DNA of 64,000 nucleotides from a bacterium. GTDB lineage: Bacteria; Zhuqueibacterota; QNDG01; JAFGCO01. Every line of letters begins with the position of its first letter. Position 1 is the stretch's first letter. Positions 1-64,000 of the stretch are shown piece after piece. The position numbers and the translations under genes were made by a program. The DNA is taken from the NCBI GenBank assembly GCA_016932575.1, contig JAFGCO010000002.1, positions 1-64,000 of the forward strand. Direction: 5' to 3'. The notes under the pieces are model-generated. The model had not been told where the DNA came from, did not search any database, and saw nothing but the letters and a program-made list of their open reading frames with translations.

Positions 1-1
1 G

Positions 2-75
2 GGGCGATTAGCTCAGGTGGCTAGAGTGCTTGCTTGACATGCAAGAGGTCACTGGTTCAAGTCCAGTATCGCCCA
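2..75 (+). tRNA. tRNA-Val (anticodon GAC)
   Basis: The full cloverleaf can be folded by eye. The acceptor stem pairs 2-8 with 68-74, the anticodon stem is CTTGC/GCAAG around loop TTGACAT, and the T stem is ACTGG/CCAGT with loop TTCAAGT. The loop gives anticodon GAC, which reads valine codons GUC and GUU. The discriminator base is A75. The next bases are CAAA, so the CCA end is not encoded. The D stem has one G-U pair. A T-rich stretch follows, then thrS. Confidence 0.95.
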
Positions 76-128
76 CAAATTTTTTTTATTTTATTTTTAA
101 TAATAGTAAAAAGTAATATTTGAGATAA

Positions 129-2054
129 ATGAAATCATCCGAAAAAATCATTGTTAATCTGCCTGAAGGTCGACAGGTCAGCGTAAATTCGGGCACGACG
201 GCCGGTAATATTGTTGAAATGGTATATCCGGAAGCAGTAAATCGCATAATTGCAGCCAAATTTGACGATGAAATTATCGATCTTCATATGCCTCTGAACA
301 AAGAGGGTAATCTTCTATTCCTCGAAACTGGCATGCCTGATTCGCTGGATGTTTTTTGGCACAGCACATCCCATATTATGGCCCAGGCTGTCAAACGTCT
401 TTATCCTGAATCACAGTTGGGAATCGGTCCTGCAATTGCATGTGGATTTTACTATGATTTCAAACTGGATACAGCAATTACTTCTGAAGATCTGCCAAAA
501 ATCGAAGCAGAAATGAAGAAAATTGTTGAAGAAAATCAGACCTTCAATCGAAAGAAATTGACCAATAATGAAGCGATCGATCTGTTTGAAAAACGAAATG
601 AGCCCTTCAAAATCAGACTGATTGAAGAGATTTCGGATGAATACGTCACTGTATATCAAAATGCGGAGTTCGTTGATCTTTGCAGAGGGCCACATATTCC
701 TTCAACACGGTTTGTTAAATATTTCAAACTTACATCTGTCGCAGGTGCTTATTGGCATGGTGATGAACGTAATGAAGTAATGCAACGCATATATGGCATT
801 TCTTTTCCGGATAAAAAACAGTTAAAAAATCACCTTCTACATATTGAAGAAGCCAAAAAGCGGGATCATCGAAAGCTGGGTAAAGAGCTGGATCTTTTCA
901 GTTTTCATCAGGAAGGTCCCGGATTTCCGTTTTGGCATCCACATGGTATGGTCATATACAATACAGTTCAGCAATATATGAAAGATACGCTGGATCAGCA
1001 CGGATATCAGGAAATTAAAACACCGTTGATTTTAAATGAATCACTTTGGCATTTAAGCGGACATTGGGATAATTACCAGGAAAATATGTATTTTACTGCT
1101 ATCGATGAAAATCCCTATGCGGTTAAACCCATGAATTGCCCTGGTCATCTGCTTGTTTTTCAGAATAAACATCATTCATATAGGGATCTTCCAATTAAAA
1201 TGTCTGAAATGGGACTGGTCCACCGTCATGAAAAATCAGGTGTTTTACATGGTTTATTTCGTGTTCGCATGTTTACTCAGGATGACGCTCATGTTTTTTG
1301 CACTCCGGATCAAATCGAAGATGAAGTCATTCAAATCATTGACCTTATCGATGAAGTATATAAAACATTTGGATTCGAGAAATATGATGTGGAATTATCC
1401 ACACAGCCTGCCAAATCCATTGGATCTGATGAAATGTGGCGTAAGGCAGAGACCGCACTGGAAAACGCCTTGAAAAAGAAAGAAATGACCTATCAGTTGA
1501 ATCCCGGTGACGGCGCTTTCTATGGACCAAAAATTGATTATCATATCCGGGATTCATTGGATCGTACCTGGCAATGCGGTACTATTCAGCTGGATTTTTC
1601 AATGCCTGAACGCTTTTCCCTTGAATATATCGGTCCTGATAATGAAAAGCACCGTCCGGTTATGCTGCATCGTGCTATTTTAGGATCAGTCGAACGATTT
1701 ATTGGGATTCTTATCGAACATTATGGAGGAGATTTTCCTTTATGGCTGGCACCTGTTCAATGCATAGTCATGCCAATCAGCGAAAATCACCTTGATTATG
1801 CAAATGAATTTTATCGACAGCTTAAAAAATCACGGATCCGTTGTGACATAGACAAACGAAGTGAAAAAATTGGATATAAAATTCGTGAAGCGGAAACAAA
1901 AAGAATCAATTATATGTGCATCGTTGGAGACAAAGAAATAGAAACAGAAACAGTATCACTGAGGCAGCGGAGAAAAGGAAATTTGGGAGTTTTTTCGATA
2001 TCCAGTGCGATCGAGAAATTTCAAGGTGAAATAACAAGGAGGATATACCATTAA
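129..2054 (+). CDS. thrS: Threonyl-tRNA synthetase
   Basis: Class II synthetase that charges tRNA-Thr in the cytoplasm. The 641-residue protein has the full bacterial layout: an N-terminal TGS domain (about 1-65), an editing domain starting at HSTSHIMA near residue 78, a catalytic core with zinc-ligand segments (KPMNCPGH, DDAHVFC and LHRAILGS), and a C-terminal anticodon-binding domain from about 540. Length is normal for the family. It is the first gene of a translation block. Its stop codon overlaps the AUU start of infC, which suggests translational coupling. The ribosome binding site before the ATG is weak. Confidence 0.97.
   Translation: MKSSEKIIVNLPEGRQVSVNSGTTAGNIVEMVYPEAVNRIIAAKFDDEIIDLHMPLNKEGNLLFLETGMPDSLDVFWHSTSHIMAQAVKRLYPESQLGIGPAIACGFYYDFKLDTAITSEDLPKIEAEMKKIVEENQTFNRKKLTNNEAIDLFEKRNEPFKIRLIEEISDEYVTVYQNAEFVDLCRGPHIPSTRFVKYFKLTSVAGAYWHGDERNEVMQRIYGISFPDKKQLKNHLLHIEEAKKRDHRKLGKELDLFSFHQEGPGFPFWHPHGMVIYNTVQQYMKDTLDQHGYQEIKTPLILNESLWHLSGHWDNYQENMYFTAIDENPYAVKPMNCPGHLLVFQNKHHSYRDLPIKMSEMGLVHRHEKSGVLHGLFRVRMFTQDDAHVFCTPDQIEDEVIQIIDLIDEVYKTFGFEKYDVELSTQPAKSIGSDEMWRKAETALENALKKKEMTYQLNPGDGAFYGPKIDYHIRDSLDRTWQCGTIQLDFSMPERFSLEYIGPDNEKHRPVMLHRAILGSVERFIGILIEHYGGDFPLWLAPVQCIVMPISENHLDYANEFYRQLKKSRIRCDIDKRSEKIGYKIREAETKRINYMCIVGDKEIETETVSLRQRRKGNLGVFSISSAIEKFQGEITRRIYH
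2036..2043 (+). promoter_or_regulatory. Shine-Dalgarno that fixes the AUU start of infC
   Basis: A very strong AAGGAGGA lies at the 3' end of thrS, six bases before ATT at 2050. No ATG, GTG or TTG in the infC frame stands at a usable distance. This site therefore decides the non-canonical start. Confidence 0.85.
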
Positions 2055-2559
2055 ACAAGACCATATTCGTCTGAATGAAGAAATACGAGTCAAGGAAGTA
2101 CGCTTAATCTCACCGGATGGTGAACAGATCGGCATTAAAAAAACAGAAGAAGCACTGAGTATTGCCGAATCGTACGATCTTGATCTGGTTGAGGTTGCAC
2201 CAAATGCATCTCCTCCAGTATGCCGGATTATGGATTATGGTAAATATCGTTACCAGCAAAGCAAGAAAGAGAAAATCAGTAAAAAGAAACAGCATGTGAT
2301 TCATATCAAGGAAATCAGACTTAGACCGACCATCGATCAGCATGATATTGAATTTAAGATGAAACAGGCAAGAAAGTTTATTGAACAGGGAAATCATTTG
2401 AAAATCAGGATTTTGTTCCGAGGCAGGCAAATCGTGCATCGTGAGTTGGGACAAGCCGTTTTAAAGCGTGTTGAGGATGAACTTGAGGATATTGCAAAAA
2501 TGGAATCGGATCCAATTCAGGAACATCGCAGCATTACAACAGTATTTATACCGAAATAA
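2050..2559 (+). CDS. infC: Translation initiation factor IF-3 (AUU start)
   Basis: IF-3 binds the 30S subunit and rejects wrong start codons and initiator tRNAs. Reading from ATT at 2050 gives 169 residues beginning (M)KQDHIRLNEEIRVKEVRL, the usual IF-3 N-terminus, then the linker CRIMDYGKYRYQQSKKEK and the C-terminal domain with FRGRQIVH. The first in-frame ATG is only at 2230, which would remove the whole N-terminal domain. AUU starts are known in infC of many bacteria, where they allow IF-3 to repress its own translation; that this holds here is inference. ATT overlaps the thrS stop by one base. Confidence 0.95.
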   Translation: MKQDHIRLNEEIRVKEVRLISPDGEQIGIKKTEEALSIAESYDLDLVEVAPNASPPVCRIMDYGKYRYQQSKKEKISKKKQHVIHIKEIRLRPTIDQHDIEFKMKQARKFIEQGNHLKIRILFRGRQIVHRELGQAVLKRVEDELEDIAKMESDPIQEHRSITTVFIPK

Positions 2560-2576
2560 ATGGGAGTGAATAAACT

Positions 2577-2771
2577 ATGCCAAAAATTCGCACCAATCGA
2601 GGAGCGAGCAAGCGGTTTAAATTGACTGCTAAAAATAAAGTTAAGCGTAATAAAGCTTATGCAAGTCATATTTTGACAAAAAAAACATCGAAACGAAAAC
2701 GTAATTTGAGAAAAGGCGGTATTGTAAATTCTGCTGACGAACGTCGTGTAAAACGTATGATTGTAAAATAG
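2577..2771 (+). CDS. rpmI: Large ribosomal subunit protein bL35
   Basis: This 64-residue, very basic protein of the 50S subunit starts with [17 protein letters not shown], the standard bL35 start, and ends with RRVKRMIVK. The ribosome binding site is GGGAGTG about eight bases before the ATG. It follows infC after 17 bases and precedes rplT, the conserved infC-rpmI-rplT order. Those genes are often autoregulated by L20 in other bacteria; I do not see a clear L20-binding leader here. Confidence 0.97.
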
Positions 2772-2818
2772 CTTTATAAAAAAAAATTAAAAGAACATAA
2801 ATTTTTCGAGGAACAATT

Positions 2819-3166
2819 ATGCCAAAAGCAAAATCTTCCGTGGCCTCTCGAAGACGACGGAAAAAAATATTAAAAGCTGCCAAGGGTTATTGGGGTGGTA
2901 AAAGTAAATTACTTAAAACTGCAAAAGAAAGTGTTGAAAGGGCGCGTCTGTATTCATATAGGGACCGCCGTGTTAAAAAAAGAGAATTTCGAAAACTGTG
3001 GATTACACGAATCAATGCAGCGACACGATTGCATGGTATGAGCTACTCTCAATTTATGCACTTATTACATACTCGGAATATTCATCTCAATCGTAAAATA
3101 TTGTCAGATTTGGCTGTTTCTGATCCGAATGCATTTGCGAATCTAGTCCAAAATATTCAAAAATAG
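2819..3166 (+). CDS. rplT: Large ribosomal subunit protein bL20
   Basis: Assembly protein of the 50S subunit that binds 23S rRNA. The 115-residue protein has the family pattern: a basic N-terminal extension rich in SRRRRKK and AKGYWGGK, then a globular part with [11 protein letters not shown]. Length is typical. GAGGA sits eight bases before the ATG. The next gene, pheS, begins three bases after its stop, so the two are probably translated from one message. Confidence 0.97.
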
Positions 3167-3168
3167 GA

Positions 3169-4200
3169 ATGGAATCGCAAGTGACAGAAAAATCTTTTGT
3201 TCAGCGTATTCAGCAAATTCAGAATGAATTTGAGTCTGAGTTAAACCAGATCAAATCACTTAAGGATCTGGAGGGAGTCCGAATTGCATATGCTGGGCGA
3301 AAGGGTGTCGTTTCCTCGCTATTTAAACAACTGGGAAATATACCTCCTGAAGAACGGAAGGCTGCAGGGCAATCTCTGAATTTGTTGAAACAATTTGTCT
3401 CGCAAACGATTCAGTCAAGAGAGAACTCACTCTCATGCAGGAATGTTAAACAAAAAATCGATATAACATTACCGGGCGAACCTCATTATACGGGACGACT
3501 GCATCCATTAACCCAAGTACTTCGGGAAATAAAATTGTGTTTTCAGAATATGGGATTTTCCATAGCGCAAGGACCAGAAGTCGAAAGTGAGTACTATAAT
3601 TTTGAAGCGTTAAATATCCCAAAAGGACATCCTGCACGTGATATGCATGATACAATATTTGTGGATGATAATTTGGTTCTGCGTACGCACACTTCACCGG
3701 TGCAAATACGTGTTATGGAAAATCAATCCCCACCCGTTCGAATTATTGCACCCGGACGATGCTATCGTCGTGATACACCGGATGCAAGTCATTCACCCTT
3801 TTTCCATCAGGTGGAGGGATTATGCGTTGATAAAAATGTGAATTTTGCAGATTTAAAAGGGGTCATACTTACCTTTGCACGACATATGTTTGGATCTGAT
3901 ATGAAAATTCGGTTTCGTCCCAGTTTTTTCCCATTTACAGAACCCAGTGCTGAATATGATTTTTCTTGCCTGATTTGCCGCGGTCGTGGCTGTCGCGTAT
4001 GCAAAGGAACCGGATGGGTAGAAATTTCCGGTGCTGGCATGGTGAATCCTGTTGTATTTGGGTATGTTGGATACGATCCTGAAGAATATACCGGTTATGC
4101 CTTTGGAATGGGGATTGAACGTATTGCCATGCTTCTTTTTGAAATCCCTGATATTCGGTTGTTTTTTGAGAACGATATGCGATTTCTCAATCAGTTTTAA
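3169..4200 (+). CDS. pheS: Phenylalanyl-tRNA synthetase alpha subunit
   Basis: Catalytic subunit of the heterotetrameric PheRS that charges tRNA-Phe. It has an N-terminal coiled-coil arm (about 10-90), then the class II core with motif 2 (CYRRDTPDASHSPFFHQVEG) and motif 3 (GFGMGIER-like AFGMGIERIAM). A four-cysteine knuckle (C-LIC-RGRG-C-RVC) is inserted before the last part, as in several other phyla. Length 343 is normal. The ATG at 3169 is almost adjacent to the rplT stop. A GTG at 3181 preceded by GGAATGGA is a possible alternative start. Confidence 0.96.
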   Translation: MESQVTEKSFVQRIQQIQNEFESELNQIKSLKDLEGVRIAYAGRKGVVSSLFKQLGNIPPEERKAAGQSLNLLKQFVSQTIQSRENSLSCRNVKQKIDITLPGEPHYTGRLHPLTQVLREIKLCFQNMGFSIAQGPEVESEYYNFEALNIPKGHPARDMHDTIFVDDNLVLRTHTSPVQIRVMENQSPPVRIIAPGRCYRRDTPDASHSPFFHQVEGLCVDKNVNFADLKGVILTFARHMFGSDMKIRFRPSFFPFTEPSAEYDFSCLICRGRGCRVCKGTGWVEISGAGMVNPVVFGYVGYDPEEYTGYAFGMGIERIAMLLFEIPDIRLFFENDMRFLNQF

Positions 4201-4212
4201 TGGTATGACATT

Positions 4213-6597
4213 ATGAAAATTAGTCTGAATTGGCTTAAATCCTACATAGATTTTGAATGTGATCCAAATTCACTGGCTCATAAACTCACCATGGTCGGTC
4301 TCGAAGTTGAAGAGATTCAGCCGATTGAACCACCATTCTCTAATGTAGTGGTCGGTTATGTGATTTCTGTAAAAAAACATCCAAATGCTGATAAATTATC
4401 AGTTTGTCAAGTTGATATTGGATCAGAGAAATTGTCTGTTGTATGCGGCGCTCCGAATGTTCGTGAGGGCATTCTTGTACCTGTTGTAAAAACTGGCGGA
4501 CATGTGGGCGAGATGAATGTGAAAGAAGTAAAAATTCGAGGTGTTGTCTCTAGAGGGATGATATGTTCCGAACGGGAATTGGGACTGAGTGATAATCATA
4601 AGGGTATTCTTATCCTAGATAAGAACTCGCAGACTCCTGGAAAACCATTTCTCGAAGAAATGCAAAAGTCTGATACAGTACTTCAAATCGATGTGACACC
4701 CAATCGTCCGGATTGTCTCAGCCATATTGGTATTGCCCGGGAAGTCGGAACGATTTTTGGTAAATCATTGCGCATCCCTTCTGAACATGTCGAAACAACA
4801 GATATTCCAATTGACTCATTGGCTGATGTTACAATTCAGGATCAAGATGCCTGTCCGCGATATACTGTTCGGATCGTAAAGGATGTTCAAATAGCACCAT
4901 CTCCTGATTGGCTGCAATCCAGGCTTCAATCTGTAGGGATCCGTTCAATCAACAATGTGGTCGATATCACAAATTTTGTTTTAATGGAAACTGGACATCC
5001 ATTGCATGCATTTGATTACGATTACATTGAACAACATAAAATTATCGTACGAAAAGCTAAAAAAGGTGAAAAATTTATTACGCTTGATGATACAGAACGA
5101 ATTTTGACAGTTGATGATCTGTTGATTTGTGATGGAAGGCGTCCGGTGGCTTTGGCTGGTATCATGGGGGGGCAAAATTCTGAGGTGTCCGATACGACAA
5201 AACATATTCTTTTGGAAAGTGCCTATTTTGATTCTATGACTATTCGGAAAAGCGCAAGACGGCTGGTTATGAGTACAGAAGCCTCTCAACGATTTGAACG
5301 TGGAGCTGATCCGAATGGAACACTTTATGCCATCAATCGTGCAGCCAGTTTAATTGCCGAATTTGCCAATGGAAAAGTAGTAGAAGGAACAATTGATGTA
5401 TACCCCCGTCCTATAAAACCATTATCGATATCGCTTCGAAGTTCATATTTGAAACGTGTACTTGGTGTGGAAATACCGGATGATACCGTAGTGACTATTT
5501 TAAATGATCTTGGGCTGGAGTGTAAAAGTATTCATCATCCGATTACTGTCAGTGTACCAACGTATCGTCCGGATCTTCAAAATGAAATTGATCTTGTTGA
5601 AGAAGTGGTTAGGCATTATGGATTTGAGCACATTCCGGCAAACACAATCAATCACATACAATTGACAACAAATCGGAATGAAGCGCAGGAGAATACAGAG
5701 CTGATTCGTGATATTTTTTGTGGTCTTGGATTTGCTGAAGTCTGGAACAATACACTTGTTTCTGAATCTCATGTAAAATCTTTAACTCCAAATATCAAAC
5801 CCATATCCATTCAAAATCCGTTAAGTCCCGAGACCCAATATTTACGAACCAGTGGAATTGCCAGTATTTTGGATAATTTGCAATGGAATCTCAATAGGGG
5901 AGAACGCAATCTGCGTTTCTTTGAAATTGCTCAAACTTTCCAATACGATACAGAGAAATGTGGTTTGGAAAAATGGATGATTGTTGGCGGTTTAACAGGG
6001 GAATGTTTTCCAAAACCTTATTGGAAAAACAAATCCATCACTGTCGATTTTTATCATTTAAAAGGATTGCTTGGCAGTTTTTTAAGCAGGCTTCAAATTC
6101 CCGATATTACTTTTCAGACAACGAATGATCATTTGTTTGAAGATAACTCTGCTGCGATTTATTCCAAGAAGAAAAAAATCGGCATTTTTGGTGAATTTCA
6201 AAAGCATCTTATCGAATGTTGGAGTTTAAAACAGCAAGCGTATGGTTTTCAGCTTGATTTTGAAGCACTCACTGAAGAGATTCCAAAAATTACAAAATAC
6301 AAGGACATTCCCAAATATCCGGCAGTTAAACTGGATCTGGCCATGATTGTAGACGAATGTGTGTCTTCCGAACAAATGATTGATGCAATATTTAAAAGCG
6401 GAGGAAAACTGGTCGCACAGGTCGATATTTTTGATGTATATCGTGGAAAGCCATTGAAAGAAAATGAAAAAAGCGTCGCATTTGCATTGACATTTATATC
6501 GAAGGATCGTACTTTAAGAGAAGATGAAATTAATCCTGTATTTGATAAGATTATTCAGAATCTTTCAAATAAATTTCATGCATCATTGCGCTCTTAA
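4213..6597 (+). CDS. pheT: Phenylalanyl-tRNA synthetase beta subunit
   Basis: Partner of PheS; it binds tRNA-Phe and edits mischarged Tyr-tRNA. The 794-residue protein starts MKISLNWLKSYIDF, has the OB-fold tRNA-binding domain (about 40-150, with PNADKLSVCQVDIG), the B3/B4 editing region (NNVVDITNFVLMETGHPLHA), the B5 domain, the catalytic-like domain and a C-terminal anticodon-binding FDX-ACB domain (FDVYRGKPLKENEKSVAF). It follows pheS after 12 bases. Its TAA overlaps a possible ATG of the next gene, but that gene probably starts 21 bases later. Confidence 0.97.
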   Translation: MKISLNWLKSYIDFECDPNSLAHKLTMVGLEVEEIQPIEPPFSNVVVGYVISVKKHPNADKLSVCQVDIGSEKLSVVCGAPNVREGILVPVVKTGGHVGEMNVKEVKIRGVVSRGMICSERELGLSDNHKGILILDKNSQTPGKPFLEEMQKSDTVLQIDVTPNRPDCLSHIGIAREVGTIFGKSLRIPSEHVETTDIPIDSLADVTIQDQDACPRYTVRIVKDVQIAPSPDWLQSRLQSVGIRSINNVVDITNFVLMETGHPLHAFDYDYIEQHKIIVRKAKKGEKFITLDDTERILTVDDLLICDGRRPVALAGIMGGQNSEVSDTTKHILLESAYFDSMTIRKSARRLVMSTEASQRFERGADPNGTLYAINRAASLIAEFANGKVVEGTIDVYPRPIKPLSISLRSSYLKRVLGVEIPDDTVVTILNDLGLECKSIHHPITVSVPTYRPDLQNEIDLVEEVVRHYGFEHIPANTINHIQLTTNRNEAQENTELIRDIFCGLGFAEVWNNTLVSESHVKSLTPNIKPISIQNPLSPETQYLRTSGIASILDNLQWNLNRGERNLRFFEIAQTFQYDTEKCGLEKWMIVGGLTGECFPKPYWKNKSITVDFYHLKGLLGSFLSRLQIPDITFQTTNDHLFEDNSAAIYSKKKKIGIFGEFQKHLIECWSLKQQAYGFQLDFEALTEEIPKITKYKDIPKYPAVKLDLAMIVDECVSSEQMIDAIFKSGGKLVAQVDIFDVYRGKPLKENEKSVAFALTFISKDRTLREDEINPVFDKIIQNLSNKFHASLRS

Positions 6598-6607
6598 TGG
6601 AAACGAT

Positions 6608-6612
6608 GGAGG
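6608..6612 (+). promoter_or_regulatory. Shine-Dalgarno choosing the start of the coiled-coil gene
   Basis: GGAGG lies five bases before ATG 6618. The upstream in-frame ATGs at 6597 and 6606 lack such a site, and GGAGG falls within or after them. The start at 6618 is therefore preferred. Confidence 0.65.
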
Positions 6613-6617
6613 CATGG

Positions 6618-6899
6618 ATGGATAAGCAATCCTTTGATATTTTAGAAAAAAAAATTGATCAACTGTTAATCGCCTTTAAACAATTAAAAGAGAAGAATCA
6701 GGGACTTCAACAAAAAAATTTAGAGCTGGAAACAATGATTAATGAAAAAGATAATCAATTGATCACTTTAAAAAGTGAATTGGAGAAATATCAGAATGCA
6801 CAGTTAGAAATCGTTGATTTTAAGAATAAACAAGATCGTGTTAAAAACAAAGTCGAAACTTTACTTGAGAAACTGAAAGAGTTTGAAGCATTAGAATAA
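6618..6899 (+). CDS. Small coiled-coil protein, ZapB-like
   Basis: A 93-residue, almost wholly alpha-helical protein with heptad-like Leu/Ile spacing (ILEKKIDQLLIAFKQLKEKN and further on) and no hydrophobic segment. It lies between pheT and zapA. Small coiled-coil proteins of the ZapB type, which bridge the Z-ring, are often found just before zapA in this order. Sequence alone cannot separate ZapB from other short coiled coils, so the function rests on context. The start at 6618 is chosen from the GGAGG site. Confidence 0.75.
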   Translation: MDKQSFDILEKKIDQLLIAFKQLKEKNQGLQQKNLELETMINEKDNQLITLKSELEKYQNAQLEIVDFKNKQDRVKNKVETLLEKLKEFEALE

Positions 6900-6952
6900 T
6901 ATTGCGGGCGATGCCCATTTTGAGTCAATCGTTACTATTGCAAATGTAAAAT

Positions 6953-6970
6953 AAAACCCGATGGGGTTTT
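6953..6970 (+). other. Perfect hairpin just before zapA
   Basis: AAAACCC (6953-6959) pairs with GGGTTTT (6964-6970) around loop GATG. It lies directly before the zapA ATG, where a ribosome binding site would be expected, and is followed by CCG rather than by a T run. It could limit ribosome access or be a weak terminator. A smaller GGGC-GAT-GCCC hairpin is at 6906-6916. Confidence 0.5.
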
Positions 6971-6973
6971 CCG

Positions 6974-7273
6974 ATGGGTTCTGATAAAAATATCCTCAAA
7001 GTTAGAATTTTCGGCGCTGAATATTCCGTTCGCGGATATGCCGATGCAAATTACATTAAGGCAATTGCAGATTATGTTGATGGAAAAATGCGTGAAGTGG
7101 ATCAATCATTGCGTGTTGATTCTTCACTCAAAATAGCCATTCTTGCTTCATTGAATATAACCCACGAGTTGTTTCATGAACGCATACAAAAAACGCAGCT
7201 GCAAAAGAAACTAGAGGATAAGATTACCAAACTCAACCAATTGATTGATCAGCAGATCTCGGAAAAACCCTAA
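6974..7273 (+). CDS. zapA: Cell division protein ZapA
   Basis: ZapA bundles FtsZ filaments at the division site. The 99-residue protein has the family pattern: an N-terminal globular part with KVRIFGAEYSVRGYADANYI, which matches the ZapA beta-hairpin, an ALASLN-like helix (AILASLNITHELF), and a C-terminal coiled coil. Length is normal. It follows the ZapB-like gene by 74 bases. No good ribosome binding site is seen; a perfect hairpin occupies that place. Confidence 0.9.
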   Translation: MGSDKNILKVRIFGAEYSVRGYADANYIKAIADYVDGKMREVDQSLRVDSSLKIAILASLNITHELFHERIQKTQLQKKLEDKITKLNQLIDQQISEKP

Positions 7274-7331
7274 TCCATTCTCATTTTCTAATTTTACATT
7301 TGCCAGCTTAACAGAATCCTCAAAATTGGGT

Positions 7332-7357
7332 ATCCCGAATTTTTGACGGGATTTTTT
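7332..7357 (+). terminator. Intrinsic terminator upstream of rny
   Basis: ATCCCG (7332-7337) pairs with CGGGAT (7347-7352), loop of nine bases, followed by six T. It has the form of a rho-independent terminator for the block ending with zapA. It ends only 16 bases before the rny ATG, so rny mRNA must either read through it or start inside this narrow gap. Confidence 0.7.
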
Positions 7358-7373
7358 ACCATATGGAGGAACT

Positions 7374-8936
7374 ATGGATTCTATTTTTATAATTGTTGGT
7401 TTCGTTTTATTCAGTGTCGTTACTTTTTATCTGGGTTGGATTTTAAGTACAAGGTTAGGTCAAGGGAAAGTTGCCAATGCAGAAAAATTAGCTGAAAAAA
7501 TTGTATCTGAAGCTGAAAAGGAAGCAGAATCATTAAAAAAACAAAAAATTATCGAAGCAAAGGATGATTTGTTTAATTCAAAACAGAAATTTGAGAAAGA
7601 AATTCAGAATCAGCGACAGGAACTTGAAAAACAACGGAGGCAGATTGAACGAAATGAAATGGAATTAAACAAACGTTTAGATCATATCAATCAGAAAGAA
7701 CAGGATGTTAAACGACTGGATCAAAGCGTTCGGGATCGCCACGAGCATCTGCAGAAAAAGCAGGAAGAATTGGATAAAATTATTGAAACTCAAAATGAGA
7801 GGCTAGAAAAAATATCAGGCATGTCAAACGAAGAGGCACTGAAAGAGCTTAAAGAAAATTTAATGAGCAAAGCCAAACAGGATGTGGCACAAATGGTTAA
7901 AAATATGAAAGATCAGGCACGTTTGACAGCCAATCGTGAGGCAAAAGAAATTATTATTTCTGCTATTCAGAGAACTGCAGCGGATCACTCGACTGAGGCT
8001 ACTGTTTCTGTTGTACATTTGCCGAATGATGAGATGAAAGGACGGATCATCGGTCGCGAAGGACGCAATATCCGTTCTTTCGAAAATTCAACCGGCATTG
8101 ATGTCATCGTGGATGATACACCCGAGGCTGTTATTCTGTCTGGATTTGATCCATATCGTCGTGAAATCGCCAGACGTGCCCTGGAATTTTTAATCACAGA
8201 CGGAAGAATTCATCCGGGCAGAATTGAAGAAGTTGTTCAGAAAACTGAAAAGGAAATGGAAGAAGTCATTACACAATTGGGTGAGCAATCCATGCTTGAA
8301 ACCGGTGTTCATGGATTGCACCCTGAATTGGTTAAATATTTGGGAAAACTGCATTTCAGAACCAGCTATGGTCAAAACGTTTTAAAGCACAGTATCGAAA
8401 TGTCATTTTTAGCTGGTCTTATGGCCAGTGAATTGGGGCTGGATCCGGTGGTCGCAAAACGTGCAGCACTTCTTCATGATATTGGAAAAGCCATTGATCG
8501 AAATACTGAAGGTACACATTTTCAACTGGGTGCAGATCTTGCTAAGAAATATGGAGAGGGTCCAATTGTGCAAAACGCCATTGCCGCCCATCATGGTGAT
8601 ATAGAAATGATTTCTCCGATTTCAGCCTTGGTGCAAGCCGCGGATGCTATCTCCGGATCCAGGCCTGGGGCCAGACGAGAGACATTAGAAGGGTACATTA
8701 AACGACTTGAAAAGCTGGAAGATATTGCTGAATCATTCCAAGGTGTGTCAAAGACGTTTGCCATACAAGCGGGTCGAGAAGTACGTGTACTTGTTCAGCC
8801 GGAAAAAATTAACGATGCGATTGCGGATCAATTGGCAACGGATATCGCGGATAGAATTCAACAGGAGATGGAGTATCCCGGACAAATTAAAGTCACAGTT
8901 ATCCGTGAATATCGTGCTGTTGATTATGCGAAATAA
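7374..8936 (+). CDS. rny: Ribonuclease Y
   Basis: Membrane-anchored endoribonuclease that starts mRNA decay. The 520-residue protein has one N-terminal membrane helix (about 3-25), a long charged coiled coil (30-190), a KH domain ([15 protein letters not shown], about 225) and an HD domain with [10 protein letters not shown] (about 365) and AIAAHHGD. Length matches the family. GGAGGAAC precedes the ATG. The YmdB-type gene follows after six bases, the same pair order as in several other bacteria. Confidence 0.97.
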
Positions 8937-8942
8937 TTCATT

Positions 8943-9740
8943 ATGAGTGAGTTGACACACATCCTTTTCGTTGCGGACATTGTCGGCCAACAGGGTTTAG
9001 ACACGCTCGCTTCAATTCTGCCACGGCTTCATCAGTCACATGAAATCGATATGGTTATTGTGAATGGGGAAAATGTGACGAAAGGGAAAGGATTGGATGA
9101 CAAATCCGTTCAAATTTTATGGGATATGGGCGTTCATGTGATCACAAGTGGAAATCATATCTGGCAGCGTCGAAAGTATCTAAAACAATTGGTTTCCAAC
9201 CCAAATGTTTTAAGACCATTAAATTATCCCAGCGAAGTACCGGGGCACGGCTCTTGCATTTATGAAACGAAGAAAAATATCCGAGTTGGTGTGATTAATC
9301 TGCAGGGAAGAAGCTTTATGTATCCTATTGATTGTCCATTTAAGTGCGTTATCAGTGAAATTGAGTTATTGAAAAAAAAAGATGTTCAGTGTATCATTGT
9401 TGATTTTCACGCTGAGGCAACCGCAGAAAAGATCGCATTGGCATATTTTCTTGATGGTAAAATAAGCTGTGTTGTAGGTACACATACACATGTACAGACT
9501 GCTGATGAACAGATATTACCTCATGGAACAGCTTTTATTACAGATGTTGGAATGACTGGATCTCATTATTCAGTTATCGGAATGGACATTGATACAGCCA
9601 TACAGCGTTTTATTACACAAATACCCATTCATTATACAATAGGATCAGATGTTGATTTAAAGTTTTGTGGTGCTTACATTACTGTAGATCATAAAACAGG
9701 GAAGGCCTGTTCGATAAAGCGTTTACGAATTGATATTTAG
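8943..9740 (+). CDS. YmdB/TIGR00282-type metallophosphoesterase
   Basis: Calcineurin-like phosphoesterase of the family that includes Bacillus YmdB, a 2',3'-cyclic nucleotide phosphodiesterase. Visible motifs are VADIVGQQG at the start, NGENVTKGKG, TSGNHIWQRR, DFHAEATAEK, GTHTHVQTAD and ITDVGMTG near the end, all metal-site segments of the family. The 265-residue length is typical. It is six bases from rny, so the two are probably co-transcribed. In Bacillus YmdB affects RNase Y-dependent expression; a similar link here is inference. Confidence 0.92.
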   Translation: MSELTHILFVADIVGQQGLDTLASILPRLHQSHEIDMVIVNGENVTKGKGLDDKSVQILWDMGVHVITSGNHIWQRRKYLKQLVSNPNVLRPLNYPSEVPGHGSCIYETKKNIRVGVINLQGRSFMYPIDCPFKCVISEIELLKKKDVQCIIVDFHAEATAEKIALAYFLDGKISCVVGTHTHVQTADEQILPHGTAFITDVGMTGSHYSVIGMDIDTAIQRFITQIPIHYTIGSDVDLKFCGAYITVDHKTGKACSIKRLRIDI

Positions 9741-9757
9741 TTGATTGGGGCGGGTTT

Positions 9758-11116
9758 ATGATAAAATCTAAAATTATTACAGCGAAGATAAAAATTAAAA
9801 ATATTATTCAGGATTCTTTTTTCTTTCAAATTCCTGGAGAAAGCACCAATCACTCTGAAATTTTAAAAATTGCTTTAGAAAAATATTCAACAAAATACGG
9901 ACATCTAAAGGCTGACATTCAGGGCAATCTGCTTGTGATGCAATGGAAACCTGATAAACTTGACAACTCAGCAGAACAAATTCATCAGTCTGCGATTAAG
10001 CTGGCAAAGGAAAAGCATTTTGATATCGCAGAGAAAAAATGGCAGCAGGCCATTCAGATGAATCCTTCAGATGTTGAATATCCATATAAACTCGGACTTT
10101 TATATTTTGAACAAAAAAGATATCAGCAATCCATTGATATACTGAATCATGTCATTGAAATATGTCCAATTCATGAACGTGCTCATCTCATTCTTGGCAT
10201 TGCATATATTAAATTGAGAAAAATCAATCGTGCAGAGATACACATATTGCATTGTCGCAGATTAAATCATCAGAATGCGTTGGCATTTTTAAATTTAGGA
10301 GCCATCTATAGCATTCAGAGACGATTTGAAGACGCTATTCATATGTTTCAGAAAACGATTTCTTTGTCTCCAAAGGAAGTCAGGGCATATTTGGGATTAG
10401 GTCAGATTTATGCTGTACTCAATGATACTGAAAATGCCAATGAACAGTTTAACAAAATCATTCAAATTGCTCCGAATTCAAAAATTGCTGAGACAGCAAA
10501 AATTTCAATAAAAACAACTGATTCTGCAGAAAATGTTTCAAGACCGGATTTTGTTGAAGTAAAAAAAGAAGAAAAAATAGCCACTGGAATCGGTTATTAT
10601 CTTGCAGGAGATTACAAGAATGCCGGCAATCTGTATAAAGACTATTTAAAATTCAAACCTTCCGATGATTTTGTCTGGTATCTTTTATCAGAAGCAATGC
10701 TGAGAGTCGGTAAGATTGAAGAATCTGCTGACTGTTTAAAAAAAGCCATACGCACCAATCCGAATCGAGCATTATATTATAAAACACTTGGAATTGTGTT
10801 ACATCAGCAAGCGAAAACAGAAGAAGCCATAAAAATTTTCAAAAAGGCCATAGAACTCGGAAAAAGGGATCCATTGACACATACACTATATGGAATTAAT
10901 CTGTTGAGATTAAAAAAACATAATGAGGGTATTCAGCAATTGCAGAACATACTGAAAAAAGACCCAAATAATCCACTGGCAATGTATCATTTAAGCCTGG
11001 CGTTGTTAAAACAAAAGCAAAATAAAAAAGCAGAAGAACTTGTAGAAAAAATTCTGAGCATCAAATCAGATTTTCCTGTGAAGAGGCAAGCAAGAGCATT
11101 GAAAAATAAATTATGA
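9758..11116 (+). CDS. TPR-repeat protein
   Basis: A 452-residue soluble protein with no signal peptide. From about residue 75 it consists of tetratricopeptide repeats, recognisable by spaced A-x-x-x-W/Y...P-N patterns such as AEKKWQQAIQMNPSDVEYPY, AIHMFQKTISLSPKEVRAY, AIKIFKKAIELG and LKKDPNNPLAMYHL. There are about five repeats in the first half and five in the second, split by a charged linker (265-285). The N-terminal 70 residues have no match I recognise. TPRs bind proteins; the partner is unknown. It starts 17 bases after the phosphoesterase gene with GGGGCGGG before the ATG. Confidence 0.85.
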   Translation: MIKSKIITAKIKIKNIIQDSFFFQIPGESTNHSEILKIALEKYSTKYGHLKADIQGNLLVMQWKPDKLDNSAEQIHQSAIKLAKEKHFDIAEKKWQQAIQMNPSDVEYPYKLGLLYFEQKRYQQSIDILNHVIEICPIHERAHLILGIAYIKLRKINRAEIHILHCRRLNHQNALAFLNLGAIYSIQRRFEDAIHMFQKTISLSPKEVRAYLGLGQIYAVLNDTENANEQFNKIIQIAPNSKIAETAKISIKTTDSAENVSRPDFVEVKKEEKIATGIGYYLAGDYKNAGNLYKDYLKFKPSDDFVWYLLSEAMLRVGKIEESADCLKKAIRTNPNRALYYKTLGIVLHQQAKTEEAIKIFKKAIELGKRDPLTHTLYGINLLRLKKHNEGIQQLQNILKKDPNNPLAMYHLSLALLKQKQNKKAEELVEKILSIKSDFPVKRQARALKNKL

Positions 11117-11195
11117 ATTTCAAAAACGAAAGTAAAAGAAAGTAATTAAATACTTCGTATAATATATATTATGTTAAGTTAATTATTTTATCCAT

Positions 11196-12260
11196 ATGCA
11201 AAAGAGTCAATTTAATATCACTCGTACTTTAGATACTCATCAATGGAGTTCTTTTGTAAAAAATCATCCACAAGGCAATGTTTTTCATACACCTGAAATG
11301 TTTCATGTTTTTTCAAATGCCAATAATCATATTCCTGAATTATGGGCAACTTTGGATTCTGATAATCAAATTGCCTCACTTTTTTCTCCAGTTATCTTAA
11401 ACGGACGAAATAAATTATTTGATTTTTTTATGCAACGCAGTATTAGTTATGGCAGCTTATTGACCAATCTTGATACTGAAGACCTGGGATCTATTGAGAA
11501 ATTAATAAAAAGCTATTTAAAAACGTGTAAATTATTACCAATATTTATTGAAATGCGTAATTTAACTGATCTTTCGTATTTACGTAATATATTATTATCA
11601 TTTGGTTTTTGTTTTTATGATTATTTAAATTATATTATTCCATTGAATTTGCCTTTTGAGATCATGCTTAAGAGAATCTGTCGTTCTACTAGAAAAAGAA
11701 TTCGTAAAGAATTACGTGATCCAAAACTGGTAATTGAAACTGTGAATTCATCTGAAAAGGTTTCAATCTGTTATGGAATTTTAAAAAATTCTTATCGTCA
11801 TAATTGCGTTCCACTTGCTGATATCTCTTTGTTTTACAATGCTTTTAGAATATTATCTCCAAAGAATATGATAAAATTTACATTAGCAAAACATAAAAAC
11901 ATTTATATCGCGACTTCCATTGATCTTCTATACAAAGATACAATTTATGGCTGGTACGGCGGTTTTGATCGACATTATTCAAAATTTTCTGCGAATGAAA
12001 TTTTAATGTGGCATCTTCTTACATGGGGTGCCAGTCAGGGATATAAATTTTATGATTTTGGAGGTGCCGGTAAACCCGATGAAACATATCGAGTAAGAGA
12101 TTTCAAAGCTAAATTTGGAGGTAATCTGGTAAATTACGGACGCTTTTTATCTGTCAACGCTCCTGTTCGATTTTATTTTGGTACAGGAGCTTATAAATTT
12201 TTTCAAAACACGATACATTTCTTCAAATCAATAAATAAAAAAACAAATATGATTCGATGA
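11196..12260 (+). CDS. FemAB-like acyl/aminoacyl transferase
   Basis: A 354-residue protein of the FemAB/GNAT superfamily. It opens with a W-x-x-F-V...G-x-x-F-H/T pattern (HQWSSFVKNHPQGNVFHTP), has a central R-x-x-R-K-x-[IL]-RK segment (RSTRKRIRKELRD), and ends with a second GNAT-like half containing YGWYGGFDRHYSKFSANEIL and YKFYDFGGAG. Relatives include peptidoglycan-bridge transferases and enzymes that add acyl groups to envelope polysaccharide. The substrate cannot be told. A similar but diverged gene lies at 59153-60145. It is the last gene of the + strand block and meets the OPT gene tail to tail. Confidence 0.8.
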   Translation: MQKSQFNITRTLDTHQWSSFVKNHPQGNVFHTPEMFHVFSNANNHIPELWATLDSDNQIASLFSPVILNGRNKLFDFFMQRSISYGSLLTNLDTEDLGSIEKLIKSYLKTCKLLPIFIEMRNLTDLSYLRNILLSFGFCFYDYLNYIIPLNLPFEIMLKRICRSTRKRIRKELRDPKLVIETVNSSEKVSICYGILKNSYRHNCVPLADISLFYNAFRILSPKNMIKFTLAKHKNIYIATSIDLLYKDTIYGWYGGFDRHYSKFSANEILMWHLLTWGASQGYKFYDFGGAGKPDETYRVRDFKAKFGGNLVNYGRFLSVNAPVRFYFGTGAYKFFQNTIHFFKSINKKTNMIR

Positions 12261-12283
12261 AATTTTTTCGTTTTTATTGTCAT

Positions 12284-14167
12284 TCATGATCTCGATTTTA
12301 ATGCAACCCGATATAAAAACCAACCCAAACAACAGAATACAATCCCGGATACCATTTGTCCCATCCATTCCGACGGATAAATAATTTTAAAAAATTCGGG
12401 TCGTCGTGTTTGAATAACGGCAATGATGGCGATAACAACACCCATCAATCCTTCACCTGCAATAAATCCGGAACTTAAAAGAATACCCTGGTCTCTTCCT
12501 TTTTCTGAAAACGATTTATCATTTTGGATCCTGTGATCCAAGACATGACGTAATAATCCCCCAAGAAATACAGGAGTCATTGTGTATAATGGCAGATAGA
12601 CGCCTACAGCAAACGGAAGCGGTGGTATGCGGAATAAAAAAATAATGACAGAAATCAATGCGCCAATGCCAACAAGTGTCCAATTCAGATTTCCATCCAA
12701 CACACCGTCTAACACTGTTTTCATCAGAGTTGCTTGCGGTGCCGGAAGTTCCGAACTGCCGAATCCGTAGGCCTTGCCCAGATAAAATACTGCTAAACAG
12801 ACAAAAAAGGCGGAACCGATTGCACCGATAATTTCACTTATTTGTTGTTTTCGTGGTGTTGCACCCACAAGAAAGCCGGATTTCAAATCCTGAGAAATAT
12901 CGCCGGCAATGGATGCAGCAATACAAACCACCGTTCCAATTGTCAATGCTGTAATTTTACCTGTAAGATCTGTCCATCCTAATAATTTAAATATCATACC
13001 GACACCAAGTAAAGTTACAATTGCCATACCTGATGTCGGATTGCTTGAAACACCAATCATCCCGACAATTCGAGAAGAAACTGTAACAAAACAGAAAGCA
13101 AATATGACAATTGCAATACCGCTGATCAGCCTCATCAAAAATCCGGTTTGCATACCGATAATTCCGGGAATAAAAGCAATGATTGCAACAACAAAACCAA
13201 CACCGATGATGACATAATGAACAGACAAATCCTGTTGCGTACGCAGTTTTCCCTTCCCCATCATCCCGGCACTTGCTTTCAATTCATTTAATCCAATACG
13301 CAATGATTCAATCATCGTCGGGATGGATTTGGCAACAGTGATTAAACCAGCCATAGCCACAGCGCCCGCCCCAATAATTCGAATGTATTGATTCCATATT
13401 TCTTCCGGTGCCAGATTTTGTGTAACTTCAGGAAAATGCCATGCAATAAAAGGTATAATGAAAACCCATGAAAGCAGGCCTCCGCCAACCATAATCGTTC
13501 CGATACGCAGACCCAGGATGTATCCAACCCCCAGCAATGCTGGTGTGGTGGATATACCGACATTTGCTTTCGGCAAAACCGGCAGTTTTATATTCACTTT
13601 CGAAGGCCATAAATACATCAAAGAAATCAATCCTTTGTAAAGCGCACCGATACCAAGCCCGCGAAAAACATTTTTTGCAGTTGATCCTCCCTCATTGGCT
13701 GCTATCAGCACTTCGGCACTGGCTGTACCTTCAGGATATGGTAAAAATAAATGCTCCTTGACAATAAGAAATCCCCGTAACGGAATCATAAATAGAACAC
13801 CAAGAATACCACCGCACATTGCCAGTAAAGTCATCTGATAAAGCGGTACATTGTATCCCCAAATATATAAAGCCGGAATGGTAAAAATAATACCTGAAGC
13901 CAGCGACGAACTTGCCGATCCCGCTGTTTGAGAAATGTTGCATTCAAGGATAGTTGATTTTCCTAAGAGAGGAGTCAGCATTTTTAAAATTGCCACTGAA
14001 ATCACAGCCAGCGGAATGGCTGTACTAATGGTCAACCCAACACGTAAACCAAGATAGGCGTTTGCACTGCCAAAGATCGCACCAAGAAACACACCGAGCA
14101 TAACCGTTTTCAGATTAAAATCCGGCAGAGATTGACTGGCTGGAATAAAAGGTTTATGATTAGACAT
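12284..14167 (-). CDS. OPT family oligopeptide transporter
   Basis: Inner-membrane protein of 627 residues with about 14 hydrophobic helices. The N-terminal part FGSANAYLGLRVGLTISTAIP and the later SNPTSGMAIVT and AGDISQDLKSGFLVGATPRKQQ are typical of the prokaryotic OPT branch, thought to take up oligopeptides or metal chelates by proton symport. Length is typical. AGGAG precedes the ATG. It is divergent from the sirtuin gene across 88 bases and appears to be a single-gene unit. The substrate is unknown. Confidence 0.93.
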   Translation of the reverse strand: MSNHKPFIPASQSLPDFNLKTVMLGVFLGAIFGSANAYLGLRVGLTISTAIPLAVISVAILKMLTPLLGKSTILECNISQTAGSASSSLASGIIFTIPALYIWGYNVPLYQMTLLAMCGGILGVLFMIPLRGFLIVKEHLFLPYPEGTASAEVLIAANEGGSTAKNVFRGLGIGALYKGLISLMYLWPSKVNIKLPVLPKANVGISTTPALLGVGYILGLRIGTIMVGGGLLSWVFIIPFIAWHFPEVTQNLAPEEIWNQYIRIIGAGAVAMAGLITVAKSIPTMIESLRIGLNELKASAGMMGKGKLRTQQDLSVHYVIIGVGFVVAIIAFIPGIIGMQTGFLMRLISGIAIVIFAFCFVTVSSRIVGMIGVSSNPTSGMAIVTLLGVGMIFKLLGWTDLTGKITALTIGTVVCIAASIAGDISQDLKSGFLVGATPRKQQISEIIGAIGSAFFVCLAVFYLGKAYGFGSSELPAPQATLMKTVLDGVLDGNLNWTLVGIGALISVIIFLFRIPPLPFAVGVYLPLYTMTPVFLGGLLRHVLDHRIQNDKSFSEKGRDQGILLSSGFIAGEGLMGVVIAIIAVIQTRRPEFFKIIYPSEWMGQMVSGIVFCCLGWFLYRVALKSRS

Positions 14168-14255
14168 TAAAAACTCCTGAAAATTCGATTGATCTGATGG
14201 AAATAATCATTATATTAAAAAAAACAAAATTTAATTAAAATGCAACCGATTCTTT

Positions 14256-15035
14256 ATGAATAATCGACGACTTCCTTCATTGACACCAGAACAATGCGGT
14301 TCCAGAATATTGGATGCAAAATGTATTGTCGCCTTCACAGGCGCTGGTATTTCTACGGCAGCTGGTATTCCCGACTTTCGCGGGCCCAATGGATTATATA
14401 CGACTGGAAAATATAATGCGGATAAGGTTTTTGAAATTGACTATTTTCATAAGCATCCTGAAATGTTTTATGAATTCAGCCGGGATTTTATTCAAATCCT
14501 GAAAAAAATTCAACCGACAATTACTCATCGGTTTCTGGCTCGTCTCGAATCCGAGGATCTGCTGACTGGGGTGATTACCCAAAACATAGACACCTTGCAT
14601 CACAGGGCAGGCTCTATAAATATCGCTGAAGTGCATGGCTCATACTGGAGCGCTTCATGTCTCAGTTGTAATCAATTTATAAAAAATGGTGCCACCCTCG
14701 ACTGGTGGGAAGAACAAATGACACAAAGTCCGCGATCTCCGGTTGTTTTATGCCCGCATTGCGGTGGTATTATTAAACCGGATGTTGTTTTTTTTGGGGA
14801 ACCTGTCCGTGATCTTGACAAAGCTGAAACTATGATAAAATCATGCGATTTGCTTCTTGTACTGGGTTCATCATTAACGGTTTATCCTGCTGCCCTGCTT
14901 CCACAGCTTACTTCTGCTTCAACAATTGTGGTCAACCAGGGAGATGTTATGATTTCATTTCGACAGGATATGTATTTTATCTTATCTGACCTGGATGCTT
15001 TTTTTAAAAAAGTCATTGATTTTATTGACTCCTAA
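14256..15035 (+). CDS. Sir2 family NAD-dependent protein deacylase
   Basis: Sirtuin of 259 residues that removes acyl groups from lysine using NAD. The NAD-binding motifs are FTGAGISTAAGIPDFRGPNG and QNIDTLHHRAG. The catalytic His is in EVHGS. The zinc site is formed by CLSC and CPHCGG. VFFGE and GSSLTVYPAA complete the fold. Length and motif order are normal for a bacterial sirtuin. The next gene, a response regulator, starts 51 bases later. Confidence 0.95.
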   Translation: MNNRRLPSLTPEQCGSRILDAKCIVAFTGAGISTAAGIPDFRGPNGLYTTGKYNADKVFEIDYFHKHPEMFYEFSRDFIQILKKIQPTITHRFLARLESEDLLTGVITQNIDTLHHRAGSINIAEVHGSYWSASCLSCNQFIKNGATLDWWEEQMTQSPRSPVVLCPHCGGIIKPDVVFFGEPVRDLDKAETMIKSCDLLLVLGSSLTVYPAALLPQLTSASTIVVNQGDVMISFRQDMYFILSDLDAFFKKVIDFIDS

Positions 15036-15086
15036 GTTTTGCTTTATTATATTTGATATACTTAATAAAATACCAATGGAAATTCC

Positions 15087-15527
15087 ATGAGTCAATCTTC
15101 ACCAAAGACAATTCTCATAATAGAAGACAATCCGGCCAGTATCAAATTTGTACAAACCCATCTTCAAAAGAATGATTATAATACAGTCATTGCCAAGGGA
15201 GGTTTCGACGGTCTAAATAAAGCGCGCTCTGTTAAACCCGACTTAATTTTACTTGATATTATGCTTCCCGATCTTGATGGGCACAAATTATGTAAAATGA
15301 TTAAATCCAACAATGATCTCAAATCAATACCTGTTGCTATGTTTACTTCCCGCGATACAGACGAAGATGCTGATATGGCCAAAAAAGTCGGAGCAGATGC
15401 TTTTATTTTAAAGAACACACGCATTCAGATTGTCATGGATATTATCGAACGGCTGATTGAAAATTCGAAAAAGAGAAAGCATTCCCCGAAAAAGACAGAA
15501 GATAAGTCAAAAGAAACATCTGAATAA
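15087..15527 (+). CDS. Single-domain response regulator (CheY-like)
   Basis: A 146-residue protein with one receiver domain (about 7-125). The acidic pocket is IIEDN, the phosphoacceptor Asp is in LLDIMLPD, the conserved Thr/Ser is in MFTSRD, and the lysine is in FILK. After the receiver there is a charged, Lys-rich tail of about 20 residues with no output domain. It may relay signals by protein contact. No kinase is next to it. Confidence 0.92.
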   Translation: MSQSSPKTILIIEDNPASIKFVQTHLQKNDYNTVIAKGGFDGLNKARSVKPDLILLDIMLPDLDGHKLCKMIKSNNDLKSIPVAMFTSRDTDEDADMAKKVGADAFILKNTRIQIVMDIIERLIENSKKRKHSPKKTEDKSKETSE

Positions 15528-15580
15528 TTCATCTATAAATCACTTAAAAATAAATTATTTCAATTGAAAATCGCTTATTG

Positions 15581-15958
15581 ATGAAAGAAAAATGCAAACT
15601 TCTTGTGATTGGAGATCGTGTGCTTATAGCACCCGACAGTGGAGAAGATCGCACGGCAGTCGGACTTTATCTTCCCAAAACTGTGACTGAAAAAGATGAA
15701 GTACAAAGCGGCCGAATTGTGGCAACAGGGCCCGGCCAGCCTCTCCCCTCACCCAAAGACGTGGACGATGAACCATGGAAAGCAGGCATAAGCGGTAATG
15801 TACAGCATGTTCCTATGCAGGCTAAGACAGGGGATCATGCCATTTTTTTACGTAAGGCTGCAATTGAAATCAAATATGAAAAAAAGACATATCTTGTTGT
15901 GCCTCAAGCTGCGATTTTAGTACTGCTTCGCGACAGTACAGATATCATTGATATCTGA
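15581..15958 (+). CDS. GroES-like co-chaperone, long variant
   Basis: A 125-residue relative of chaperonin-10. The GroES signature is spread over GDRVLIAP, GLYLPKTVTEKDEVQSGRIV, VATGPGQ, KTGDHAIF and YLVVPQAAILVLLR. Compared with the usual 95-residue GroES there is an insert of about 20 residues (near 50-72) before the VPMQAKTGD segment. I recall this longer form as a known stand-alone family in Bacteroidetes-like genomes. No groEL is beside it. A TTG at 15578 is possible, but the ATG at 15581 is preferred. Confidence 0.85.
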   Translation: MKEKCKLLVIGDRVLIAPDSGEDRTAVGLYLPKTVTEKDEVQSGRIVATGPGQPLPSPKDVDDEPWKAGISGNVQHVPMQAKTGDHAIFLRKAAIEIKYEKKTYLVVPQAAILVLLRDSTDIIDI

Positions 15959-16088
15959 ACGTTTTAAGGATCTTGAATCCAGAAACGGTAACCTTACAGT
16001 GTAAAAATTTAAAAAATATTTTTGGGAGGATAAACATAATTTATTTAATATTTTCATTGCCAAACCAATTGAGAACCAATAAATCATT

Positions 16089-17267
16089 ATGAGTGATATT
16101 CCAATGAATCCGCAGAGAATTCGAATTTATCATATCGTTAAAACCATTCATAATAAAATTATCAAGCATCTTTTCAAATCTGCTGTCATCACTTCAGGTT
16201 TCATACTACTTGTCTGTTCATTATTGCTGGCCATTGAACAGCATATTTCACTTCCCGGGGCATTTTTAAAAATGTTACCATTATTATTTGGAGAACTCGG
16301 AAGCATAGAATGGGAGAGTCCTTTAGCCAGACTTGCAGCGACATTTGGACTCATTGCAGGCGTCGGTTTTATTGCAATTGTCGGAGCAAGTTTAGTATCC
16401 TGGGTTGTTAATTTTTCTCTCCGAGGAGGGAGGATAATGAAAAGAGTAAACTGTAAAAATCATATTATTATCTGCGGCTGGAATATACAAGGTTATAATA
16501 TTATCAATCAGCTTTTATCTCCAGATATAAAAAATAATCGTCCAATTGTCATATTAGCGAATTTATCGAAAAGACCAGATATCGCTGATATTGTTGATTT
16601 TATATCGGGAGATCCAACGAAAGAAGAGGATTTAAAAAAAGCTGGAATAATGACAGCCGATACGGTTATCATATTGCCCGAGTTTAATAATAATAATAAA
16701 AATGGCATAAATCCAGATACTCAGGCTGTGTTAATTACACTTGCAGTTGAAACATTGAGACGTGATGTGTATACGTGTGTTCAGCTTTTTAGCTCAGATT
16801 ATAAAAAGCATCTTGAACATGCCCATGTGGATGAGTATATCTGTCTGGATGAATTAAGTGGAAATTTAATGGTTTCTTCTGCATTGAACCATGGTTTGTC
16901 ATGTGTGCTTCGCGAATTACTAAAATTTTCATCGGGAAGTGAGTTTTACAAAATCGCTTTACCCAAAATATTTGAGGGTATGTGTTTTAGAGACGTTGCG
17001 AAAATTTTGCATGATGAAAGAATGATTCTATTCTCTGTTGAGACAAAGGAAAATATACCAAAAATTGATGAGGATGGAAAAGAAATATTTAACAAAGACG
17101 GAAGTCATAAATATGAAAGTGTGCAGAAATATATCATCAATCCTCAAGAAAAGGATTATCCGGAAGACTATAAATTCAAACGGCATGATAATATTTTTAT
17201 TATCGCAGAAAGCGAACCCACAGTAAAAAAAATGAATTCAATTGCAAATAAATATCAATCAATTTAA
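16089..17267 (+). CDS. Potassium-channel-like protein with RCK (TrkA-N) domain and atypical pore
   Basis: Inner-membrane protein of 392 residues. It has two hydrophobic segments (about 31-50 and 80-108) around a short re-entrant region, then a Rossmann-type RCK domain starting with NHIIICGWNIQGYNII (about 124-265) and a second regulatory part with a lysine-rich insert. This is the layout of MthK-type channels. The expected selectivity filter TVGYGD is absent; the matching stretch reads GELGSIEWESPL (68-79). It may conduct another ion or be non-conducting. No ribosome binding site is obvious. Confidence 0.8.
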   Translation: MSDIPMNPQRIRIYHIVKTIHNKIIKHLFKSAVITSGFILLVCSLLLAIEQHISLPGAFLKMLPLLFGELGSIEWESPLARLAATFGLIAGVGFIAIVGASLVSWVVNFSLRGGRIMKRVNCKNHIIICGWNIQGYNIINQLLSPDIKNNRPIVILANLSKRPDIADIVDFISGDPTKEEDLKKAGIMTADTVIILPEFNNNNKNGINPDTQAVLITLAVETLRRDVYTCVQLFSSDYKKHLEHAHVDEYICLDELSGNLMVSSALNHGLSCVLRELLKFSSGSEFYKIALPKIFEGMCFRDVAKILHDERMILFSVETKENIPKIDEDGKEIFNKDGSHKYESVQKYIINPQEKDYPEDYKFKRHDNIFIIAESEPTVKKMNSIANKYQSI

Positions 17268-17285
17268 GATAATATACTGTTTTTG

Positions 17286-17417
17286 CTATTGTGAAATCAC
17301 TGCAATGACAATGTTTTCATATTCTTTTTTTTGTATCCTGTGATATATAGCCAATGGCCCCCTGTGTTTTGTCACATAATGAATAATATCAATTTCATGT
17401 TCGAAGGTTAATGGCAT
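17286..17417 (-). CDS. Possible small protein of 43 residues
   Basis: A short open frame inside a 457-base gap. It begins MPLTFEHEIDIIHYVTKHRG and ends with IVIAVISQ. The frame stays open for another 17 codons upstream, so this may be a small gene or the tail of a decayed longer one. The residue mix looks protein-like, but I recognise no family and no good ribosome binding site. It lies downstream of the arylsulfotransferase terminator on the same strand. Confidence 0.35.
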   Translation of the reverse strand: MPLTFEHEIDIIHYVTKHRGPLAIYHRIQKKEYENIVIAVISQ

Positions 17418-17418
17418 C

Positions 17419-17660
17419 ACACCCTTCCCTGTAAAAATCAGTTTTCGGTTGGTTAAAATGTCCTTGTATTATGGAAAAATTGTTCTGAAAAAAATGAAAA
17501 GGCGGAATAAAGTTTATACTATCTATATAAGTATTTGATTTTGTTAAACTTGTACATCTGTTTTAAACAAGCAACAGAAATGCATAGGTATTGATAGAAT
17601 CGGTATAGAATCGGTTGAGATATATACGGATTAATAACAGGATACATCCTATAGAAAGCA
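17419..17660. other. AT-rich intergenic stretch with an 11-bp tandem repeat
   Basis: No gene is visible here. At 17594-17615 the unit ATAGAATCGGT occurs twice without a gap, one helical turn apart. Such spacing is common for paired regulator half-sites. It could serve the possible small gene at 17286-17417, or it could be chance. Confidence 0.4.
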
Positions 17661-17688
17661 TTAAAGAAGGCGGGTATAAAATCCGCCT
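17661..17688 (-). terminator. Terminator of the arylsulfotransferase gene
   Basis: On the - strand AGGCGG (17688-17683) pairs with CCGCCT (17673-17668) around a nine-base loop, followed by TTCTTTAA. It is placed 37 bases after the stop codon of the gene at 17725-20625. Confidence 0.75.
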
Positions 17689-17724
17689 CATTGCACCCAT
17701 TTTATTGCATGAAAGGCATCTTCC

Positions 17725-20625
17725 CTATTCCAACACCATCATTTTTCGGATCATCTGGTAGTTACCGTATTCACTTTCAGATTCGAGCGGTTTGGCTCGC
17801 ATACGGTAAAAATAAAGTCCTGCTCCCGATATTCCAGGTTGCCAGACAACCTGGTTTTCTCCCTTACCGATCCAGCCGTTTAACAGTAAGGCGACTCGCT
17901 GACCCAGTATATTAAATATCTCAATTTTTACATGACTTTCTACCGGTAAATCATAACGGATCGTGGTTGTGAATGAAACAGGATTTGGCGCATTCTGATA
18001 GATTCGATATTCCGTTATCTCCGGTTCCGGTGTTCCAGATGTATCCATGGAAAAATAACCACTTGTTCCAAATAAACTGGAATCAGAAACACTTCTCACA
18101 CGAATTTCATAATTGTCGTCCAGCGGCAAATTATAAGGAACATCCCAATGATAAGCACCGATGCTTTTCACCGTATCGATAATCATATTAAGTGTATCTT
18201 GATAAAAAAGTTGAACAATCACATCTTCATCCAGGTTGTCCTCCCATTCAATAAAACGCTTCAAACCCACAAACCAGGTATCGCCGGACTCTGGTGAAGT
18301 CACTTCAATAAACGGGAATACGGTTTCAAACCAGGCTGTGGACCAATCGCTGGTATCTATATCTGTGGAAGTTCTGACGCGCCAGTAATAACGCATTCCT
18401 GATTCGATTGAATCGAGTCTGTAAATGCTTTCCATCAGATATTCTTCCTCGACAATTAAATTTGTAAAAAGAGAATCACTTGACACCTGAAGTTCATGGT
18501 AAGTGGCATATCCGCGGGCGGACCATGTCAATTCAAGTGGCAAAGCCGAGTTTACTGTATCTTCAAAGACCGGGTGACTGAGTATAGGAGGCATCATTTT
18601 TACTGAATTAACAGGGTATGTAAATATAAACTCTCCGATTTCACCATCGCCACCAAGACCGTTTCTTTGCACAATAGCCTTTAATTCCTTTGTAACGGGA
18701 TTATAGTTGGTTTCAAGTGGAAAAAACATATACCGATCTTCAAACATCCGGTAATATATCGTAATTTGTTCAGGATATTTTAATCCCAAATATTCTACAT
18801 CAAAAATCATTTCGAGACGCAGTTGATCAATAGAGAATTGATCCAAAACATATCGCATCGGAAGCACAAGAGGCGCCTGTTCTGGAAATTCCGGCTCAAA
18901 GGGTCCGTAATTATAGTAATAACCGATCAATTCATTGTATCCAAAACCTGGTTTTTCAAGGATGGTAACCGTAAGACCGAGATTCACATCAGCATTTTTA
19001 AATGCATAGGTATTGCCTTCCTGCACTTCAAAGACCGTAACTGTTTTTGCTGGTTCTCTTCCTTCATATGGATACCGAAAAACACGATAGCTACCAAAAC
19101 CCGACTCTGCAAACCGCATTTCCATAACTACATTTCCGTCAGCGTCCACTTCAGTCGCCACGGGGTATCCCTCTTTAAGGGATGCGAATCCCCAGCCAAT
19201 CAGTGTATTGCCATTTGGCAATCTTTGTGCATTTCCCATGGTTGGTACAAAAATATCCGGATCGTGACGATATTCCCAAACTTTGGTGGCAGTCATGGCA
19301 GATTCATCAATGGCATACTCAACCACACGGGAATAATTCCGGTTAAACTGGCTCGCACCATTATCAAACATGGTAATATTTCCGTTTGAAAGACATCTTA
19401 CATCATGCTGAAACATAAAATAAAGAGGCGCATAGTCATCAGATTCATTTAAAAATGTGAAATCATTGTTTTTACCACCCATCCTCCACATGATTTCTCC
19501 TGTCTGGCGATTAATCTTGGTTACTTCGCCTAAAGCCAAAACAGAGACAACAAGATTTCCATCATTTGACACATCGACGGAATTTATATGAATCGCATCA
19601 AAATTCTTGTTACTGAGATCATTATAAGAATCCGCCAAATTAAAATAATCCCAGCTGCGCCATTGAAAAACCACATAATGATCAATATCCAGTTCCTGGA
19701 TGATTGATCCGGCAACCATCGCATCGGGTCTTCCATTTTCTACAATTTCGCTCATATCTACCGGTTGAAAATCATAACCGAACAAAATCGTATGGCCGTT
19801 GGGCAGGTATAAAAAATCATGAAAGTCAGCAATATATTCATTTCCCATCTGATATTCATCGATTACGGAATATGTATCGTTCATAACATAGAAATCAGTA
19901 TAACCGCCGCCTGAAAATGCAAAATATTCATATAAAAGACCATAAGATATCAAACCATTGGGCTGCAGTTTGAAATCAAAGGGTACTTTTCCATTTACTT
20001 CTTCCTGATAGAGAATATCGGCATGATCATTCGTTATTAAAAGATATCCATCGGCTGAAAAGAACTGTGTTGGCGCTAAAAAGAGTTTACCAGGCGCTGT
20101 TTCGCCGCTTATCGTGATATTTAACTCAGGAAGAGAATCGGCTTTCACAAATGTGTTTTCCATGAGTGGCATAGCTTTAGAGGATTCAATTTTTTTACTG
20201 GCGATGACCGGATTTGACAGGATTGTTGTATGAAACTGGAAATTAAACGGAGGGATTTCTGCTCCCTGCCCTGATTTCAGAAATATATTGGTTTTCACGG
20301 TCACTTTTTCTTCAGAATCAAAGGGGATATCCGGATAAAAAAGGATCGATCTGCGATCTCGGGTGATGACAATACGTCCGGTATGCGGTCCGCTTTTGGA
20401 TCCATGTACTTCAACCAGCGTATCAGATATCCGGTGATCAGAATCGATAATCGATCCCGGTTTGATGATGATATTGGTATTTCGTGAAATCATTCTGGAT
20501 CCATCTTGAGGAAATATATATTGCAGATCGACTGGCACTTCTGCATTCATTATAAAACAGGATACAATAACAAAAATGAACAATATCTTAATTTTTTTAA
20601 TTTCCATAATGTTGGCCTTTATCAT
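17725..20625 (-). CDS. Exported arylsulfate sulfotransferase (ASST) with C-terminal sorting domain
   Basis: Large secreted enzyme of 966 residues. It has an N-terminal signal segment (about 8-28), an Ig-like domain (30-135) and a beta-propeller ASST domain (about 165-520) with the family patterns DFHDFLYLPNGH, HINSVDVSNDGN, TGEIMWRMGG and FQHDVRCLSNGNITMFDNG. His407 in QHD matches the His that carries the sulfuryl group in ASST enzymes, which move sulfate between phenols without PAPS. A fibronectin-like region follows, and the last 90 residues (YQNAPNPVSFTTTIRYDLP, then GLYFYRM) form a type IX-like sorting domain. A second ATG at 20607 preceded by AAAGG is an alternative start. Confidence 0.88.
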   Translation of the reverse strand: MIKANIMEIKKIKILFIFVIVSCFIMNAEVPVDLQYIFPQDGSRMISRNTNIIIKPGSIIDSDHRISDTLVEVHGSKSGPHTGRIVITRDRRSILFYPDIPFDSEEKVTVKTNIFLKSGQGAEIPPFNFQFHTTILSNPVIASKKIESSKAMPLMENTFVKADSLPELNITISGETAPGKLFLAPTQFFSADGYLLITNDHADILYQEEVNGKVPFDFKLQPNGLISYGLLYEYFAFSGGGYTDFYVMNDTYSVIDEYQMGNEYIADFHDFLYLPNGHTILFGYDFQPVDMSEIVENGRPDAMVAGSIIQELDIDHYVVFQWRSWDYFNLADSYNDLSNKNFDAIHINSVDVSNDGNLVVSVLALGEVTKINRQTGEIMWRMGGKNNDFTFLNESDDYAPLYFMFQHDVRCLSNGNITMFDNGASQFNRNYSRVVEYAIDESAMTATKVWEYRHDPDIFVPTMGNAQRLPNGNTLIGWGFASLKEGYPVATEVDADGNVVMEMRFAESGFGSYRVFRYPYEGREPAKTVTVFEVQEGNTYAFKNADVNLGLTVTILEKPGFGYNELIGYYYNYGPFEPEFPEQAPLVLPMRYVLDQFSIDQLRLEMIFDVEYLGLKYPEQITIYYRMFEDRYMFFPLETNYNPVTKELKAIVQRNGLGGDGEIGEFIFTYPVNSVKMMPPILSHPVFEDTVNSALPLELTWSARGYATYHELQVSSDSLFTNLIVEEEYLMESIYRLDSIESGMRYYWRVRTSTDIDTSDWSTAWFETVFPFIEVTSPESGDTWFVGLKRFIEWEDNLDEDVIVQLFYQDTLNMIIDTVKSIGAYHWDVPYNLPLDDNYEIRVRSVSDSSLFGTSGYFSMDTSGTPEPEITEYRIYQNAPNPVSFTTTIRYDLPVESHVKIEIFNILGQRVALLLNGWIGKGENQVVWQPGISGAGLYFYRMRAKPLESESEYGNYQMIRKMMVLE

Positions 20626-20652
20626 AATTTTTTTAATCCAAAATTTTGTAAA

Positions 20653-21741
20653 TTATATGGGTATTTTAAATGTGTCATAAATTGACGCGTAATCTTCGAG
20701 TATACGTTTTTCACTCAGCCCGAATTGTATCAGATCATATTGATGTTTGCTTTTATATTGCCGCTGCTTTTCTGCGGTTTCACGTATATTTTTTATAAAC
20801 GCATTGGAGGGAGTTAAATTTAAAAAATGAATTATTTCATCCATCAATCCGTCAAAATCCTGCATAATACGGTGATATGGTACAATCATCACGCGCTCTT
20901 GGGATAACTTTCCTGCGATATAATCGTTATGAAATAGAAGGCTTAAATCCAGAAACGCCTGATAAAGCCTGCCGAGGTATCTCTGCCTAATATCGTCCGG
21001 TAATGACCAGAATTGAAAACGCTGATCTAAAACACCGGTAACCAGACTCATTCCAGAAGGTACAGTCGACCTTGGATCCCGGACCATATACAAAATATTT
21101 GCATCTGGAAATTTTTGCAGAAACTGTGGCATACGGATACCGAGTGAAAACAATTTTGCCAGTACACGATCACTTTTTGTACTGATCAAATTTCTTCGCC
21201 AGATGGCTCTGTACCATCGAAAATCGCGTTCTGAGGTGTCTCGTATTTTTGGATCAAACAATGCAACCGGATCATTCTTTGCCCAGGCCAGAAAAAAACC
21301 ATAAAGAAAAAAACCGTCGAAATACCTGAAAAGCGTAGAAGGATCATCCGTCTCAACGGATGTCAAGCTTGTCGCATGAGCTGCTTTAGAATGATGACGG
21401 GTGGGGCTGAATTTTTCCATGACCGGAATGAATGGTTTAATCAGTGCCTGCTGCAGTAAGGATGGATAGATCATCTTCCAGACTTGCATGCCGACGCCTA
21501 TTTTGTTTTCAACGAGGAATCTGTGTATAAATGTGGTTCCGCTTCTAGGATTTCCAACGATGACAATGGGTCGTTCAATTTGTTTTTTAAATAAGGAAGG
21601 ATAAAAAAGATAATCAAGCTTAAGAAATATCGATACAATAACATGATGTATTAATAAATTAATAAACGTGAAAACCGGACTTATCCACTTATGAAAAGTG
21701 TGTCCAATCGCCAGATAGGTCATCCACATCCTTTTTAGCAT
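20653..21741 (-). CDS. Sulfotransferase family protein (PAPS type)
   Basis: A 362-residue cytoplasmic or membrane-associated sulfotransferase. The 5'-phosphosulfate loop is IVGNPRSGTTFIHRFL (61-76) and the 3'-phosphate site is YMVRDPRSTVPSGMSL (about 209-224), both diagnostic of PAPS-dependent enzymes of the Sulfotransfer_3 group. Hydrophobic stretches at 20-50 and near 145 suggest a lipid or membrane-bound substrate. It lies 27 bases before the ASST gene and 92 bases after a ketoacyl synthase gene on the same strand. The acceptor is unknown. Confidence 0.88.
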   Translation of the reverse strand: MLKRMWMTYLAIGHTFHKWISPVFTFINLLIHHVIVSIFLKLDYLFYPSLFKKQIERPIVIVGNPRSGTTFIHRFLVENKIGVGMQVWKMIYPSLLQQALIKPFIPVMEKFSPTRHHSKAAHATSLTSVETDDPSTLFRYFDGFFLYGFFLAWAKNDPVALFDPKIRDTSERDFRWYRAIWRRNLISTKSDRVLAKLFSLGIRMPQFLQKFPDANILYMVRDPRSTVPSGMSLVTGVLDQRFQFWSLPDDIRQRYLGRLYQAFLDLSLLFHNDYIAGKLSQERVMIVPYHRIMQDFDGLMDEIIHFLNLTPSNAFIKNIRETAEKQRQYKSKHQYDLIQFGLSEKRILEDYASIYDTFKIPI

Positions 21742-21785
21742 TTGCGAAAAAGTCCTTTCGTTAATTAGGATGATTGTTAATACAT

Positions 21786-21803
21786 CGGCTTCATTAAAAG
21801 CCG
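21786..21803 (-). other. Hairpin between ketoacyl synthase and sulfotransferase genes
   Basis: CGGCTT (21786-21791) pairs with AAGCCG (21798-21803) around CATTAA. No T run follows on the - strand, so it is not a clear terminator. It may be an mRNA processing or attenuation element. Confidence 0.35.
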
Positions 21804-21833
21804 CCGCAACATTCTATGCTTTTGAAATTTACC

Positions 21834-22802
21834 TCACCATCTGATTAATGCGTATGCAATCGAAAGCCCTGCTCCTGAACCCCCGATCAATACAAGATCG
21901 TTGCGTTTCAGCAGGTCTTTTTGATGGGCCCATGCCATTGCCATTGGTGTGGAAGCAGCGATGGTATTACCCGTCTTTTCAATAATATTGACCAGTTTAC
22001 TTTTATCAATTCCATAGCTGGGTGCAGATTTGAGTGCGGGACCGGATGCCTGATGGGGAATTAGCCAGTCAATGTCCCTTGCCTTGATACGGTTTCGTGT
22101 CATCAGTCTGTCTAATATAATGCCGGTATATTTTCTGGCCATTTTAAAAACTTTCGGTCCTTTCATATGAAAAAAATAGTCTTCAGGCACGGTTTTATCA
22201 CATGTATAAGGCGGTCTTAGAATGCCCGCTCCTCGAAATTCAGTGAGATTTTTACCTTCTGGCCATGTTGCAATCTCCCAATCCAGCCATGCACTGGTAT
22301 CAGAATCAGGGGTTGACTCCACAAGGACAGCTGCTGCGCCATCTCCAATAAGCGCTGCACTTTCTGGTTCATTCATATTCCGAAAACCGGATCCAACCTC
22401 TGAAGATACGATCAGTATGCGCTTATAACTTCCTGCATGAATCATGACAGCGGCTGAATGCAGGGCCACTAAAAATGAAAGACAGGTCGCATGAATACTC
22501 CAGCATGGAATGCCTGAATAGCCCAAAGCTTCTTGAATAAATACCGAACTGTCCGGAATTAACTGCATGGGTGTAACAGATGCGTTTAAAATACAGTCCG
22601 GTGGCGGTTCGTCTGCCATGGCATTTCTAACGGCCTTGGCCGCATTGAGATGCATCGGTTCTTCAGAAATATGCCTTTCCAGAACGCCGGTACGCGATGT
22701 GATCCACTGTTCACTTCGGTTGATAAGTTTTCCAAGTTCCCAATTATTTTGAATTCTGGGCGGAAGATAAAAACCGGTTTTTGTTATTTTTATTTTGTAC
22801 AT
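21834..22802 (-). CDS. 3-oxoacyl-ACP synthase III family protein (FabH-like)
   Basis: Thiolase-fold condensing enzyme of 322 residues. The catalytic triad is visible: Cys107 in HATCLSF, His250 in IPHQASG and Asn279 in TGNTIAAS. SEVGSGF and LIGDGAAAVLVE are further family motifs. FabH enzymes join an acyl-CoA with malonyl-ACP; this branch could also start a specialised lipid. No other fatty acid genes are next to it, so a housekeeping role is not favoured. The start at 22802 gives the usual family N-terminus MYKIKITKTGFYLP; an ATG seven codons earlier (22823) is possible. Confidence 0.87.
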   Translation of the reverse strand: MYKIKITKTGFYLPPRIQNNWELGKLINRSEQWITSRTGVLERHISEEPMHLNAAKAVRNAMADEPPPDCILNASVTPMQLIPDSSVFIQEALGYSGIPCWSIHATCLSFLVALHSAAVMIHAGSYKRILIVSSEVGSGFRNMNEPESAALIGDGAAAVLVESTPDSDTSAWLDWEIATWPEGKNLTEFRGAGILRPPYTCDKTVPEDYFFHMKGPKVFKMARKYTGIILDRLMTRNRIKARDIDWLIPHQASGPALKSAPSYGIDKSKLVNIIEKTGNTIAASTPMAMAWAHQKDLLKRNDLVLIGGSGAGLSIAYALIRW

Positions 22803-22995
22803 CCAGGCTCTCAAATCAATCATTTAACTTCTGAATTCAATTTCATTTAATGTATGCTTTTGGTTCAAAGGAAATGTCATTGGCATGTAAAAATTTGTAA
22901 AAATTGTTTTATCCATTCTAGTGCTCACTTCAGTGATAAAAAGTCAGTCCTCAGTTGATAAATATGTGTTCATAAGACATCCATGAGGCAAATGA

Positions 22996-23607
22996 TTATT
23001 GGACAACCAGAATCGTACCGTTCATTTTTTTGATACGATTGACTCGCATTCCCATACTGATAACTGTCTCATAATACTTCTGATAAGCACCCAAAGTTTC
23101 CGTCCCTTCCACTACTTCATCCAATTTACCATCTGCATTTTTGTCAATCACGATAATATCTGCTCTGAAAAAGGTACGGTCGACAACAGTTAATTTATTA
23201 TAAATATCACCAAAAGCCAAAACATAAGTCGCAAGTATATAATTCCTTAGGTCATCATTATATCGGTATTCCCTGGCAAATGTGCGCTTTTTAATATATC
23301 CGCGTCGCTCGCCTTCGGCAATGCCCTCCTGATAAATCCGTCCGGCTTCCTGCAGTGATAAATTGCCGGCTGTCACTTCATCCAGAATACCATCCTGCTC
23401 TTTATCAATGGCTTTCAATATCAACTTTCCATCGTCTCTGCGCATCAGAATATTATATCCCTCCGAAATTGTGGGTGTCACACTTTGTATACGGTATTCT
23501 TTACCTTCGTAATTAAATGAATAGCCTCCAACTTCAACAATGTTTCCCCGTTTGGAACATGAAAAGACAGAAAATATCAAAACCGATATCCATAAAATCA
23601 ATTTCAT
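22996..23607 (-). CDS. Lipoprotein with two EF-hand-like calcium motifs
   Basis: A 203-residue exported lipoprotein with signal peptide and lipobox VFSC (Cys17). Two similar segments, IDKEQDGILDEV (near 68) and IDKNADGKLDEVVEG (near 154), follow the DxxxDGxLDE pattern of EF-hand or dockerin-type calcium loops. The remainder is not recognised. Its ATG overlaps the TGA of the Nudix gene by two bases, so it ends an operon of four genes. It may bind calcium at the outer or inner membrane surface. Confidence 0.75.
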   Translation of the reverse strand: MKLILWISVLIFSVFSCSKRGNIVEVGGYSFNYEGKEYRIQSVTPTISEGYNILMRRDDGKLILKAIDKEQDGILDEVTAGNLSLQEAGRIYQEGIAEGERRGYIKKRTFAREYRYNDDLRNYILATYVLAFGDIYNKLTVVDRTFFRADIIVIDKNADGKLDEVVEGTETLGAYQKYYETVISMGMRVNRIKKMNGTILVVQ

Positions 23608-24044
23608 TTTCTCTCCCCTCTTTTTTTTAAGGCTTCACTGATAATTTTATCAATACCGCTCGTTAAATTCAGCTTATCCATATCATTATGTAATACCCAT
23701 TGATAACCGGATGCATCTGAACTGATAAGGATATTTCCGTTTATTAAATCACAAATATAATTCAGTATTACATAATGATACTGAATTTGATTTTTTAAAT
23801 CATAAAATATACGAGAAGAAACACAATTCAATTGTCTTATAGCAACTTTAACTGCACATTCTTCCAAAAGCTCTCGTTTAAGTGCATTTTCCGGTGATTC
23901 TCCCAATTGCACTACTCCCCCTGGCAAAGTCCATTTACCCTTATCCGGGAGTTGGTTTCGTTGGATTAATAATACAGCTTTATCGGAATTAAATATCGTT
24001 GCACTAACAGCAAGGATAGGATATTGAGGGTATTCCCGATTCAT
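23604..24044 (-). CDS. Nudix hydrolase
   Basis: A 146-residue Nudix-fold protein that would hydrolyse nucleoside diphosphates linked to other groups. The Nudix box reads GGVVQLGESPENALKRELLE followed by ECAV; all acidic and Arg residues are present, but the usual Gly near the end is Ala. Substrate cannot be predicted. The coding frame can start at TTG 24053, which overlaps the PAC2 stop, or at ATG 24044; I use the ATG. The stop overlaps the next lipoprotein gene. Confidence 0.88.
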   Translation of the reverse strand: MNREYPQYPILAVSATIFNSDKAVLLIQRNQLPDKGKWTLPGGVVQLGESPENALKRELLEECAVKVAIRQLNCVSSRIFYDLKNQIQYHYVILNYICDLINGNILISSDASGYQWVLHNDMDKLNLTSGIDKIISEALKKRGERK

Positions 24045-24049
24045 ATGGG

Positions 24050-24994
24050 TCAAGATTTTTTAAATAAATCAAGAAAGCGGTCCAAGTATTCATCGAACAG
24101 TCCCCACTTATCCAATTCTTCTTTAAGCCTCATTTTACTTTTATATGTGTCATCATATTCGGCCTGTCGGAACATCTTTTCAATGATCAAGTGCACAGAT
24201 TCGGGTACTTTGGATTCTGACTCAGGAACGACTTTTTCCTGAACATCAGGCGGTGGTGACGATTGATTATCTTTGGTAAGCAGTTGTGCAAGGGGTGCTA
24301 TTTCTTTATCTTTTTTGTTGGCATACAACTCAAGATCAACAAGGTCTATATTCTGAGACAATACTTTTGTCATTACAGATACAATTTCAACCGAAGCTTT
24401 TGGAAACTCAATTTGAGCTGTAAAAAATGGAATTTCACCAAGCATGACCATACCCATTAAACCCATTTCTGCAGCTACGCTAACCAATAAACCATTCATT
24501 CCGGCAATAGTACCTTCTTTTAGGAAATGAACATGATATTCCATCATGGTTTTCATCAGGTCAGGATGGTTTGGAACTGCGAATACACGGGGTGTATCCT
24601 TGTAATCCATATCCGAAGGTGTTGCAGCAAAGGTTATTACCTGGTTAATATCAAAACCTCTGGCAAAATTGAGTATTTTTTTTGCAAATGCATATTCCAT
24701 ATGTGGAACTGGTTGGGCTGTTCCTATAAAAAAAAGAATATCATGTTTTTTTTCAGGACATTTAAAATAAAAAAACTGATTGTCAGGAGAATCTGGAGTC
24801 TGTAGAATCTGATCGGTCACAACAGCACCTGTGGGAGCAAAATATTCCGCTGGTGCTATCTCCGCTAACAGAGACGCTCCGAGCTTTTCTTTTATATAAG
24901 AAATCGCAGTAATGCCCACATTCCCCATGCCCGGCCATGCGGCTAAAAAAATTGGACGATTTAACTTCATCTGCTGTGCGATGGATACATTCAT
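24050..24994 (-). CDS. PAC2 family protein
   Basis: A 314-residue protein of the PAC2 family, named after a proteasome assembly chaperone of eukaryotes and also found in archaea and some bacteria. The family N-terminus FLAAWPGMGNVGITAISYIKEK is clear, as are FIGTAQPVP and TIAGMNGLLVSVA. The C-terminal 60 residues are charged and helical. In bacteria the function is not known to me; no proteasome gene lies in this window. It is inside an operon with a phosphoesterase before it and a Nudix gene after it. Confidence 0.85.
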   Translation of the reverse strand: MNVSIAQQMKLNRPIFLAAWPGMGNVGITAISYIKEKLGASLLAEIAPAEYFAPTGAVVTDQILQTPDSPDNQFFYFKCPEKKHDILFFIGTAQPVPHMEYAFAKKILNFARGFDINQVITFAATPSDMDYKDTPRVFAVPNHPDLMKTMMEYHVHFLKEGTIAGMNGLLVSVAAEMGLMGMVMLGEIPFFTAQIEFPKASVEIVSVMTKVLSQNIDLVDLELYANKKDKEIAPLAQLLTKDNQSSPPPDVQEKVVPESESKVPESVHLIIEKMFRQAEYDDTYKSKMRLKEELDKWGLFDEYLDRFLDLFKKS

Positions 24995-25017
24995 GATTTA
25001 TTTTTTTTAATGATACT

Positions 25018-25929
25018 TTATTGTCCGCCATTCATCAACATTAGACTCTGCACATACCGCTGATATGCCTGTAAAGCTGTGGCTTCTCCGTATATTCTTC
25101 CGGGCTCGATAAAAGCAACAGAAGCATTGCCCTCATTGACAGTAACCCAGGTAAAATGATGAAAAAATCCCAACGCAGGGTTACGCTGCATACGCATTTT
25201 GCCACCCGTCGGTCCGTGAATAAGCATTAAAGCCCCTTTTTCTCGTTTTGATGCCAGTACATGCAAATGCCCTGCAATGACCGTGTATTGACGCTTTCCG
25301 AAAAGTTTCTCTAATTCATTCCACTGCCGGCCCAATTTGCTTTTCATCATCCATATTGGCTGATGCATAAAAAGGAACAGATGGTCATAGGTATGGTTTT
25401 GAATTTCGTTTTTTAAAAAATTGTACTGCTGTGTACCCAATCCCGTTTCACCAATACCGTGAGCTTCTTCTGTATTTATAATCACAAAACGGCATCCGTG
25501 ATAAGAAAAGGAATAATAGGTATCACCAATTATTTTCTTCCATGTTTCATAACTGGCCCGGTTGTAAATGTCATGATTGCCAGGTACAAGAAAAAGCGGA
25601 ATTTTCAAGGAATCAAGGTGCGAAAAAACCTCGTTCCATTGAAAATGTATCTGCCCGGGTTTCGGGCTTCCCTCAATGGCATCACCAATCATGATCGCAA
25701 AATCAGGCTTAAGGCGATTTACTTCAGCAATGGCGCGGTCTAATATTTTCCAGCTGTCCGGCCCGGCTCCTGTACGATCACCGATAATAGCAAAGTTAAA
25801 CTTATGATCAGATGCCGGAAGCTGTCTGGAATCATTTAAAATGCCAGCATAAGATAATGGCCCTGCTAAATAAAATGTCAGGCAAATAAAAAGCAGGCAC
25901 TTGATATTTTGAGTTATTGTTCTCATCAT
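25018..25929 (-). CDS. Exported calcineurin-like metallophosphoesterase
   Basis: A 303-residue phosphoesterase. The chosen start gives a signal peptide (MMRTITQNIKCLLFICLTFY, then AGPLSYA). Metal-site motifs follow: AIIGDRTG, IMIGDAIEG, LVPGNHD, MHQPIW and VIAGHLH, the five blocks of the calcineurin superfamily. The enzyme would act in the periplasm on phosphate esters. A longer frame begins at 25995, but its first 22 residues look untranslated. It is the first gene of the unit with PAC2, Nudix and lipoprotein genes. Confidence 0.85.
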   Translation of the reverse strand: MMRTITQNIKCLLFICLTFYLAGPLSYAGILNDSRQLPASDHKFNFAIIGDRTGAGPDSWKILDRAIAEVNRLKPDFAIMIGDAIEGSPKPGQIHFQWNEVFSHLDSLKIPLFLVPGNHDIYNRASYETWKKIIGDTYYSFSYHGCRFVIINTEEAHGIGETGLGTQQYNFLKNEIQNHTYDHLFLFMHQPIWMMKSKLGRQWNELEKLFGKRQYTVIAGHLHVLASKREKGALMLIHGPTGGKMRMQRNPALGFFHHFTWVTVNEGNASVAFIEPGRIYGEATALQAYQRYVQSLMLMNGGQ

Positions 25930-26033
25930 TTTCAATGTAATGATAAATGAAAAATCTGTCAAGAAAAACATGTAAAAGTAATAAAAAGAAGACATTCTTT
26001 TCCATGATGATTAGATATAATAACCTGAACCGG

Positions 26034-27620
26034 TTACTTTAGTAAAATCATTTTATTTATATCGACATTGTTATCAACAGATAAAACTGTGAGATATATA
26101 CCGGAACTCAAATGACCGGCATAATAAGTCACACAATGTATTCCTGGCATCTGTTTTCCATGTAATAAAGTAGTGATCCGTCGTCCCAATTCATCATACA
26201 CAGACAGATCAACACGAGCCGCATGATTCAATTCAAAAATGATCTGTGTTGTTGAATTAAAAGGGTTGGGAAAATTCACGATAGAATAATCCCTCGGTAA
26301 CGTTTTAAAATAATCTGCATAGACAATATTACCATTGTTCCAGAGCACGCGATTTTTCCTGATCCATTCATTATTAACTTTTTCATAAATCACAGTTTTT
26401 TTGAGTAAATGGTTCTGAAAAGTATTTTCCTGCTTTTCTTTGTCCTTCCACAATCCATTTTTGATCTGATACAGAACGATTACGGGATCGTCATTTGCAT
26501 CATACTGCGTCAGTTCTTGCTCCACAGCATCCCATCCGTTATTCCAGGTTTGAAATAACCAACTTTTGAGTCGGCATTCATCGTATTTCAGATATTCTCT
26601 CTCTTTTAAATTCCAAATATTATTTTCCCAATAAGAATAAATATGTTCGGTCATGTTGGAGCTGGCATCCCATTCAAATTCATCAAGATTTGTATTCAGC
26701 CAATCAGTCATAATTTTCGGTGTGATCGATGCTTTTCCAATGATGTCGGGATTGATCTGTTTCATAAAGGTTAACACATTTCCCTGCTCATCAAATGTTC
26801 GTAAAATCTGATCGACATCGGTCCAGCCTAAAATGGGATATTTTGTCTGAGCAATTTCTTTGATTGGAAAGCCATAGTCGTCATAATAAAAAAGAATTTG
26901 AAAAGACTCGATCCATTTGTTTTCTATGTACAAGGAAGCGGAATATCGTGTTGGATAATATTCAGTATTATAAGAGAAATTAAATTTTGCGACATTCGTG
27001 ACAGATGTTTTTTCTTTCAGTTCAGCTTTTAAAAGAAGCTCCGTGAGATATGATTTATTGTCGTGGGTCAGATATGCCTCCAATACATTATTCCACATCG
27101 TTCTGCCGGATTTTAATAATCCGGCTCCGGCAGATTGAAAAATCAGTTTTGAGAGCAAGCCCGCTTTGTCTGTTTCACTGATAATTTGTATTTGATCCTG
27201 CCAATCATTTCCATTCCAGATTTGATTCAGGTAATAAAAGTTAGGAATTAAATCCAAGTCGAGGAATGCGTAAAGAATATTTCTCGGATCTTCTGCAGTG
27301 GCTTCCATGGAGCTTTCGAGTTGGTTTAAAAACTCTGTGATGACTTCCGGATCGCTCCCGGTATTGATAATCGTTCGGGATCGATTTATCCATATTCCGG
27401 TTTCCCAGTTTTGATTAATAATTTCAGTAAAATTGTCATACAAAATCTGTGAGTTTTTTTGTTGCGGATGAAGTGATTTTAATCTCACAGTCCTCCTGTC
27501 ATGCGTATGTTCATGAATCAATATCTTATTTTTTATCGGATACACGTTATCAGAAATGTCTCCAAAAATAAGGCCGCAGATAAGCAGCCAAATCAATAAA
27601 ACGGCGGATCTTTCTCGCAT
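26034..27620 (-). CDS. Secreted protein with C-terminal sorting domain, function unknown
   Basis: A 528-residue exported protein. It has a signal peptide (about 1-20), then a long region rich in Trp and Asn with a loose repeat of the type W-N-N-G-W/L (for example NGNDWQDQ, ENNIWNLKERE, WNNGWDAVEQ, KNGLWKDKEK). The last 80 residues hold VNFPNPFNSTTQIIFELN and GIYLTVL, a type IX-like sorting domain. I do not recognise the repeat region as an enzyme. AGGAGA stands seven bases before the ATG. It lies 95 bases after the LptE-like gene. Confidence 0.8.
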   Translation of the reverse strand: MRERSAVLLIWLLICGLIFGDISDNVYPIKNKILIHEHTHDRRTVRLKSLHPQQKNSQILYDNFTEIINQNWETGIWINRSRTIINTGSDPEVITEFLNQLESSMEATAEDPRNILYAFLDLDLIPNFYYLNQIWNGNDWQDQIQIISETDKAGLLSKLIFQSAGAGLLKSGRTMWNNVLEAYLTHDNKSYLTELLLKAELKEKTSVTNVAKFNFSYNTEYYPTRYSASLYIENKWIESFQILFYYDDYGFPIKEIAQTKYPILGWTDVDQILRTFDEQGNVLTFMKQINPDIIGKASITPKIMTDWLNTNLDEFEWDASSNMTEHIYSYWENNIWNLKEREYLKYDECRLKSWLFQTWNNGWDAVEQELTQYDANDDPVIVLYQIKNGLWKDKEKQENTFQNHLLKKTVIYEKVNNEWIRKNRVLWNNGNIVYADYFKTLPRDYSIVNFPNPFNSTTQIIFELNHAARVDLSVYDELGRRITTLLHGKQMPGIHCVTYYAGHLSSGIYLTVLSVDNNVDINKMILLK

Positions 27621-27715
27621 TGGAGAATCTCCTTACGGAAATATTTTATTCATTGTCATTACAGTCTGTTACTGTTTTAAATACCCTGGAAGTATTAAAT
27701 CGCAGATATTTCTTT

Positions 27716-28207
27716 TTACCAGTCTGATATTGTTTTATTGATAATATCTTCTGCAATTTTTTGAACAGCCTCTTTGATTGCATCTTCGCGCATCGATTCA
27801 ATATTATCATAGGTTCCGAAATCTGAAAATGTGCTTTCCCAACGTACTTCGCGTTTGTGTATATCCTCAAATGAAGCCTGAATCGTCAGATTCACCCGAA
27901 AATCAGAAGCAGTTTCATTTGCATTATATTGTCCAACCGGTTCCCTAATGCTCATAATAATGCCGTGAAGCAATGCATCCGAACTTCCAGGATCAGCAAT
28001 TTTTAAAGTATTGTCTGTCCGTATTGCTTCAATGATAAAATCCGTGATCTGGCGATCAATTCCAAATTCAGCAGTTCGATCTTCAAAAAGTGGAATACCA
28101 ACGGTTTTTATATGCGGCGGAAGTGTCGAGCCCTTAAATGAATAGACGCCACATCCAATATGACTTATTGCCAGGGTGAGAAAGCATATTGAAATTATCT
28201 TATTCAA
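27716..28207 (-). CDS. LptE-like LPS-assembly lipoprotein
   Basis: Outer-membrane lipoprotein of 163 residues that would plug LptD in LPS export. It has a signal peptide with lipobox (SHIGC), then GVYSFKGSTLPPHIKTVGIP and FEDRTAEFGID, the N-terminal signature of the LptE group in this part of the tree, and a helical C-terminus. The best start is TTG at 28207, seven bases after AGGAG; the ATG at 28213 is only one base from that site. The ribosome binding site lies within the end of the upstream regulator gene, so the two are coupled. Confidence 0.82.
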   Translation of the reverse strand: MNKIISICFLTLAISHIGCGVYSFKGSTLPPHIKTVGIPLFEDRTAEFGIDRQITDFIIEAIRTDNTLKIADPGSSDALLHGIIMSIREPVGQYNANETASDFRVNLTIQASFEDIHKREVRWESTFSDFGTYDNIESMREDAIKEAVQKIAEDIINKTISDW

Positions 28208-29348
28208 GACCATACTCCTTTAGTTTACGATATAAAGTGCGTTCACCAATCCCAAGAGCTTTGGCAGCCCTGCGTCTGTTATGGCGAAATCGAATCAATG
28301 CTTTTTCAATCTGTTGTTTTTCCAATTCCTGAATGGTTAATATGGGTGTGTCATGATCAATGCTGTTAGGAATAATTTCTTTTCCCGATGGGGTCCAGGA
28401 TGATTGAGCGATAGAGCGTTCATGATATGTAACAACAAGACGTCTTAAATCTTCGAGAGCCACCCGGATATCAAGAAGTGCGCGGTAAATCAACTCGCGT
28501 TCTGCCTGATCAGTGGTCTTGTTGATGACCATCGGCAACTGCTGTTCCATACTTCCAGGTTGCTCCAGATGACGCTGTACAATGGTACCGTCTATAGTCT
28601 GACCTTTTTCAAAAATAATCAACCGTTCTACTATATTACGCAATTCACGAATATTTCCAGGCCAATGATATTCTGAAAGCCGGTACATAGCTTCTTCAGT
28701 AAACTCGGGACACTGAATCCGATTTTCACTGCATATTCTCTCAGCGAAATGTTGTGTTAAAAGTTGTATATCTTCCCGGCGTTTTCGTAATGGTGGTGCG
28801 GACAGATGTACAGCGTTTAACCGGTAGAATAAATCTTTCCTGAATTCATCATGCTTTACTGCCTTTTCAAGATCTTTATTGGATGCGGCAATTACCCGTA
28901 CATCAACCTGAATAGATGTCGATCCACCGACACGCATAAAAGATTGAGATTCTAAAACCCGAAGCAGCTTAACTTGAGTGGATAAAGGCATTTCTCCGAT
29001 CTCATCCAAAAATATCGTCCCGCCGTTTGCAAGTTCAAAGTACCCCTTCCGTGTTTCCAAAGCACCAGTAAATGCGCCTTTGACATGACCGAATAACTCA
29101 CTTTCTAAGATTCCTTCAGGAATGGCGCCGCAGTTCACGTTAATCAGCGGATGGTTTTTTCTTTGACTTAAATGATGAATAGCACGGGCGATCATTTCTT
29201 TTCCGGTTCCGCTTTCTCCGGTAATCAATACGGTGATCTGCGTAGGTGCAACCTGACGAATACTTTCAATCAGCTGCATAAATGCAGAGGATTGTCCTAT
29301 AAAATCCGGCATTTCAGAAATAGGAGTTTTTGTCATTTTGTTACCCAT
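28200..29348 (-). CDS. Sigma-54-dependent activator without receiver domain
   Basis: A 382-residue bacterial enhancer-binding protein. The AAA+ domain (about 14-245) has Walker A GESGTGKE (44-51), the sigma-54 contact loop GAFTGA (91-96) and Walker B TIFLDE (111-116). A Fis-type helix-turn-helix is at the C-terminus ([20 protein letters not shown]). There is no N-terminal sensor domain; an unusual linker of about 80 residues stands before the DNA-binding part. It overlaps lptE. No -24/-12 promoter was found next to it, so its target is unknown. Confidence 0.93.
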
Positions 29349-29427
29349 TTAAATAGAAATGATCGTATAAGTAATCTAACATGAATCGGCATTAAACAGC
29401 AAAAGAACAAATACAAAGTCTCAATGG

Positions 29428-29456
29428 TTTATGATATTGGATATTATGTTTGTCAA
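29428..29456 (-). promoter_or_regulatory. Promoter for the sigma-54 activator gene
   Basis: On the - strand TTGACA (29456-29451) is followed after 17 bases by CATAAA (29433-29428), a perfect -35 and a 4/6 -10 box. Transcription would start about 70 bases before the ATG at 29348. Confidence 0.55.
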
Positions 29457-29498
29457 TTATGAACTTCATTGGATAAATAGCCAATATACGAATTCCTA

Positions 29499-30251
29499 TC
29501 ACACCTCAATCACATCTCCATCCTTGACAGCACTTACATCAATAACAGGAGATTGAATTGTATAAATGGATGTTTCCAGTTCTGGTGGAATATGTGTAAA
29601 AATGACACGATCGATATTAAGGCGCATCGCAAAATGAATAATATGATCGGGTTTAATGTGCGTACATTCAGACAGCAGGATATGCGTATTTACAGCTGCA
29701 GACCGCAGATACTGAATCTCATCAATATCTGCAGTATATACCAATTTTCTCCCATTTACATCAGTAAAAGCAAAGCTGAACGATTCTGCCGTAATACCGT
29801 GCCTGGAAGCATACTGTTGATACTGTGACACATGTCCATTCTTAACAGCCTCAATTTGAATTTGGTGATCTTTAAAAACGAGCCCTTCCATAATAGGCTT
29901 CAGTTCAAATGTAAAAGGCCATTTTTCTTTAAAAATATTAAAATAAGGAAATATATCCTGAAAACCTGGCAGTACACCTCCAGGGATATATATCACCAGT
30001 GGTTTTTTTCGCTTTGAAATATACATTTGCTGCAGCAAAAGAACCAGTCCTCCTGCGTGATCAGGATGTGTATGACTGATCAGAACGCTATTAATTAGGC
30101 AGGGATCAATATGATACCGGATAATCTGTTTAGAAACCCCATCTCCAGCGTCGATTAAAACTTTAAGGCTTCCGGATTCTAAAAGATAGGCAGATGCGTT
30201 GCGCTGGGGTACAGGTTCTCCGGATGATGATCCTAAAACCCGGATTTTCAC
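29499..30251 (-). CDS. MBL-fold metallohydrolase, RNase Z-like
   Basis: A 250-residue metallo-beta-lactamase-fold enzyme. The metal site motif is SHTHPDHAGGL (near 58), with later ligands in LLSECTH and FTHIPPE. The N-terminus MKIRVLGSSSGEPVPQRNAS is typical of the RNase Z / arylsulfatase-like branch. Without the full RNase Z arm it may be a general phosphodiesterase or esterase. It starts with GTG, which overlaps the TGA of the epimerase gene, so the two are translated together. Confidence 0.85.
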   Translation of the reverse strand: MKIRVLGSSSGEPVPQRNASAYLLESGSLKVLIDAGDGVSKQIIRYHIDPCLINSVLISHTHPDHAGGLVLLLQQMYISKRKKPLVIYIPGGVLPGFQDIFPYFNIFKEKWPFTFELKPIMEGLVFKDHQIQIEAVKNGHVSQYQQYASRHGITAESFSFAFTDVNGRKLVYTADIDEIQYLRSAAVNTHILLSECTHIKPDHIIHFAMRLNIDRVIFTHIPPELETSIYTIQSPVIDVSAVKDGDVIEV

Positions 30252-31171
30252 GAATTTTTATCCTTAAAAAATGCAACCGTCCTTTTTAAACCCTCATTCA
30301 ATGCCATCTCCGGTTCCCATCCCAATTTCTCCCTGGCTTTTTGATAACTGATAACACTCCGCCTTTGTTCTCCTCCTTTGGGGGGACCATGATTCTCTTT
30401 GGCCTGTTGTCCGGTCAACTGGTTCAGTTCGTTGAAAATTTTATTTACATCCGTTTCTATTGCTGTGCCAATATTGAAAATATCATTTTCCTTATAGTTC
30501 AGAGCAGATAAGTTCGCTCTTGCCACATCGCCTACATATACATAATCACGGGTTTGTTTGCCATCACCATTTATGACCGGCTCTCCTCCGGACAGCAATT
30601 TTTTCGAAAATATGGCAACAACACCGGCTTCACCATGTGGATTTTGTCTTGGACCATATACATTGGCGTATCGAAGAATCACATAGCCAAGGCCAAATTC
30701 ATTGGCAAAATAATAGAGATACTTCTCAACACATAATTTGGTAATGCCGTATGGTGATACAGGACGTGTTGGATGCGTTTCATCACAGGGATGCTTATTC
30801 TGATCACCATAGATCGCACCCCCCGTGGATGCAAACAATACTTTTTTTACATGATTTTGAACGCAATTCTGTAAAATATTCAATGTTCCCTTCACATTGA
30901 CATCGGCATCGAACATGGGATCTTCCACGGATTTTCGTACATCCATCTGTGCGGCCTGATGGCAGACGACATCAATTTTTTCAAGTTTAAAAACTTTACT
31001 CAATGTCTCAGATCGAATATCCATCAAATAGAATTTGGCTTCGGGATTGACGTTTTCCATGCAACCCATGAGTAAATTATCGACAATAACCACTTCATGT
31101 CCATCATGAATAAATGCATCCGCCAGATGCGATCCAATAAATCCGGCTCCTCCAGTAATCAAGATTTTCAA
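30248..31171 (-). CDS. NAD-dependent sugar epimerase/dehydratase (UDP-glucose 4-epimerase-like)
   Basis: Short-chain dehydrogenase of the extended type, 307 residues. The NAD motif is TGGAGFIGSHLAD, the catalytic Ser/Tyr/Lys are in FASTGGAIYGD and SPYGITK, and RYANVYGPRQNPHGEAG and YVGDVARANL are typical of nucleotide-sugar epimerases. It probably supplies sugars for LPS or capsule. The start is TTG at 31171, seven bases after AAGGAG; the longer frame to 31228 has no such site. The MBL gene overlaps its end. Confidence 0.92.
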   Translation of the reverse strand: MKILITGGAGFIGSHLADAFIHDGHEVVIVDNLLMGCMENVNPEAKFYLMDIRSETLSKVFKLEKIDVVCHQAAQMDVRKSVEDPMFDADVNVKGTLNILQNCVQNHVKKVLFASTGGAIYGDQNKHPCDETHPTRPVSPYGITKLCVEKYLYYFANEFGLGYVILRYANVYGPRQNPHGEAGVVAIFSKKLLSGGEPVINGDGKQTRDYVYVGDVARANLSALNYKENDIFNIGTAIETDVNKIFNELNQLTGQQAKENHGPPKGGEQRRSVISYQKAREKLGWEPEMALNEGLKRTVAFFKDKNS

Positions 31172-31346
31172 ACGTATTCTCCTTTTCCGATTAAATCTGT
31201 CCGCTGTGTTATGATTTATATATACCAAATCTTGAAAACGCTGATATTTTTATAAACATAACATATTTATTATTTAAAGACTGTCCCTAAATAAAAACAT
31301 TCATCCCTTATACGTTTTTTATTCCATCGACAGAAAATAAGCGTGT

Positions 31347-32249
31347 TTATCTGCGAATCACCCCGTTCCTCAGAGTGCCCAATCCGCTGATTGTAATTTC
31401 TATCTTGTCGCCATGCTGAATGGAACCAACGCCAGCCGGTGTTCCTGTTGCAATGATGTCTCCGGGATTTAAGGTCATGAATTTGGAAATCTCAGTAATT
31501 ATTTCAGGAATTTTAAACATCATTAATTTAGTGTTTGCTTTTTGTTTCACCTGCCCGTTGACTGACAATTGAATATCAAGTTTTTGCGGATCTTCTATGG
31601 CATCCACCGGAACCATATATGGACCAACAGGACAAAATGTATCCAGGCTTTTCGATCGAAACCATGGATTCTGTTTTAACAAATCTTTTTTCTGCATGGA
31701 TCGAGCAGTGACATCATTTACAATTGTATATCCAGCGAGATACATCAACGCATCATCAGCAGGAACACAATATGCATTTTTTCCGATAATAAGTCCAAGT
31801 TCCGCTTCATAATCGACCTGACCTTCGACCCATTCCGGGATCACAATATCTGCTTCATGCGGAATCATAGCAGTGGGCGCTTTAGAAAAAAAGCAGAGCT
31901 CGTCGGGCATATCGTGTTTTAATTCTTTTACATGTTCGGCATAGTTTCGGCCGATTGCGATTATTTTTGAAGGACGGGAAATAGGGACATCGAATTTCAG
32001 TTCTTCAGTCAAACGAAGCTTTTCAACTTTTGAGCGTACCCATTGATCTTCAAATATTTTCTCCACTGTTTGTGCAGAAGCGTAGCCCATTTCAACCAAT
32101 ACTTGAAGAAATCCGAACGAGATTGGATCAGACACATGCTTCATGTGCTGATAAATATCAAAAGCCTGCGTCAAATCAAGAATGCCTTCAATGGTCTCAA
32201 CACCAATACGCATTCGATTGTCCTGTGTAATATATGAAAAAAGCTTCAA
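31347..32249 (-). CDS. Fumarylacetoacetate hydrolase (FAH) family protein
   Basis: A 300-residue enzyme of the FAH superfamily, which cleaves or decarboxylates 2-keto acids. It has IAIGRNYAEHVKEL, the metal-binding EAELGLIIG, GYTIVNDVTARSMQ, and TGTPAGVGSI, the standard FAH blocks, behind a small N-terminal domain. Members act on acylpyruvates or oxaloacetate; the substrate here is open. The start is taken as TTG at 32249, preceded by AAGGGGG. It appears to be a single gene. Confidence 0.9.
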   Translation of the reverse strand: MKLFSYITQDNRMRIGVETIEGILDLTQAFDIYQHMKHVSDPISFGFLQVLVEMGYASAQTVEKIFEDQWVRSKVEKLRLTEELKFDVPISRPSKIIAIGRNYAEHVKELKHDMPDELCFFSKAPTAMIPHEADIVIPEWVEGQVDYEAELGLIIGKNAYCVPADDALMYLAGYTIVNDVTARSMQKKDLLKQNPWFRSKSLDTFCPVGPYMVPVDAIEDPQKLDIQLSVNGQVKQKANTKLMMFKIPEIITEISKFMTLNPGDIIATGTPAGVGSIQHGDKIEITISGLGTLRNGVIRR

Positions 32250-32544
32250 GTGTACCCCCTTTTTTTCACAATGAATCCTGTTACATATTTTAATCATTAC
32301 ATATAATTTATGCAAGCGATAAATGCCATTTTGGCATTATAACCATAATAATCAATCGAAATTATTGTCAGAGTGGCGGAAGCAATCGCTCATCAGCAAA
32401 TACAGCAGACGCCTGACGCATGGTGTCCATTTTAAGATAGCCAGATCAAAAAGCATAACAGAATAAGCTGGTTTAAAAAAAAAAAATGGTTATCTTTAAA
32501 TAATAACAATATATTCGAATATAATAGCATTTAAAGGATCCTCT
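32250..32544. other. Divergent intergenic region with a hairpin
   Basis: The 295 bases between the FAH gene and the DUF72 gene must hold both promoters. AATGCC (32322-32327) pairs with GGCATT (32333-32338). A run of twelve A is near 32475-32486. Nothing else is recognised. Confidence 0.5.
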
Positions 32545-33438
32545 GTGAATCATTTCCTGAAAAATATCCGAATCGGTCCTGCAGGATGGAATTATAAAGA
32601 CTGGTACGGCATTGTTTATCCGGAAAATCCCGGCAAAGGATTCAAGGAACTGGATTTTATCGCCAAATATTTCGATATGGCGGAAATCAATTCCACTTTT
32701 TATCATCCGGCCAATGTATATATGAGTTATGCATGGGTAAAAAAAGTATCACATAATCCCAACTTTAAATTCACAGCCAAATTATGGCAGCGATTTACGC
32801 ATGACCGTGCTCCCTATTCACAGGAAGAAATTGACAAAGTCAGGCAGGGCATGGATCCGCTCGCGGAAGCGGGACTTCTGGGTGCTGTACTGTTTCAATT
32901 TCCCTGGAGCTATAAAAACAGCGAAGAAAATCGCGAATGGCTTTCCGGATTGATTGATACATTCTGCGAGTATCCTTTGGTTATTGAAATCCGTCATAAG
33001 AGTTGGGATGTATCTGCATTCTATGATATGCTTGATAAACAAAATGTGGGATTTGCAGCAATTGATCAACCTGTTATTGGTGAATCGATTGATTTCAAGC
33101 CCATTCGTACCGGAACAGTCGGTTATATTCGAATGCACGGACGAAATTATCAAAGCTGGTTTCCTAAAAAAGGAGAAAAACAAACCGGCTTTGCCAGATA
33201 TGATTATTTATACACAGAGGACGAAATTAAAATCATTTCGAAAACCGTCAAAACCATTGCCGAGGGTGCAAAAGAAACCTATGTGGTGCAAAATAACCAC
33301 CCTCGCGGTCAGGCCGTAGCCAATGCCGCCCAGATCCGGGCCGACCTGGGAGAAGCGATGATACAATTACCGGAAACCCTGATTGCTCGTTATCCGCAGT
33401 TGAGAGGGATTTCGAAAGCTGAAGAGCATGAACATTAA
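32545..33438 (+). CDS. DUF72 domain protein
   Basis: A 297-residue TIM-barrel-like protein of the DUF72 family (YecE type), whose role is not known. IRIGPAGWNYKDWYG and FDMAEINSTFYHP at the start, VIEIRHKSW in the middle and RMHGRN near 195 are the family marks. It starts with GTG at 32545 after AAAGGATC. It appears to be alone, and is convergent with ablB across a repeat-rich gap. Confidence 0.9.
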   Translation: MNHFLKNIRIGPAGWNYKDWYGIVYPENPGKGFKELDFIAKYFDMAEINSTFYHPANVYMSYAWVKKVSHNPNFKFTAKLWQRFTHDRAPYSQEEIDKVRQGMDPLAEAGLLGAVLFQFPWSYKNSEENREWLSGLIDTFCEYPLVIEIRHKSWDVSAFYDMLDKQNVGFAAIDQPVIGESIDFKPIRTGTVGYIRMHGRNYQSWFPKKGEKQTGFARYDYLYTEDEIKIISKTVKTIAEGAKETYVVQNNHPRGQAVANAAQIRADLGEAMIQLPETLIARYPQLRGISKAEEHEH

Positions 33439-33463
33439 AAAAATCCTAAGACGGTATTAAAAA

Positions 33464-33495
33464 AACCCTGTCGGGTTCGGAACCCTGACTGGGTT
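33464..33495 (+). repeat. 32-bp imperfect palindrome of AACCC/GGGTT units
   Basis: Two hairpin units, AACCC-TGTC-GGGTT and AACCC-TGACT-GGGTT, are joined by CGG. The whole 32 bases also pair with themselves. It follows the DUF72 stop by 25 bases and is trailed by GATTTTC, so it may end that transcript. It resembles dispersed REP-like palindromes that I recall from related genomes; only one copy is in this window. Confidence 0.6.
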
Positions 33496-33580
33496 GATTT
33501 TCAAACCAATGCATTCAATTTCTGAAACCATTGTTACTATTTTCTTCTCAGAAGTGCATACACTTGCCTTACTCCCTATG

Positions 33581-33649
33581 TAACATTATGGATGTTAACC
33601 CTACCACCCGTCCGCAACATCACGGATGTTGTACTCCAAAATTTGGAGT
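33581..33649. repeat. Cluster of three small palindromes
   Basis: In the gap between two convergent genes there are AACAT/ATGTT (33581-33595), CAACATC-ACG-GATGTTG (33615-33631) and ACTCCAAA-A-TTTGGAGT (33633-33649). The last two are perfect. The motif ACATC/GATGT occurs in both of the first two. This looks like a degenerate REP-type element rather than a gene. The rest of 33439-33799 holds nothing I can name. Confidence 0.55.
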
Positions 33650-33799
33650 TAAATATATCCTCGATATTTCACGAACAGCACATGCATCAGTTGAGAGCTA
33701 ATAATCTTGTATTGTGAAATATTGTCTGCTTGAACCGGCCCGGGCTTACCGGTGGATTATATGGATAAGGAATTATACGAAAATCGAATAGGTCACGAA

Positions 33800-34651
33800 T
33801 CACCGGACAATCAATCGTTTGTACCAGATATTCATACTTTCTATTTTCCCTGAAATATTGGTGTTATTGATCAAAGTGCCTGAAAAACGGTATCCGTTCT
33901 TGGCGAAAGTGATATTCATGCCGGCTGAAAGCGCCCGGGCGATGGTGTAAAGTGTGAAAACTCCACGGTCCCTCATTTCCTGCTCCATCACCTGCAAAAG
34001 CGCCGAAGAAATACTTTTACCTCGGTATTTTGGCAAAGTGGCAAAATCAGTCATTTCTGCGTTCTTTTCTTTCAGGTCCATTTCAGCAGAAGATGCAGCC
34101 ACCAGCCTGTTTTGATCATACATACCAAAATAAATAATATGACTTTTCATGGTTTTCCGGATGTATTTGGGATCATAAATCGGAAACGGATAGGATTGAA
34201 AAACCGTCTGGTAAATATTCGCCAGATCTTCGGAATCGCCCGGATTGCATAGACGCATGGTTAATCCCGATTTAATTGTTGCCTTTGACGGAGATAGATT
34301 TCGTCTAATCAGTGCTTTCTTTAGGTCATCAATAATTAAGGAAGCATGCGATTCCTGGATCATTTCTCGTTTTGGATCTATAAATTTGGACATAAAAAAG
34401 ATATCCCCTTCTCCATGATAAAAAGCGGGAATAAATGCTTCCTGAACATATCCACGATTTCTCAGGCCGGCATAGGCCCATGCCGGTACTTTTGTAAATA
34501 TTTTCGTGTATCCCCGGGATTGAACGAGTGACTCAATTTTTTCCATAATATCAGGATAATCGGAATGAGCCAGTTTGATCAGGTAAATCCGCTGATTGAG
34601 CGGACCATGCTGAATCCATGATTTACCGATTTTTTCCATTTGATCAGCCAT
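33800..34651 (-). CDS. ablB: Beta-lysine N6-acetyltransferase
   Basis: GNAT acetyltransferase of 283 residues that acetylates beta-lysine to give the osmolyte N-epsilon-acetyl-beta-lysine. The AblB family N-terminus is visible (SWIQHGPLNQRIYLIKL, KIFTKVPAWA, GYVQEAFIPAFYHGEGD), followed by a GNAT domain (about 135-283) with DFATLPKYRGKSISSALL as the acetyl-CoA loop. AGGTG stands before the ATG, which overlaps the end of the symporter gene by eight bases. Context with ablA makes the call strong. Confidence 0.92.
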   Translation of the reverse strand: MADQMEKIGKSWIQHGPLNQRIYLIKLAHSDYPDIMEKIESLVQSRGYTKIFTKVPAWAYAGLRNRGYVQEAFIPAFYHGEGDIFFMSKFIDPKREMIQESHASLIIDDLKKALIRRNLSPSKATIKSGLTMRLCNPGDSEDLANIYQTVFQSYPFPIYDPKYIRKTMKSHIIYFGMYDQNRLVAASSAEMDLKEKNAEMTDFATLPKYRGKSISSALLQVMEQEMRDRGVFTLYTIARALSAGMNITFAKNGYRFSGTLINNTNISGKIESMNIWYKRLIVR

Positions 34652-36113
34652 GTTTCACCTGCCTCTCGTATCGGATCCATGAAACAGGAAAAAAGATGAG
34701 TACCGAAAATCCAATCCCGAAAATACTGGGATCCAGATTCATTGGTAAAGACAAATTTGTAAAAATCAGAAAAAGGGTCAACCCACCACCGGAAAACATA
34801 GACAGAAAAGCGGCTGTCGAATCACTTTTTTTCCAGAAATAAGCGCCAAGTGTCGGAACCACCAAACCGGATACCATAAACGCATAGGCATGTAAAATAA
34901 TTTCAAGTACCGTATTAAAGGAAGCGGCAATCCATACAGCGATGACGCCAATGATCAGGGTTATGAACTGTGACCAGTGCATCAGAGACTTGTCGGATTG
35001 ATTCCGGAGTATATACCGTTCAAGCACATCATTGACCCAGTTTCCAGATGAGGCGATAAGGCAACTGTCCGCAGTCGACATGATCGCAGAAAAGTATGCG
35101 GCGACAACAATCCCTCGAATGCCGACCGGCAGTACTTTGGCCAGTACCATAGGCAGGCCCATTTCCGCTTCGGTTTCCGGGAAAAAAATACGTGCGGCCA
35201 TACCAAGAAAAACACCAAGAAACGCCATCAATGGATATTCCAGCAGACCGGCGAGGAAAAAGGCTTTCTGAGCATTCTTTGTGTTTCTGGAAGCATAGAT
35301 ACGCTGATATAACGTCATGGCCACAAACCATACCGGGACAATGGTAACAAACCAATTGATCCATTTAACGGGAGAAATATGTGTCAATTGAAAAAAGGAA
35401 GCTGGCAGCTTGGCAGTCAAAACGGACCATCCCTGTGAGAAATATTCAAAGGATAAATCAGAAACGGCTCCGGACCATCCTCCTAATTTAAAAAATGTGA
35501 ATGGAATGCCAAATAAAAACAAGCCGCTTAAAAGGATAAACCACTGAACCGTATCCGTATAAATCACTGCTTTTAATCCGCCCAAAACCGTATATAATAA
35601 AATCACACCTGCCATTAAAAACAGGGACATGTGAATCGGATTCATAAGAGTGATATCTGAAAAAACTGTCCCTGCTGCTAATTTGGCTCCTGCCAGTATT
35701 TGGGCCCCGGTAAATCCGAGATATCCAAGTCCGGAAATGACAGACGCTGTAATCGCGACCTTTGCGCTGTACCGGTGAAGCAAAAAATCAGGATACGTTA
35801 AGAATCTATGTTTTTCATCCAGTTTTTTAATCCTTGGAATAATAAGGATTGCCACCATCCATGCACCCACCAGACCGCTGAAAAGCAGCCAGCTGCCCGA
35901 TAATCCCATCAAAAAACCGAGCCCACCGAGTCCGATTGAAAAGCCTCCTCCAACATCGGTAGCAACCAAAGAGAATCCAATATGTTCCCAGGAAATCTGC
36001 CTCCCTCCTACAAAATAATCCTCACGTGTTTTGTTTTTAAAATAAAAATAAGCACCAATTGTCAAAACAGTAACAAAATAAGTTCCGAAAATCAGATAAT
36101 CAATCAGGTTCAT
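34644..36113 (-). CDS. Sodium:solute symporter (SSS family)
   Basis: Inner-membrane transporter of 489 residues with about 13 helices. The SSS pattern is clear: [47 protein letters not shown] and [15 protein letters not shown]. Relatives carry proline, pantothenate, sugars or amino acids with sodium. The gene is locked between ablA and ablB by overlaps on both sides (ATGA with ablA), so it probably serves the same osmolyte pathway, for example by bringing in lysine or recovering a compatible solute. The substrate is inference. Confidence 0.92.
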
Positions 36114-37447
36114 ACAGCTTCCTCAAAATGGTCAGATTCTTCATTTCTCCGTTCAATACGCTCTGTATTTTCGGGAATGAGAGATATAGCCTCATCAGCA
36201 TCTGAAAGCAATTCAGCAATACCTGTTGACAAATATTCATCTGCTTCATCCAGTTTTAGCTGAAGATCACAATGGTCACAATCTCTATCGCAAAAAACCG
36301 GCTCGTAGGAATCCGGTTCTTTATAAGTAGTAATCATGCCTTCATAATTTCGAAGAACCACTTTGTTTGTGGACCAGGATATCAGATAATTTGGCATGAC
36401 AGGAATTTTACCCCCCCCGCCTGGCGCGTCAATTACATAAGTCGGAACAGCGAATCCACTGGTGTGTCCGATGAGATTTTCAATAATTTCAATGCCCTTT
36501 CCGACAGGTGTGCGAAAATGAGACAGACCTTCAGATAAATCACACTGATATAAATAATAAGGCCTGACCCGATTTTGAACCAATTTATGCACCAGCCTCT
36601 TCATAATTCTGGGACAATCGTTAATTCCAGATAAAAGAACGGTCTGATTTCCCAGGGGAATTCCAGCGTCCGCTAATTTGTGTAATGCCTGTTTTGAGGA
36701 AGCAGTGATTTCTCTGGGATGGTTAAAATGGGTATTGATCCAAAGCGGATGGTGTTTTTTTAATACTTCAATGAGTTTATCTGTAATCCTGAAAGGAAGC
36801 ACTACTGGAATCCTTGTTCCGATCCGAATCACTTCAACATGCGGAATTTTCTGAAGTTCACTAAGCAGCCAGTCCAGGTAATCATCGGAAAGCATGAAAG
36901 GATCTCCTCCGGAAAGTAAAACATCTCTAATATTACGGTTATTTTGGATATACCTTATCCCTTTTTTAAGACTTGCCCGATTTGGTATATCATCAACATC
37001 TCCCACTTTCCTTTTTCGTGTGCAATGCCTGCAGTACATCGCGCATACATTACTTACATGAAATAATACACGATCGGGATAACGATGTGTGATATGGGGG
37101 ACGGGACTGTCTTTATCTTCTGCTAACGGATCATTCATGTCACAATCTTCCATAACCAATTCTGAGATTGAAGGAAACGACTGCTTAAAAACTGGATCGT
37201 TATGGTAATCTTCCCTGTCAATTAAAGATAAATAATACGGTGTAATTGACAGAGGAAATTTATCGATAGTTTGAGTTAATTCAGATCTCTCTTTGACATC
37301 AAATTTTATCTTCAATAATTTCTCAAATTGATCGATTGTCTGAATCACGTGCTTAACCTGCCATTTCCAATCTTTCCATTTACTGATCACTGCTCCTTCT
37401 TCAATCGACTGGGCGATCATTTGTTCTTTTTTACTGTAGTGACTCAT
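36110..37447 (-). CDS. ablA: Lysine 2,3-aminomutase (KamA family)
   Basis: Radical SAM enzyme that turns L-alpha-lysine into L-beta-lysine using a 4Fe-4S cluster, SAM and PLP. The cluster cysteines are C135, C139 and C142 (CAMYCRHC). [10 protein letters not shown] and the PLP lysine K347 in [10 protein letters not shown] are present. A C-terminal CDRDCDHC segment is as in the family. Length 445 is a little longer than clostridial KamA because of the tail. With ablB downstream it forms the N-acetyl-beta-lysine pathway. AAAGGAT precedes the ATG. Confidence 0.95.
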
Positions 37448-37484
37448 ATCTCAATCCTTTATTTTTTAAATATATTAACTATCA

Positions 37485-37847
37485 TTAAATCAGCATAAAG
37501 GAATCCGGAGGTGACAGAATATGCATTAAGGTATTAAAATTTTCATATGGACTAAACCAATGATTTGCTCCTGCTTTGAAGAGCAGGCGCTTCAGACAAT
37601 TGCTGTTTTTTCCGATGATTGTAATTGAAGTTAGTTTATATATATCTCGAATATATAAAACAAGTTCTAGTGCATCATAATCCGGCAGATCTGTATGGAG
37701 AAAAATATGACTGAAATTATGGTATCGAATCTGATCTAAAAGATCGATTCCCCGATTGACAGCGATCACATGATCGCCATGGTGTTCCAACTGATAAATA
37801 ATTTTATCCCGATATTGTCCAAAAGGCATTGCCACACATATTGACAT
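37485..37847 (-). CDS. Stand-alone pseudo-receiver protein
   Basis: A 120-residue protein with the size and secondary pattern of a CheY-like receiver. The segment HIFLHTDLPDYDALELVLYIRD (44-68) aligns with the receiver phosphorylation loop, but the acceptor Asp is His51. The conserved Lys-Pro near residue 100 is Ser-Pro, and the N-terminal acidic pair is missing. It should not take phosphate. Start: ATG 37847 follows AGGAGG by nine bases; an upstream TTG at 37919 has no ribosome site. It lies between the sigma-54 activator gene and ablA on the same strand, 37 bases before ablA. Confidence 0.75.
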   Translation of the reverse strand: MSICVAMPFGQYRDKIIYQLEHHGDHVIAVNRGIDLLDQIRYHNFSHIFLHTDLPDYDALELVLYIRDIYKLTSITIIGKNSNCLKRLLFKAGANHWFSPYENFNTLMHILSPPDSFMLI

Positions 37848-37856
37848 TGCGGATGC

Positions 37857-37862
37857 CCTCCT
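37857..37862 (-). promoter_or_regulatory. Shine-Dalgarno deciding the pseudo-receiver start
   Basis: On the - strand AGGAGG (within AAAAAGGAGGGC) stands nine bases before ATG 37847. It makes the protein exactly one receiver domain long and argues against the TTG start at 37919. Confidence 0.65.
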
Positions 37863-37992
37863 TTTTAAATTTTCGTTATTCAATCCGTTATCGATAATAT
37901 TACGCAAAGGATGTTCCAAACGGATATTTTTTATTATTTATACGGTAATGAAAATGAGCGTAACTTATTGTATAAAAAGCAATAAGAAGATA

Positions 37993-38021
37993 TATATACA
38001 GTAAATATAGCGTAGAATCAA
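37993..38021 (-). promoter_or_regulatory. Possible sigma-70-type promoter for the pseudo-receiver/abl unit
   Basis: On the - strand TTGATT (38021-38016) is followed after 17 bases by TATATA (37998-37993). Both boxes match the consensus at four of six positions. The leader to ATG 37847 would be about 140 bases. In AT-rich DNA such matches also arise by chance. Confidence 0.35.
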
Positions 38022-38229
38022 GCAATACAAATCATATGAATAACTGTTAAAAGACTTAAAAAAGGCAAAATATATACACTTTACATAAAATCCTTAAAAA
38101 AATGTGTTTAATTTTCTCAATTAACCTCTTAATCGAAGAAATATGTACATTTTATTCACATATTAAAATCGATTTTTATTTTCCATTAGAATAACGATGA
38201 TAAAAATTAATCGTGATTTTATCAACAAA

Positions 38230-39186
38230 TTAGTATTTATTGATCTTGTTGTATAAAGCTCTCCTGCTAATACCCAGTATTTCAGCGGTTTTTTTACGAT
38301 TTCCTTTTGTAGATTCCAATGTTTTTTGTATAAGCACTCGTTCCATATCCCGAAGAGATGTTCCAATTGGCAAACATATTTCAGCAGTTTTCAATTTTTT
38401 TCTCCGTATTCTTGCCGGAAGATTATCCAGAGAAATGCGATCATTACGGCATATGAGAACTGCTCTTTGAATTACATTTTTTAATTCACGAATATTACCC
38501 GGCCAATGATAGGTTAACAGAATGTCAATAACTTCAGATTCAAACGATCGAATATATTTATTAAATTGCAAATTGGCCTGATTTAGCAATTCCTCGGAAA
38601 GCAGAAGAATGTCCTCTCCCCGTTCTCTCAAAGGTGGAAGCGTAATGGTAAATACACTCAGTCGATGAAATAAATCCTGTCTGATAATGGCATCTTGTGA
38701 TAAATCGCTATGAAATAATTTCTTATTGCTGGCAGAAATAATACGGACATCCACAGGAATAAAACGACGCCCTCCGATTCGCTGAATTTTCCGTGTTTCT
38801 AAAACACGCAGCAAACTGACCTGGGTAGCTTCATCCATAGTGCTGATTTCGTCTAAAAAGAGTGTTCCCTTATTCGCCTGTTCAAATTTTCCCGGTTTTG
38901 TATCAGTTGCACCCGTAAAGGCTCCTTTCTGATGTCCGAAAAGCTCACTGCCGACCAGATTCTTTGATATAGCTCCAGTATTTACAGGAATAAACGGTTC
39001 ATTCGCACGACTACTTCGGCGATGAATTGATTGTGCTACCAATTCTTTACCTGTACCGCTCTCACCCAAAATAAGCACAGTTACATCAGTTGCTGCAGCA
39101 TCACAAATTCTTTGAAATATAGTTTGCATTCGAGGACTTCGTCCTGTCATGTCATCAAATTTTGGTATTTTTTTTTGCATATGCAT
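38230..39186 (-). CDS. Sigma-54-dependent activator without receiver domain
   Basis: A 318-residue enhancer-binding protein made of an AAA+ domain and a Fis-type helix-turn-helix only. Walker A is GESGTGKE (41-48), the sigma-54 loop is GAFTGA (88-93), Walker B is TLFLDE (108-113), and the HTH is RKKTAEILGISRRALYNKI. The N-terminal control domain common in NtrC-type proteins is missing; the protein begins just before the AAA+ domain. The next gene on the strand encodes a stand-alone pseudo-receiver, then the abl genes. Confidence 0.92.
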   Translation of the reverse strand: MHMQKKIPKFDDMTGRSPRMQTIFQRICDAAATDVTVLILGESGTGKELVAQSIHRRSSRANEPFIPVNTGAISKNLVGSELFGHQKGAFTGATDTKPGKFEQANKGTLFLDEISTMDEATQVSLLRVLETRKIQRIGGRRFIPVDVRIISASNKKLFHSDLSQDAIIRQDLFHRLSVFTITLPPLRERGEDILLLSEELLNQANLQFNKYIRSFESEVIDILLTYHWPGNIRELKNVIQRAVLICRNDRISLDNLPARIRRKKLKTAEICLPIGTSLRDMERVLIQKTLESTKGNRKKTAEILGISRRALYNKINKY

Positions 39187-39279
39187 CGTAAATTATGGTG
39201 TAATCATTTCAAAATATATTTCAGTATTCAATCATTCCATTTCTTTATGCCAAGATAAATTTACGGAATGATAATTATT

Positions 39280-41364
39280 TCATTCTGAATATGCTGGAGT
39301 CGCAATAAAAAGCGACCAGCCTGCCCTTTTTATTTTGTCTAAAGTAAATAGATTCGGATGGTAGTACCCTCGCGTAAATAAAGGAATCTGATCCTGATAA
39401 TGGGTGTCATTCATCTGTCCGGATTGCCCAGTGGAAATAATAGAAATTGTATTATCCAAATCATTCAAATCAACAATCATTCTTGCGACTGTTCCTGCGG
39501 AAAAACGATCGTTATTGCAGTCAACAGAATTTCCAGAAATCGATGCATAACATCCGTCCAGGGAATAAGGACCCATAAGTAAAGGATACCGAATACCGAG
39601 AGACCGGCTCATTTCAAATGCGTCAATTTCTGAAAGCAAATGTCTGTATGTAAGCGTATGAATCCTTCCCCATGACCATTTTGAAATGTCTCTGCCTTGT
39701 TTTTTTTCAGTTTCTTCAATTGCTTCCTGGAATGAGAAGCGAATTATCTTTTCAATTGATTCATTAATGGATTTTTTCTGATCATTGCTCTGCTGACGCT
39801 TTATATCAAGCAAATATGCAACCAAAGAGGATTGCCATAAACCTGGTGAAGACATTAATGATTCAAACATAACAGAATCCAATTCATTTGAAAAAATATT
39901 TTCTGCTAGTTTTCGAATCCATGTTTCGAAAAAAATGGCTTCTTCATCTCCGATGCGCATGTTTTTATCCCATTGATCTAGCTTATGATACAAGACATGA
40001 TTATTCTTTTGTTCTGATATCGAATGTAAAAGTTGCGGTAATAAATGTTCTGCCAGAACGGATTGGTTATCCATTTGTATCTTCTGACAGTCTATTATCG
40101 AAACAGGTGAATAACTTCGTAAAAGTTTTCGAAGGCGTTGATCAAACCAGTAAGGAATTTTACCGGAATACAAAGAATCATATTTGTGCTGGCTGTATAC
40201 CACAACACCATAAGTGTCTGCACAAACCCAATGAAGACCTGGCATGCTTGATTTGCGAAGAATGGAATCTCCCTGAACAGCATTATGGGCCTGCGAAATA
40301 TGAAAAATGGCTTTCCCCGGATCATTTTGATAATTGATGCCTAAAAGGTGTCTTGTTCGATGTTCTGAGTTGTTATTGACGGATTTATATTCATCCGTAT
40401 TTTCAACACGATGATTCAATAGACTCCATACAACAGAAAAATTGTATCCGCAAAGAATACCGGGAAATCCAGGTAAAGAGAATCCGGCTGCGTTCCGTAC
40501 AGGAGAATAAAGATGAATTTCATAATATAGTACCGGTAAGGAATATAAACCCGGCAGGCTCAAAGCAATTAAAGATTTTCGGGTAGTTGTGAGTGATTCA
40601 GGTACAACGCATACGCGGCTTTCGCTGATAAAATTGGGCAGATAGCTTTCTTTACGGGCGGCTTCCCATTGCTTGATAAAACGATTATCCAAAGATACAT
40701 TTCTGATCTTTGAATCGTTGACAGCAGTCCATAATAAATATTTCTGAAAAGATTTTAAATTACTTCGGTCTGCCATCACCTGAAGAATAAACGATTCAAT
40801 ATTTCTATATCTCATAAAAAACGAATAACATATAAAAACTGCAAGGCAGTCCTCAACAGACCATTTATCAGGTTTATTTTTACAAACCTGATACTCAAGC
40901 GGAAGTTGGTTATAATTTTGATTAAGGTAAGCATTTACACCATTAACGTAGGCTTGATATATTTTCAGATCTTCCGGAGATATTTTCAATATCAAAGCAT
41001 CAACAATATTTTCTATATCCAAATAATTCATGAAACTGTCTGTATACGCGCAACCTGTACCCACCAGGAATGAAAGATTTCCTGATGACAAATGCCGCCA
41101 GTAATCCAATTGAAAAAATCGATCCTGTGCTGTTACGTATCCCTGCATAAACCAGAGATCAAAGTCATTTGTTGCTAAAATATGAGGAATATGATAACCA
41201 TCCCGATAAATATAGACAGAGTCCGCCAGTCCTTCAACAGTATTTTCTCCCATTGTCTTTGGCAAAGAACGGTTCAACCAATGGTATCCAAAGGTTGCGC
41301 AAAGGAAAAACAAAAAAAGAAATGCGAAAAGTACTGTAAAAAATATTCTTACGACACGTGTCAT
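39280..41364 (-). CDS. Penicillin acylase family protein with degenerate active-site region
   Basis: A 694-residue Ntn-hydrolase homologue with an N-terminal membrane anchor or signal (5-28). Family marks are GYVTAQDRFFQLDYWR (76-91), RNAAGFSLPGFPGILCGYN (290-308), WSLLNHRVENTDEY and, near the C-terminus, MIVDLNDLDNTISIISTGQSGQ. The nucleophile motif SNNW that starts the beta chain reads SRVC here (Ser249), and the NDPHL-type segment after it is missing. Relatives cleave amide bonds in acyl-homoserine lactones or peptides. Activity of this one is doubtful. It is divergent from the trehalose synthase gene. Confidence 0.82.
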   Translation of the reverse strand: MTRVVRIFFTVLFAFLFLFFLCATFGYHWLNRSLPKTMGENTVEGLADSVYIYRDGYHIPHILATNDFDLWFMQGYVTAQDRFFQLDYWRHLSSGNLSFLVGTGCAYTDSFMNYLDIENIVDALILKISPEDLKIYQAYVNGVNAYLNQNYNQLPLEYQVCKNKPDKWSVEDCLAVFICYSFFMRYRNIESFILQVMADRSNLKSFQKYLLWTAVNDSKIRNVSLDNRFIKQWEAARKESYLPNFISESRVCVVPESLTTTRKSLIALSLPGLYSLPVLYYEIHLYSPVRNAAGFSLPGFPGILCGYNFSVVWSLLNHRVENTDEYKSVNNNSEHRTRHLLGINYQNDPGKAIFHISQAHNAVQGDSILRKSSMPGLHWVCADTYGVVVYSQHKYDSLYSGKIPYWFDQRLRKLLRSYSPVSIIDCQKIQMDNQSVLAEHLLPQLLHSISEQKNNHVLYHKLDQWDKNMRIGDEEAIFFETWIRKLAENIFSNELDSVMFESLMSSPGLWQSSLVAYLLDIKRQQSNDQKKSINESIEKIIRFSFQEAIEETEKKQGRDISKWSWGRIHTLTYRHLLSEIDAFEMSRSLGIRYPLLMGPYSLDGCYASISGNSVDCNNDRFSAGTVARMIVDLNDLDNTISIISTGQSGQMNDTHYQDQIPLFTRGYYHPNLFTLDKIKRAGWSLFIATPAYSE

Positions 41365-41571
41365 GAATATTAAACCTTCTTAAAATAATTCGAGTTTAAG
41401 GCTTTAAATTGTAATCAATGAATGATTAAAAATCAAGGTGAATTTCATTTGCCTTCATATTGATTTGTTTTTATATTCTCTTATCAGTAGCATTTGATAA
41501 TCCTTCATGATATATTAAGGCTGTTTTTTTTTATTTTTTCTACTGCAGGCTTTTTCTAATAGTGCTTCCGG

Positions 41572-41579
41572 GAAGGAGT
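41572..41579 (+). promoter_or_regulatory. Strong ribosome binding site of the TreT-like gene
   Basis: GGAAGGAG lies five to six bases before ATG 41584 and supports this start. Confidence 0.6.
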
Positions 41580-41583
41580 TAGA

Positions 41584-42798
41584 ATGAGAAAAATATCGGA
41601 TTACAGACACATAGTAGGCGATGCAGTCATCGGCGAACTATATCAGAAGGCAAAATCACTCTATGGAAAGCGTATTCTGCATATCAATTCCACCTTCATT
41701 GGTGGTGGTGTCGCTGAAATATTGAATAACCTGATTCCATTGATGAATAATTTGGGACTCGATGTGGATTGGCGTGTATTGCATGCCACACCAGATCTGT
41801 ATCATTTGACAAAAAAAATGCATAATGGATTACAGGGTGAATCAATTTCATTTACAGATCATGAAAAAAGGCTATACATCCAGGCCAGTGAAAATTTTTC
41901 AGTTTATGCGAAGATCGACCATGATCTTGTGATTGTCCATGATCCTCAACCTTTGCCGCTTATTGATTTTTATAAAAAGAGACAACCCTGGGTTTGGCGA
42001 TGTCATATTGATCTTTCCGACCCTGACATGGCGCTCTGGGATTTTTTAAAAGGCATGATTATTCGTTATGATTTGGCCATTGTATCGAAAAGGGATTATT
42101 CAAAAAAAGATTTGGCTGTACGGCAGCGTATTGTTGCTCCGGTGATTGATCCCCTGACACCAAAAAATATGCCTCTTTCTGGACAACAGATATTCCATTA
42201 TTTATCTGAATTTAATATTCCACGCGACAAACCACTGGTTACACAAATATCAAGATTTGATAAATGGAAGGATCCGCTTGGGGTTATCGAGGTAATAAAA
42301 AAAGTGAAACAAAAAATAGACTGCCGTCTCGTTCTTTGCGGAAGCATGGCAATGGACGATCCTGAAGGCGTAGAAATTTATAATCTCGTAAATAAAAAAG
42401 GGAAAGACTTAATTAAACGTGGAGATTTAATTTTACTGACGTTTGAAAACACCTTTTTAGTTAATCTTCTGCAACGTGTCAGTGCTGTCATTCTTCAAAA
42501 ATCAATTCGAGAAGGTTTTGGTTTGACTGTCACTGAGGCGATGTATAAAGAGAAACCGGTTGTCGCTTCAAACGTTGGCGGTATTCCTCTGCAAATTACT
42601 GATCATGTTGACGGCTTGCTTGTTGAACCGGAAGATTATCAGGGTGCGGCGGACAGAATAATAGAATTGCTGAAAAATCCGGAGTGGGGACAAAAACTCG
42701 GAAAAAAAGCAAAAGAAAAAGTGCAGGAAAATTTTTTAATTACACGATTGCTTAGAGATTATCTGGACATCAGCTATAATGAAATCATTCAAAGATAA
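41584..42798 (+). CDS. Trehalose-synthesising glycosyltransferase (TreT-like, GT4)
   Basis: GT-B fold glycosyltransferase of 404 residues. The N-terminal pattern INSTFIGGGVAEILNNLIPL with DVDWRVLHA and KKMHNGLQG is that of TreT and trehalose phosphorylase-type enzymes, which couple a nucleotide-glucose to glucose to give trehalose. WRCHIDLS is in the acceptor side; the C-terminal half has REGFGLTVTEAMYKEKPVVASNVGGI, the GT4 nucleotide-sugar signature. Trehalose is a compatible solute, which fits the nearby abl genes. A response regulator follows after 16 bases. Confidence 0.85.
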   Translation: MRKISDYRHIVGDAVIGELYQKAKSLYGKRILHINSTFIGGGVAEILNNLIPLMNNLGLDVDWRVLHATPDLYHLTKKMHNGLQGESISFTDHEKRLYIQASENFSVYAKIDHDLVIVHDPQPLPLIDFYKKRQPWVWRCHIDLSDPDMALWDFLKGMIIRYDLAIVSKRDYSKKDLAVRQRIVAPVIDPLTPKNMPLSGQQIFHYLSEFNIPRDKPLVTQISRFDKWKDPLGVIEVIKKVKQKIDCRLVLCGSMAMDDPEGVEIYNLVNKKGKDLIKRGDLILLTFENTFLVNLLQRVSAVILQKSIREGFGLTVTEAMYKEKPVVASNVGGIPLQITDHVDGLLVEPEDYQGAADRIIELLKNPEWGQKLGKKAKEKVQENFLITRLLRDYLDISYNEIIQR

Positions 42799-42814
42799 GT
42801 GACGGAGTGATGCC

Positions 42815-43207
42815 ATGAATAATTCAATAACAATACTTGTAGTGGAAGACGACATTATCATCTGTGAGGACATCAGAAGTAGCTTGGAAAAATTGGGATT
42901 CACTCTGCTGGATACCGTTTCTTCAGGAGAAGCAGCAATAAAAAAAATCAGACAAAAAAAACCCGATTTTGTTATGATGGATATCGTACTTAGCGGCAGA
43001 CTTAACGGTATTGAAACTGCCGAAATCATTGTCAAGACATATCAAATCCCAATTATTTTCGTCTCTGCATATTCCGATCCTATCACGAAAAAGCGTACAG
43101 AAAATGTGCATCCCTATGGATACCTTACAAAACCGTTTCACGCAGAAGAATTAAAAAAGGTTATTCAAAATGCGCTAAAAAAGAGAAAAAATGAAAAGAA
43201 ATCTTAA
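42815..43207 (+). CDS. Single-domain response regulator
   Basis: A 130-residue receiver with no output domain. VVEDD is the acidic pocket, the phosphoacceptor Asp is in MMDIVLSGRLNGIETA, the Ser is in FVSAYSD and the Lys is in LTKPF. The sequence MDIVL-x-G-x-LNGIE is shared with the first receiver of the hybrid kinase at 49711-51666, so the two belong to one subfamily. It begins 16 bases after the TreT-like gene and is probably on the same message. Confidence 0.92.
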   Translation: MNNSITILVVEDDIIICEDIRSSLEKLGFTLLDTVSSGEAAIKKIRQKKPDFVMMDIVLSGRLNGIETAEIIVKTYQIPIIFVSAYSDPITKKRTENVHPYGYLTKPFHAEELKKVIQNALKKRKNEKKS

Positions 43208-43263
43208 GCAGAGGATTGATCAAATATAAATGGTTAAAAAAAACATTATTATGAAATTCGTCT

Positions 43264-45126
43264 TCATTCACTTAAGGATTGATTGTATTCCGGAATAAGT
43301 TGATTTATTTTTTCGATCATCGTTTTGTATTTCAACTGGTGTGCATCTTTAATAATATCAAAAGCAATTTTTTTAAAATTAGAATGCAGTTTACCGTTAC
43401 TTAATACTTTATATATTTTAGGATTTTCTGTTTTCTCTCGAATTTCTGAGTCGTACCACAATTTCTCGCCTAATTTTTCACCTGGACGCAGATCACTGAA
43501 TATAATCGGGACATCTTTTTCCGGTTCCAGACCTGACAGATAAATCATCTGTTTGGCCAAATTCAATATTTTTATGGGTTCTCCCATATTTAGTAAAAAT
43601 GTACATCCCGCTTTTCCTAAAGACGCAGCTTCCAGAACCAGTGAACAGGCTTCCACAATAGACATAAAATAGCGTTCCATTCTGGGATGTGTAATTGTAA
43701 TAGGCTGACGTAACTGGATTTGTTTTTCGAAAATTCTAAATACACTTCCCTGACTTCCTATGACATTACCGAATCGGACCACAATAAAGCCCTTTCTACC
43801 CAGTTCAGTAAAATGTTTGATGTAAAGCTCGCACAATCTCTTTGAAACCCCCATCATATTGACAGGGTTGACCGCTTTGTCTGTGGAAATTTGAATAAAT
43901 TTTTCAATTTTATATTCGTTTGCCATATTGGCAAGAGTGATTGTGGGCTCAAAATTGTTTACAATTGCCTCATCTGGATACCATTCCATGCAGGGAACAT
44001 GCTTATAAGCTGCAGCGTGAAAAATGATTTGCGGTCCAAGTATTTTAAAAATATGACTCAGTTTGTCTGTATTCTGGAGCTGCATCACAATCGGATGAAA
44101 GTGGCAAATATGTTTCATTTCATTATACAAATAGAAAAGCCTCGTTTCGTCTTTATCAATTGCAACGATCATTTTCGGATTGAACCTCTGAATTTGGCGG
44201 CATAATTCAGAACCGATTGAACCCGCAGCTCCAGTAACCATAATTGTTTTACCTGACAGAAGCCGATGTAACCTTTCATGGTCGATCACATAGGGTTCTC
44301 TTCCAAGCAAATCTTCAATCCTTACCTGGCGAATATCACGATAGCTTACTTCTCCCCTTACAAGTTCATGTAATCCCGGCGTTGTTTTAAAGGGAACTTT
44401 CACTTTTTCACAAAATTCCACAATCCTCTGCATTTGTTTCGAATTTGCAGATGGGATAGCAATGATAATTTCGTCGATCTCTTTATCCGGTACAACAGCC
44501 GGAAGACTCTCAATATTTCCAAATACTTTTAAACCATGAATGGTTCGATTAATTTTTACGGGGTCATCATCCAGAAAACCCATGACGCGCGAATGTAAAT
44601 CCGGATGATTTAAAATTTGCCGTGCCAGCATTTCGCCTGATTCACCTGCTCCTACAATTAAAATACGCCTTCTGTGATTTTCAGAATTGGAGGGCACAAT
44701 CATGAGTAAACGGGCAGCCATACGAAAGCTTGAAAGAAACACTACGGCGAGTACCCAGTAAAGCACGTATATTGAGCGCGGTAAAGCATAAAAATGAAAT
44801 AAAGAGTTCACAATATAAATAACACCAACAATTCCGGTATGAATATAAATAAGACGCTTCAGATCACGAAAGCTCCAGTAAACCCACATTTCTGAATAGG
44901 CACCAAAGATCTGGAAAGCAAGAGAAGACATGATCAGTGTTTGCCCCATAAAAATTAAAAAACTATGAATATATTCCGCATCGATAACCCATTCAAAACG
45001 GAGCCAAAAAGACAATACACAGGAAACTGGGATAATAAAAAGATCAATCATGATTTTGATAATTTTTCTGCACCGAACAGGAAGTTTGAACAACAGAAAT
45101 TTAAGCAATTGTGGTGGGTATTTCAT
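43264..45126 (-). CDS. Membrane-bound nucleotide-sugar epimerase/dehydratase (CapD/PglF type)
   Basis: A 620-residue enzyme with four N-terminal membrane helices (about 20-150), a first Rossmann domain (RRILIVGAGESGEMLARQIL, near 155) and a second, catalytic SDR domain (MVTGAAGSIGSELCRQI, near 295). The active site reads STDKAVNPVNMMGVSKR. Such proteins are 4,6-dehydratases or epimerases of UDP-GlcNAc for capsule, LPS or glycoprotein sugars. The ATG at 45126 follows GAGGA by eight bases; the longer frame to 45159 lacks a site. It is convergent with the response regulator. Confidence 0.92.
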   Translation of the reverse strand: MKYPPQLLKFLLFKLPVRCRKIIKIMIDLFIIPVSCVLSFWLRFEWVIDAEYIHSFLIFMGQTLIMSSLAFQIFGAYSEMWVYWSFRDLKRLIYIHTGIVGVIYIVNSLFHFYALPRSIYVLYWVLAVVFLSSFRMAARLLMIVPSNSENHRRRILIVGAGESGEMLARQILNHPDLHSRVMGFLDDDPVKINRTIHGLKVFGNIESLPAVVPDKEIDEIIIAIPSANSKQMQRIVEFCEKVKVPFKTTPGLHELVRGEVSYRDIRQVRIEDLLGREPYVIDHERLHRLLSGKTIMVTGAAGSIGSELCRQIQRFNPKMIVAIDKDETRLFYLYNEMKHICHFHPIVMQLQNTDKLSHIFKILGPQIIFHAAAYKHVPCMEWYPDEAIVNNFEPTITLANMANEYKIEKFIQISTDKAVNPVNMMGVSKRLCELYIKHFTELGRKGFIVVRFGNVIGSQGSVFRIFEKQIQLRQPITITHPRMERYFMSIVEACSLVLEAASLGKAGCTFLLNMGEPIKILNLAKQMIYLSGLEPEKDVPIIFSDLRPGEKLGEKLWYDSEIREKTENPKIYKVLSNGKLHSNFKKIAFDIIKDAHQLKYKTMIEKINQLIPEYNQSLSE

Positions 45127-45512
45127 CGAACAGGTCCTCGTGGGATGGGAATAATCCATTAGAAATGATCAGCTGCCTTTCGTGATTCTGCGTAGACATA
45201 GAAAAAATAGCAAAAATTTTTCCAAAATTCAATATAATAATCTGCTCCAGGTGAGTCAATTCAATAAAATTGAATGAATTATGCTATATTTTTATATAAA
45301 CGATGGGATGTCATTTTCTATAATAATACAATGATTTCAGACATTGAATGAATGATTTTGATGCATTGCATGATTATATCCAACCAAAAACAATACATAC
45401 CCGATAATTCAACCTTTCATCAACAAGCTCAACCAAATCTTCATAACGTTTCGTGATTTTTAATTCGAACACTGATTAAATATTTTATTCAACTCAATGA
45501 ATAATGCGTTTC
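45127..45512. other. Intergenic region without a convincing gene
   Basis: AT-rich stretch upstream of the epimerase gene. An open frame of 32 codons with a GTG start is on the - strand at 45374-45472, but it has no ribosome site. Otherwise only the promoter of the epimerase gene is expected here. Confidence 0.5.
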
Positions 45513-46760
45513 TTATGAATTTATATTGTCACAAGTCCCCATTTTTCGCTTCAACCGTTTCCTGCGGTACATCAATTCTTTTCGATCATGAATCAACTGT
45601 ATTTCAGAATACAACTGTGAAAGTATGTCCAGACGCTCTAATGCACGATCAACCCAATGGATCGCATTTGAATAATCCCGAGCCTGATGTTCGTAATACT
45701 TGGCAAGTTCTTCGAAGGGATGGATATGAAACTGTTTTGCCTGTGTCAGTTGCTTCCATTGATGAATGGCTCGTTTCCAATCTCCCATTCTTTTGTAAGT
45801 TAAACCCAGCCAAAACCTGATTCCCTGGTTATTTTCAGAATCATATAAGGATTGAAGTGCAGTTTCATAACATTCTGCAGCATCCGCTAGCAAATTATGG
45901 GATTCAAAAATGCGACCAAGGCTTAGCCAGTCCATTCCGTGTTCTATCCAGGAAGCTGGATCATGATACACAAGGCCAGTATGTATTGTCAGTGCTGCTA
46001 AAGAAAGAATATCCAATCGGTTGTGATCGAATATCTTGGAAAGCCGATGTCCCTGGTGGTTCCTGAGATATTCGAAATAGATACCTGGAATCAAATTTCC
46101 AGGAATATCGAAATCCCGGTTAAATTGCAAAATATGTTTTTCAATATTTCCCAGAGAACAGTCGGACAAACGTCGTTTGTATAATCGCCGCACCGTAAAT
46201 AAAAGATCCAGGTGTGGTATTTTATTGAGCGGATTTTTCATACGATGCAGGATCATTCGCGAGTTAAGTAAATTCACATCATAGCATTTACCATTATAGG
46301 TCACAATTGCCTCGAATGCTTCCAGCCGTTCGAGAAATTCGCTAAGAATTGCACGCTCTTCCGGATAATCTCTCATAAATAACTGTTCTACTTTAAATTC
46401 TTTTTCCTGATAATAGCCTAATCCAATCATAAAAGGTACAGTGCCGGTTCCCCCCGCAAGACCGGTGGTTTCCGTATCAAGATAAATTGTGTTTCTGGGG
46501 TCGAATGTGCATAGGTTTTCATCATTGGCTATTCTTGCGTATATTGTTTCGGGTAAATTCGAAAAAATTTGTAACGATTGGACTCCATGGCGATAGTGCA
46601 GCGGAAATGACTTTCTGGCCAGGAAAAAGTTGCCGTGTTTATTTTCCATTTCCGTACCTTCAACCCATTGCCTGATATCATAGGGCTGTGAAGCGTCATG
46701 CTGGCTGATTGCTGGTTTTAGTGACGACTCGTAAAATTTCAATTTATCTTTCAGATCCAT
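45513..46760 (-). CDS. YprB-like exonuclease (RNase H fold) with TPR tail
   Basis: A 415-residue cytoplasmic protein. The DEDD-type nuclease domain (about 85-270) shows LDTETTGLAGGTGTVPFMIG with the DxE pair, VTYNGKCYDVNLL with the next Asp, and HNRLDILSLAAL with the last Asp. The C-terminal 130 residues are TPR-like helices (AAECYETALQSL, RAIHQWKQLTQ). The family (YprB) is widespread; its role is thought to be in nucleic acid processing, possibly with a partner helicase, which is not in this window. Confidence 0.85.
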   Translation of the reverse strand: MDLKDKLKFYESSLKPAISQHDASQPYDIRQWVEGTEMENKHGNFFLARKSFPLHYRHGVQSLQIFSNLPETIYARIANDENLCTFDPRNTIYLDTETTGLAGGTGTVPFMIGLGYYQEKEFKVEQLFMRDYPEERAILSEFLERLEAFEAIVTYNGKCYDVNLLNSRMILHRMKNPLNKIPHLDLLFTVRRLYKRRLSDCSLGNIEKHILQFNRDFDIPGNLIPGIYFEYLRNHQGHRLSKIFDHNRLDILSLAALTIHTGLVYHDPASWIEHGMDWLSLGRIFESHNLLADAAECYETALQSLYDSENNQGIRFWLGLTYKRMGDWKRAIHQWKQLTQAKQFHIHPFEELAKYYEHQARDYSNAIHWVDRALERLDILSQLYSEIQLIHDRKELMYRRKRLKRKMGTCDNINS

Positions 46761-46851
46761 ATTCTTAATCGACTACTGCATTTTAATCACATTCCAAGGT
46801 TAAGAAAGATTTTTTTACTGTGTTTAAATGTCGGAAAATGTTCAGAAATAA

Positions 46852-46886
46852 ACAAATAAAAAATCCCCGTGATATTCCGGGGATTT
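46852..46886 (-). terminator. Terminator of the DUF4380-like gene
   Basis: AAATCCCC (46861-46868) pairs with GGGGATTT (46879-46886) around a ten-base loop. On the - strand it is followed by a T-rich run and lies 36 bases after the stop at 46922. The form is that of a strong rho-independent terminator. Confidence 0.85.
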
Positions 46887-46921
46887 ATTTTCATGAAAAT
46901 TTTGGGTTGCTTAATCAATGA

Positions 46922-48511
46922 TTACCGTATCAATTGCATTTTTCTGATCATTGTGTGATTTTTATTTAACTGATCAGTAAAGTTCAATCGGCAAAGATAA
47001 ATACCTGCAGGGACGCCCTGTCCTTTCAGATCATCCCCGTTCCAGATAAAACGATGTTTTCCTGAATATTGGAATCCTTCAGAAAGAATGCGTACAATTC
47101 GACCCGTAATATCATAAACGATAAGTTGCACGGGACCCGAGTCTTTTAAATCCACTTCAATTTGTGTTGAAGGATTGAACGGATTCGGATAATTCTGACT
47201 TAATTTAAAAGTGGATATTTTACAGTATGCTTGTGATTGAATATTGGTCAGATCCGAGATATCAGCGCTGTCCAGAATGCCGATCAACTCTCCTCCCAGT
47301 TTGTATATTCTTAATTCGATTCTTGCCGTATTTGCAGGAAAGGAAACGGATTCAGAATAAGAAAAATTATCTAAAGGAGTGACATCCCATTCTTGTCCTT
47401 CTCCGAGTATGGCACCTGCTTCATCAAGAAATACAGTTTTTGCTTTACCAGTGTAAAATACACCATAATTTCCAGTGATTGATTCGTCCGATAATGATAG
47501 AAAGTGATTGACAGCACAGACATTGTTTACATTTAAAATGGGGCCATTTACTTTCGCAGCCCACCAGTTAATAGTGAAATCGATTTTTCCCTCATTGGCC
47601 GGTATATCTTCCACAGGACCCATAACTTCAACTTCGACATAATTTGCAGCCATATAAACAGCCACTCTTGCCTCGTCGTCCGGATATGAAGATTCTTCAA
47701 AAACTGGAAACGTTTTGGCGTATGCGACGCCATCACGTTCATCGACATAACAAATCCATCCATTGTGAGGATCGGCAAAAAGTTTTTCCGCACCTGGAAC
47801 AAATTGAGTGCCGTAAATGCCGGAAGCAACTTCACCAACCCATGCTGCAGAAGAACGCTGGGTAGTAACGCCATCCGGACCAAAAACGCTCTGAGGGTTA
47901 ATCGGAAAATAAATCCAAAAATATTCATAATCATTTTTACCGATATGATTGGTAATTGCCTGTGTAATATCCCAAATACCCCAATTCTGGCTGCTTGCGG
48001 CATGATTGATCAAAATCTGTTTCATTTTTACACGGCTACTATTTTGATAAAGTGTCATTTCGCGTATAAATTGTAAATCGGGAGTTCTGTATTGTTCAAC
48101 CGGACCTGTAAATCGGATGACGACAGAATCGTCACAACTATTAATGATCTCTGATGTGTACTCACCGTAATCCAGTGTCGGTGGCGGCGGCCATCCCCAC
48201 CGTCCAGAACCATATTGAGGTGACGGCCAGTTCTTAAATCCTCCGAAATTATACCAGCTGTTATTGAAAGCAGGTTCAAAAATATCACCATCCATGCTAT
48301 GATTGTGAAAAATGGATGAATGCTGACCCAAATCATATTGCATGACACGCGCACCGATTGCTGGTACGGTCGATGTTGTAATTATTCCGTTTTCCGCGAT
48401 AATTGCTTCCCATCCATTCCAATTTTCATTTTGAGCGACAGATGCTTCATATGGTTGCGCTGTTAAAATCGCGGTTGAGAGTATGATAATTACTGGTGCT
48501 AATAATCGCAT
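46922..48511 (-). CDS. Secreted DUF4380-like protein with C-terminal sorting domain
   Basis: A 529-residue exported protein. After a signal peptide (1-20) comes a beta-rich region that resembles DUF4380 or aldose-epimerase-like domains (PAIGARVMQYDLG, then NNSWYNFGGFKNWPSPQ and WGIWDITQA). The last 90 residues hold SQNYPNPFNPSTQIEVDL, YDITGRIVR and GIYLCRL, a type IX-like sorting domain. It may bind or modify sugars on the cell surface; this is inference. ATG 48511 follows AGGAGG by eight bases; a TTG one codon earlier is less likely. Confidence 0.82.
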   Translation of the reverse strand: MRLLAPVIIILSTAILTAQPYEASVAQNENWNGWEAIIAENGIITTSTVPAIGARVMQYDLGQHSSIFHNHSMDGDIFEPAFNNSWYNFGGFKNWPSPQYGSGRWGWPPPPTLDYGEYTSEIINSCDDSVVIRFTGPVEQYRTPDLQFIREMTLYQNSSRVKMKQILINHAASSQNWGIWDITQAITNHIGKNDYEYFWIYFPINPQSVFGPDGVTTQRSSAAWVGEVASGIYGTQFVPGAEKLFADPHNGWICYVDERDGVAYAKTFPVFEESSYPDDEARVAVYMAANYVEVEVMGPVEDIPANEGKIDFTINWWAAKVNGPILNVNNVCAVNHFLSLSDESITGNYGVFYTGKAKTVFLDEAGAILGEGQEWDVTPLDNFSYSESVSFPANTARIELRIYKLGGELIGILDSADISDLTNIQSQAYCKISTFKLSQNYPNPFNPSTQIEVDLKDSGPVQLIVYDITGRIVRILSEGFQYSGKHRFIWNGDDLKGQGVPAGIYLCRLNFTDQLNKNHTMIRKMQLIR

Positions 48512-48793
48512 CAATTTTCCTCCTGTTTGTTGTACTACTTATTTAATAACTCGTTCTATCATTGCTTTTAATTTAAAAATTCTCAGGTATGAAAATAATA
48601 TATGAAATAATGAATTGAATTGCGAGTAGATTTAAAAATCAGACAAATTATGACAAAATTGAGACTGCGTTTATTTCAGGCCCGGAAAAATTTCTCTTTT
48701 TACTGGATAAATAAAGAAGGATGATTAAAGCTGACACCGGGTATCATCATCAGCGGGATGAAAAATTAAGATTAAATACTTACTGCATGAATT

Positions 48794-49540
48794 CTAATCA
48801 TGCCAAATGATTTTTATTATGGCTCGGGTTCCTTTTTTATCTGATTGAATATCAAAGATTCCCCTGTATTTTTCAACCAATGTTTTAACGATCATCAGGC
48901 CAATACTTGTGCCTGAATATGAAGGATCATGCTTACAATTTTTTTCCTTTCCACTTGTTGTAAAAAACGGATCCATGATGTGATTTATCATATTTTTGGG
49001 AATGCCTTTCCCAGTATCACGGATTTGGATATAAACGTGAGAGTCATCATGGCGGGTTTCAACAAATAATTTTTTTTCGGGACTTTCTGTCATGGCCTCA
49101 ATGCTGTTTAACAACAGATTCATGATCATCTGACTGAAATCAGAGTAAACACCCTGAATAAACGGCAATTCAGGATCCAAAGACACGTATTTTTTAATTT
49201 TGTGCTTAAAAATCAGATTCGCATTCAGAAATTCTAATTCAAGACGGATCATATCGTTTAATAAAAGCTGACGAATCGACATGTCTTGCAATTGACGCAT
49301 TATTCGCAATAAATTGTGTGTAATCGATTGAACAAGCTCCACTTCTTTTAAGATTAATTCTATCTCTTCAATTTTACCCCGATCCAATTGGATCAATTGA
49401 GCATAACCTTTTATTGCAGTTAACGGAGACTGGAGGTTATGTGCCAAGCCATTGGCCAAACGCCCAATTCTTGCATATTTTTCATTCTCAATGAGGTATT
49501 GAATAGCCTTGTTTTGATTCAACTGAGACATATTTCCCAT
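48794..49540 (-). CDS. Small soluble histidine kinase
   Basis: A 248-residue sensor kinase without membrane segments. The phosphorylated His is in LANGLAHNLQSPLTAIKGYA (near 35). The ATP-binding domain follows with NLLLNSIEAM (N box), RDTGKGIP (G1) and TSIGLMIVKTLVEKY (G2). There is no sensor domain apart from some 20 residues at the start. It lies downstream of the hybrid kinase gene on the same strand (170 bases) and may work with it or with one of the single-domain regulators. Confidence 0.9.
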   Translation of the reverse strand: MGNMSQLNQNKAIQYLIENEKYARIGRLANGLAHNLQSPLTAIKGYAQLIQLDRGKIEEIELILKEVELVQSITHNLLRIMRQLQDMSIRQLLLNDMIRLELEFLNANLIFKHKIKKYVSLDPELPFIQGVYSDFSQMIMNLLLNSIEAMTESPEKKLFVETRHDDSHVYIQIRDTGKGIPKNMINHIMDPFFTTSGKEKNCKHDPSYSGTSIGLMIVKTLVEKYRGIFDIQSDKKGTRAIIKIIWHD

Positions 49541-49710
49541 CAGTATCCGGTCCCTTCAGGAATTGCACATCCTATTTAATCATGATAAATGGAGTCATCC
49601 AAGGTATATCAGCAAAATAACTGAAAATTCAAAAAATGTGATTAGCCGTTCGATATTGTTGCAAGTATTTATTGATCGGTTATAACCGAAATATAGAACC
49701 TGTATCGGAT

Positions 49711-51666
49711 TTATTTTTTTCCTTTTTGATTGGGATAAAATTCTTCCATCACATCCATTAATTCCGAAAAGCCGTAAGGTTTTTGAAGAAATCGGAACCC
49801 TCTTTCGCGGATCACTGGCCAACGTGATTTCTCATCCGTATATCCGCTGCATAGCAGTATTTTTAAATTTTTTTTCTTTTCAATCAATTGATCGACCAAT
49901 TCAATGCCCGTCAGGTCCGGCAATTCCACATCACTGATCACGAGATCAACTTTTGTGTTTTTTTTGTGAAAAAGACGCATCGCTTCGTTTGCAGTGCTTG
50001 CAGATGTGACATCAAATCCCATTTTATGCAACGCGCGACTTGTAAATTCCCGGGCGCCATCCTGATCTTCAACAACCAATACTGATTTTTTATCGTAAGT
50101 CACAGATTTTACGGGTAATTTTCTTTTTTTGGTTTTTTTAATTCTGGCCTCTATTGCCGGGATATAAATTTTAAATGAAGTACCTTTGTTCAATTCGCTA
50201 TAAAGATGCACCCATCCATTATGTTCTTTGATAATTCCATAGACAACTGAAAGGCCCAGTCCTGTTCCCTTTCCAGATCCTTTGGTTGTAAAAAACGGCT
50301 CAAAAATTCGATGCTGAATTTCGGGTGCTATCCCTGAACCGGTATCTGAAACAGAAAGGCAAACAAATTTTCCTGGCCATGCACCTTCTATCCCGATGAT
50401 ACCGTTTTCATCTAAGTGGGCATTTTCGGTTTTTATCGTCAATATTCCTCCAGAAATCATGGCTTCTCTGGCGTTCACAGCTAAATTCATCAGAACCTGT
50501 TCCAAAGTAGATTTGTCTCCCATGATTGTCCAAAGATCAGGGTGCAATTCAGTTCGAATTTCAATGCTCTCTCCAAGCAATCGTTCCAGCATACGGATAA
50601 GTTCTGCAACTGGTCCGTTTAGATTGAGCGGTTTTGATTCCAACGGATGCTTCTGACTAAACAAAAGAAGCTGTTGTGTTAACTCAGCCGCTGATTTAGC
50701 AGCATTTTTAACTTGAACCAGTTCTTCATGCATAGGCTCGGTAGATTCAACACGCATCAGTGCCATATCTGTAAAGCCTCGCATGGCTGTCAACAGGGTA
50801 TTAAAATCGTGGGCAATACCACCGGCAAGCTTTCCAACGGCTTCCATTTTCTGGGATTGCAGCAGTTCCTGACGGATCCTTTCTTTTTCTTCATCAAGAC
50901 GGTTTTTCTCAGTAATATCCTGAATAACAATCACAGCACCGATAATTTCATTTCTTGCGTTCTTAATTGGCGAGCCTGAATTCTCGACAGGAATTCTATC
51001 ACCGGATGGATTGACCAGCCAAACATCCTCACTGATGCTCAGATAAATACCTTCATTTAATATTTTATCAAAGGATGGATTGATTTTTTTACCAAATTTC
51101 CCCTTTTCCAATGTGATAATCTGGTTCACTGGTTTATTATACGCTTCATCAAGGGAGATTCCTGTCAATGCTTCAGCAACAGGATTCATAAAGGAAACAC
51201 ACCCAGCCTTATCAGTCGTAATCACTCCGTCAATTATGCTTTTAAGCGTCGTTGAAAAATAAGCTTCCCTTTCTTTCAGTATATGTTCCATGCGATGTTT
51301 GTACAATGCCATTTCGATAGTAATACGAAGTTCGCGATCATCAAAAGGTTTGAGTAGATATCCATATGGTTCTGTTTTTTTGGCTTTTTCAAGTGTATCA
51401 CGATCCGCATAAGCAGTAAGATAAATAATAGGGATATCAAATCTCTTTTTAATTCGTTTTGAGGTTTCAATTCCATTCAGCGTGCCCCTGAGCACAATAT
51501 CCATCAATACAATATCAGGTTGCAGACTTGGAATGGTTTTTATGGCTTCCTGACCAGAAGAAACCACCTGAGGAACTTTATACCCCATATTCTCAAGACT
51601 TTGAAAAATATCCTCGGCCACTATCCCTTCATCTTCAACAACAAGTATTTTAATTTGATCGTCCAT
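49711..51666 (-). CDS. Hybrid histidine kinase REC-PAS-HisKA-HATPase-REC
   Basis: A 651-residue soluble kinase. The order is a receiver (5-120, Asp in LMDIVLRG), a PAS domain (about 130-255, with [20 protein letters not shown]), HisKA with [20 protein letters not shown] (near 285), the ATPase domain with [20 protein letters not shown] and [12 protein letters not shown], and a final receiver (about 530-645, Asp in [10 protein letters not shown]). Both receivers keep the key residues. It is likely part of a phosphorelay; its input is probably through the first receiver and the PAS domain. Confidence 0.95.
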
Positions 51667-51842
51667 GGATAAGCCGCGGTTAAATTAAATCATTGATCAT
51701 TTTGAAGCAATTTGATATTTACAAATAAATTTGAGGATTTAAAAAAAGATAAGGCAAATTCCATATAATGTCAATAAAATAATATGATATAGAGGCATGG
51801 ATTCATTTTATATTAGAATTTACAGATCATTTCATTAAAGTA

Positions 51843-52766
51843 TCAGGGAATCCTGCTGATCTTGTTTCGGACAGTCAAATGAAAAAATAATACGGATGCT
51901 GAAATGCATACCATACCCAAAACAGAAAATATCTCGGGATTTTCTCCAGGCAGGAGGAGCCAGCTTAAGATGGCTCCAAGAACAGGGATAATAAACTTCC
52001 ATATATTCAGTTCGGAAACCTTTATTCCTGCGCGCTTCAGAAGAAGAAACCAGATGGAAAAAGCCGCAGCAGAAATAAAAGACAGCCATCCCAACGCCAT
52101 AATAAAATCCGGACTAGAAGGCCAGTGTGGAAGGCCTTCCACTGGAAAAGAAATCAGTGTCAGACAAAAACCGCCGAAAAATATCTGAACAGCGTTCAGC
52201 AGGAAAGGATGAAAATCATTCCGGTCTCGTGAAACCAGAATATTTCCGACTGCAGAGCATATTAATCCACATATTAACAGGCAAATACCAAGCATTTCTC
52301 TCATTCCGGCGGATGTCCAGGGTTTTCTGTTCAGACTGAGAATAGCAACACCCGACATACCGAGAATTAGGCACAATGTTTTCTCCCATGTCAGTTTATC
52401 ATCACGTAGTATCATATGGGCAGTGAATGCGATAATAAGCGGGGACGAACCGATAATCATAGCTCCCAGTGCACTTGGAATTAGTGTCATGCCTAAATAA
52501 AAGAATCCATATAAGAAAAAAGTCTGAAAAAGACCGATAACAAACGCCAGTCGAATGAAAGATTTTTGATGAAAATGGGATTTTATTGAATGAAGGGAAA
52601 ATGGTAAAATTAACAAACCCGAAATCATAAAACGAATACCTGCAAATCCCAAAGGTCTGGCAAATTGCAGCCCATATTTGACACCGACAAAAGCAGTGGC
52701 CCAAAGCAAGCATGCAACGATCGCGAGAATGGATGTGGAAGATCGGCAATGATCCGGAGATTTCAT
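51843..52766 (-). CDS. EamA family transporter (DMT superfamily)
   Basis: Inner-membrane protein of 307 residues with ten hydrophobic helices in two repeats of the EamA domain. LLWATAFVGVKYGLQFARP at the start and YFLGMTLIPSALGAMIIGSSP-like text in the middle are typical. Such proteins export metabolites or amino acids. Its ATG overlaps the stop of the UbiA-like gene (ATGA), so it ends the long operon. The substrate is unknown. Confidence 0.9.
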   Translation of the reverse strand: MKSPDHCRSSTSILAIVACLLWATAFVGVKYGLQFARPLGFAGIRFMISGLLILPFSLHSIKSHFHQKSFIRLAFVIGLFQTFFLYGFFYLGMTLIPSALGAMIIGSSPLIIAFTAHMILRDDKLTWEKTLCLILGMSGVAILSLNRKPWTSAGMREMLGICLLICGLICSAVGNILVSRDRNDFHPFLLNAVQIFFGGFCLTLISFPVEGLPHWPSSPDFIMALGWLSFISAAAFSIWFLLLKRAGIKVSELNIWKFIIPVLGAILSWLLLPGENPEIFSVLGMVCISASVLFFHLTVRNKISRIP

Positions 52767-53683
52767 CCTATCAGAAGTCCCACTCCCAAAAGTGTGTCTG
52801 TCAACAGTATAATCAAGACATTAATTGCCAATATCGGAATCAGTTTTTGCGTGTTCGAATGAAATTTAACCGTACCACGGCATGTAATAACTGTCAATGG
52901 TAATGGTCCCAGCCCTAACCACAAGGTCGATGGAAAACGGGAGATCCCCGGTATGATACCAATAATAAGAAAACAAAGGGCCATCAACAAACAGTAAAAT
53001 ACAGCACTTCTGGCCCTGCCCCATTGAATAACCCAATGGCGCCTTCCTCCCGCGTGATCTGCATCTGAATCAGGAAATTCATTCAGAAACAATAGTTGTG
53101 TTGTTAAAATACCCGGAGGAAGAGAAAGCAGAGCCACATGCCAATCCAGAGTTCCTGTTAATGCTAAATAGACGCCTATCACAACACAACTGCCTAATGT
53201 CAATCCTGAAATAATTTCACCTACCATCCATTTGGCAAAATGGGACGTATAAAAACGAATGGCAAGTCCGCCCAAAATCATTAAAAATATAATCGAAATG
53301 TTCGATGTAAAACAGAAATATGCGCCAATCAATCCTGCAGAAAACAGATTGATATAAGCCAGTTTACGAACAGAACGGGGATGAGTTAGATTGGTCTGCA
53401 TCATTTTACTGCCACCACTGAATGGAGTCTGTGTTGTACCGGAATCGATACCGGTTTGATAATCTGAAAGCTCATTAAACAGATTCACGGCGATATGGGC
53501 CTGAATGACTCCAATCAGCAGCATCAGAGCATGAATCCAGTGAATAAATCCATCATGCACGGCGATTGAAAAACCCAAGAAGACCAGCGCAGCCGATAAA
53601 ATAAGAAACGGGCCCCGTATCTGAAGAAACCAGATGAGCAGATAATTGTTTTTATCACAAACCTTGTGTTTGGTCTTCTTCAA
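52763..53683 (-). CDS. UbiA family prenyltransferase (MenA-like)
   Basis: Polytopic membrane enzyme of 306 residues. The first Asp-rich motif is NLFNELSDYQTGID (near 68) and the second is NEFPDSDADHAGGRRHW (near 195); both are needed to bind prenyl diphosphate with magnesium. The layout is closest to MenA, which makes demethylmenaquinone, but no other quinone gene is near. The frame has no ATG near its beginning; TTG at 53683 is the likely start. It overlaps the EamA gene. Confidence 0.87.
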   Translation of the reverse strand: MKKTKHKVCDKNNYLLIWFLQIRGPFLILSAALVFLGFSIAVHDGFIHWIHALMLLIGVIQAHIAVNLFNELSDYQTGIDSGTTQTPFSGGSKMMQTNLTHPRSVRKLAYINLFSAGLIGAYFCFTSNISIIFLMILGGLAIRFYTSHFAKWMVGEIISGLTLGSCVVIGVYLALTGTLDWHVALLSLPPGILTTQLLFLNEFPDSDADHAGGRRHWVIQWGRARSAVFYCLLMALCFLIIGIIPGISRFPSTLWLGLGPLPLTVITCRGTVKFHSNTQKLIPILAINVLIILLTDTLLGVGLLIG

Positions 53684-53738
53684 TATTCTTCATTTTCCGT
53701 TCGAGATTCGATATTTTTTTGTATGGCCGCTTTTGGAT

Positions 53739-54911
53739 TCATGATATTTCTGTCTCTAACACCGTATAGATTTTTGATACTTTTGCCTCGAATAAATTAA
53801 TGGCCCTAATCGTCATGGTATTATCTTCCAGTACCCAGCCCATGTCACAATAATTATATTGTTTTTTATCCGCATATTTTTTCAAACATTGAAGCATAAC
53901 ACCATCCAATCCAAGTCGGCGAAATTTCGGACGAACTCCCATATAACCCAGCCGAAATCCCTGTGTTCGATTTGCACCCAGTAACATTTGAACAGCTCGA
54001 ACCAATTCACATCGCCTGCACCATGAGACAGGAGTTAATTTTTCTGTTACATTGGGTACGGCTCCGATAAAGGCTGCAGGTTCGTCCTTGATATAAAGAA
54101 ATGTAAACATCTGTCTGTCCATAATCAGCATCATATCATCGATAATTCTGAAAAATTCTTCTTGTGTAAACGGCACGAATCCCCAGTTATTGTTCCATGC
54201 TTCATTGTAAATCATCAACATTTCATGTTTTCGTTCATTGACAGAACGCTCTCCCCAATTTTCAAGACGGACGTTGTATCTGTCAATAATTTTTTGCGCC
54301 AGGCGTTTGATTTTCTCCGGAAACGTGTCTTTGACGCGCACTTCCCAGGAAAGCACTCTTTTTACAGGTTTCAGGCCATAGTTCTGCAATAGTGTTAAAT
54401 AATAGGGTTTATTGTAATGATAGTACATGACTGGACGTGAATTGAAACCTTCAGTCAGAACACCTGGGGTTGCTTCGTTTACAGGTAAATTTAAAGGGCC
54501 TCGCATGGTTGTCATGCCTTGACTTTTTAGCCAAGATTTAGCGGCATCAAGCAATTGTGCTGCAATTTGATCATCCTCTATACACTCAAAAAGCCCGAAA
54601 AATCCTGTTTTATCCTGCCAATGTTTGTTGTGATTGTAATTGATAAAGGCAATACACCGGCCAACGACATTATCTTCCTGCAGTGCCAGAAACCATACCA
54701 TATCTGCGTGTTTAAAAAATAGATTGTCTGGTTCAAAGAATCCTTTAATCCCGATCAATCTGAATCCCAGATATTCATAGTCCAGTAAAGGGATATATTG
54801 CGAATCATTTACATAATGTGTCCAGTGAAAATTGACAAATTTTTTTAATAATCTTTTATCGATTGTAGACTGATTGCCGAAACGAATAATTTCAACGGTT
54901 TGATTTGGCAT
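53739..54911 (-). CDS. GNAT-fold protein, YghO-like family
   Basis: A 390-residue soluble protein of a long GNAT-related family. The N-terminal half has FFEPDNLFFKHADMVWFLAL and RGPLNLPVNEATPGVLTEGF with YYHYNKPYY; the second half has a GNAT core with GYMGVRPKFRRLGLDGVM. The function of this family is unknown to me. ATG 54911 follows AGGAG by seven bases; the longer frame to 55019 would overlap the phosphatase gene by 92 bases. It is the fourth gene of the operon. Confidence 0.8.
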   Translation of the reverse strand: MPNQTVEIIRFGNQSTIDKRLLKKFVNFHWTHYVNDSQYIPLLDYEYLGFRLIGIKGFFEPDNLFFKHADMVWFLALQEDNVVGRCIAFINYNHNKHWQDKTGFFGLFECIEDDQIAAQLLDAAKSWLKSQGMTTMRGPLNLPVNEATPGVLTEGFNSRPVMYYHYNKPYYLTLLQNYGLKPVKRVLSWEVRVKDTFPEKIKRLAQKIIDRYNVRLENWGERSVNERKHEMLMIYNEAWNNNWGFVPFTQEEFFRIIDDMMLIMDRQMFTFLYIKDEPAAFIGAVPNVTEKLTPVSWCRRCELVRAVQMLLGANRTQGFRLGYMGVRPKFRRLGLDGVMLQCLKKYADKKQYNYCDMGWVLEDNTMTIRAINLFEAKVSKIYTVLETEIS

Positions 54912-54927
54912 GAATCGTCTCCTGATC

Positions 54928-56124
54928 TTACTGGGTGCGATGGATAATGACCAGCGAGGCATCGTCTTCCCAACTGGTTTGTCCTCCGAAATCATAGACT
55001 TTTTTAATAATTGTTTCAAGCAGTGTTTTCACATCCTGATCGATATGTTCAGAAACCACCTGCTGCAATCTTTCAAGACCAAACTGTTCTTCATCGCGAT
55101 TTATTCTTTCAATAATGCCATCCGTATAAAGCACCAGCTTAGCACCTGGTTCCATATAGACAAAATATCTGTGCAATTCAATTTCCGGTAAAAATCCCAA
55201 CGCGATACCCGAGGCTTCCAGCATTGTGATCTGATTTCTCGAAATTAAAAAAGGCGGTGGGTGACCGGCATTTACATAGAATAAATGACCTGGTTCTTCC
55301 ATTTCTCCGATAAAAAGGGATATGAAATTTGTGGAGTACGTGCTTCTCTGAATAACCTGATTTAGTTTCTTCAGTGTGTGCATTATACGAACATCGCGGC
55401 TGAGGCTCATACGCAGCCCAATAACTACATCGCGAACAAGCAAGGCTGCAGGAATACCATGTCCGCTCGCATCACCGATGGCAAAACCCAAATGATTTTC
55501 ATCAAACTGAAAATACTCATAAAAATCGCCCCCGACCAGTTCAGCGGCCAATGAACGCTGTGCAATATTGTACCCCTGAATTTCAGGAGGCCGCGGTGGC
55601 AGCAGACTTTTCTGGATTTGCGAAGCACGCTCAAATTCGGACTGTACTTTATCAGCCATTAACCGGTAGTTCAGTGCAGTTCGAACTGAATTCAAAAATA
55701 GTGTAATTTCTTCTCGAACCCAGCCATCAATCAATTCAAATATAAAAATCCATTGGGATTCTGCACTATATATAAAAATCGCTGCCGGTGTGCATTCATT
55801 TCTGCATATGGATGCATCCAGCTTAAATGTATTTTCCTGATTAAATATATAACTGCCATGCTTTATGACTGCCTGAGCGAATTTTGAATCAGAAGCAAAA
55901 TGAGTTTTTATCTTCGATTTTATATTTCCAGTGGAAGCATTGATACACATAAACTGTGGGCCGCGTAGCTCATAAATATAACTTCCGTCAAAACGGAGGG
56001 TTACACCGAATTTTTGTCTGAGCTCTTCGAGAATTGAAATGTAAAAATTCTTATCAGATTTTTGAATGCTGATATTCGCAAGGGCCGCATCGAGCTCACG
56101 GTAGAATGTTTTTGGATCAATCAT
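54928..56124 (-). CDS. SpoIIE-type protein phosphatase (PP2C) with GAF-like N-terminus
   Basis: A 398-residue serine phosphatase of the kind that controls anti-anti-sigma factors. The N-terminal 160 residues look like a GAF-type sensor. A short helix with QIQKSLLPPRPPEIQGYN leads into the PP2C domain (about 180-398) with LVGGDFYEYF, IGDASGHGIPAALL, NAGHPPPFLI, LYTDGIIE and WEDDASLVII, which hold the metal-binding Asp residues. It starts with an ATGA overlap on the GAF protein gene, so the two are tightly linked. Confidence 0.93.
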   Translation of the reverse strand: MIDPKTFYRELDAALANISIQKSDKNFYISILEELRQKFGVTLRFDGSYIYELRGPQFMCINASTGNIKSKIKTHFASDSKFAQAVIKHGSYIFNQENTFKLDASICRNECTPAAIFIYSAESQWIFIFELIDGWVREEITLFLNSVRTALNYRLMADKVQSEFERASQIQKSLLPPRPPEIQGYNIAQRSLAAELVGGDFYEYFQFDENHLGFAIGDASGHGIPAALLVRDVVIGLRMSLSRDVRIMHTLKKLNQVIQRSTYSTNFISLFIGEMEEPGHLFYVNAGHPPPFLISRNQITMLEASGIALGFLPEIELHRYFVYMEPGAKLVLYTDGIIERINRDEEQFGLERLQQVVSEHIDQDVKTLLETIIKKVYDFGGQTSWEDDASLVIIHRTQ

Positions 56125-56594
56125 TGTTTTTCATAATCCCATAAAGATCGAATATGATGCGCAATCTGTTCCAAATACTTTTGATCGGTCGTATCAAATG
56201 CATCAGGCTGATCACTATCCACATCCAATACAGCTTTTAATTGATGATCCCGATTAAAACAAGGGACGACGATTTCTGATTTTGTACAGGGATCGCATGC
56301 AATATGACCGGGAAAAGTGCTCACATCATTGACCAAAATCGTATGTTGATCTGCCGCACATGTTCCGCATACACCCTTTCCCGGTTCTAGAAAAATACAT
56401 GCGGGTGTTCCCTGAAAGGGTCCGAGAATCAGTCTTTCTTTTTTTACCATATAAAATCCTACCCAATTAAAATGTGACAAGCGTTTTTTCAATACAGCCG
56501 TCACATTGTCGAGGTACGCATATAAATTACCTTCTTTCTCTACTCGGATCTGTATTTCTCGTAAAACTGCGATATATGTTTCCTGTTTTGTCAT
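56121..56594 (-). CDS. Free methionine-(R)-sulfoxide reductase (GAF type)
   Basis: A 157-residue GAF-domain enzyme that reduces free Met-R-sulfoxide. The pattern is that of E. coli fRMsr: NWVGFYMVKKERLILGPFQG, GKGVCGTCA and GHIACD. Cysteines at 66, 76 and 100 match the catalytic and resolving residues; extra cysteines at 79, 103 and 112 are not usual. The start is taken as ATG 56594; a frame from 56627 is possible. The stop overlaps the phosphatase start. Confidence 0.88.
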   Translation of the reverse strand: MTKQETYIAVLREIQIRVEKEGNLYAYLDNVTAVLKKRLSHFNWVGFYMVKKERLILGPFQGTPACIFLEPGKGVCGTCAADQHTILVNDVSTFPGHIACDPCTKSEIVVPCFNRDHQLKAVLDVDSDQPDAFDTTDQKYLEQIAHHIRSLWDYEKQ

Positions 56595-56633
56595 GGTCGT
56601 TTGTCGGCAGATTATGAAGATACACACGATTCA

Positions 56634-58070
56634 TTATTCTATAATCTTTATTTTATCCCCTTCTTTCAAAGCAGTATTCATTGTGAATCCGTTTATGATT
56701 TCGATATTTCCATAATTCTCCGGATCAATCTTTTGTTTCCTCAGGTACTGACTTAAACTCTCAGATTCCTCTACGGTTTTGATATAAATGCGTTTGGGCA
56801 TCACATTGATCCTCTTTGAATCGGTTAATCTTTTATATTCAGCCATGCTATTTTGAAATACAGATAAAAATTGATCTTCAAAATCCGATGGAGCTGAATA
56901 ACCATGAAAAGCAAAAATATGTTCATCCTTCCGAATAAAGGTGGATATCAATTTCAGAGACTGATTTCCTGAAATTTCCGAAAAGATTTCAAGTGCACTG
57001 AATCCATGAATGGTCTTTGAATTTTGTTGCAGTACGCGCGCTTGCGTATTTTGAATAAAATTCCCGGCTGCGTCATTCAGCGTGCTGGCTTTGACCAAGG
57101 TAAACAACAGAATGCCATTTTGCTGGGGTGAGACCATTTGAACCTGAGAGGCCATATTGGACACCTGCCATTGCGCTGGAACTGGAAATTGAAAAGTGAA
57201 TGCCGGATGATAAAATATATTATCCTCAACATATCCCTGTTTTGGATCGGGACCGAATATAAGTCCATCGATATGCATAATATAAGAATTGCGGTTAAAT
57301 ACAAATTTTTTCCCTGCCAATCGTTCCTGCCATTCTCTGGTTTTTTGACTGACGGCATCAATACGATTGACAGGATCGGGATGCGTGGAAAACCAATCCG
57401 GCAATCCTGATTCATCTGAAGGATGCATACGCTCCAATGTCTGAAAAAAAGTGGCCATACCTTTGGCATCATATCCTGTTTTTGAGGCATATTCAACACC
57501 AAGATTATCCGCTTCACGTTCATTATCCCGGCTGAACTTTAAAAAGAGCATTTGAACACCCAGCCCTGCCAAACCGGATAACTTTGCAAAGGTTTCTGAA
57601 ACAGCTGAACCCAATTCAAGACCGAATTGAGCCAGCTGGGCTTTTGAAATAATTTTTGCACTGTGTCTTGCATTGATATGTCCCAGCTCATGTCCCATAA
57701 CACCGGCCAGTTCCGCTTCGTTATTCAGATAGGCAAGAATACCCCGTGTAAAATAAACAAACCCTCCCGGAACAGCAAATGCATTGACAACATCAGTATC
57801 CAGGACTTTAAATGAATAAGGCAAGCTTGGCTGATGAGTCACAGGTGTCATTCTCCTGCCAAGCCCTTGAATATAATTCTGCAGGGATTCATCGTCATAC
57901 AACCCGTACATTTCGACAATTTCTTTATCCGTCTGCTGTCCTAATGCAATTTCATCTGAACGTGATAAAAGCATTAGCTCCCTTTTTCCTGTTACAGGAT
58001 TGACAGCACAGGAAAGCCATAAGAAAAAAGATACTGCAATGAATAATTGAAAACGGATCATTGTTTTCAT
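56634..58070 (-). CDS. M48 family metalloprotease lipoprotein (BepA/LoiP type)
   Basis: A 478-residue periplasmic zinc protease. It has a signal peptide and lipobox (LWLSC, Cys21), the zinc motif HELGH (127-131) in a region with AFAVPGGFVYFTRG, and the third ligand in EREADNLGVEYA (near 189). The C-terminal 60 residues (SLSQYLRKQKIDPENYGN, then LKEGDKIKII) look like a LysM-like module. Such proteases handle outer-membrane protein quality. GGGAGA precedes the ATG. It is 40 bases before the GAF gene and 31 after ProDH. Confidence 0.92.
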   Translation of the reverse strand: MKTMIRFQLFIAVSFFLWLSCAVNPVTGKRELMLLSRSDEIALGQQTDKEIVEMYGLYDDESLQNYIQGLGRRMTPVTHQPSLPYSFKVLDTDVVNAFAVPGGFVYFTRGILAYLNNEAELAGVMGHELGHINARHSAKIISKAQLAQFGLELGSAVSETFAKLSGLAGLGVQMLFLKFSRDNEREADNLGVEYASKTGYDAKGMATFFQTLERMHPSDESGLPDWFSTHPDPVNRIDAVSQKTREWQERLAGKKFVFNRNSYIMHIDGLIFGPDPKQGYVEDNIFYHPAFTFQFPVPAQWQVSNMASQVQMVSPQQNGILLFTLVKASTLNDAAGNFIQNTQARVLQQNSKTIHGFSALEIFSEISGNQSLKLISTFIRKDEHIFAFHGYSAPSDFEDQFLSVFQNSMAEYKRLTDSKRINVMPKRIYIKTVEESESLSQYLRKQKIDPENYGNIEIINGFTMNTALKEGDKIKIIE

Positions 58071-58101
58071 TATGTCTCCCTTTTAATTGTCATTTCTACG
58101 C

Positions 58102-59004
58102 TTAATTTCGGATAAAAATATTTTTAACGACATATCCTGCGACTTGCGGATTTTCTTTCAGGCGACGCATGCAGTATCCGTGCCATTGTTCACCGTATGG
58201 CACATAGACACGCATCGGGTAGCCATCTTTAACAATGTCTGATCGCAAATGTTCTGTAACACCAATGAGCATTTGATATTCATAAGTATCGGCTTTTAAC
58301 TTCAGTCTTTCAATTAATGCCTGGCAGCTTTCAACAAGCGTTTTGTCATGAGTCGCAATTGCCGTAAACTCTCCAGATTTTAATGCCATTTCTGTTATTT
58401 CCATATAATTCTTGCGAATTTTATCCGCGTCCTTATAGGCGATTTCTGGATTTTCATCATATATACCCTTGCAAATCCTTATATTTGATATACTCTCATC
58501 AATCAATTTCCGGACATCTTCTTTAGTTCTTTTCAAATATGCCTGAACCACAATACCGACATGTCTGTATTTCTTTCGAATCCTGCGGTAAATATCAAAT
58601 GTCCGGTCAGTAGTCGTGCTGTCTTCCATGTCAATGCGGACAAATACATCAAGCCTTTCAGCATGGCTGACAATGGCCTCCACATTTTTATAACATTGTT
58701 CTGTGTCGATGCACAATCCCAACTGAGTTAATTTTATGGAAAGGCCGGCCAGCAAATTATTGGATCGAATGGCATTAACGGTTTTGATACACTGTTCACG
58801 TGCCTGTGCAGCCTCTTCCAGTTCTGTTATATCTTCTCCCAGGACGTCAATCGTGGTCAAAATGTGATCAGCATTCAGATATTTTGTTTTTTCAATTGCA
58901 TCGGACAAATCGATTCCGGCAATATATCGTTTTGAAAAGATCCAGACAAAAGATTTCGGAAACAGGGGAAGAATCCTCACCAGAAGACGATTAAACCATT
59001 TCAT
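58102..59004 (-). CDS. Proline dehydrogenase
   Basis: FAD enzyme of 300 residues that oxidises proline to pyrroline-5-carboxylate, a TIM-barrel mono-functional ProDH. Family segments are GLSIKLTQLG, RIDMEDSTTTDRTFDIYR, VVQAYLKRT, IRICKGIYDE, IATHDKTLV, EYQMLIGV and YVPYGEQWHGYCMRRLKENP with the Arg pair that holds the proline carboxylate. The partner P5C dehydrogenase gene is not in the window. ATG 59004 follows GGAGA by seven bases. It is the first gene of a long - strand series. Proline is also an osmolyte, which may matter with the abl and TreT genes. Confidence 0.93.
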   Translation of the reverse strand: MKWFNRLLVRILPLFPKSFVWIFSKRYIAGIDLSDAIEKTKYLNADHILTTIDVLGEDITELEEAAQAREQCIKTVNAIRSNNLLAGLSIKLTQLGLCIDTEQCYKNVEAIVSHAERLDVFVRIDMEDSTTTDRTFDIYRRIRKKYRHVGIVVQAYLKRTKEDVRKLIDESISNIRICKGIYDENPEIAYKDADKIRKNYMEITEMALKSGEFTAIATHDKTLVESCQALIERLKLKADTYEYQMLIGVTEHLRSDIVKDGYPMRVYVPYGEQWHGYCMRRLKENPQVAGYVVKNIFIRN

Positions 59005-59152
59005 TCTCAATTCTCCATTTATTCATATATGAAAAGAAATGTTTTTATTATATAATTTGCTTAATATACACAAAATGATGATTAAATACAATAACTTGAA
59101 ATAGTCCTTGTAATTTTCTAAAAATTGTTTATAATATATAAATATTTTCAAC

Positions 59153-60145
59153 ATGGAAAATGCGAGATTATTTAATTCTATTAAGATGAAAATAATTCCA
59201 TATCAAGACAGATACAAGAAAGCATGGGACAATTTTGTCCTGAACTCCAATAACGGCACTATGTTTCACTTGCAATGTTTTTTAGATTATCATGAACCCG
59301 GCAAATTTTCTTTTGACCATTTAATATTCCTCGAAAATAATAAAATTGTTGCCGTACTTCCAGGACAATTAAAAAACGGTTTGTATGAGTCCCCTATTGG
59401 TGCCAGCTACGGATCTATTGTGACCGGCGATATTAAATTTAAAACCGCCATGTCCATAATAGATTGCCTTTTAAGTTATGCGAAAAAAAACCGGTTTACT
59501 GAAATCATGCTGACAGCCGCTCCCATTATTTATGAAAAATATCCGAATCAGAATCTTGACTTTGCCATGCTTTGGCAGGGATTTAAATATGAACTTCACT
59601 ATATTTCGAGTGCCATCAAGCTGGATCAAAATCAGGAAATCATTTCCCGTTTCCAAAGCACTGTGCGGCGTAACATACGCAAAACGCTGAAAAATTCAGA
59701 TATCCATGTTGAAATCAATGACCGATATGATCAGTTTTATCCGATTCTTTTAGACAATAAATCCAGACATGACATAAAACCGACACATTCCTATGAAGAT
59801 CTTCAGCGCTTAAAAGAACTTCTGCCGGACAATTTAAAGCTCTTTATGGTCTATTTTAAAAATAAGCCAATTGGCGGTTCACTGATGTTCTATGCCAATT
59901 CCTGTGTTGCTGTCTGCTTCTATAACATGCTATTATATGACTATGCCCAATATAAACCCATTCATCGGGTCATGTATGAAGTCGTTAAAGATGCAACAGA
60001 CAATGGTTATCGTTATGTTGATATCGGTGTTTCGCAGGAAACAAAAGCTGACAATCCGATGACACCAAGAATCAGCCTGATTGATTTCAAGGAAAAATTC
60101 GATGCAAAAACCATTATGCGGAACACACTGTCCATAAAGATTTAG
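59153..60145 (+). CDS. FemAB-like acyl/aminoacyl transferase
   Basis: A 330-residue protein of the same superfamily as the gene at 11196-12260. The start has YKKAWDNFVLNSNNGTMFHL and the middle has STVRRNIRKTLKNSD, the R-x-x-R-K block; the second half has PIGGSLMFYANS and YRYVDIGVSQE. Members build peptidoglycan bridges or acylate envelope sugars. The substrate is unknown. It may start at 59153 or at an ATG 33 bases later. It is convergent with the lipoprotein gene at 60167. Confidence 0.8.
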   Translation: MENARLFNSIKMKIIPYQDRYKKAWDNFVLNSNNGTMFHLQCFLDYHEPGKFSFDHLIFLENNKIVAVLPGQLKNGLYESPIGASYGSIVTGDIKFKTAMSIIDCLLSYAKKNRFTEIMLTAAPIIYEKYPNQNLDFAMLWQGFKYELHYISSAIKLDQNQEIISRFQSTVRRNIRKTLKNSDIHVEINDRYDQFYPILLDNKSRHDIKPTHSYEDLQRLKELLPDNLKLFMVYFKNKPIGGSLMFYANSCVAVCFYNMLLYDYAQYKPIHRVMYEVVKDATDNGYRYVDIGVSQETKADNPMTPRISLIDFKEKFDAKTIMRNTLSIKI

Positions 60146-60166
60146 CCTGAGTAAATCCTCAGGAAG

Positions 60167-60880
60167 TCAATCAAACTGATAGTCTGAATACACCTCCTCC
60201 GACTGCATTCGCGCTTTCTTGAAAAGAAAACCGGCATACGCCCGTGCACATACCTTTGTAACCATCCAATTATTACCAGGCATTTCCCGGAAGCAAAAGT
60301 CAAGTAAAAATTCCTTGACAAATTTTGGATTTTTAGACGGATGGATCATCATCCGGGCTATTGAATAGGTTTCTACATCAATCCAGTATACACCTTCGTA
60401 TATTTTATCCGATGGTTCTATGGCACTGGATTCGATGCGATAATAATGTACACCCTGATCCAGTGTATCACTGAGCAGAGTAAAAGTCACGTTCATCTGT
60501 ATATGAGTCTGCTGACCAATACCAATTGTATGTGTTTCATCCACTTCAAAAACATTTTTCGACGTCATGGCTCCTTGACCATGCCAGACAAGAGAGCGAG
60601 GTCCTTCTGTAGGTTCATCTTCCTTTGAATGCTTAAATGTGCCCCAGAATTTGATATTGATGGTTCCGTAATTATATATAATATCGCTATTTTCCTGAAA
60701 AGCTTCTTCCAAAATTTCATTGTCGAAACCATCCGATCCATTGGTTTCCCCTTCCGGTCCGTTCTTCTTTGCTGCTACTAAGGATAACGGATCCTCTTCA
60801 AGACCAGTGCTGGTCTTTTTGGAGCATGCATAAGATATTGTGAGCAAAATAATCCAGAAAATACAAAGTTGAGATTTCAT
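60167..60880 (-). CDS. Lipoprotein of unknown function
   Basis: A 237-residue exported lipoprotein with signal peptide and lipobox (SYAC, Cys19). Residues 20-60 are polar and acidic; the rest is beta-rich, with GTINIKFWGTF, QQTHIQMNVTF and DVETYSIARMMI, and may form a lipocalin- or LolA-like sheet. I recognise no family. AAGGAGG stands six bases before the ATG, and a clear promoter is upstream. Confidence 0.75.
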   Translation of the reverse strand: MKSQLCIFWIILLTISYACSKKTSTGLEEDPLSLVAAKKNGPEGETNGSDGFDNEILEEAFQENSDIIYNYGTINIKFWGTFKHSKEDEPTEGPRSLVWHGQGAMTSKNVFEVDETHTIGIGQQTHIQMNVTFTLLSDTLDQGVHYYRIESSAIEPSDKIYEGVYWIDVETYSIARMMIHPSKNPKFVKEFLLDFCFREMPGNNWMVTKVCARAYAGFLFKKARMQSEEVYSDYQFD

Positions 60881-60968
60881 ATCGCCCTCCTTAATAAAAT
60901 AATGAAAATAAAACAGGAGGAGTATCTGTTGAGGAATGATCAGATAAAATATTCTTTATAGCTAAACA

Positions 60969-60997
60969 AAATTAAAATTCTATATTCATTTTGTCAA
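60969..60997 (-). promoter_or_regulatory. Promoter of the lipoprotein gene
   Basis: On the - strand a perfect TTGACA (60997-60992) is followed after 17 bases by TAATTT (60974-60969), four of six matches to the -10 box. Transcription would begin about 80 bases before the ATG at 60880. Together with the TetR gene leader this fills the gap 60881-61205. Confidence 0.6.
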
Positions 60998-61137
60998 GAT
61001 AATTATCAATTATTCTGTATTCAATAAAAAAAAACTCTATACCCTTATGTTTCAATAATCGTAAAAAATGAACCGTGATTTGCATAATTATCTAATAAAA
61101 TCCGTTGAATTTCAATTTCAAAAAAATGTAAAATCCC

Positions 61138-61166
61138 TTGACATCGATGGATTAATCATGTATCTT
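61138..61166 (+). promoter_or_regulatory. Promoter of the TetR-type gene
   Basis: TTGACA (61138-61143) and TATCTT (61161-61166) are separated by 17 bases. The first operator begins six bases after the -10 box, where transcription should start. The layout suits autorepression and shows that the open frame upstream of 61206 is not translated. Confidence 0.7.
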
Positions 61167-61171
61167 TTTAT

Positions 61172-61189
61172 TGACCGACCAGTCGGCCA
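61172..61189 (+). promoter_or_regulatory. TetR-type operator 1
   Basis: TGACCGAC-CA-GTCGGCCA is a palindrome with one mismatch and a two-base centre. It covers the expected transcription start of the TetR gene. The CCGAC/GTCGG core is shared with operator 2. Confidence 0.75.
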
Positions 61190-61205
61190 TAAAAAAGAAG
61201 ATGCT

Positions 61206-61814
61206 ATGACACCAAAAATAGTTGATAAAGAAGAAAAACGAAATAAAATTCTGGAATCTGCCATTCGTGTATTTGCCAAATTCGGTCTACCCAATACCAA
61301 AATGATTCATATTGCGGAAGCCGCCGGGATAGGCAAAGGCACGATCTATGAATATTTCAAAAGTAAGGAAGAACTGTCCGTGGCTGCCTTTAATGTGTTT
61401 GTTAAAGAAGCGCAGCGCCATCTCGATAAAAAAATAAAGAATATTGACGATCCTGTTGAACAGCTTTATACCTATATTGTTTCTTGGACAGAATTGTTGA
61501 ATGAAGAATTTCTCGATTATGCGGACATTATGCTGGACATATGGGCTGAAAGTGTTCGTCTCCATGAAGGAAGGGATATTTTTGGGCTCAACAAAATGTA
61601 TGCGCTTTATAGAAAACAGATTATTCAAATACTGAACACTGGATTCGAATCCGGTGTTTTTAAACAAGTTGACACAACAATTACGGCATCCATAATCATC
61701 GGAACCTTGGATGGCCTCATGCTGCAGTGGCTGCTGGATCGAAACCTGCTTGATATTAAACCTGCTCTCGAACATCTTGCAGATCTAATTTTAAGCGGAG
61801 TTAAATCCCAATAA
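61206..61814 (+). CDS. TetR family transcriptional regulator
   Basis: A 202-residue repressor. The N-terminal DNA-binding domain (about 10-58) has KILESAIRVFAKFGLPNTKM, IAEAAGIGKGTIYEYFKSKE, the TetR signature. The C-terminal ligand domain is helical. The start is ATG 61206, because a promoter and an operator lie just upstream; the frame opens 46 codons earlier but that part is leader. It likely represses itself and the next genes, which deal with the outer membrane. The ligand is unknown. Confidence 0.93.
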   Translation: MTPKIVDKEEKRNKILESAIRVFAKFGLPNTKMIHIAEAAGIGKGTIYEYFKSKEELSVAAFNVFVKEAQRHLDKKIKNIDDPVEQLYTYIVSWTELLNEEFLDYADIMLDIWAESVRLHEGRDIFGLNKMYALYRKQIIQILNTGFESGVFKQVDTTITASIIIGTLDGLMLQWLLDRNLLDIKPALEHLADLILSGVKSQ

Positions 61815-61824
61815 TTTTTTTAAC

Positions 61825-61852
61825 TTAATACCGACCGGCTGGTCGGTATTAA
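61825..61852 (+). promoter_or_regulatory. TetR-type operator 2, a 28-bp palindrome
   Basis: TTAATACCGACC (61825-61836) and GGTCGGTATTAA (61841-61852) are perfect inverted arms of 12 bases around GGCT. It sits between the TetR gene and the next gene, directly against the Shine-Dalgarno AAGGAG. The core spacing is six bases instead of two in operator 1. The same sequence can fold as an RNA hairpin. Confidence 0.8.
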
Positions 61853-61863
61853 AGGAGAAAATT

Positions 61864-62622
61864 ATGAAAACAAAAATTTTACTTTTTTTTGTGATTTTTC
61901 TTGCCTCCTGGTTGTACGGGCAATCCCTGTCAGGTCCGGAAATCATTGAAAAAGTCGACAATTACCTGAATCCAGAAACCTGCTGGGCCAAATCGAAAAT
62001 GACCATTCAGACATCTTCGGGAAAGGAAAGGACTTTTGTCTATGAATCCTGGAGTAAAAATCATGATGAGAAAAATCTGATCCGTTATCTCGAGCCGATC
62101 CGGGTGAAAAATCAGGCGACTCTGATGCATAATTATGCCGATGATATCTGGATGTATTTTCCCCGGACCCGGCGGGTGCGCAAACTGGCCACGCATGCGA
62201 AAAAACAAAAGATGGAAGGCAGTGATTTCAGTTATGAAGACATGGGCGCCGGGGACAGTTTCATCAAAGATTACACTTGCAAACGTCTTGAAGATCAATC
62301 TTTAGAAGATCGGCAATGCTATCTGGTCGAAATGCATCGAAAATCGAATGCGGATATTTCTTATTCGAGACTGAAAATGTATATCCTAAAAGAAAATTTT
62401 GTTCCTGTGCGTGTTGAATATTATGACGAGGATCATCCGGATCGATTGCTGAAAACATTGATTCAATCGGATATTCGGATTTTTGACGGCATCCCGACCG
62501 CCATGAAAATGATCATGATCAACGAAATTGACAATTCCGAAACCAAGATGGAATTTATTGAAGTCAAATACAATATTGAAATCGATGATGCCTTGTTCAC
62601 AGAAAGGGGACTGAAAGAATGA
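61864..62622 (+). CDS. LolA-like outer-membrane lipoprotein-sorting protein
   Basis: A 252-residue periplasmic protein with a signal peptide (about 1-20). LNPETCWAKSKMTIQTSSGKE, then WMYFPRTRRVRKL and GSDFSYEDM are the marks of the LolA-like group that accompanies RND/MMPL exporters. It may carry a lipid between membranes. It is under operator 2, with AAGGAG before the ATG, and overlaps the next gene by an ATGA junction. Confidence 0.88.
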   Translation: MKTKILLFFVIFLASWLYGQSLSGPEIIEKVDNYLNPETCWAKSKMTIQTSSGKERTFVYESWSKNHDEKNLIRYLEPIRVKNQATLMHNYADDIWMYFPRTRRVRKLATHAKKQKMEGSDFSYEDMGAGDSFIKDYTCKRLEDQSLEDRQCYLVEMHRKSNADISYSRLKMYILKENFVPVRVEYYDEDHPDRLLKTLIQSDIRIFDGIPTAMKMIMINEIDNSETKMEFIEVKYNIEIDDALFTERGLKE

Positions 62623-63794
62623 AAATGTATGGATTCTGGATTTTGATCTTTATTTTCCTGTCCTCTCCCCTTCTTTCTCAGCAATTAGATATGTTCGGAT
62701 ATTTCGAATCCCAGTTCATGGCTGCACGGGTTAAATCTGAAATTCTGCAGATGCAGAGCAACAAGATGCGATTGGATTTCGAATCTATACAGAACTGTTT
62801 GCATTTCGGTGCTAATATCAATGCGATCACCTACCATGGGAAAACCGACTGGATTATACCGGATTACCTTCCAGACCGGGTATGTAAAGAGATTCCGGCA
62901 TCTATTCGCTCATATTATGTACTCACGTTCGAAAATGAACTTGAGCTTGACAATGCTTATGTTCGGATTGCATTTCACAAATGGGACCTCACACTGGGAA
63001 AACAGCAGATTTCGCTGGGTTCAGGTTATGCCTGGAATCCCACAGACTTGTTCAATCAAAAAGACTTGTTTGATCCGACCTATGAGCAGCCGGGGCACAA
63101 TGCGGTTCGTGTGGATATCCCTTTGGCGTCCCGTCTCAACGGCATGATCCTTTATGCGCCCGATGACGACTGGAACAACTCCGCGAAGCTGGTTTCATTC
63201 AAAACCGGAATTGGACGATTCGATTATACGATCATGGCCATTGAAAAAGGATGGACATTTCATGACTATACAGCATTCTACGGATTCGATTTTCAAAAAA
63301 CAGTCGAAACCCGCAGAATGCTTGGCAGCAGCCTTGTGGGTGAACTGTTCGGATGGGGCGTCTGGTTTGAATGCGGTTATAACCGGATGCAAATCCGTGA
63401 TCATTTTTACGAAATCACGGCGGGAATGAATTATACATTCGATTTTCAGACCTATATCATGATCGAATACTACCGAAATTCAATGGCTCGGTCCCGAATG
63501 GACAATTATACATTGAATGACTGGATGCGATATCTGGCCTCCGAGCAAAAAGCGCTGAACCGGGATCAGCTGTACGTATTGATTCAACATCCGGTTTCTG
63601 ATCTTACTGACCTTGGTTTAAACGTGATTGCAGCCGGAGATAAAAGCCTTGCTCTACTTCCGACTCTTCGGTCCACACCGTTTGAAAATGTTGAACTTTT
63701 AGCTTATGGCAATCTTTATCTTGGAAAAGAAAGCGCGGTTTTTCACAGGAATCTGGGAAATGGCGGACTGGTTCGTATGCGTATATATTTTTAA
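62619..63794 (+). CDS. Outer-membrane beta-barrel protein
   Basis: A 391-residue exported protein. The signal peptide (about 1-20) is followed by beta strands with alternating polar and hydrophobic residues, many aromatic, such as FENELELDNAYVRIAFHKW and YTFDFQTYIMIEYYRNS. GKQQISLGSGYAWNPTDLF is typical of porin-like proteins found next to LolA-like and RND genes. The final residue is Phe (MRIYF), which is the usual barrel end recognised by BamA. Its role is probably in transport by the same unit. Confidence 0.82.
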   Translation: MKMYGFWILIFIFLSSPLLSQQLDMFGYFESQFMAARVKSEILQMQSNKMRLDFESIQNCLHFGANINAITYHGKTDWIIPDYLPDRVCKEIPASIRSYYVLTFENELELDNAYVRIAFHKWDLTLGKQQISLGSGYAWNPTDLFNQKDLFDPTYEQPGHNAVRVDIPLASRLNGMILYAPDDDWNNSAKLVSFKTGIGRFDYTIMAIEKGWTFHDYTAFYGFDFQKTVETRRMLGSSLVGELFGWGVWFECGYNRMQIRDHFYEITAGMNYTFDFQTYIMIEYYRNSMARSRMDNYTLNDWMRYLASEQKALNRDQLYVLIQHPVSDLTDLGLNVIAAGDKSLALLPTLRSTPFENVELLAYGNLYLGKESAVFHRNLGNGGLVRMRIYF

Positions 63795-63809
63795 GCACAA
63801 GGTTTAAAA

Positions 63810-64000
63810 ATGATGAAGAAATTCTACGGCTTGTTAAGTCTGATTATCATGTTCAATGCCGTTTTTCTGGCTTCAATTCATATTTTCAGAATTAATCGAT
63901 GGTGGTCACTGATTGATCTCTTTCTGCTTGGAGCTGCAGCAATTTTAATTGTACGGTTCTTTTGCACAAAATGCCCGGTGAAGAAAGAATGTGCACATGT
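63810..64000 (+). CDS. Small membrane protein with Cys motif (partial)
   Basis: The frame runs off the window after 63 codons. It begins MMKKFYGLLSLIIMFN and has two hydrophobic segments (about 4-22 and 32-50), then FCTKCPVKKECAH, a Cys-x2-Cys-x5-Cys group that could bind metal or an iron-sulfur cluster. It follows the barrel gene after 15 bases and is probably in the same operon. The family is not recognised. Confidence 0.65.
   Translation, partial: MMKKFYGLLSLIIMFNAVFLASIHIFRINRWWSLIDLFLLGAAAILIVRFFCTKCPVKKECAH

Follow-up and report, generated by a model that had tools for sequence, protein, structure and literature searches.

The three neighbouring genes described here, located in a window of 64,000 nucleotides of bacterial DNA (the whole stretch that was analysed), raise the question of where arylsulfate sulfotransferases (ASSTs) obtain their sulfate. 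PAPS is a cytoplasmic product, whereas the ASSTs considered here appear built for export, and the available part of a 2026 review states that no natural ASST substrate has been identified in more than 40 years, yet elsewhere grants Cpz4 an established role (PMC13426309). The minus strand carries the synthase, sulfotransferase and ASST genes in series in the open reading frame (ORF) list, and the coordinates agree with the initial annotation in placing all three on one strand, separated by 92 and 27 bases. The genes encode a beta-ketoacyl synthase III (KAS III)-like enzyme (21834..22823; 329-aa ORF; ACP_syn_III and ACP_syn_III_C matches), for which the alternative start at 22802 fits the homologues better than 22823 and is the probable start, a PAPS-type sulfotransferase (20653..21741; 362-aa ORF; Sulfotransfer_3 and Sulfotransfer_1 matches) and a probably exported ASST (17725..20625; 966-aa ORF; Arylsulfotran_2 and Arylsulfotrans matches). 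A scan for promoter-like and terminator-like sites counted 42 of the former where 43.6 were expected, and 11 of the latter where 8.1 were expected. We propose, with a probability of roughly 50%, that the three genes form the core of a pathway in which sulfation proceeds in two steps and the sulfate is borne by a lipid: this lipid would be made and sulfated inside the cell, exported and used as the donor for surface ASSTs.

The initial annotation had considered that the genes might be neighbours in no relative, and a survey of neighbourhoods found that they do adjoin in relatives. In the window's phylum, the sulfotransferase is present in 4 of 82 genomes, and all four loci carry the synthase and an ASST alongside. 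The synthase and the sulfotransferase also lie side by side in Ignavibacteria, Marinimicrobia, Myxococcota and Pseudomonadota, and are on different contigs in Fibrobacterota. Among the 38 loci fetched, a synthase orthologue lies 11–256 bases from the sulfotransferase at nine and 2.0–2.2 kb from it at seven, and at one locus a contig end truncates it; 17 or 18 of the 38 sulfotransferase genomes have no orthologue. A chance neighbourhood was rejected because the linkage is conserved across phyla. At the loci lacking an orthologue, one substitute ketosynthase was found (L026:11238-12314, another KAS III), and profile searching across the ORFs of the 38 loci brought up no further substitute beside the sulfotransferase. 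Nine other neighbours at six of the orthologue-less loci (two LGT proteins, a radical SAM protein, a polysaccharide deacetylase, iPGM and four proteins without a family) formed no pattern. Together with the ASST co-occurrence and the linked PAPS-synthesis and lipid-export genes of relatives described below, this conserved linkage supports well the functional link between the genes that had been suggested from the window.

The description of the synthase as a FabH-like enzyme with an intact Cys-His-Asn triad was borne out, with Cys114, His257 and Asn286 all present and invariant in a 17-row alignment that leaves out L034 (28% identity, housekeeping type) and L047 (a contig-end fragment). The enzyme belongs to the ACP_syn_III family, scores below the FabH subfamily cut-off (TIGR00747, 206.3 bits versus 292.1) and matches the type III polyketide synthase (PKS) family at merely E 0.048 (Chal_sti_synt_N). 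Profile ranking gave 273.6 and 268.8 bits for MxnB/CorB and 240.4 bits for the best FabH. In the fold comparison, MxnB ranked first (Z 42.9; ~32% identity) and CorB scored 40.8, not above several FabHs, so that only MxnB stands out by fold. A tree of 45 rows, built without OleA, DarB, PqsD and BioZ, separated the synthase and MxnB/CorB from the sampled housekeeping FabHs with support of 100/100, and the inner fork of this group was supported at 85/49. By profile and tree, and in the case of MxnB also by fold, MxnB and CorB (4v2p, 4yuc) appear to be the nearest solved relatives of the window synthase; they have the CLSF active-site motif in common with it and are just ~32% identical to it. Both enzymes join two chains into alpha-pyrones in myxobacterial pathways, and such closeness in sequence is not proof that the window enzyme forms a pyrone. 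In the proposed pathway, acyl units would be joined by the synthase to give a lipid bearing an acidic hydroxyl; the likeliest product is a chain of the 4-hydroxy-alpha-pyrone type or another enolic or phenolic chain. The alternative that the synthase is the housekeeping FabH was rejected because the remaining KAS III matches across 12 genomes of the order are 24–33% identical to it, with the exception of the orthologue in G006 (58%), and because its orthologues make a separate clade in the tree.

The assignment of the second gene as a PAPS-type sulfotransferase likewise stands (Sulfotransfer_3, PF13469, 62.6 bits, cut-off 27), and 62 columns are invariant in a 37-row alignment spanning several phyla, from which the fragments L056 and L057 were left out. 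Its fold neighbours, among the matches listed, are sulfotransferases, the best being mycobacterial Stf9 (2z6v, Z 28.0) and Stf1 (2zq5, Z 26.4), followed by the next at 13.5; these two are 14–16% identical to it, and no literature link of either to such a gene set was found. The enzyme, which has a hydrophobic helix at approximately residues 21–46 and is probably membrane-leaning, would move the sulfate of PAPS onto the lipid hydroxyl to give an aryl-sulfate-like ester that would retain a high transfer potential. The cytoplasmic PAPS would be supplied by ATP sulfurylase and APS kinase. A clear APS kinase is encoded in 28 of 39 sulfotransferase genomes, including that of the window, when matches below 25 bits are taken as spurious (the cut-off tally alone gives 33 of 39) and the truncated gene of G023 (90.5 bits) is left out of the 28; ten genomes have no clear APS kinase, and nine of these are assemblies of less than 3 Mb. 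In the relative G080, the APS kinase gene lies next to that of ATP sulfurylase on the cluster contig, and in the Ignavibacteria locus L024 a PAPS_reduct protein and CysNC adjoin the synthase–sulfotransferase pair. In the window genome, the ATP sulfurylase and APS kinase genes are on a different contig from the cluster.

These arrangements resemble two systems from Streptomyces. The initial annotation knew of no such three-gene set; this claim fails, since the caprazamycin cluster, as described in passages that cite the original work, already unites a polyketide synthase (Cpz6, a type III PKS), a PAPS sulfotransferase (Cpz8) and an ASST (Cpz4) in a two-step sulfation (Tang et al. 2013). There, the carrier is the product of a dedicated condensing enzyme, is loaded with sulfate by the PAPS sulfotransferase and then serves the PAPS-independent ASST as donor. 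Family matches and the gene neighbourhood show that the window, too, encodes a PAPS-type sulfotransferase and a PAPS-independent ASST together. The caprazamycin carrier is made by a type III PKS, whereas the window encodes a KAS III family enzyme nearest to MxnB/CorB; the window ASST additionally has a type IX secretion (T9SS) sorting domain, its genome contains 15 PF05935 matches, and the window genes are found again in other phyla, accompanied by lipid-export genes. The window set may therefore work like the Cpz enzymes, yet by the type III PKS feature it is no Cpz-type member. The adp 'sulfation cassette' of Streptomyces davaonensis, according to the accessible part of its description, combines a condensing enzyme (AdpPKS) and a sulfotransferase (AdpST) with three dedicated PAPS-synthesis genes in a single operon, comparable to G080 and the Ignavibacteria locus. 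It differs in that its type III PKS leads to adipostatins, the sulfated lipid is itself the product and none of the five genes encodes an ASST. Among the open-access papers listed, no further example of such a three-gene set was seen, and the available part of a KSB1 genome paper (PMC9012183) does not mention a sulfotransferase, sulfatase or T9SS.

The window ASST scores above both family cut-offs (Arylsulfotran_2, 100.8 bits, cut-off 27; Arylsulfotrans, 94.9 bits, cut-off 24.2; PF05935/PF14269), and PDB entries 9kf4 and 9kf6 are its best relatives. His407 (codon 19405..19407, minus strand), noted from the outset as conserved, does align to the transiently sulfated His436 of Escherichia coli AssT, and His269 and His346 correspond to His252 and His356 of that enzyme. 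Asn348 is conserved besides the three histidines, the list of active-site residues being taken from the available part of a review. As a correction to an earlier reading, Arg374 of E. coli AssT is replaced by Leu363 (codon 19537..19539, minus strand). The window copy thus keeps the three histidines of the characterised ASSTs, and differs from them in this leucine, in its T9SS sorting domain and in an adjoining gene pair that could make a donor. The sorting domain region (17728..17988, minus strand; residues 880–966, match 880–943) scores 24.2 bits with TIGR04183 (cut-off 23) and 16.3 bits with the Pfam model, under its cut-off of 27; together with the hydrophobic N-terminus, it makes export of the protein plausible. 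ASSTs exported by the type IX system would then take up sulfate on the active-site histidine and deliver it to acceptors at the surface. According to the accessible part of the review (PMC13426309), the only donors that worked with ASSTs were aryl sulfates, alkyl sulfates being inactive, and the endogenous donor should therefore be enolic or phenolic.

The leucine raises the possibility that the window ASST does not transfer sulfate, or transfers it differently. The residue at the Arg374 position is aliphatic in the synthase-linked ASSTs of the window's phylum, Fibrobacterota and Ignavibacteria (L, V, L, L, M, M, V, A), whereas the seven other ASSTs examined from the window genome have Arg (six) or Lys (one). 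Loss of Arg374 as a hallmark of synthase-linked ASSTs alone was not upheld, as the arginine is likewise absent from distant ASST-like proteins (L in L030:5128 and in the L102 fragment; S and G in two of L050). The aliphatic residue shared by the synthase-linked copies would suit a protein that serves as a surface or periplasmic sulfolipid-binding partner rather than a transferase, with any transfer carried out by the other ASSTs of the genome; we regard this as possible without favouring it, since a mere binding protein need not retain the three active-site histidines and Asn348. A binding role fits with either the relay of sulfate through a lipid donor or a structural sulfolipid.

In the relay of sulfate through a lipid donor, the sulfated lipid would reach the outer surface by an MMPL/LolA-like/DUF1302 route, genes that we take to encode exporters of lipids or hydrophobes. 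A DUF1302-MMPL-LolA-like set lies downstream in the G080 cluster, and a DUF1302/MMPL/LolA-like set follows the synthase in Fibrobacterota. Orthologues of the G080 set are encoded at approximately 90–95 kb on the window's contig (MMPL, 60%; barrel, 52%), and the window organism may use this set. In the window genome, both the export and the PAPS genes are outside the three-gene cluster. The presence of the export genes within the cluster in relatives is equally what would be expected if the synthase and sulfotransferase made a structural outer-membrane sulfolipid as their end product, with ASSTs acting on or beside it and drawing their sulfate elsewhere. Three of the 38 sulfotransferase genomes (G018, G028 and G042), which have the pair and zero PF05935 matches, also agree with such an end product. 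They count against the relay, as do the sulfotransferase genomes with no synthase orthologue or no clear APS kinase, the genomes with ASSTs and no sulfotransferase, and the position of the export and PAPS genes in the window genome. We nevertheless consider it rather unlikely, as it leaves unexplained both the rarity of ASSTs in genomes without the sulfotransferase and their proximity to it, and as ASSTs require an aryl-sulfate donor, for which no natural compound is known according to the available part of the review (PMC13426309).

The evidence on rarity and proximity comes from two phyla. In Marinimicrobia (n = 149), ASSTs are present in 19 of 19 genomes with the sulfotransferase and in 17 of 130 others (p = 1.8e-14, shared descent ignored), and at 19 of the 20 loci the sulfotransferase has an ASST less than 3 kb away, the distance being no more than 0.7 kb. 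The synthase occurs in at least 11 of the 19 and in at least 1 of the 130 (p = 6e-11, shared descent ignored), with 8 of the 19 having no orthologue among the matches listed; orthologues were taken as the top of the match list, from which fragments could be missing. In the window's phylum, the four sulfotransferase genomes have 15, 26, 25 and 3 ASST matches, and the 78 genomes without it have at most five each, with none in 58 and ASSTs in the remaining 20. Here G006 and G070 appear identical to G012 and G014, with which they share contig numbers and coordinates; the genome sets therefore overlap, and the count of 25 given for G070 is that of G014. Scavenging or detoxification of environmental aryl sulfates and phenols by the ASSTs, beside a pair belonging to an unrelated acyl pathway, would accord with the 17 Marinimicrobia genomes that have ASSTs and no sulfotransferase and with the statement, in the accessible part of the review, that simple aryl sulfates serve characterised ASSTs in vitro, most of these enzymes having no known natural substrate (PMC13426309), but is highly improbable given the cross-phylum linkage and co-occurrence and the finding that 15 or more matches occur in the window's phylum only alongside the pair.

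A broader, tentative proposal, held at somewhat less than even odds, is that a lipid-borne sulfate carrier underlies a general extracellular sulfation pathway of several unrelated diderm phyla and would be the natural donor system of their exported ASSTs. PAPS sulfate would be placed on a dedicated enolic lipid in the cytoplasm, exported by the MMPL/LolA-like/DUF1302 proteins and distributed at the surface by the exported ASSTs, which form a large family, making the carrier a sulfate counterpart of lipid-linked sugar donors. The gene set points to a specific candidate for the donor route, its enzymes and its exporter, among organisms whose ASST matches number as many as 26; it makes the question of the ASST donor testable and could explain the sulfate source of the family. 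If the proposal is true, diderm bacteria could sulfate surface polymers from outside, and the pathway would be a source of new sulfation enzymes. As a minor observation on the ASST complement of the window genome, an apparent ASST within an open frame of 24,530 residues on contig C63 is an artefact, the frame entering N in the stretch examined.

Three genes on the minus strand of the window encode, in transcription order, a KAS III-like synthase (22823/22802-21834), a PAPS-type sulfotransferase (21741-20653) and an arylsulfate sulfotransferase (ASST; 20625-17725) that carries a type IX secretion sorting domain according to NCBIfam, the corresponding Pfam model falling short of its cut-off. The ORFs and the Pfam and NCBIfam families of all three products confirmed the initial annotation of a same-strand trio, the genes being 92 and 27 bases apart. 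The next upstream gene, also on the minus strand, stops 172 bases short of the synthase ORF and has no family match in Pfam or NCBIfam. The genome, G000, comprises 4.4 Mb in 72 contigs.

The intact Cys-His-Asn triad that had been claimed for the synthase corresponds to Cys114, His257 and Asn286, which are invariant in a 17-row alignment. Comparison of a synthase-family profile with solved structures ranked MxnB (273.6 bits) and CorB (268.8 bits) above the best FabH (240.4 bits) and E. coli FabH (204.4 bits). MxnB and CorB form alpha-pyrones. A fold search with the AlphaFold model (pLDDT 91.0) placed MxnB at the top (Z 42.9, rmsd 1.7, 319 aligned; next 41.3), with CorB (40.8) level with several FabH, BioZ and PqsD entries. 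The synthase orthologues group as one clade (100/99) in a 45-row tree, where a 100/100 split separates them and MxnB/CorB from the sampled housekeeping FabHs; the inner order is unsure (85/49) because of one long-branched row.

Searching the genome collection with the sulfotransferase revealed 38 loci at 48-66% identity, the nearest named record being a candidate division KSB1 assembly (66%). By record name or class, the loci come from KSB1, Ignavibacteria, Marinimicrobia, Fibrobacterota (Chitinispirillaceae), Myxococcota/Deltaproteobacteria and Pseudomonadota, plus one record labelled Synechococcus. Aligning the window protein with 36 of these 38 proteins leaves 62 invariant columns. A neighbourhood survey, as the initial annotation had proposed, found a synthase orthologue (43-60% identity) 11-256 bases from the sulfotransferase at 9 of the 38 loci (KSB1, Ignavibacteria, Myxococcota, Pseudomonadota and the Synechococcus-labelled record), 2.0-2.2 kb away at seven from Marinimicrobia or unclassified marine records, and truncated by the end of a contig at one; none was found in the stretch around the sulfotransferase, which is sometimes short, at 21. 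Synthase and sulfotransferase share a strand in 17/17 linked loci, and an ASST-like gene, found by querying with either the window ASST or two ASSTs from Marinimicrobia, lies in the stretch around 20 of the 38. Within the window's phylum, 4 of 82 genomes, from four different families, carry a sulfotransferase orthologue (at least 575 bits, versus 49 bits for the next best), and in all four both synthase and ASST adjoin it. A proteobacterial record (L053) has synthase, sulfotransferase and a short ASST-like gene in succession with gaps below 70 bases. Loci with the synthase link fall to either side of the sulfotransferase tree's midpoint root, and the link requires at least four gains or losses; the partnership has been lost, or gained, several times. 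One Marinimicrobia genome (G263) has two sulfotransferase-ASST-synthase clusters with near-identical spacing, on contigs C13 and C22. Records labelled Klebsiella pneumoniae (L058) and Synechococcus (L052) both carry the sulfotransferase; L058 groups in one clade with proteobacterial and myxococcal records, so its assembly label is doubtful.

The sulfotransferase also co-occurs with ASSTs genome-wide. PF05935 matches number 15 and 26 in the two sulfotransferase-positive genomes of the window's order, and 0, 0, 0, 0, 0, 0, 2, 1, 0 and 2 in the ten negatives. Across the phylum, match counts in the four positives are 15, 26, 25 and 3, versus zero in 58 of 78 negatives (maximum 5; Mann-Whitney p 2.4e-5, with positives entered as 15, >=20, >=20 and 3 and shared descent ignored). 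Among 149 Marinimicrobia genomes, 19 carry the sulfotransferase (at least 444 bits); ASST is present in 19/19 of these versus 17/130 of the others (Fisher p 1.8e-14), and the synthase in 11/19, once as two fragments on two contigs, versus 1/130 (p 6e-11), both values ignoring shared descent. An ASST lies within 3 kb of the sulfotransferase at 19/20 Marinimicrobia loci. Of 38 genomes with the sulfotransferase (37 found by the collection scan, plus the window's own), 35 contain PF05935 matches and three have the synthase-sulfotransferase pair with no such match. A synthase orthologue (at least 413 bits; best non-orthologue 265 bits) is present in 20 and, as fragments, in G038, and is missing from 17 or 18. 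In a myxococcote without the usual synthase, another KAS III (L026:11238-12314) follows the sulfotransferase by ~160 bases; MMPL- and LolA-like genes lie 6-9 kb beyond that locus.

Genes for PAPS supply and lipid export surround the set in relatives. In Ignavibacteria (L024), synthase and sulfotransferase precede a PAPS_reduct (CysD-type) protein, CysNC with APS kinase, a substrate-binding protein, two permeases, an ABC ATPase and an ASST. Contig C350 of the phylum relative G080 carries ASST (19362-22247), synthase (22357-23322), sulfotransferase (end 24444), a DUF1302 barrel (26502-27818) and MMPL (from 27819), then LolA-like, ATP sulfurylase and APS kinase genes, all on one strand save one interposed opposite-strand ORF. 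In Fibrobacterota (L102) the order is two ASSTs, synthase, two genes, barrel, MMPL and LolA-like, with the sulfotransferases on other contigs; in Polyangiaceae (L103) APS kinase adjoins the synthase, a barrel gene lies 3 kb off on the other strand, and the sulfotransferase is on another contig. The Marinimicrobia pair is surrounded by a START-domain protein, LolA_like, MMPL, ASSTs and a protein that resembles an outer-membrane barrel by eye but matches nothing in Pfam. Orthologues of the G080 export set (MMPL, 60% identity; barrel, 52%; LolA_like; TetR) occur in G000 at ~89.9-95.0 kb of the window's contig (L117:1911-6994), in the order DUF1302 barrel, TetR, MMPL, LolA_like, ~67 kb from the three genes. 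Contig C18 of G000 encodes an APS kinase and an ATP sulfurylase-like protein (32% identity). Of 39 sulfotransferase genomes, 28 have a clear APS kinase and 10 lack a clear one.

The active-site residues His252, His356, Arg374 and His436 of E. coli AssT, as given in PMC13426309, align with His269, His346, Leu363 and His407 of the window ASST, bearing out the conserved His407 noted earlier. The Arg374 position holds V (L021), L (L023, L101), M (L102, L030) or, in the Ignavibacteria copies, V and A in synthase-linked ASSTs; a few distant ASST-like proteins lack the Arg equivalent as well. G000 has 15 PF05935 matches overall, and seven of its 14 other ASSTs were examined: six have Arg and one Lys at this position, and the seven otherwise look complete at the positions checked. 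Because the window copy has Leu363 where the others mostly have Arg, it may differ in activity. Three ASST genes lie close together on one strand of contig C53 (L001, L003, L008). An apparent 24,530-residue frame with an ASST domain (G000:C63:7182 onward; L100) runs into an N stretch and was rejected as a giant gene.

By analogy, the simplest reading is that the set would act as a lipid-borne sulfate relay, in which the synthase would make a lipid, the sulfotransferase would load it with sulfate from PAPS, and the sulfated lipid would feed many ASSTs. The chemical steps, the acceptors and the involvement of the export set are all inferred. In caprazamycin producers, sulfate is reported to pass from PAPS to the antibiotic via 4-hydroxy-alpha-pyrones, which Cpz6 makes, Cpz8 sulfates and Cpz4, an ASST, uses as donor (PMC4257720, PMC4924298). 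The relay logic is already known from one antibiotic pathway, and the initial statement that no such three-gene set was known is not supported. The same three roles (condensing enzyme, PAPS sulfotransferase, ASST) recur in the window, but with a pyrone-synthase-like KAS III instead of a type III PKS, and with lipid export genes in relatives. ASST donors are described as aryl sulfates, neither alkyl sulfates nor PAPS, except for one putative ASST active with PAPS (PMC13426309). Counting against a relay are the synthase-less genomes, the pairs without ASST, the genomes without clear APS kinase and the replaced Arg374 of the local ASST. The sulfated lipid could instead be an end product; co-occurrence with expanded ASSTs favours a carrier, short of proof. 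Searches of an open-access paper collection, with most subscription papers outside it, yielded no description of a KAS III, an export link and multi-copy ASSTs bearing a T9SS sorting domain combined across phyla.

At 61068-63794 of the window, a LolA_like protein (179 bits) stands in a row between a TetR-type regulator and an outer-membrane-barrel-like protein, the latter two recognised by eye, and weak MMPL-like matches lie past the window end, at ~65-68 kb of the contig; together these may form a second export module of broadly similar type.
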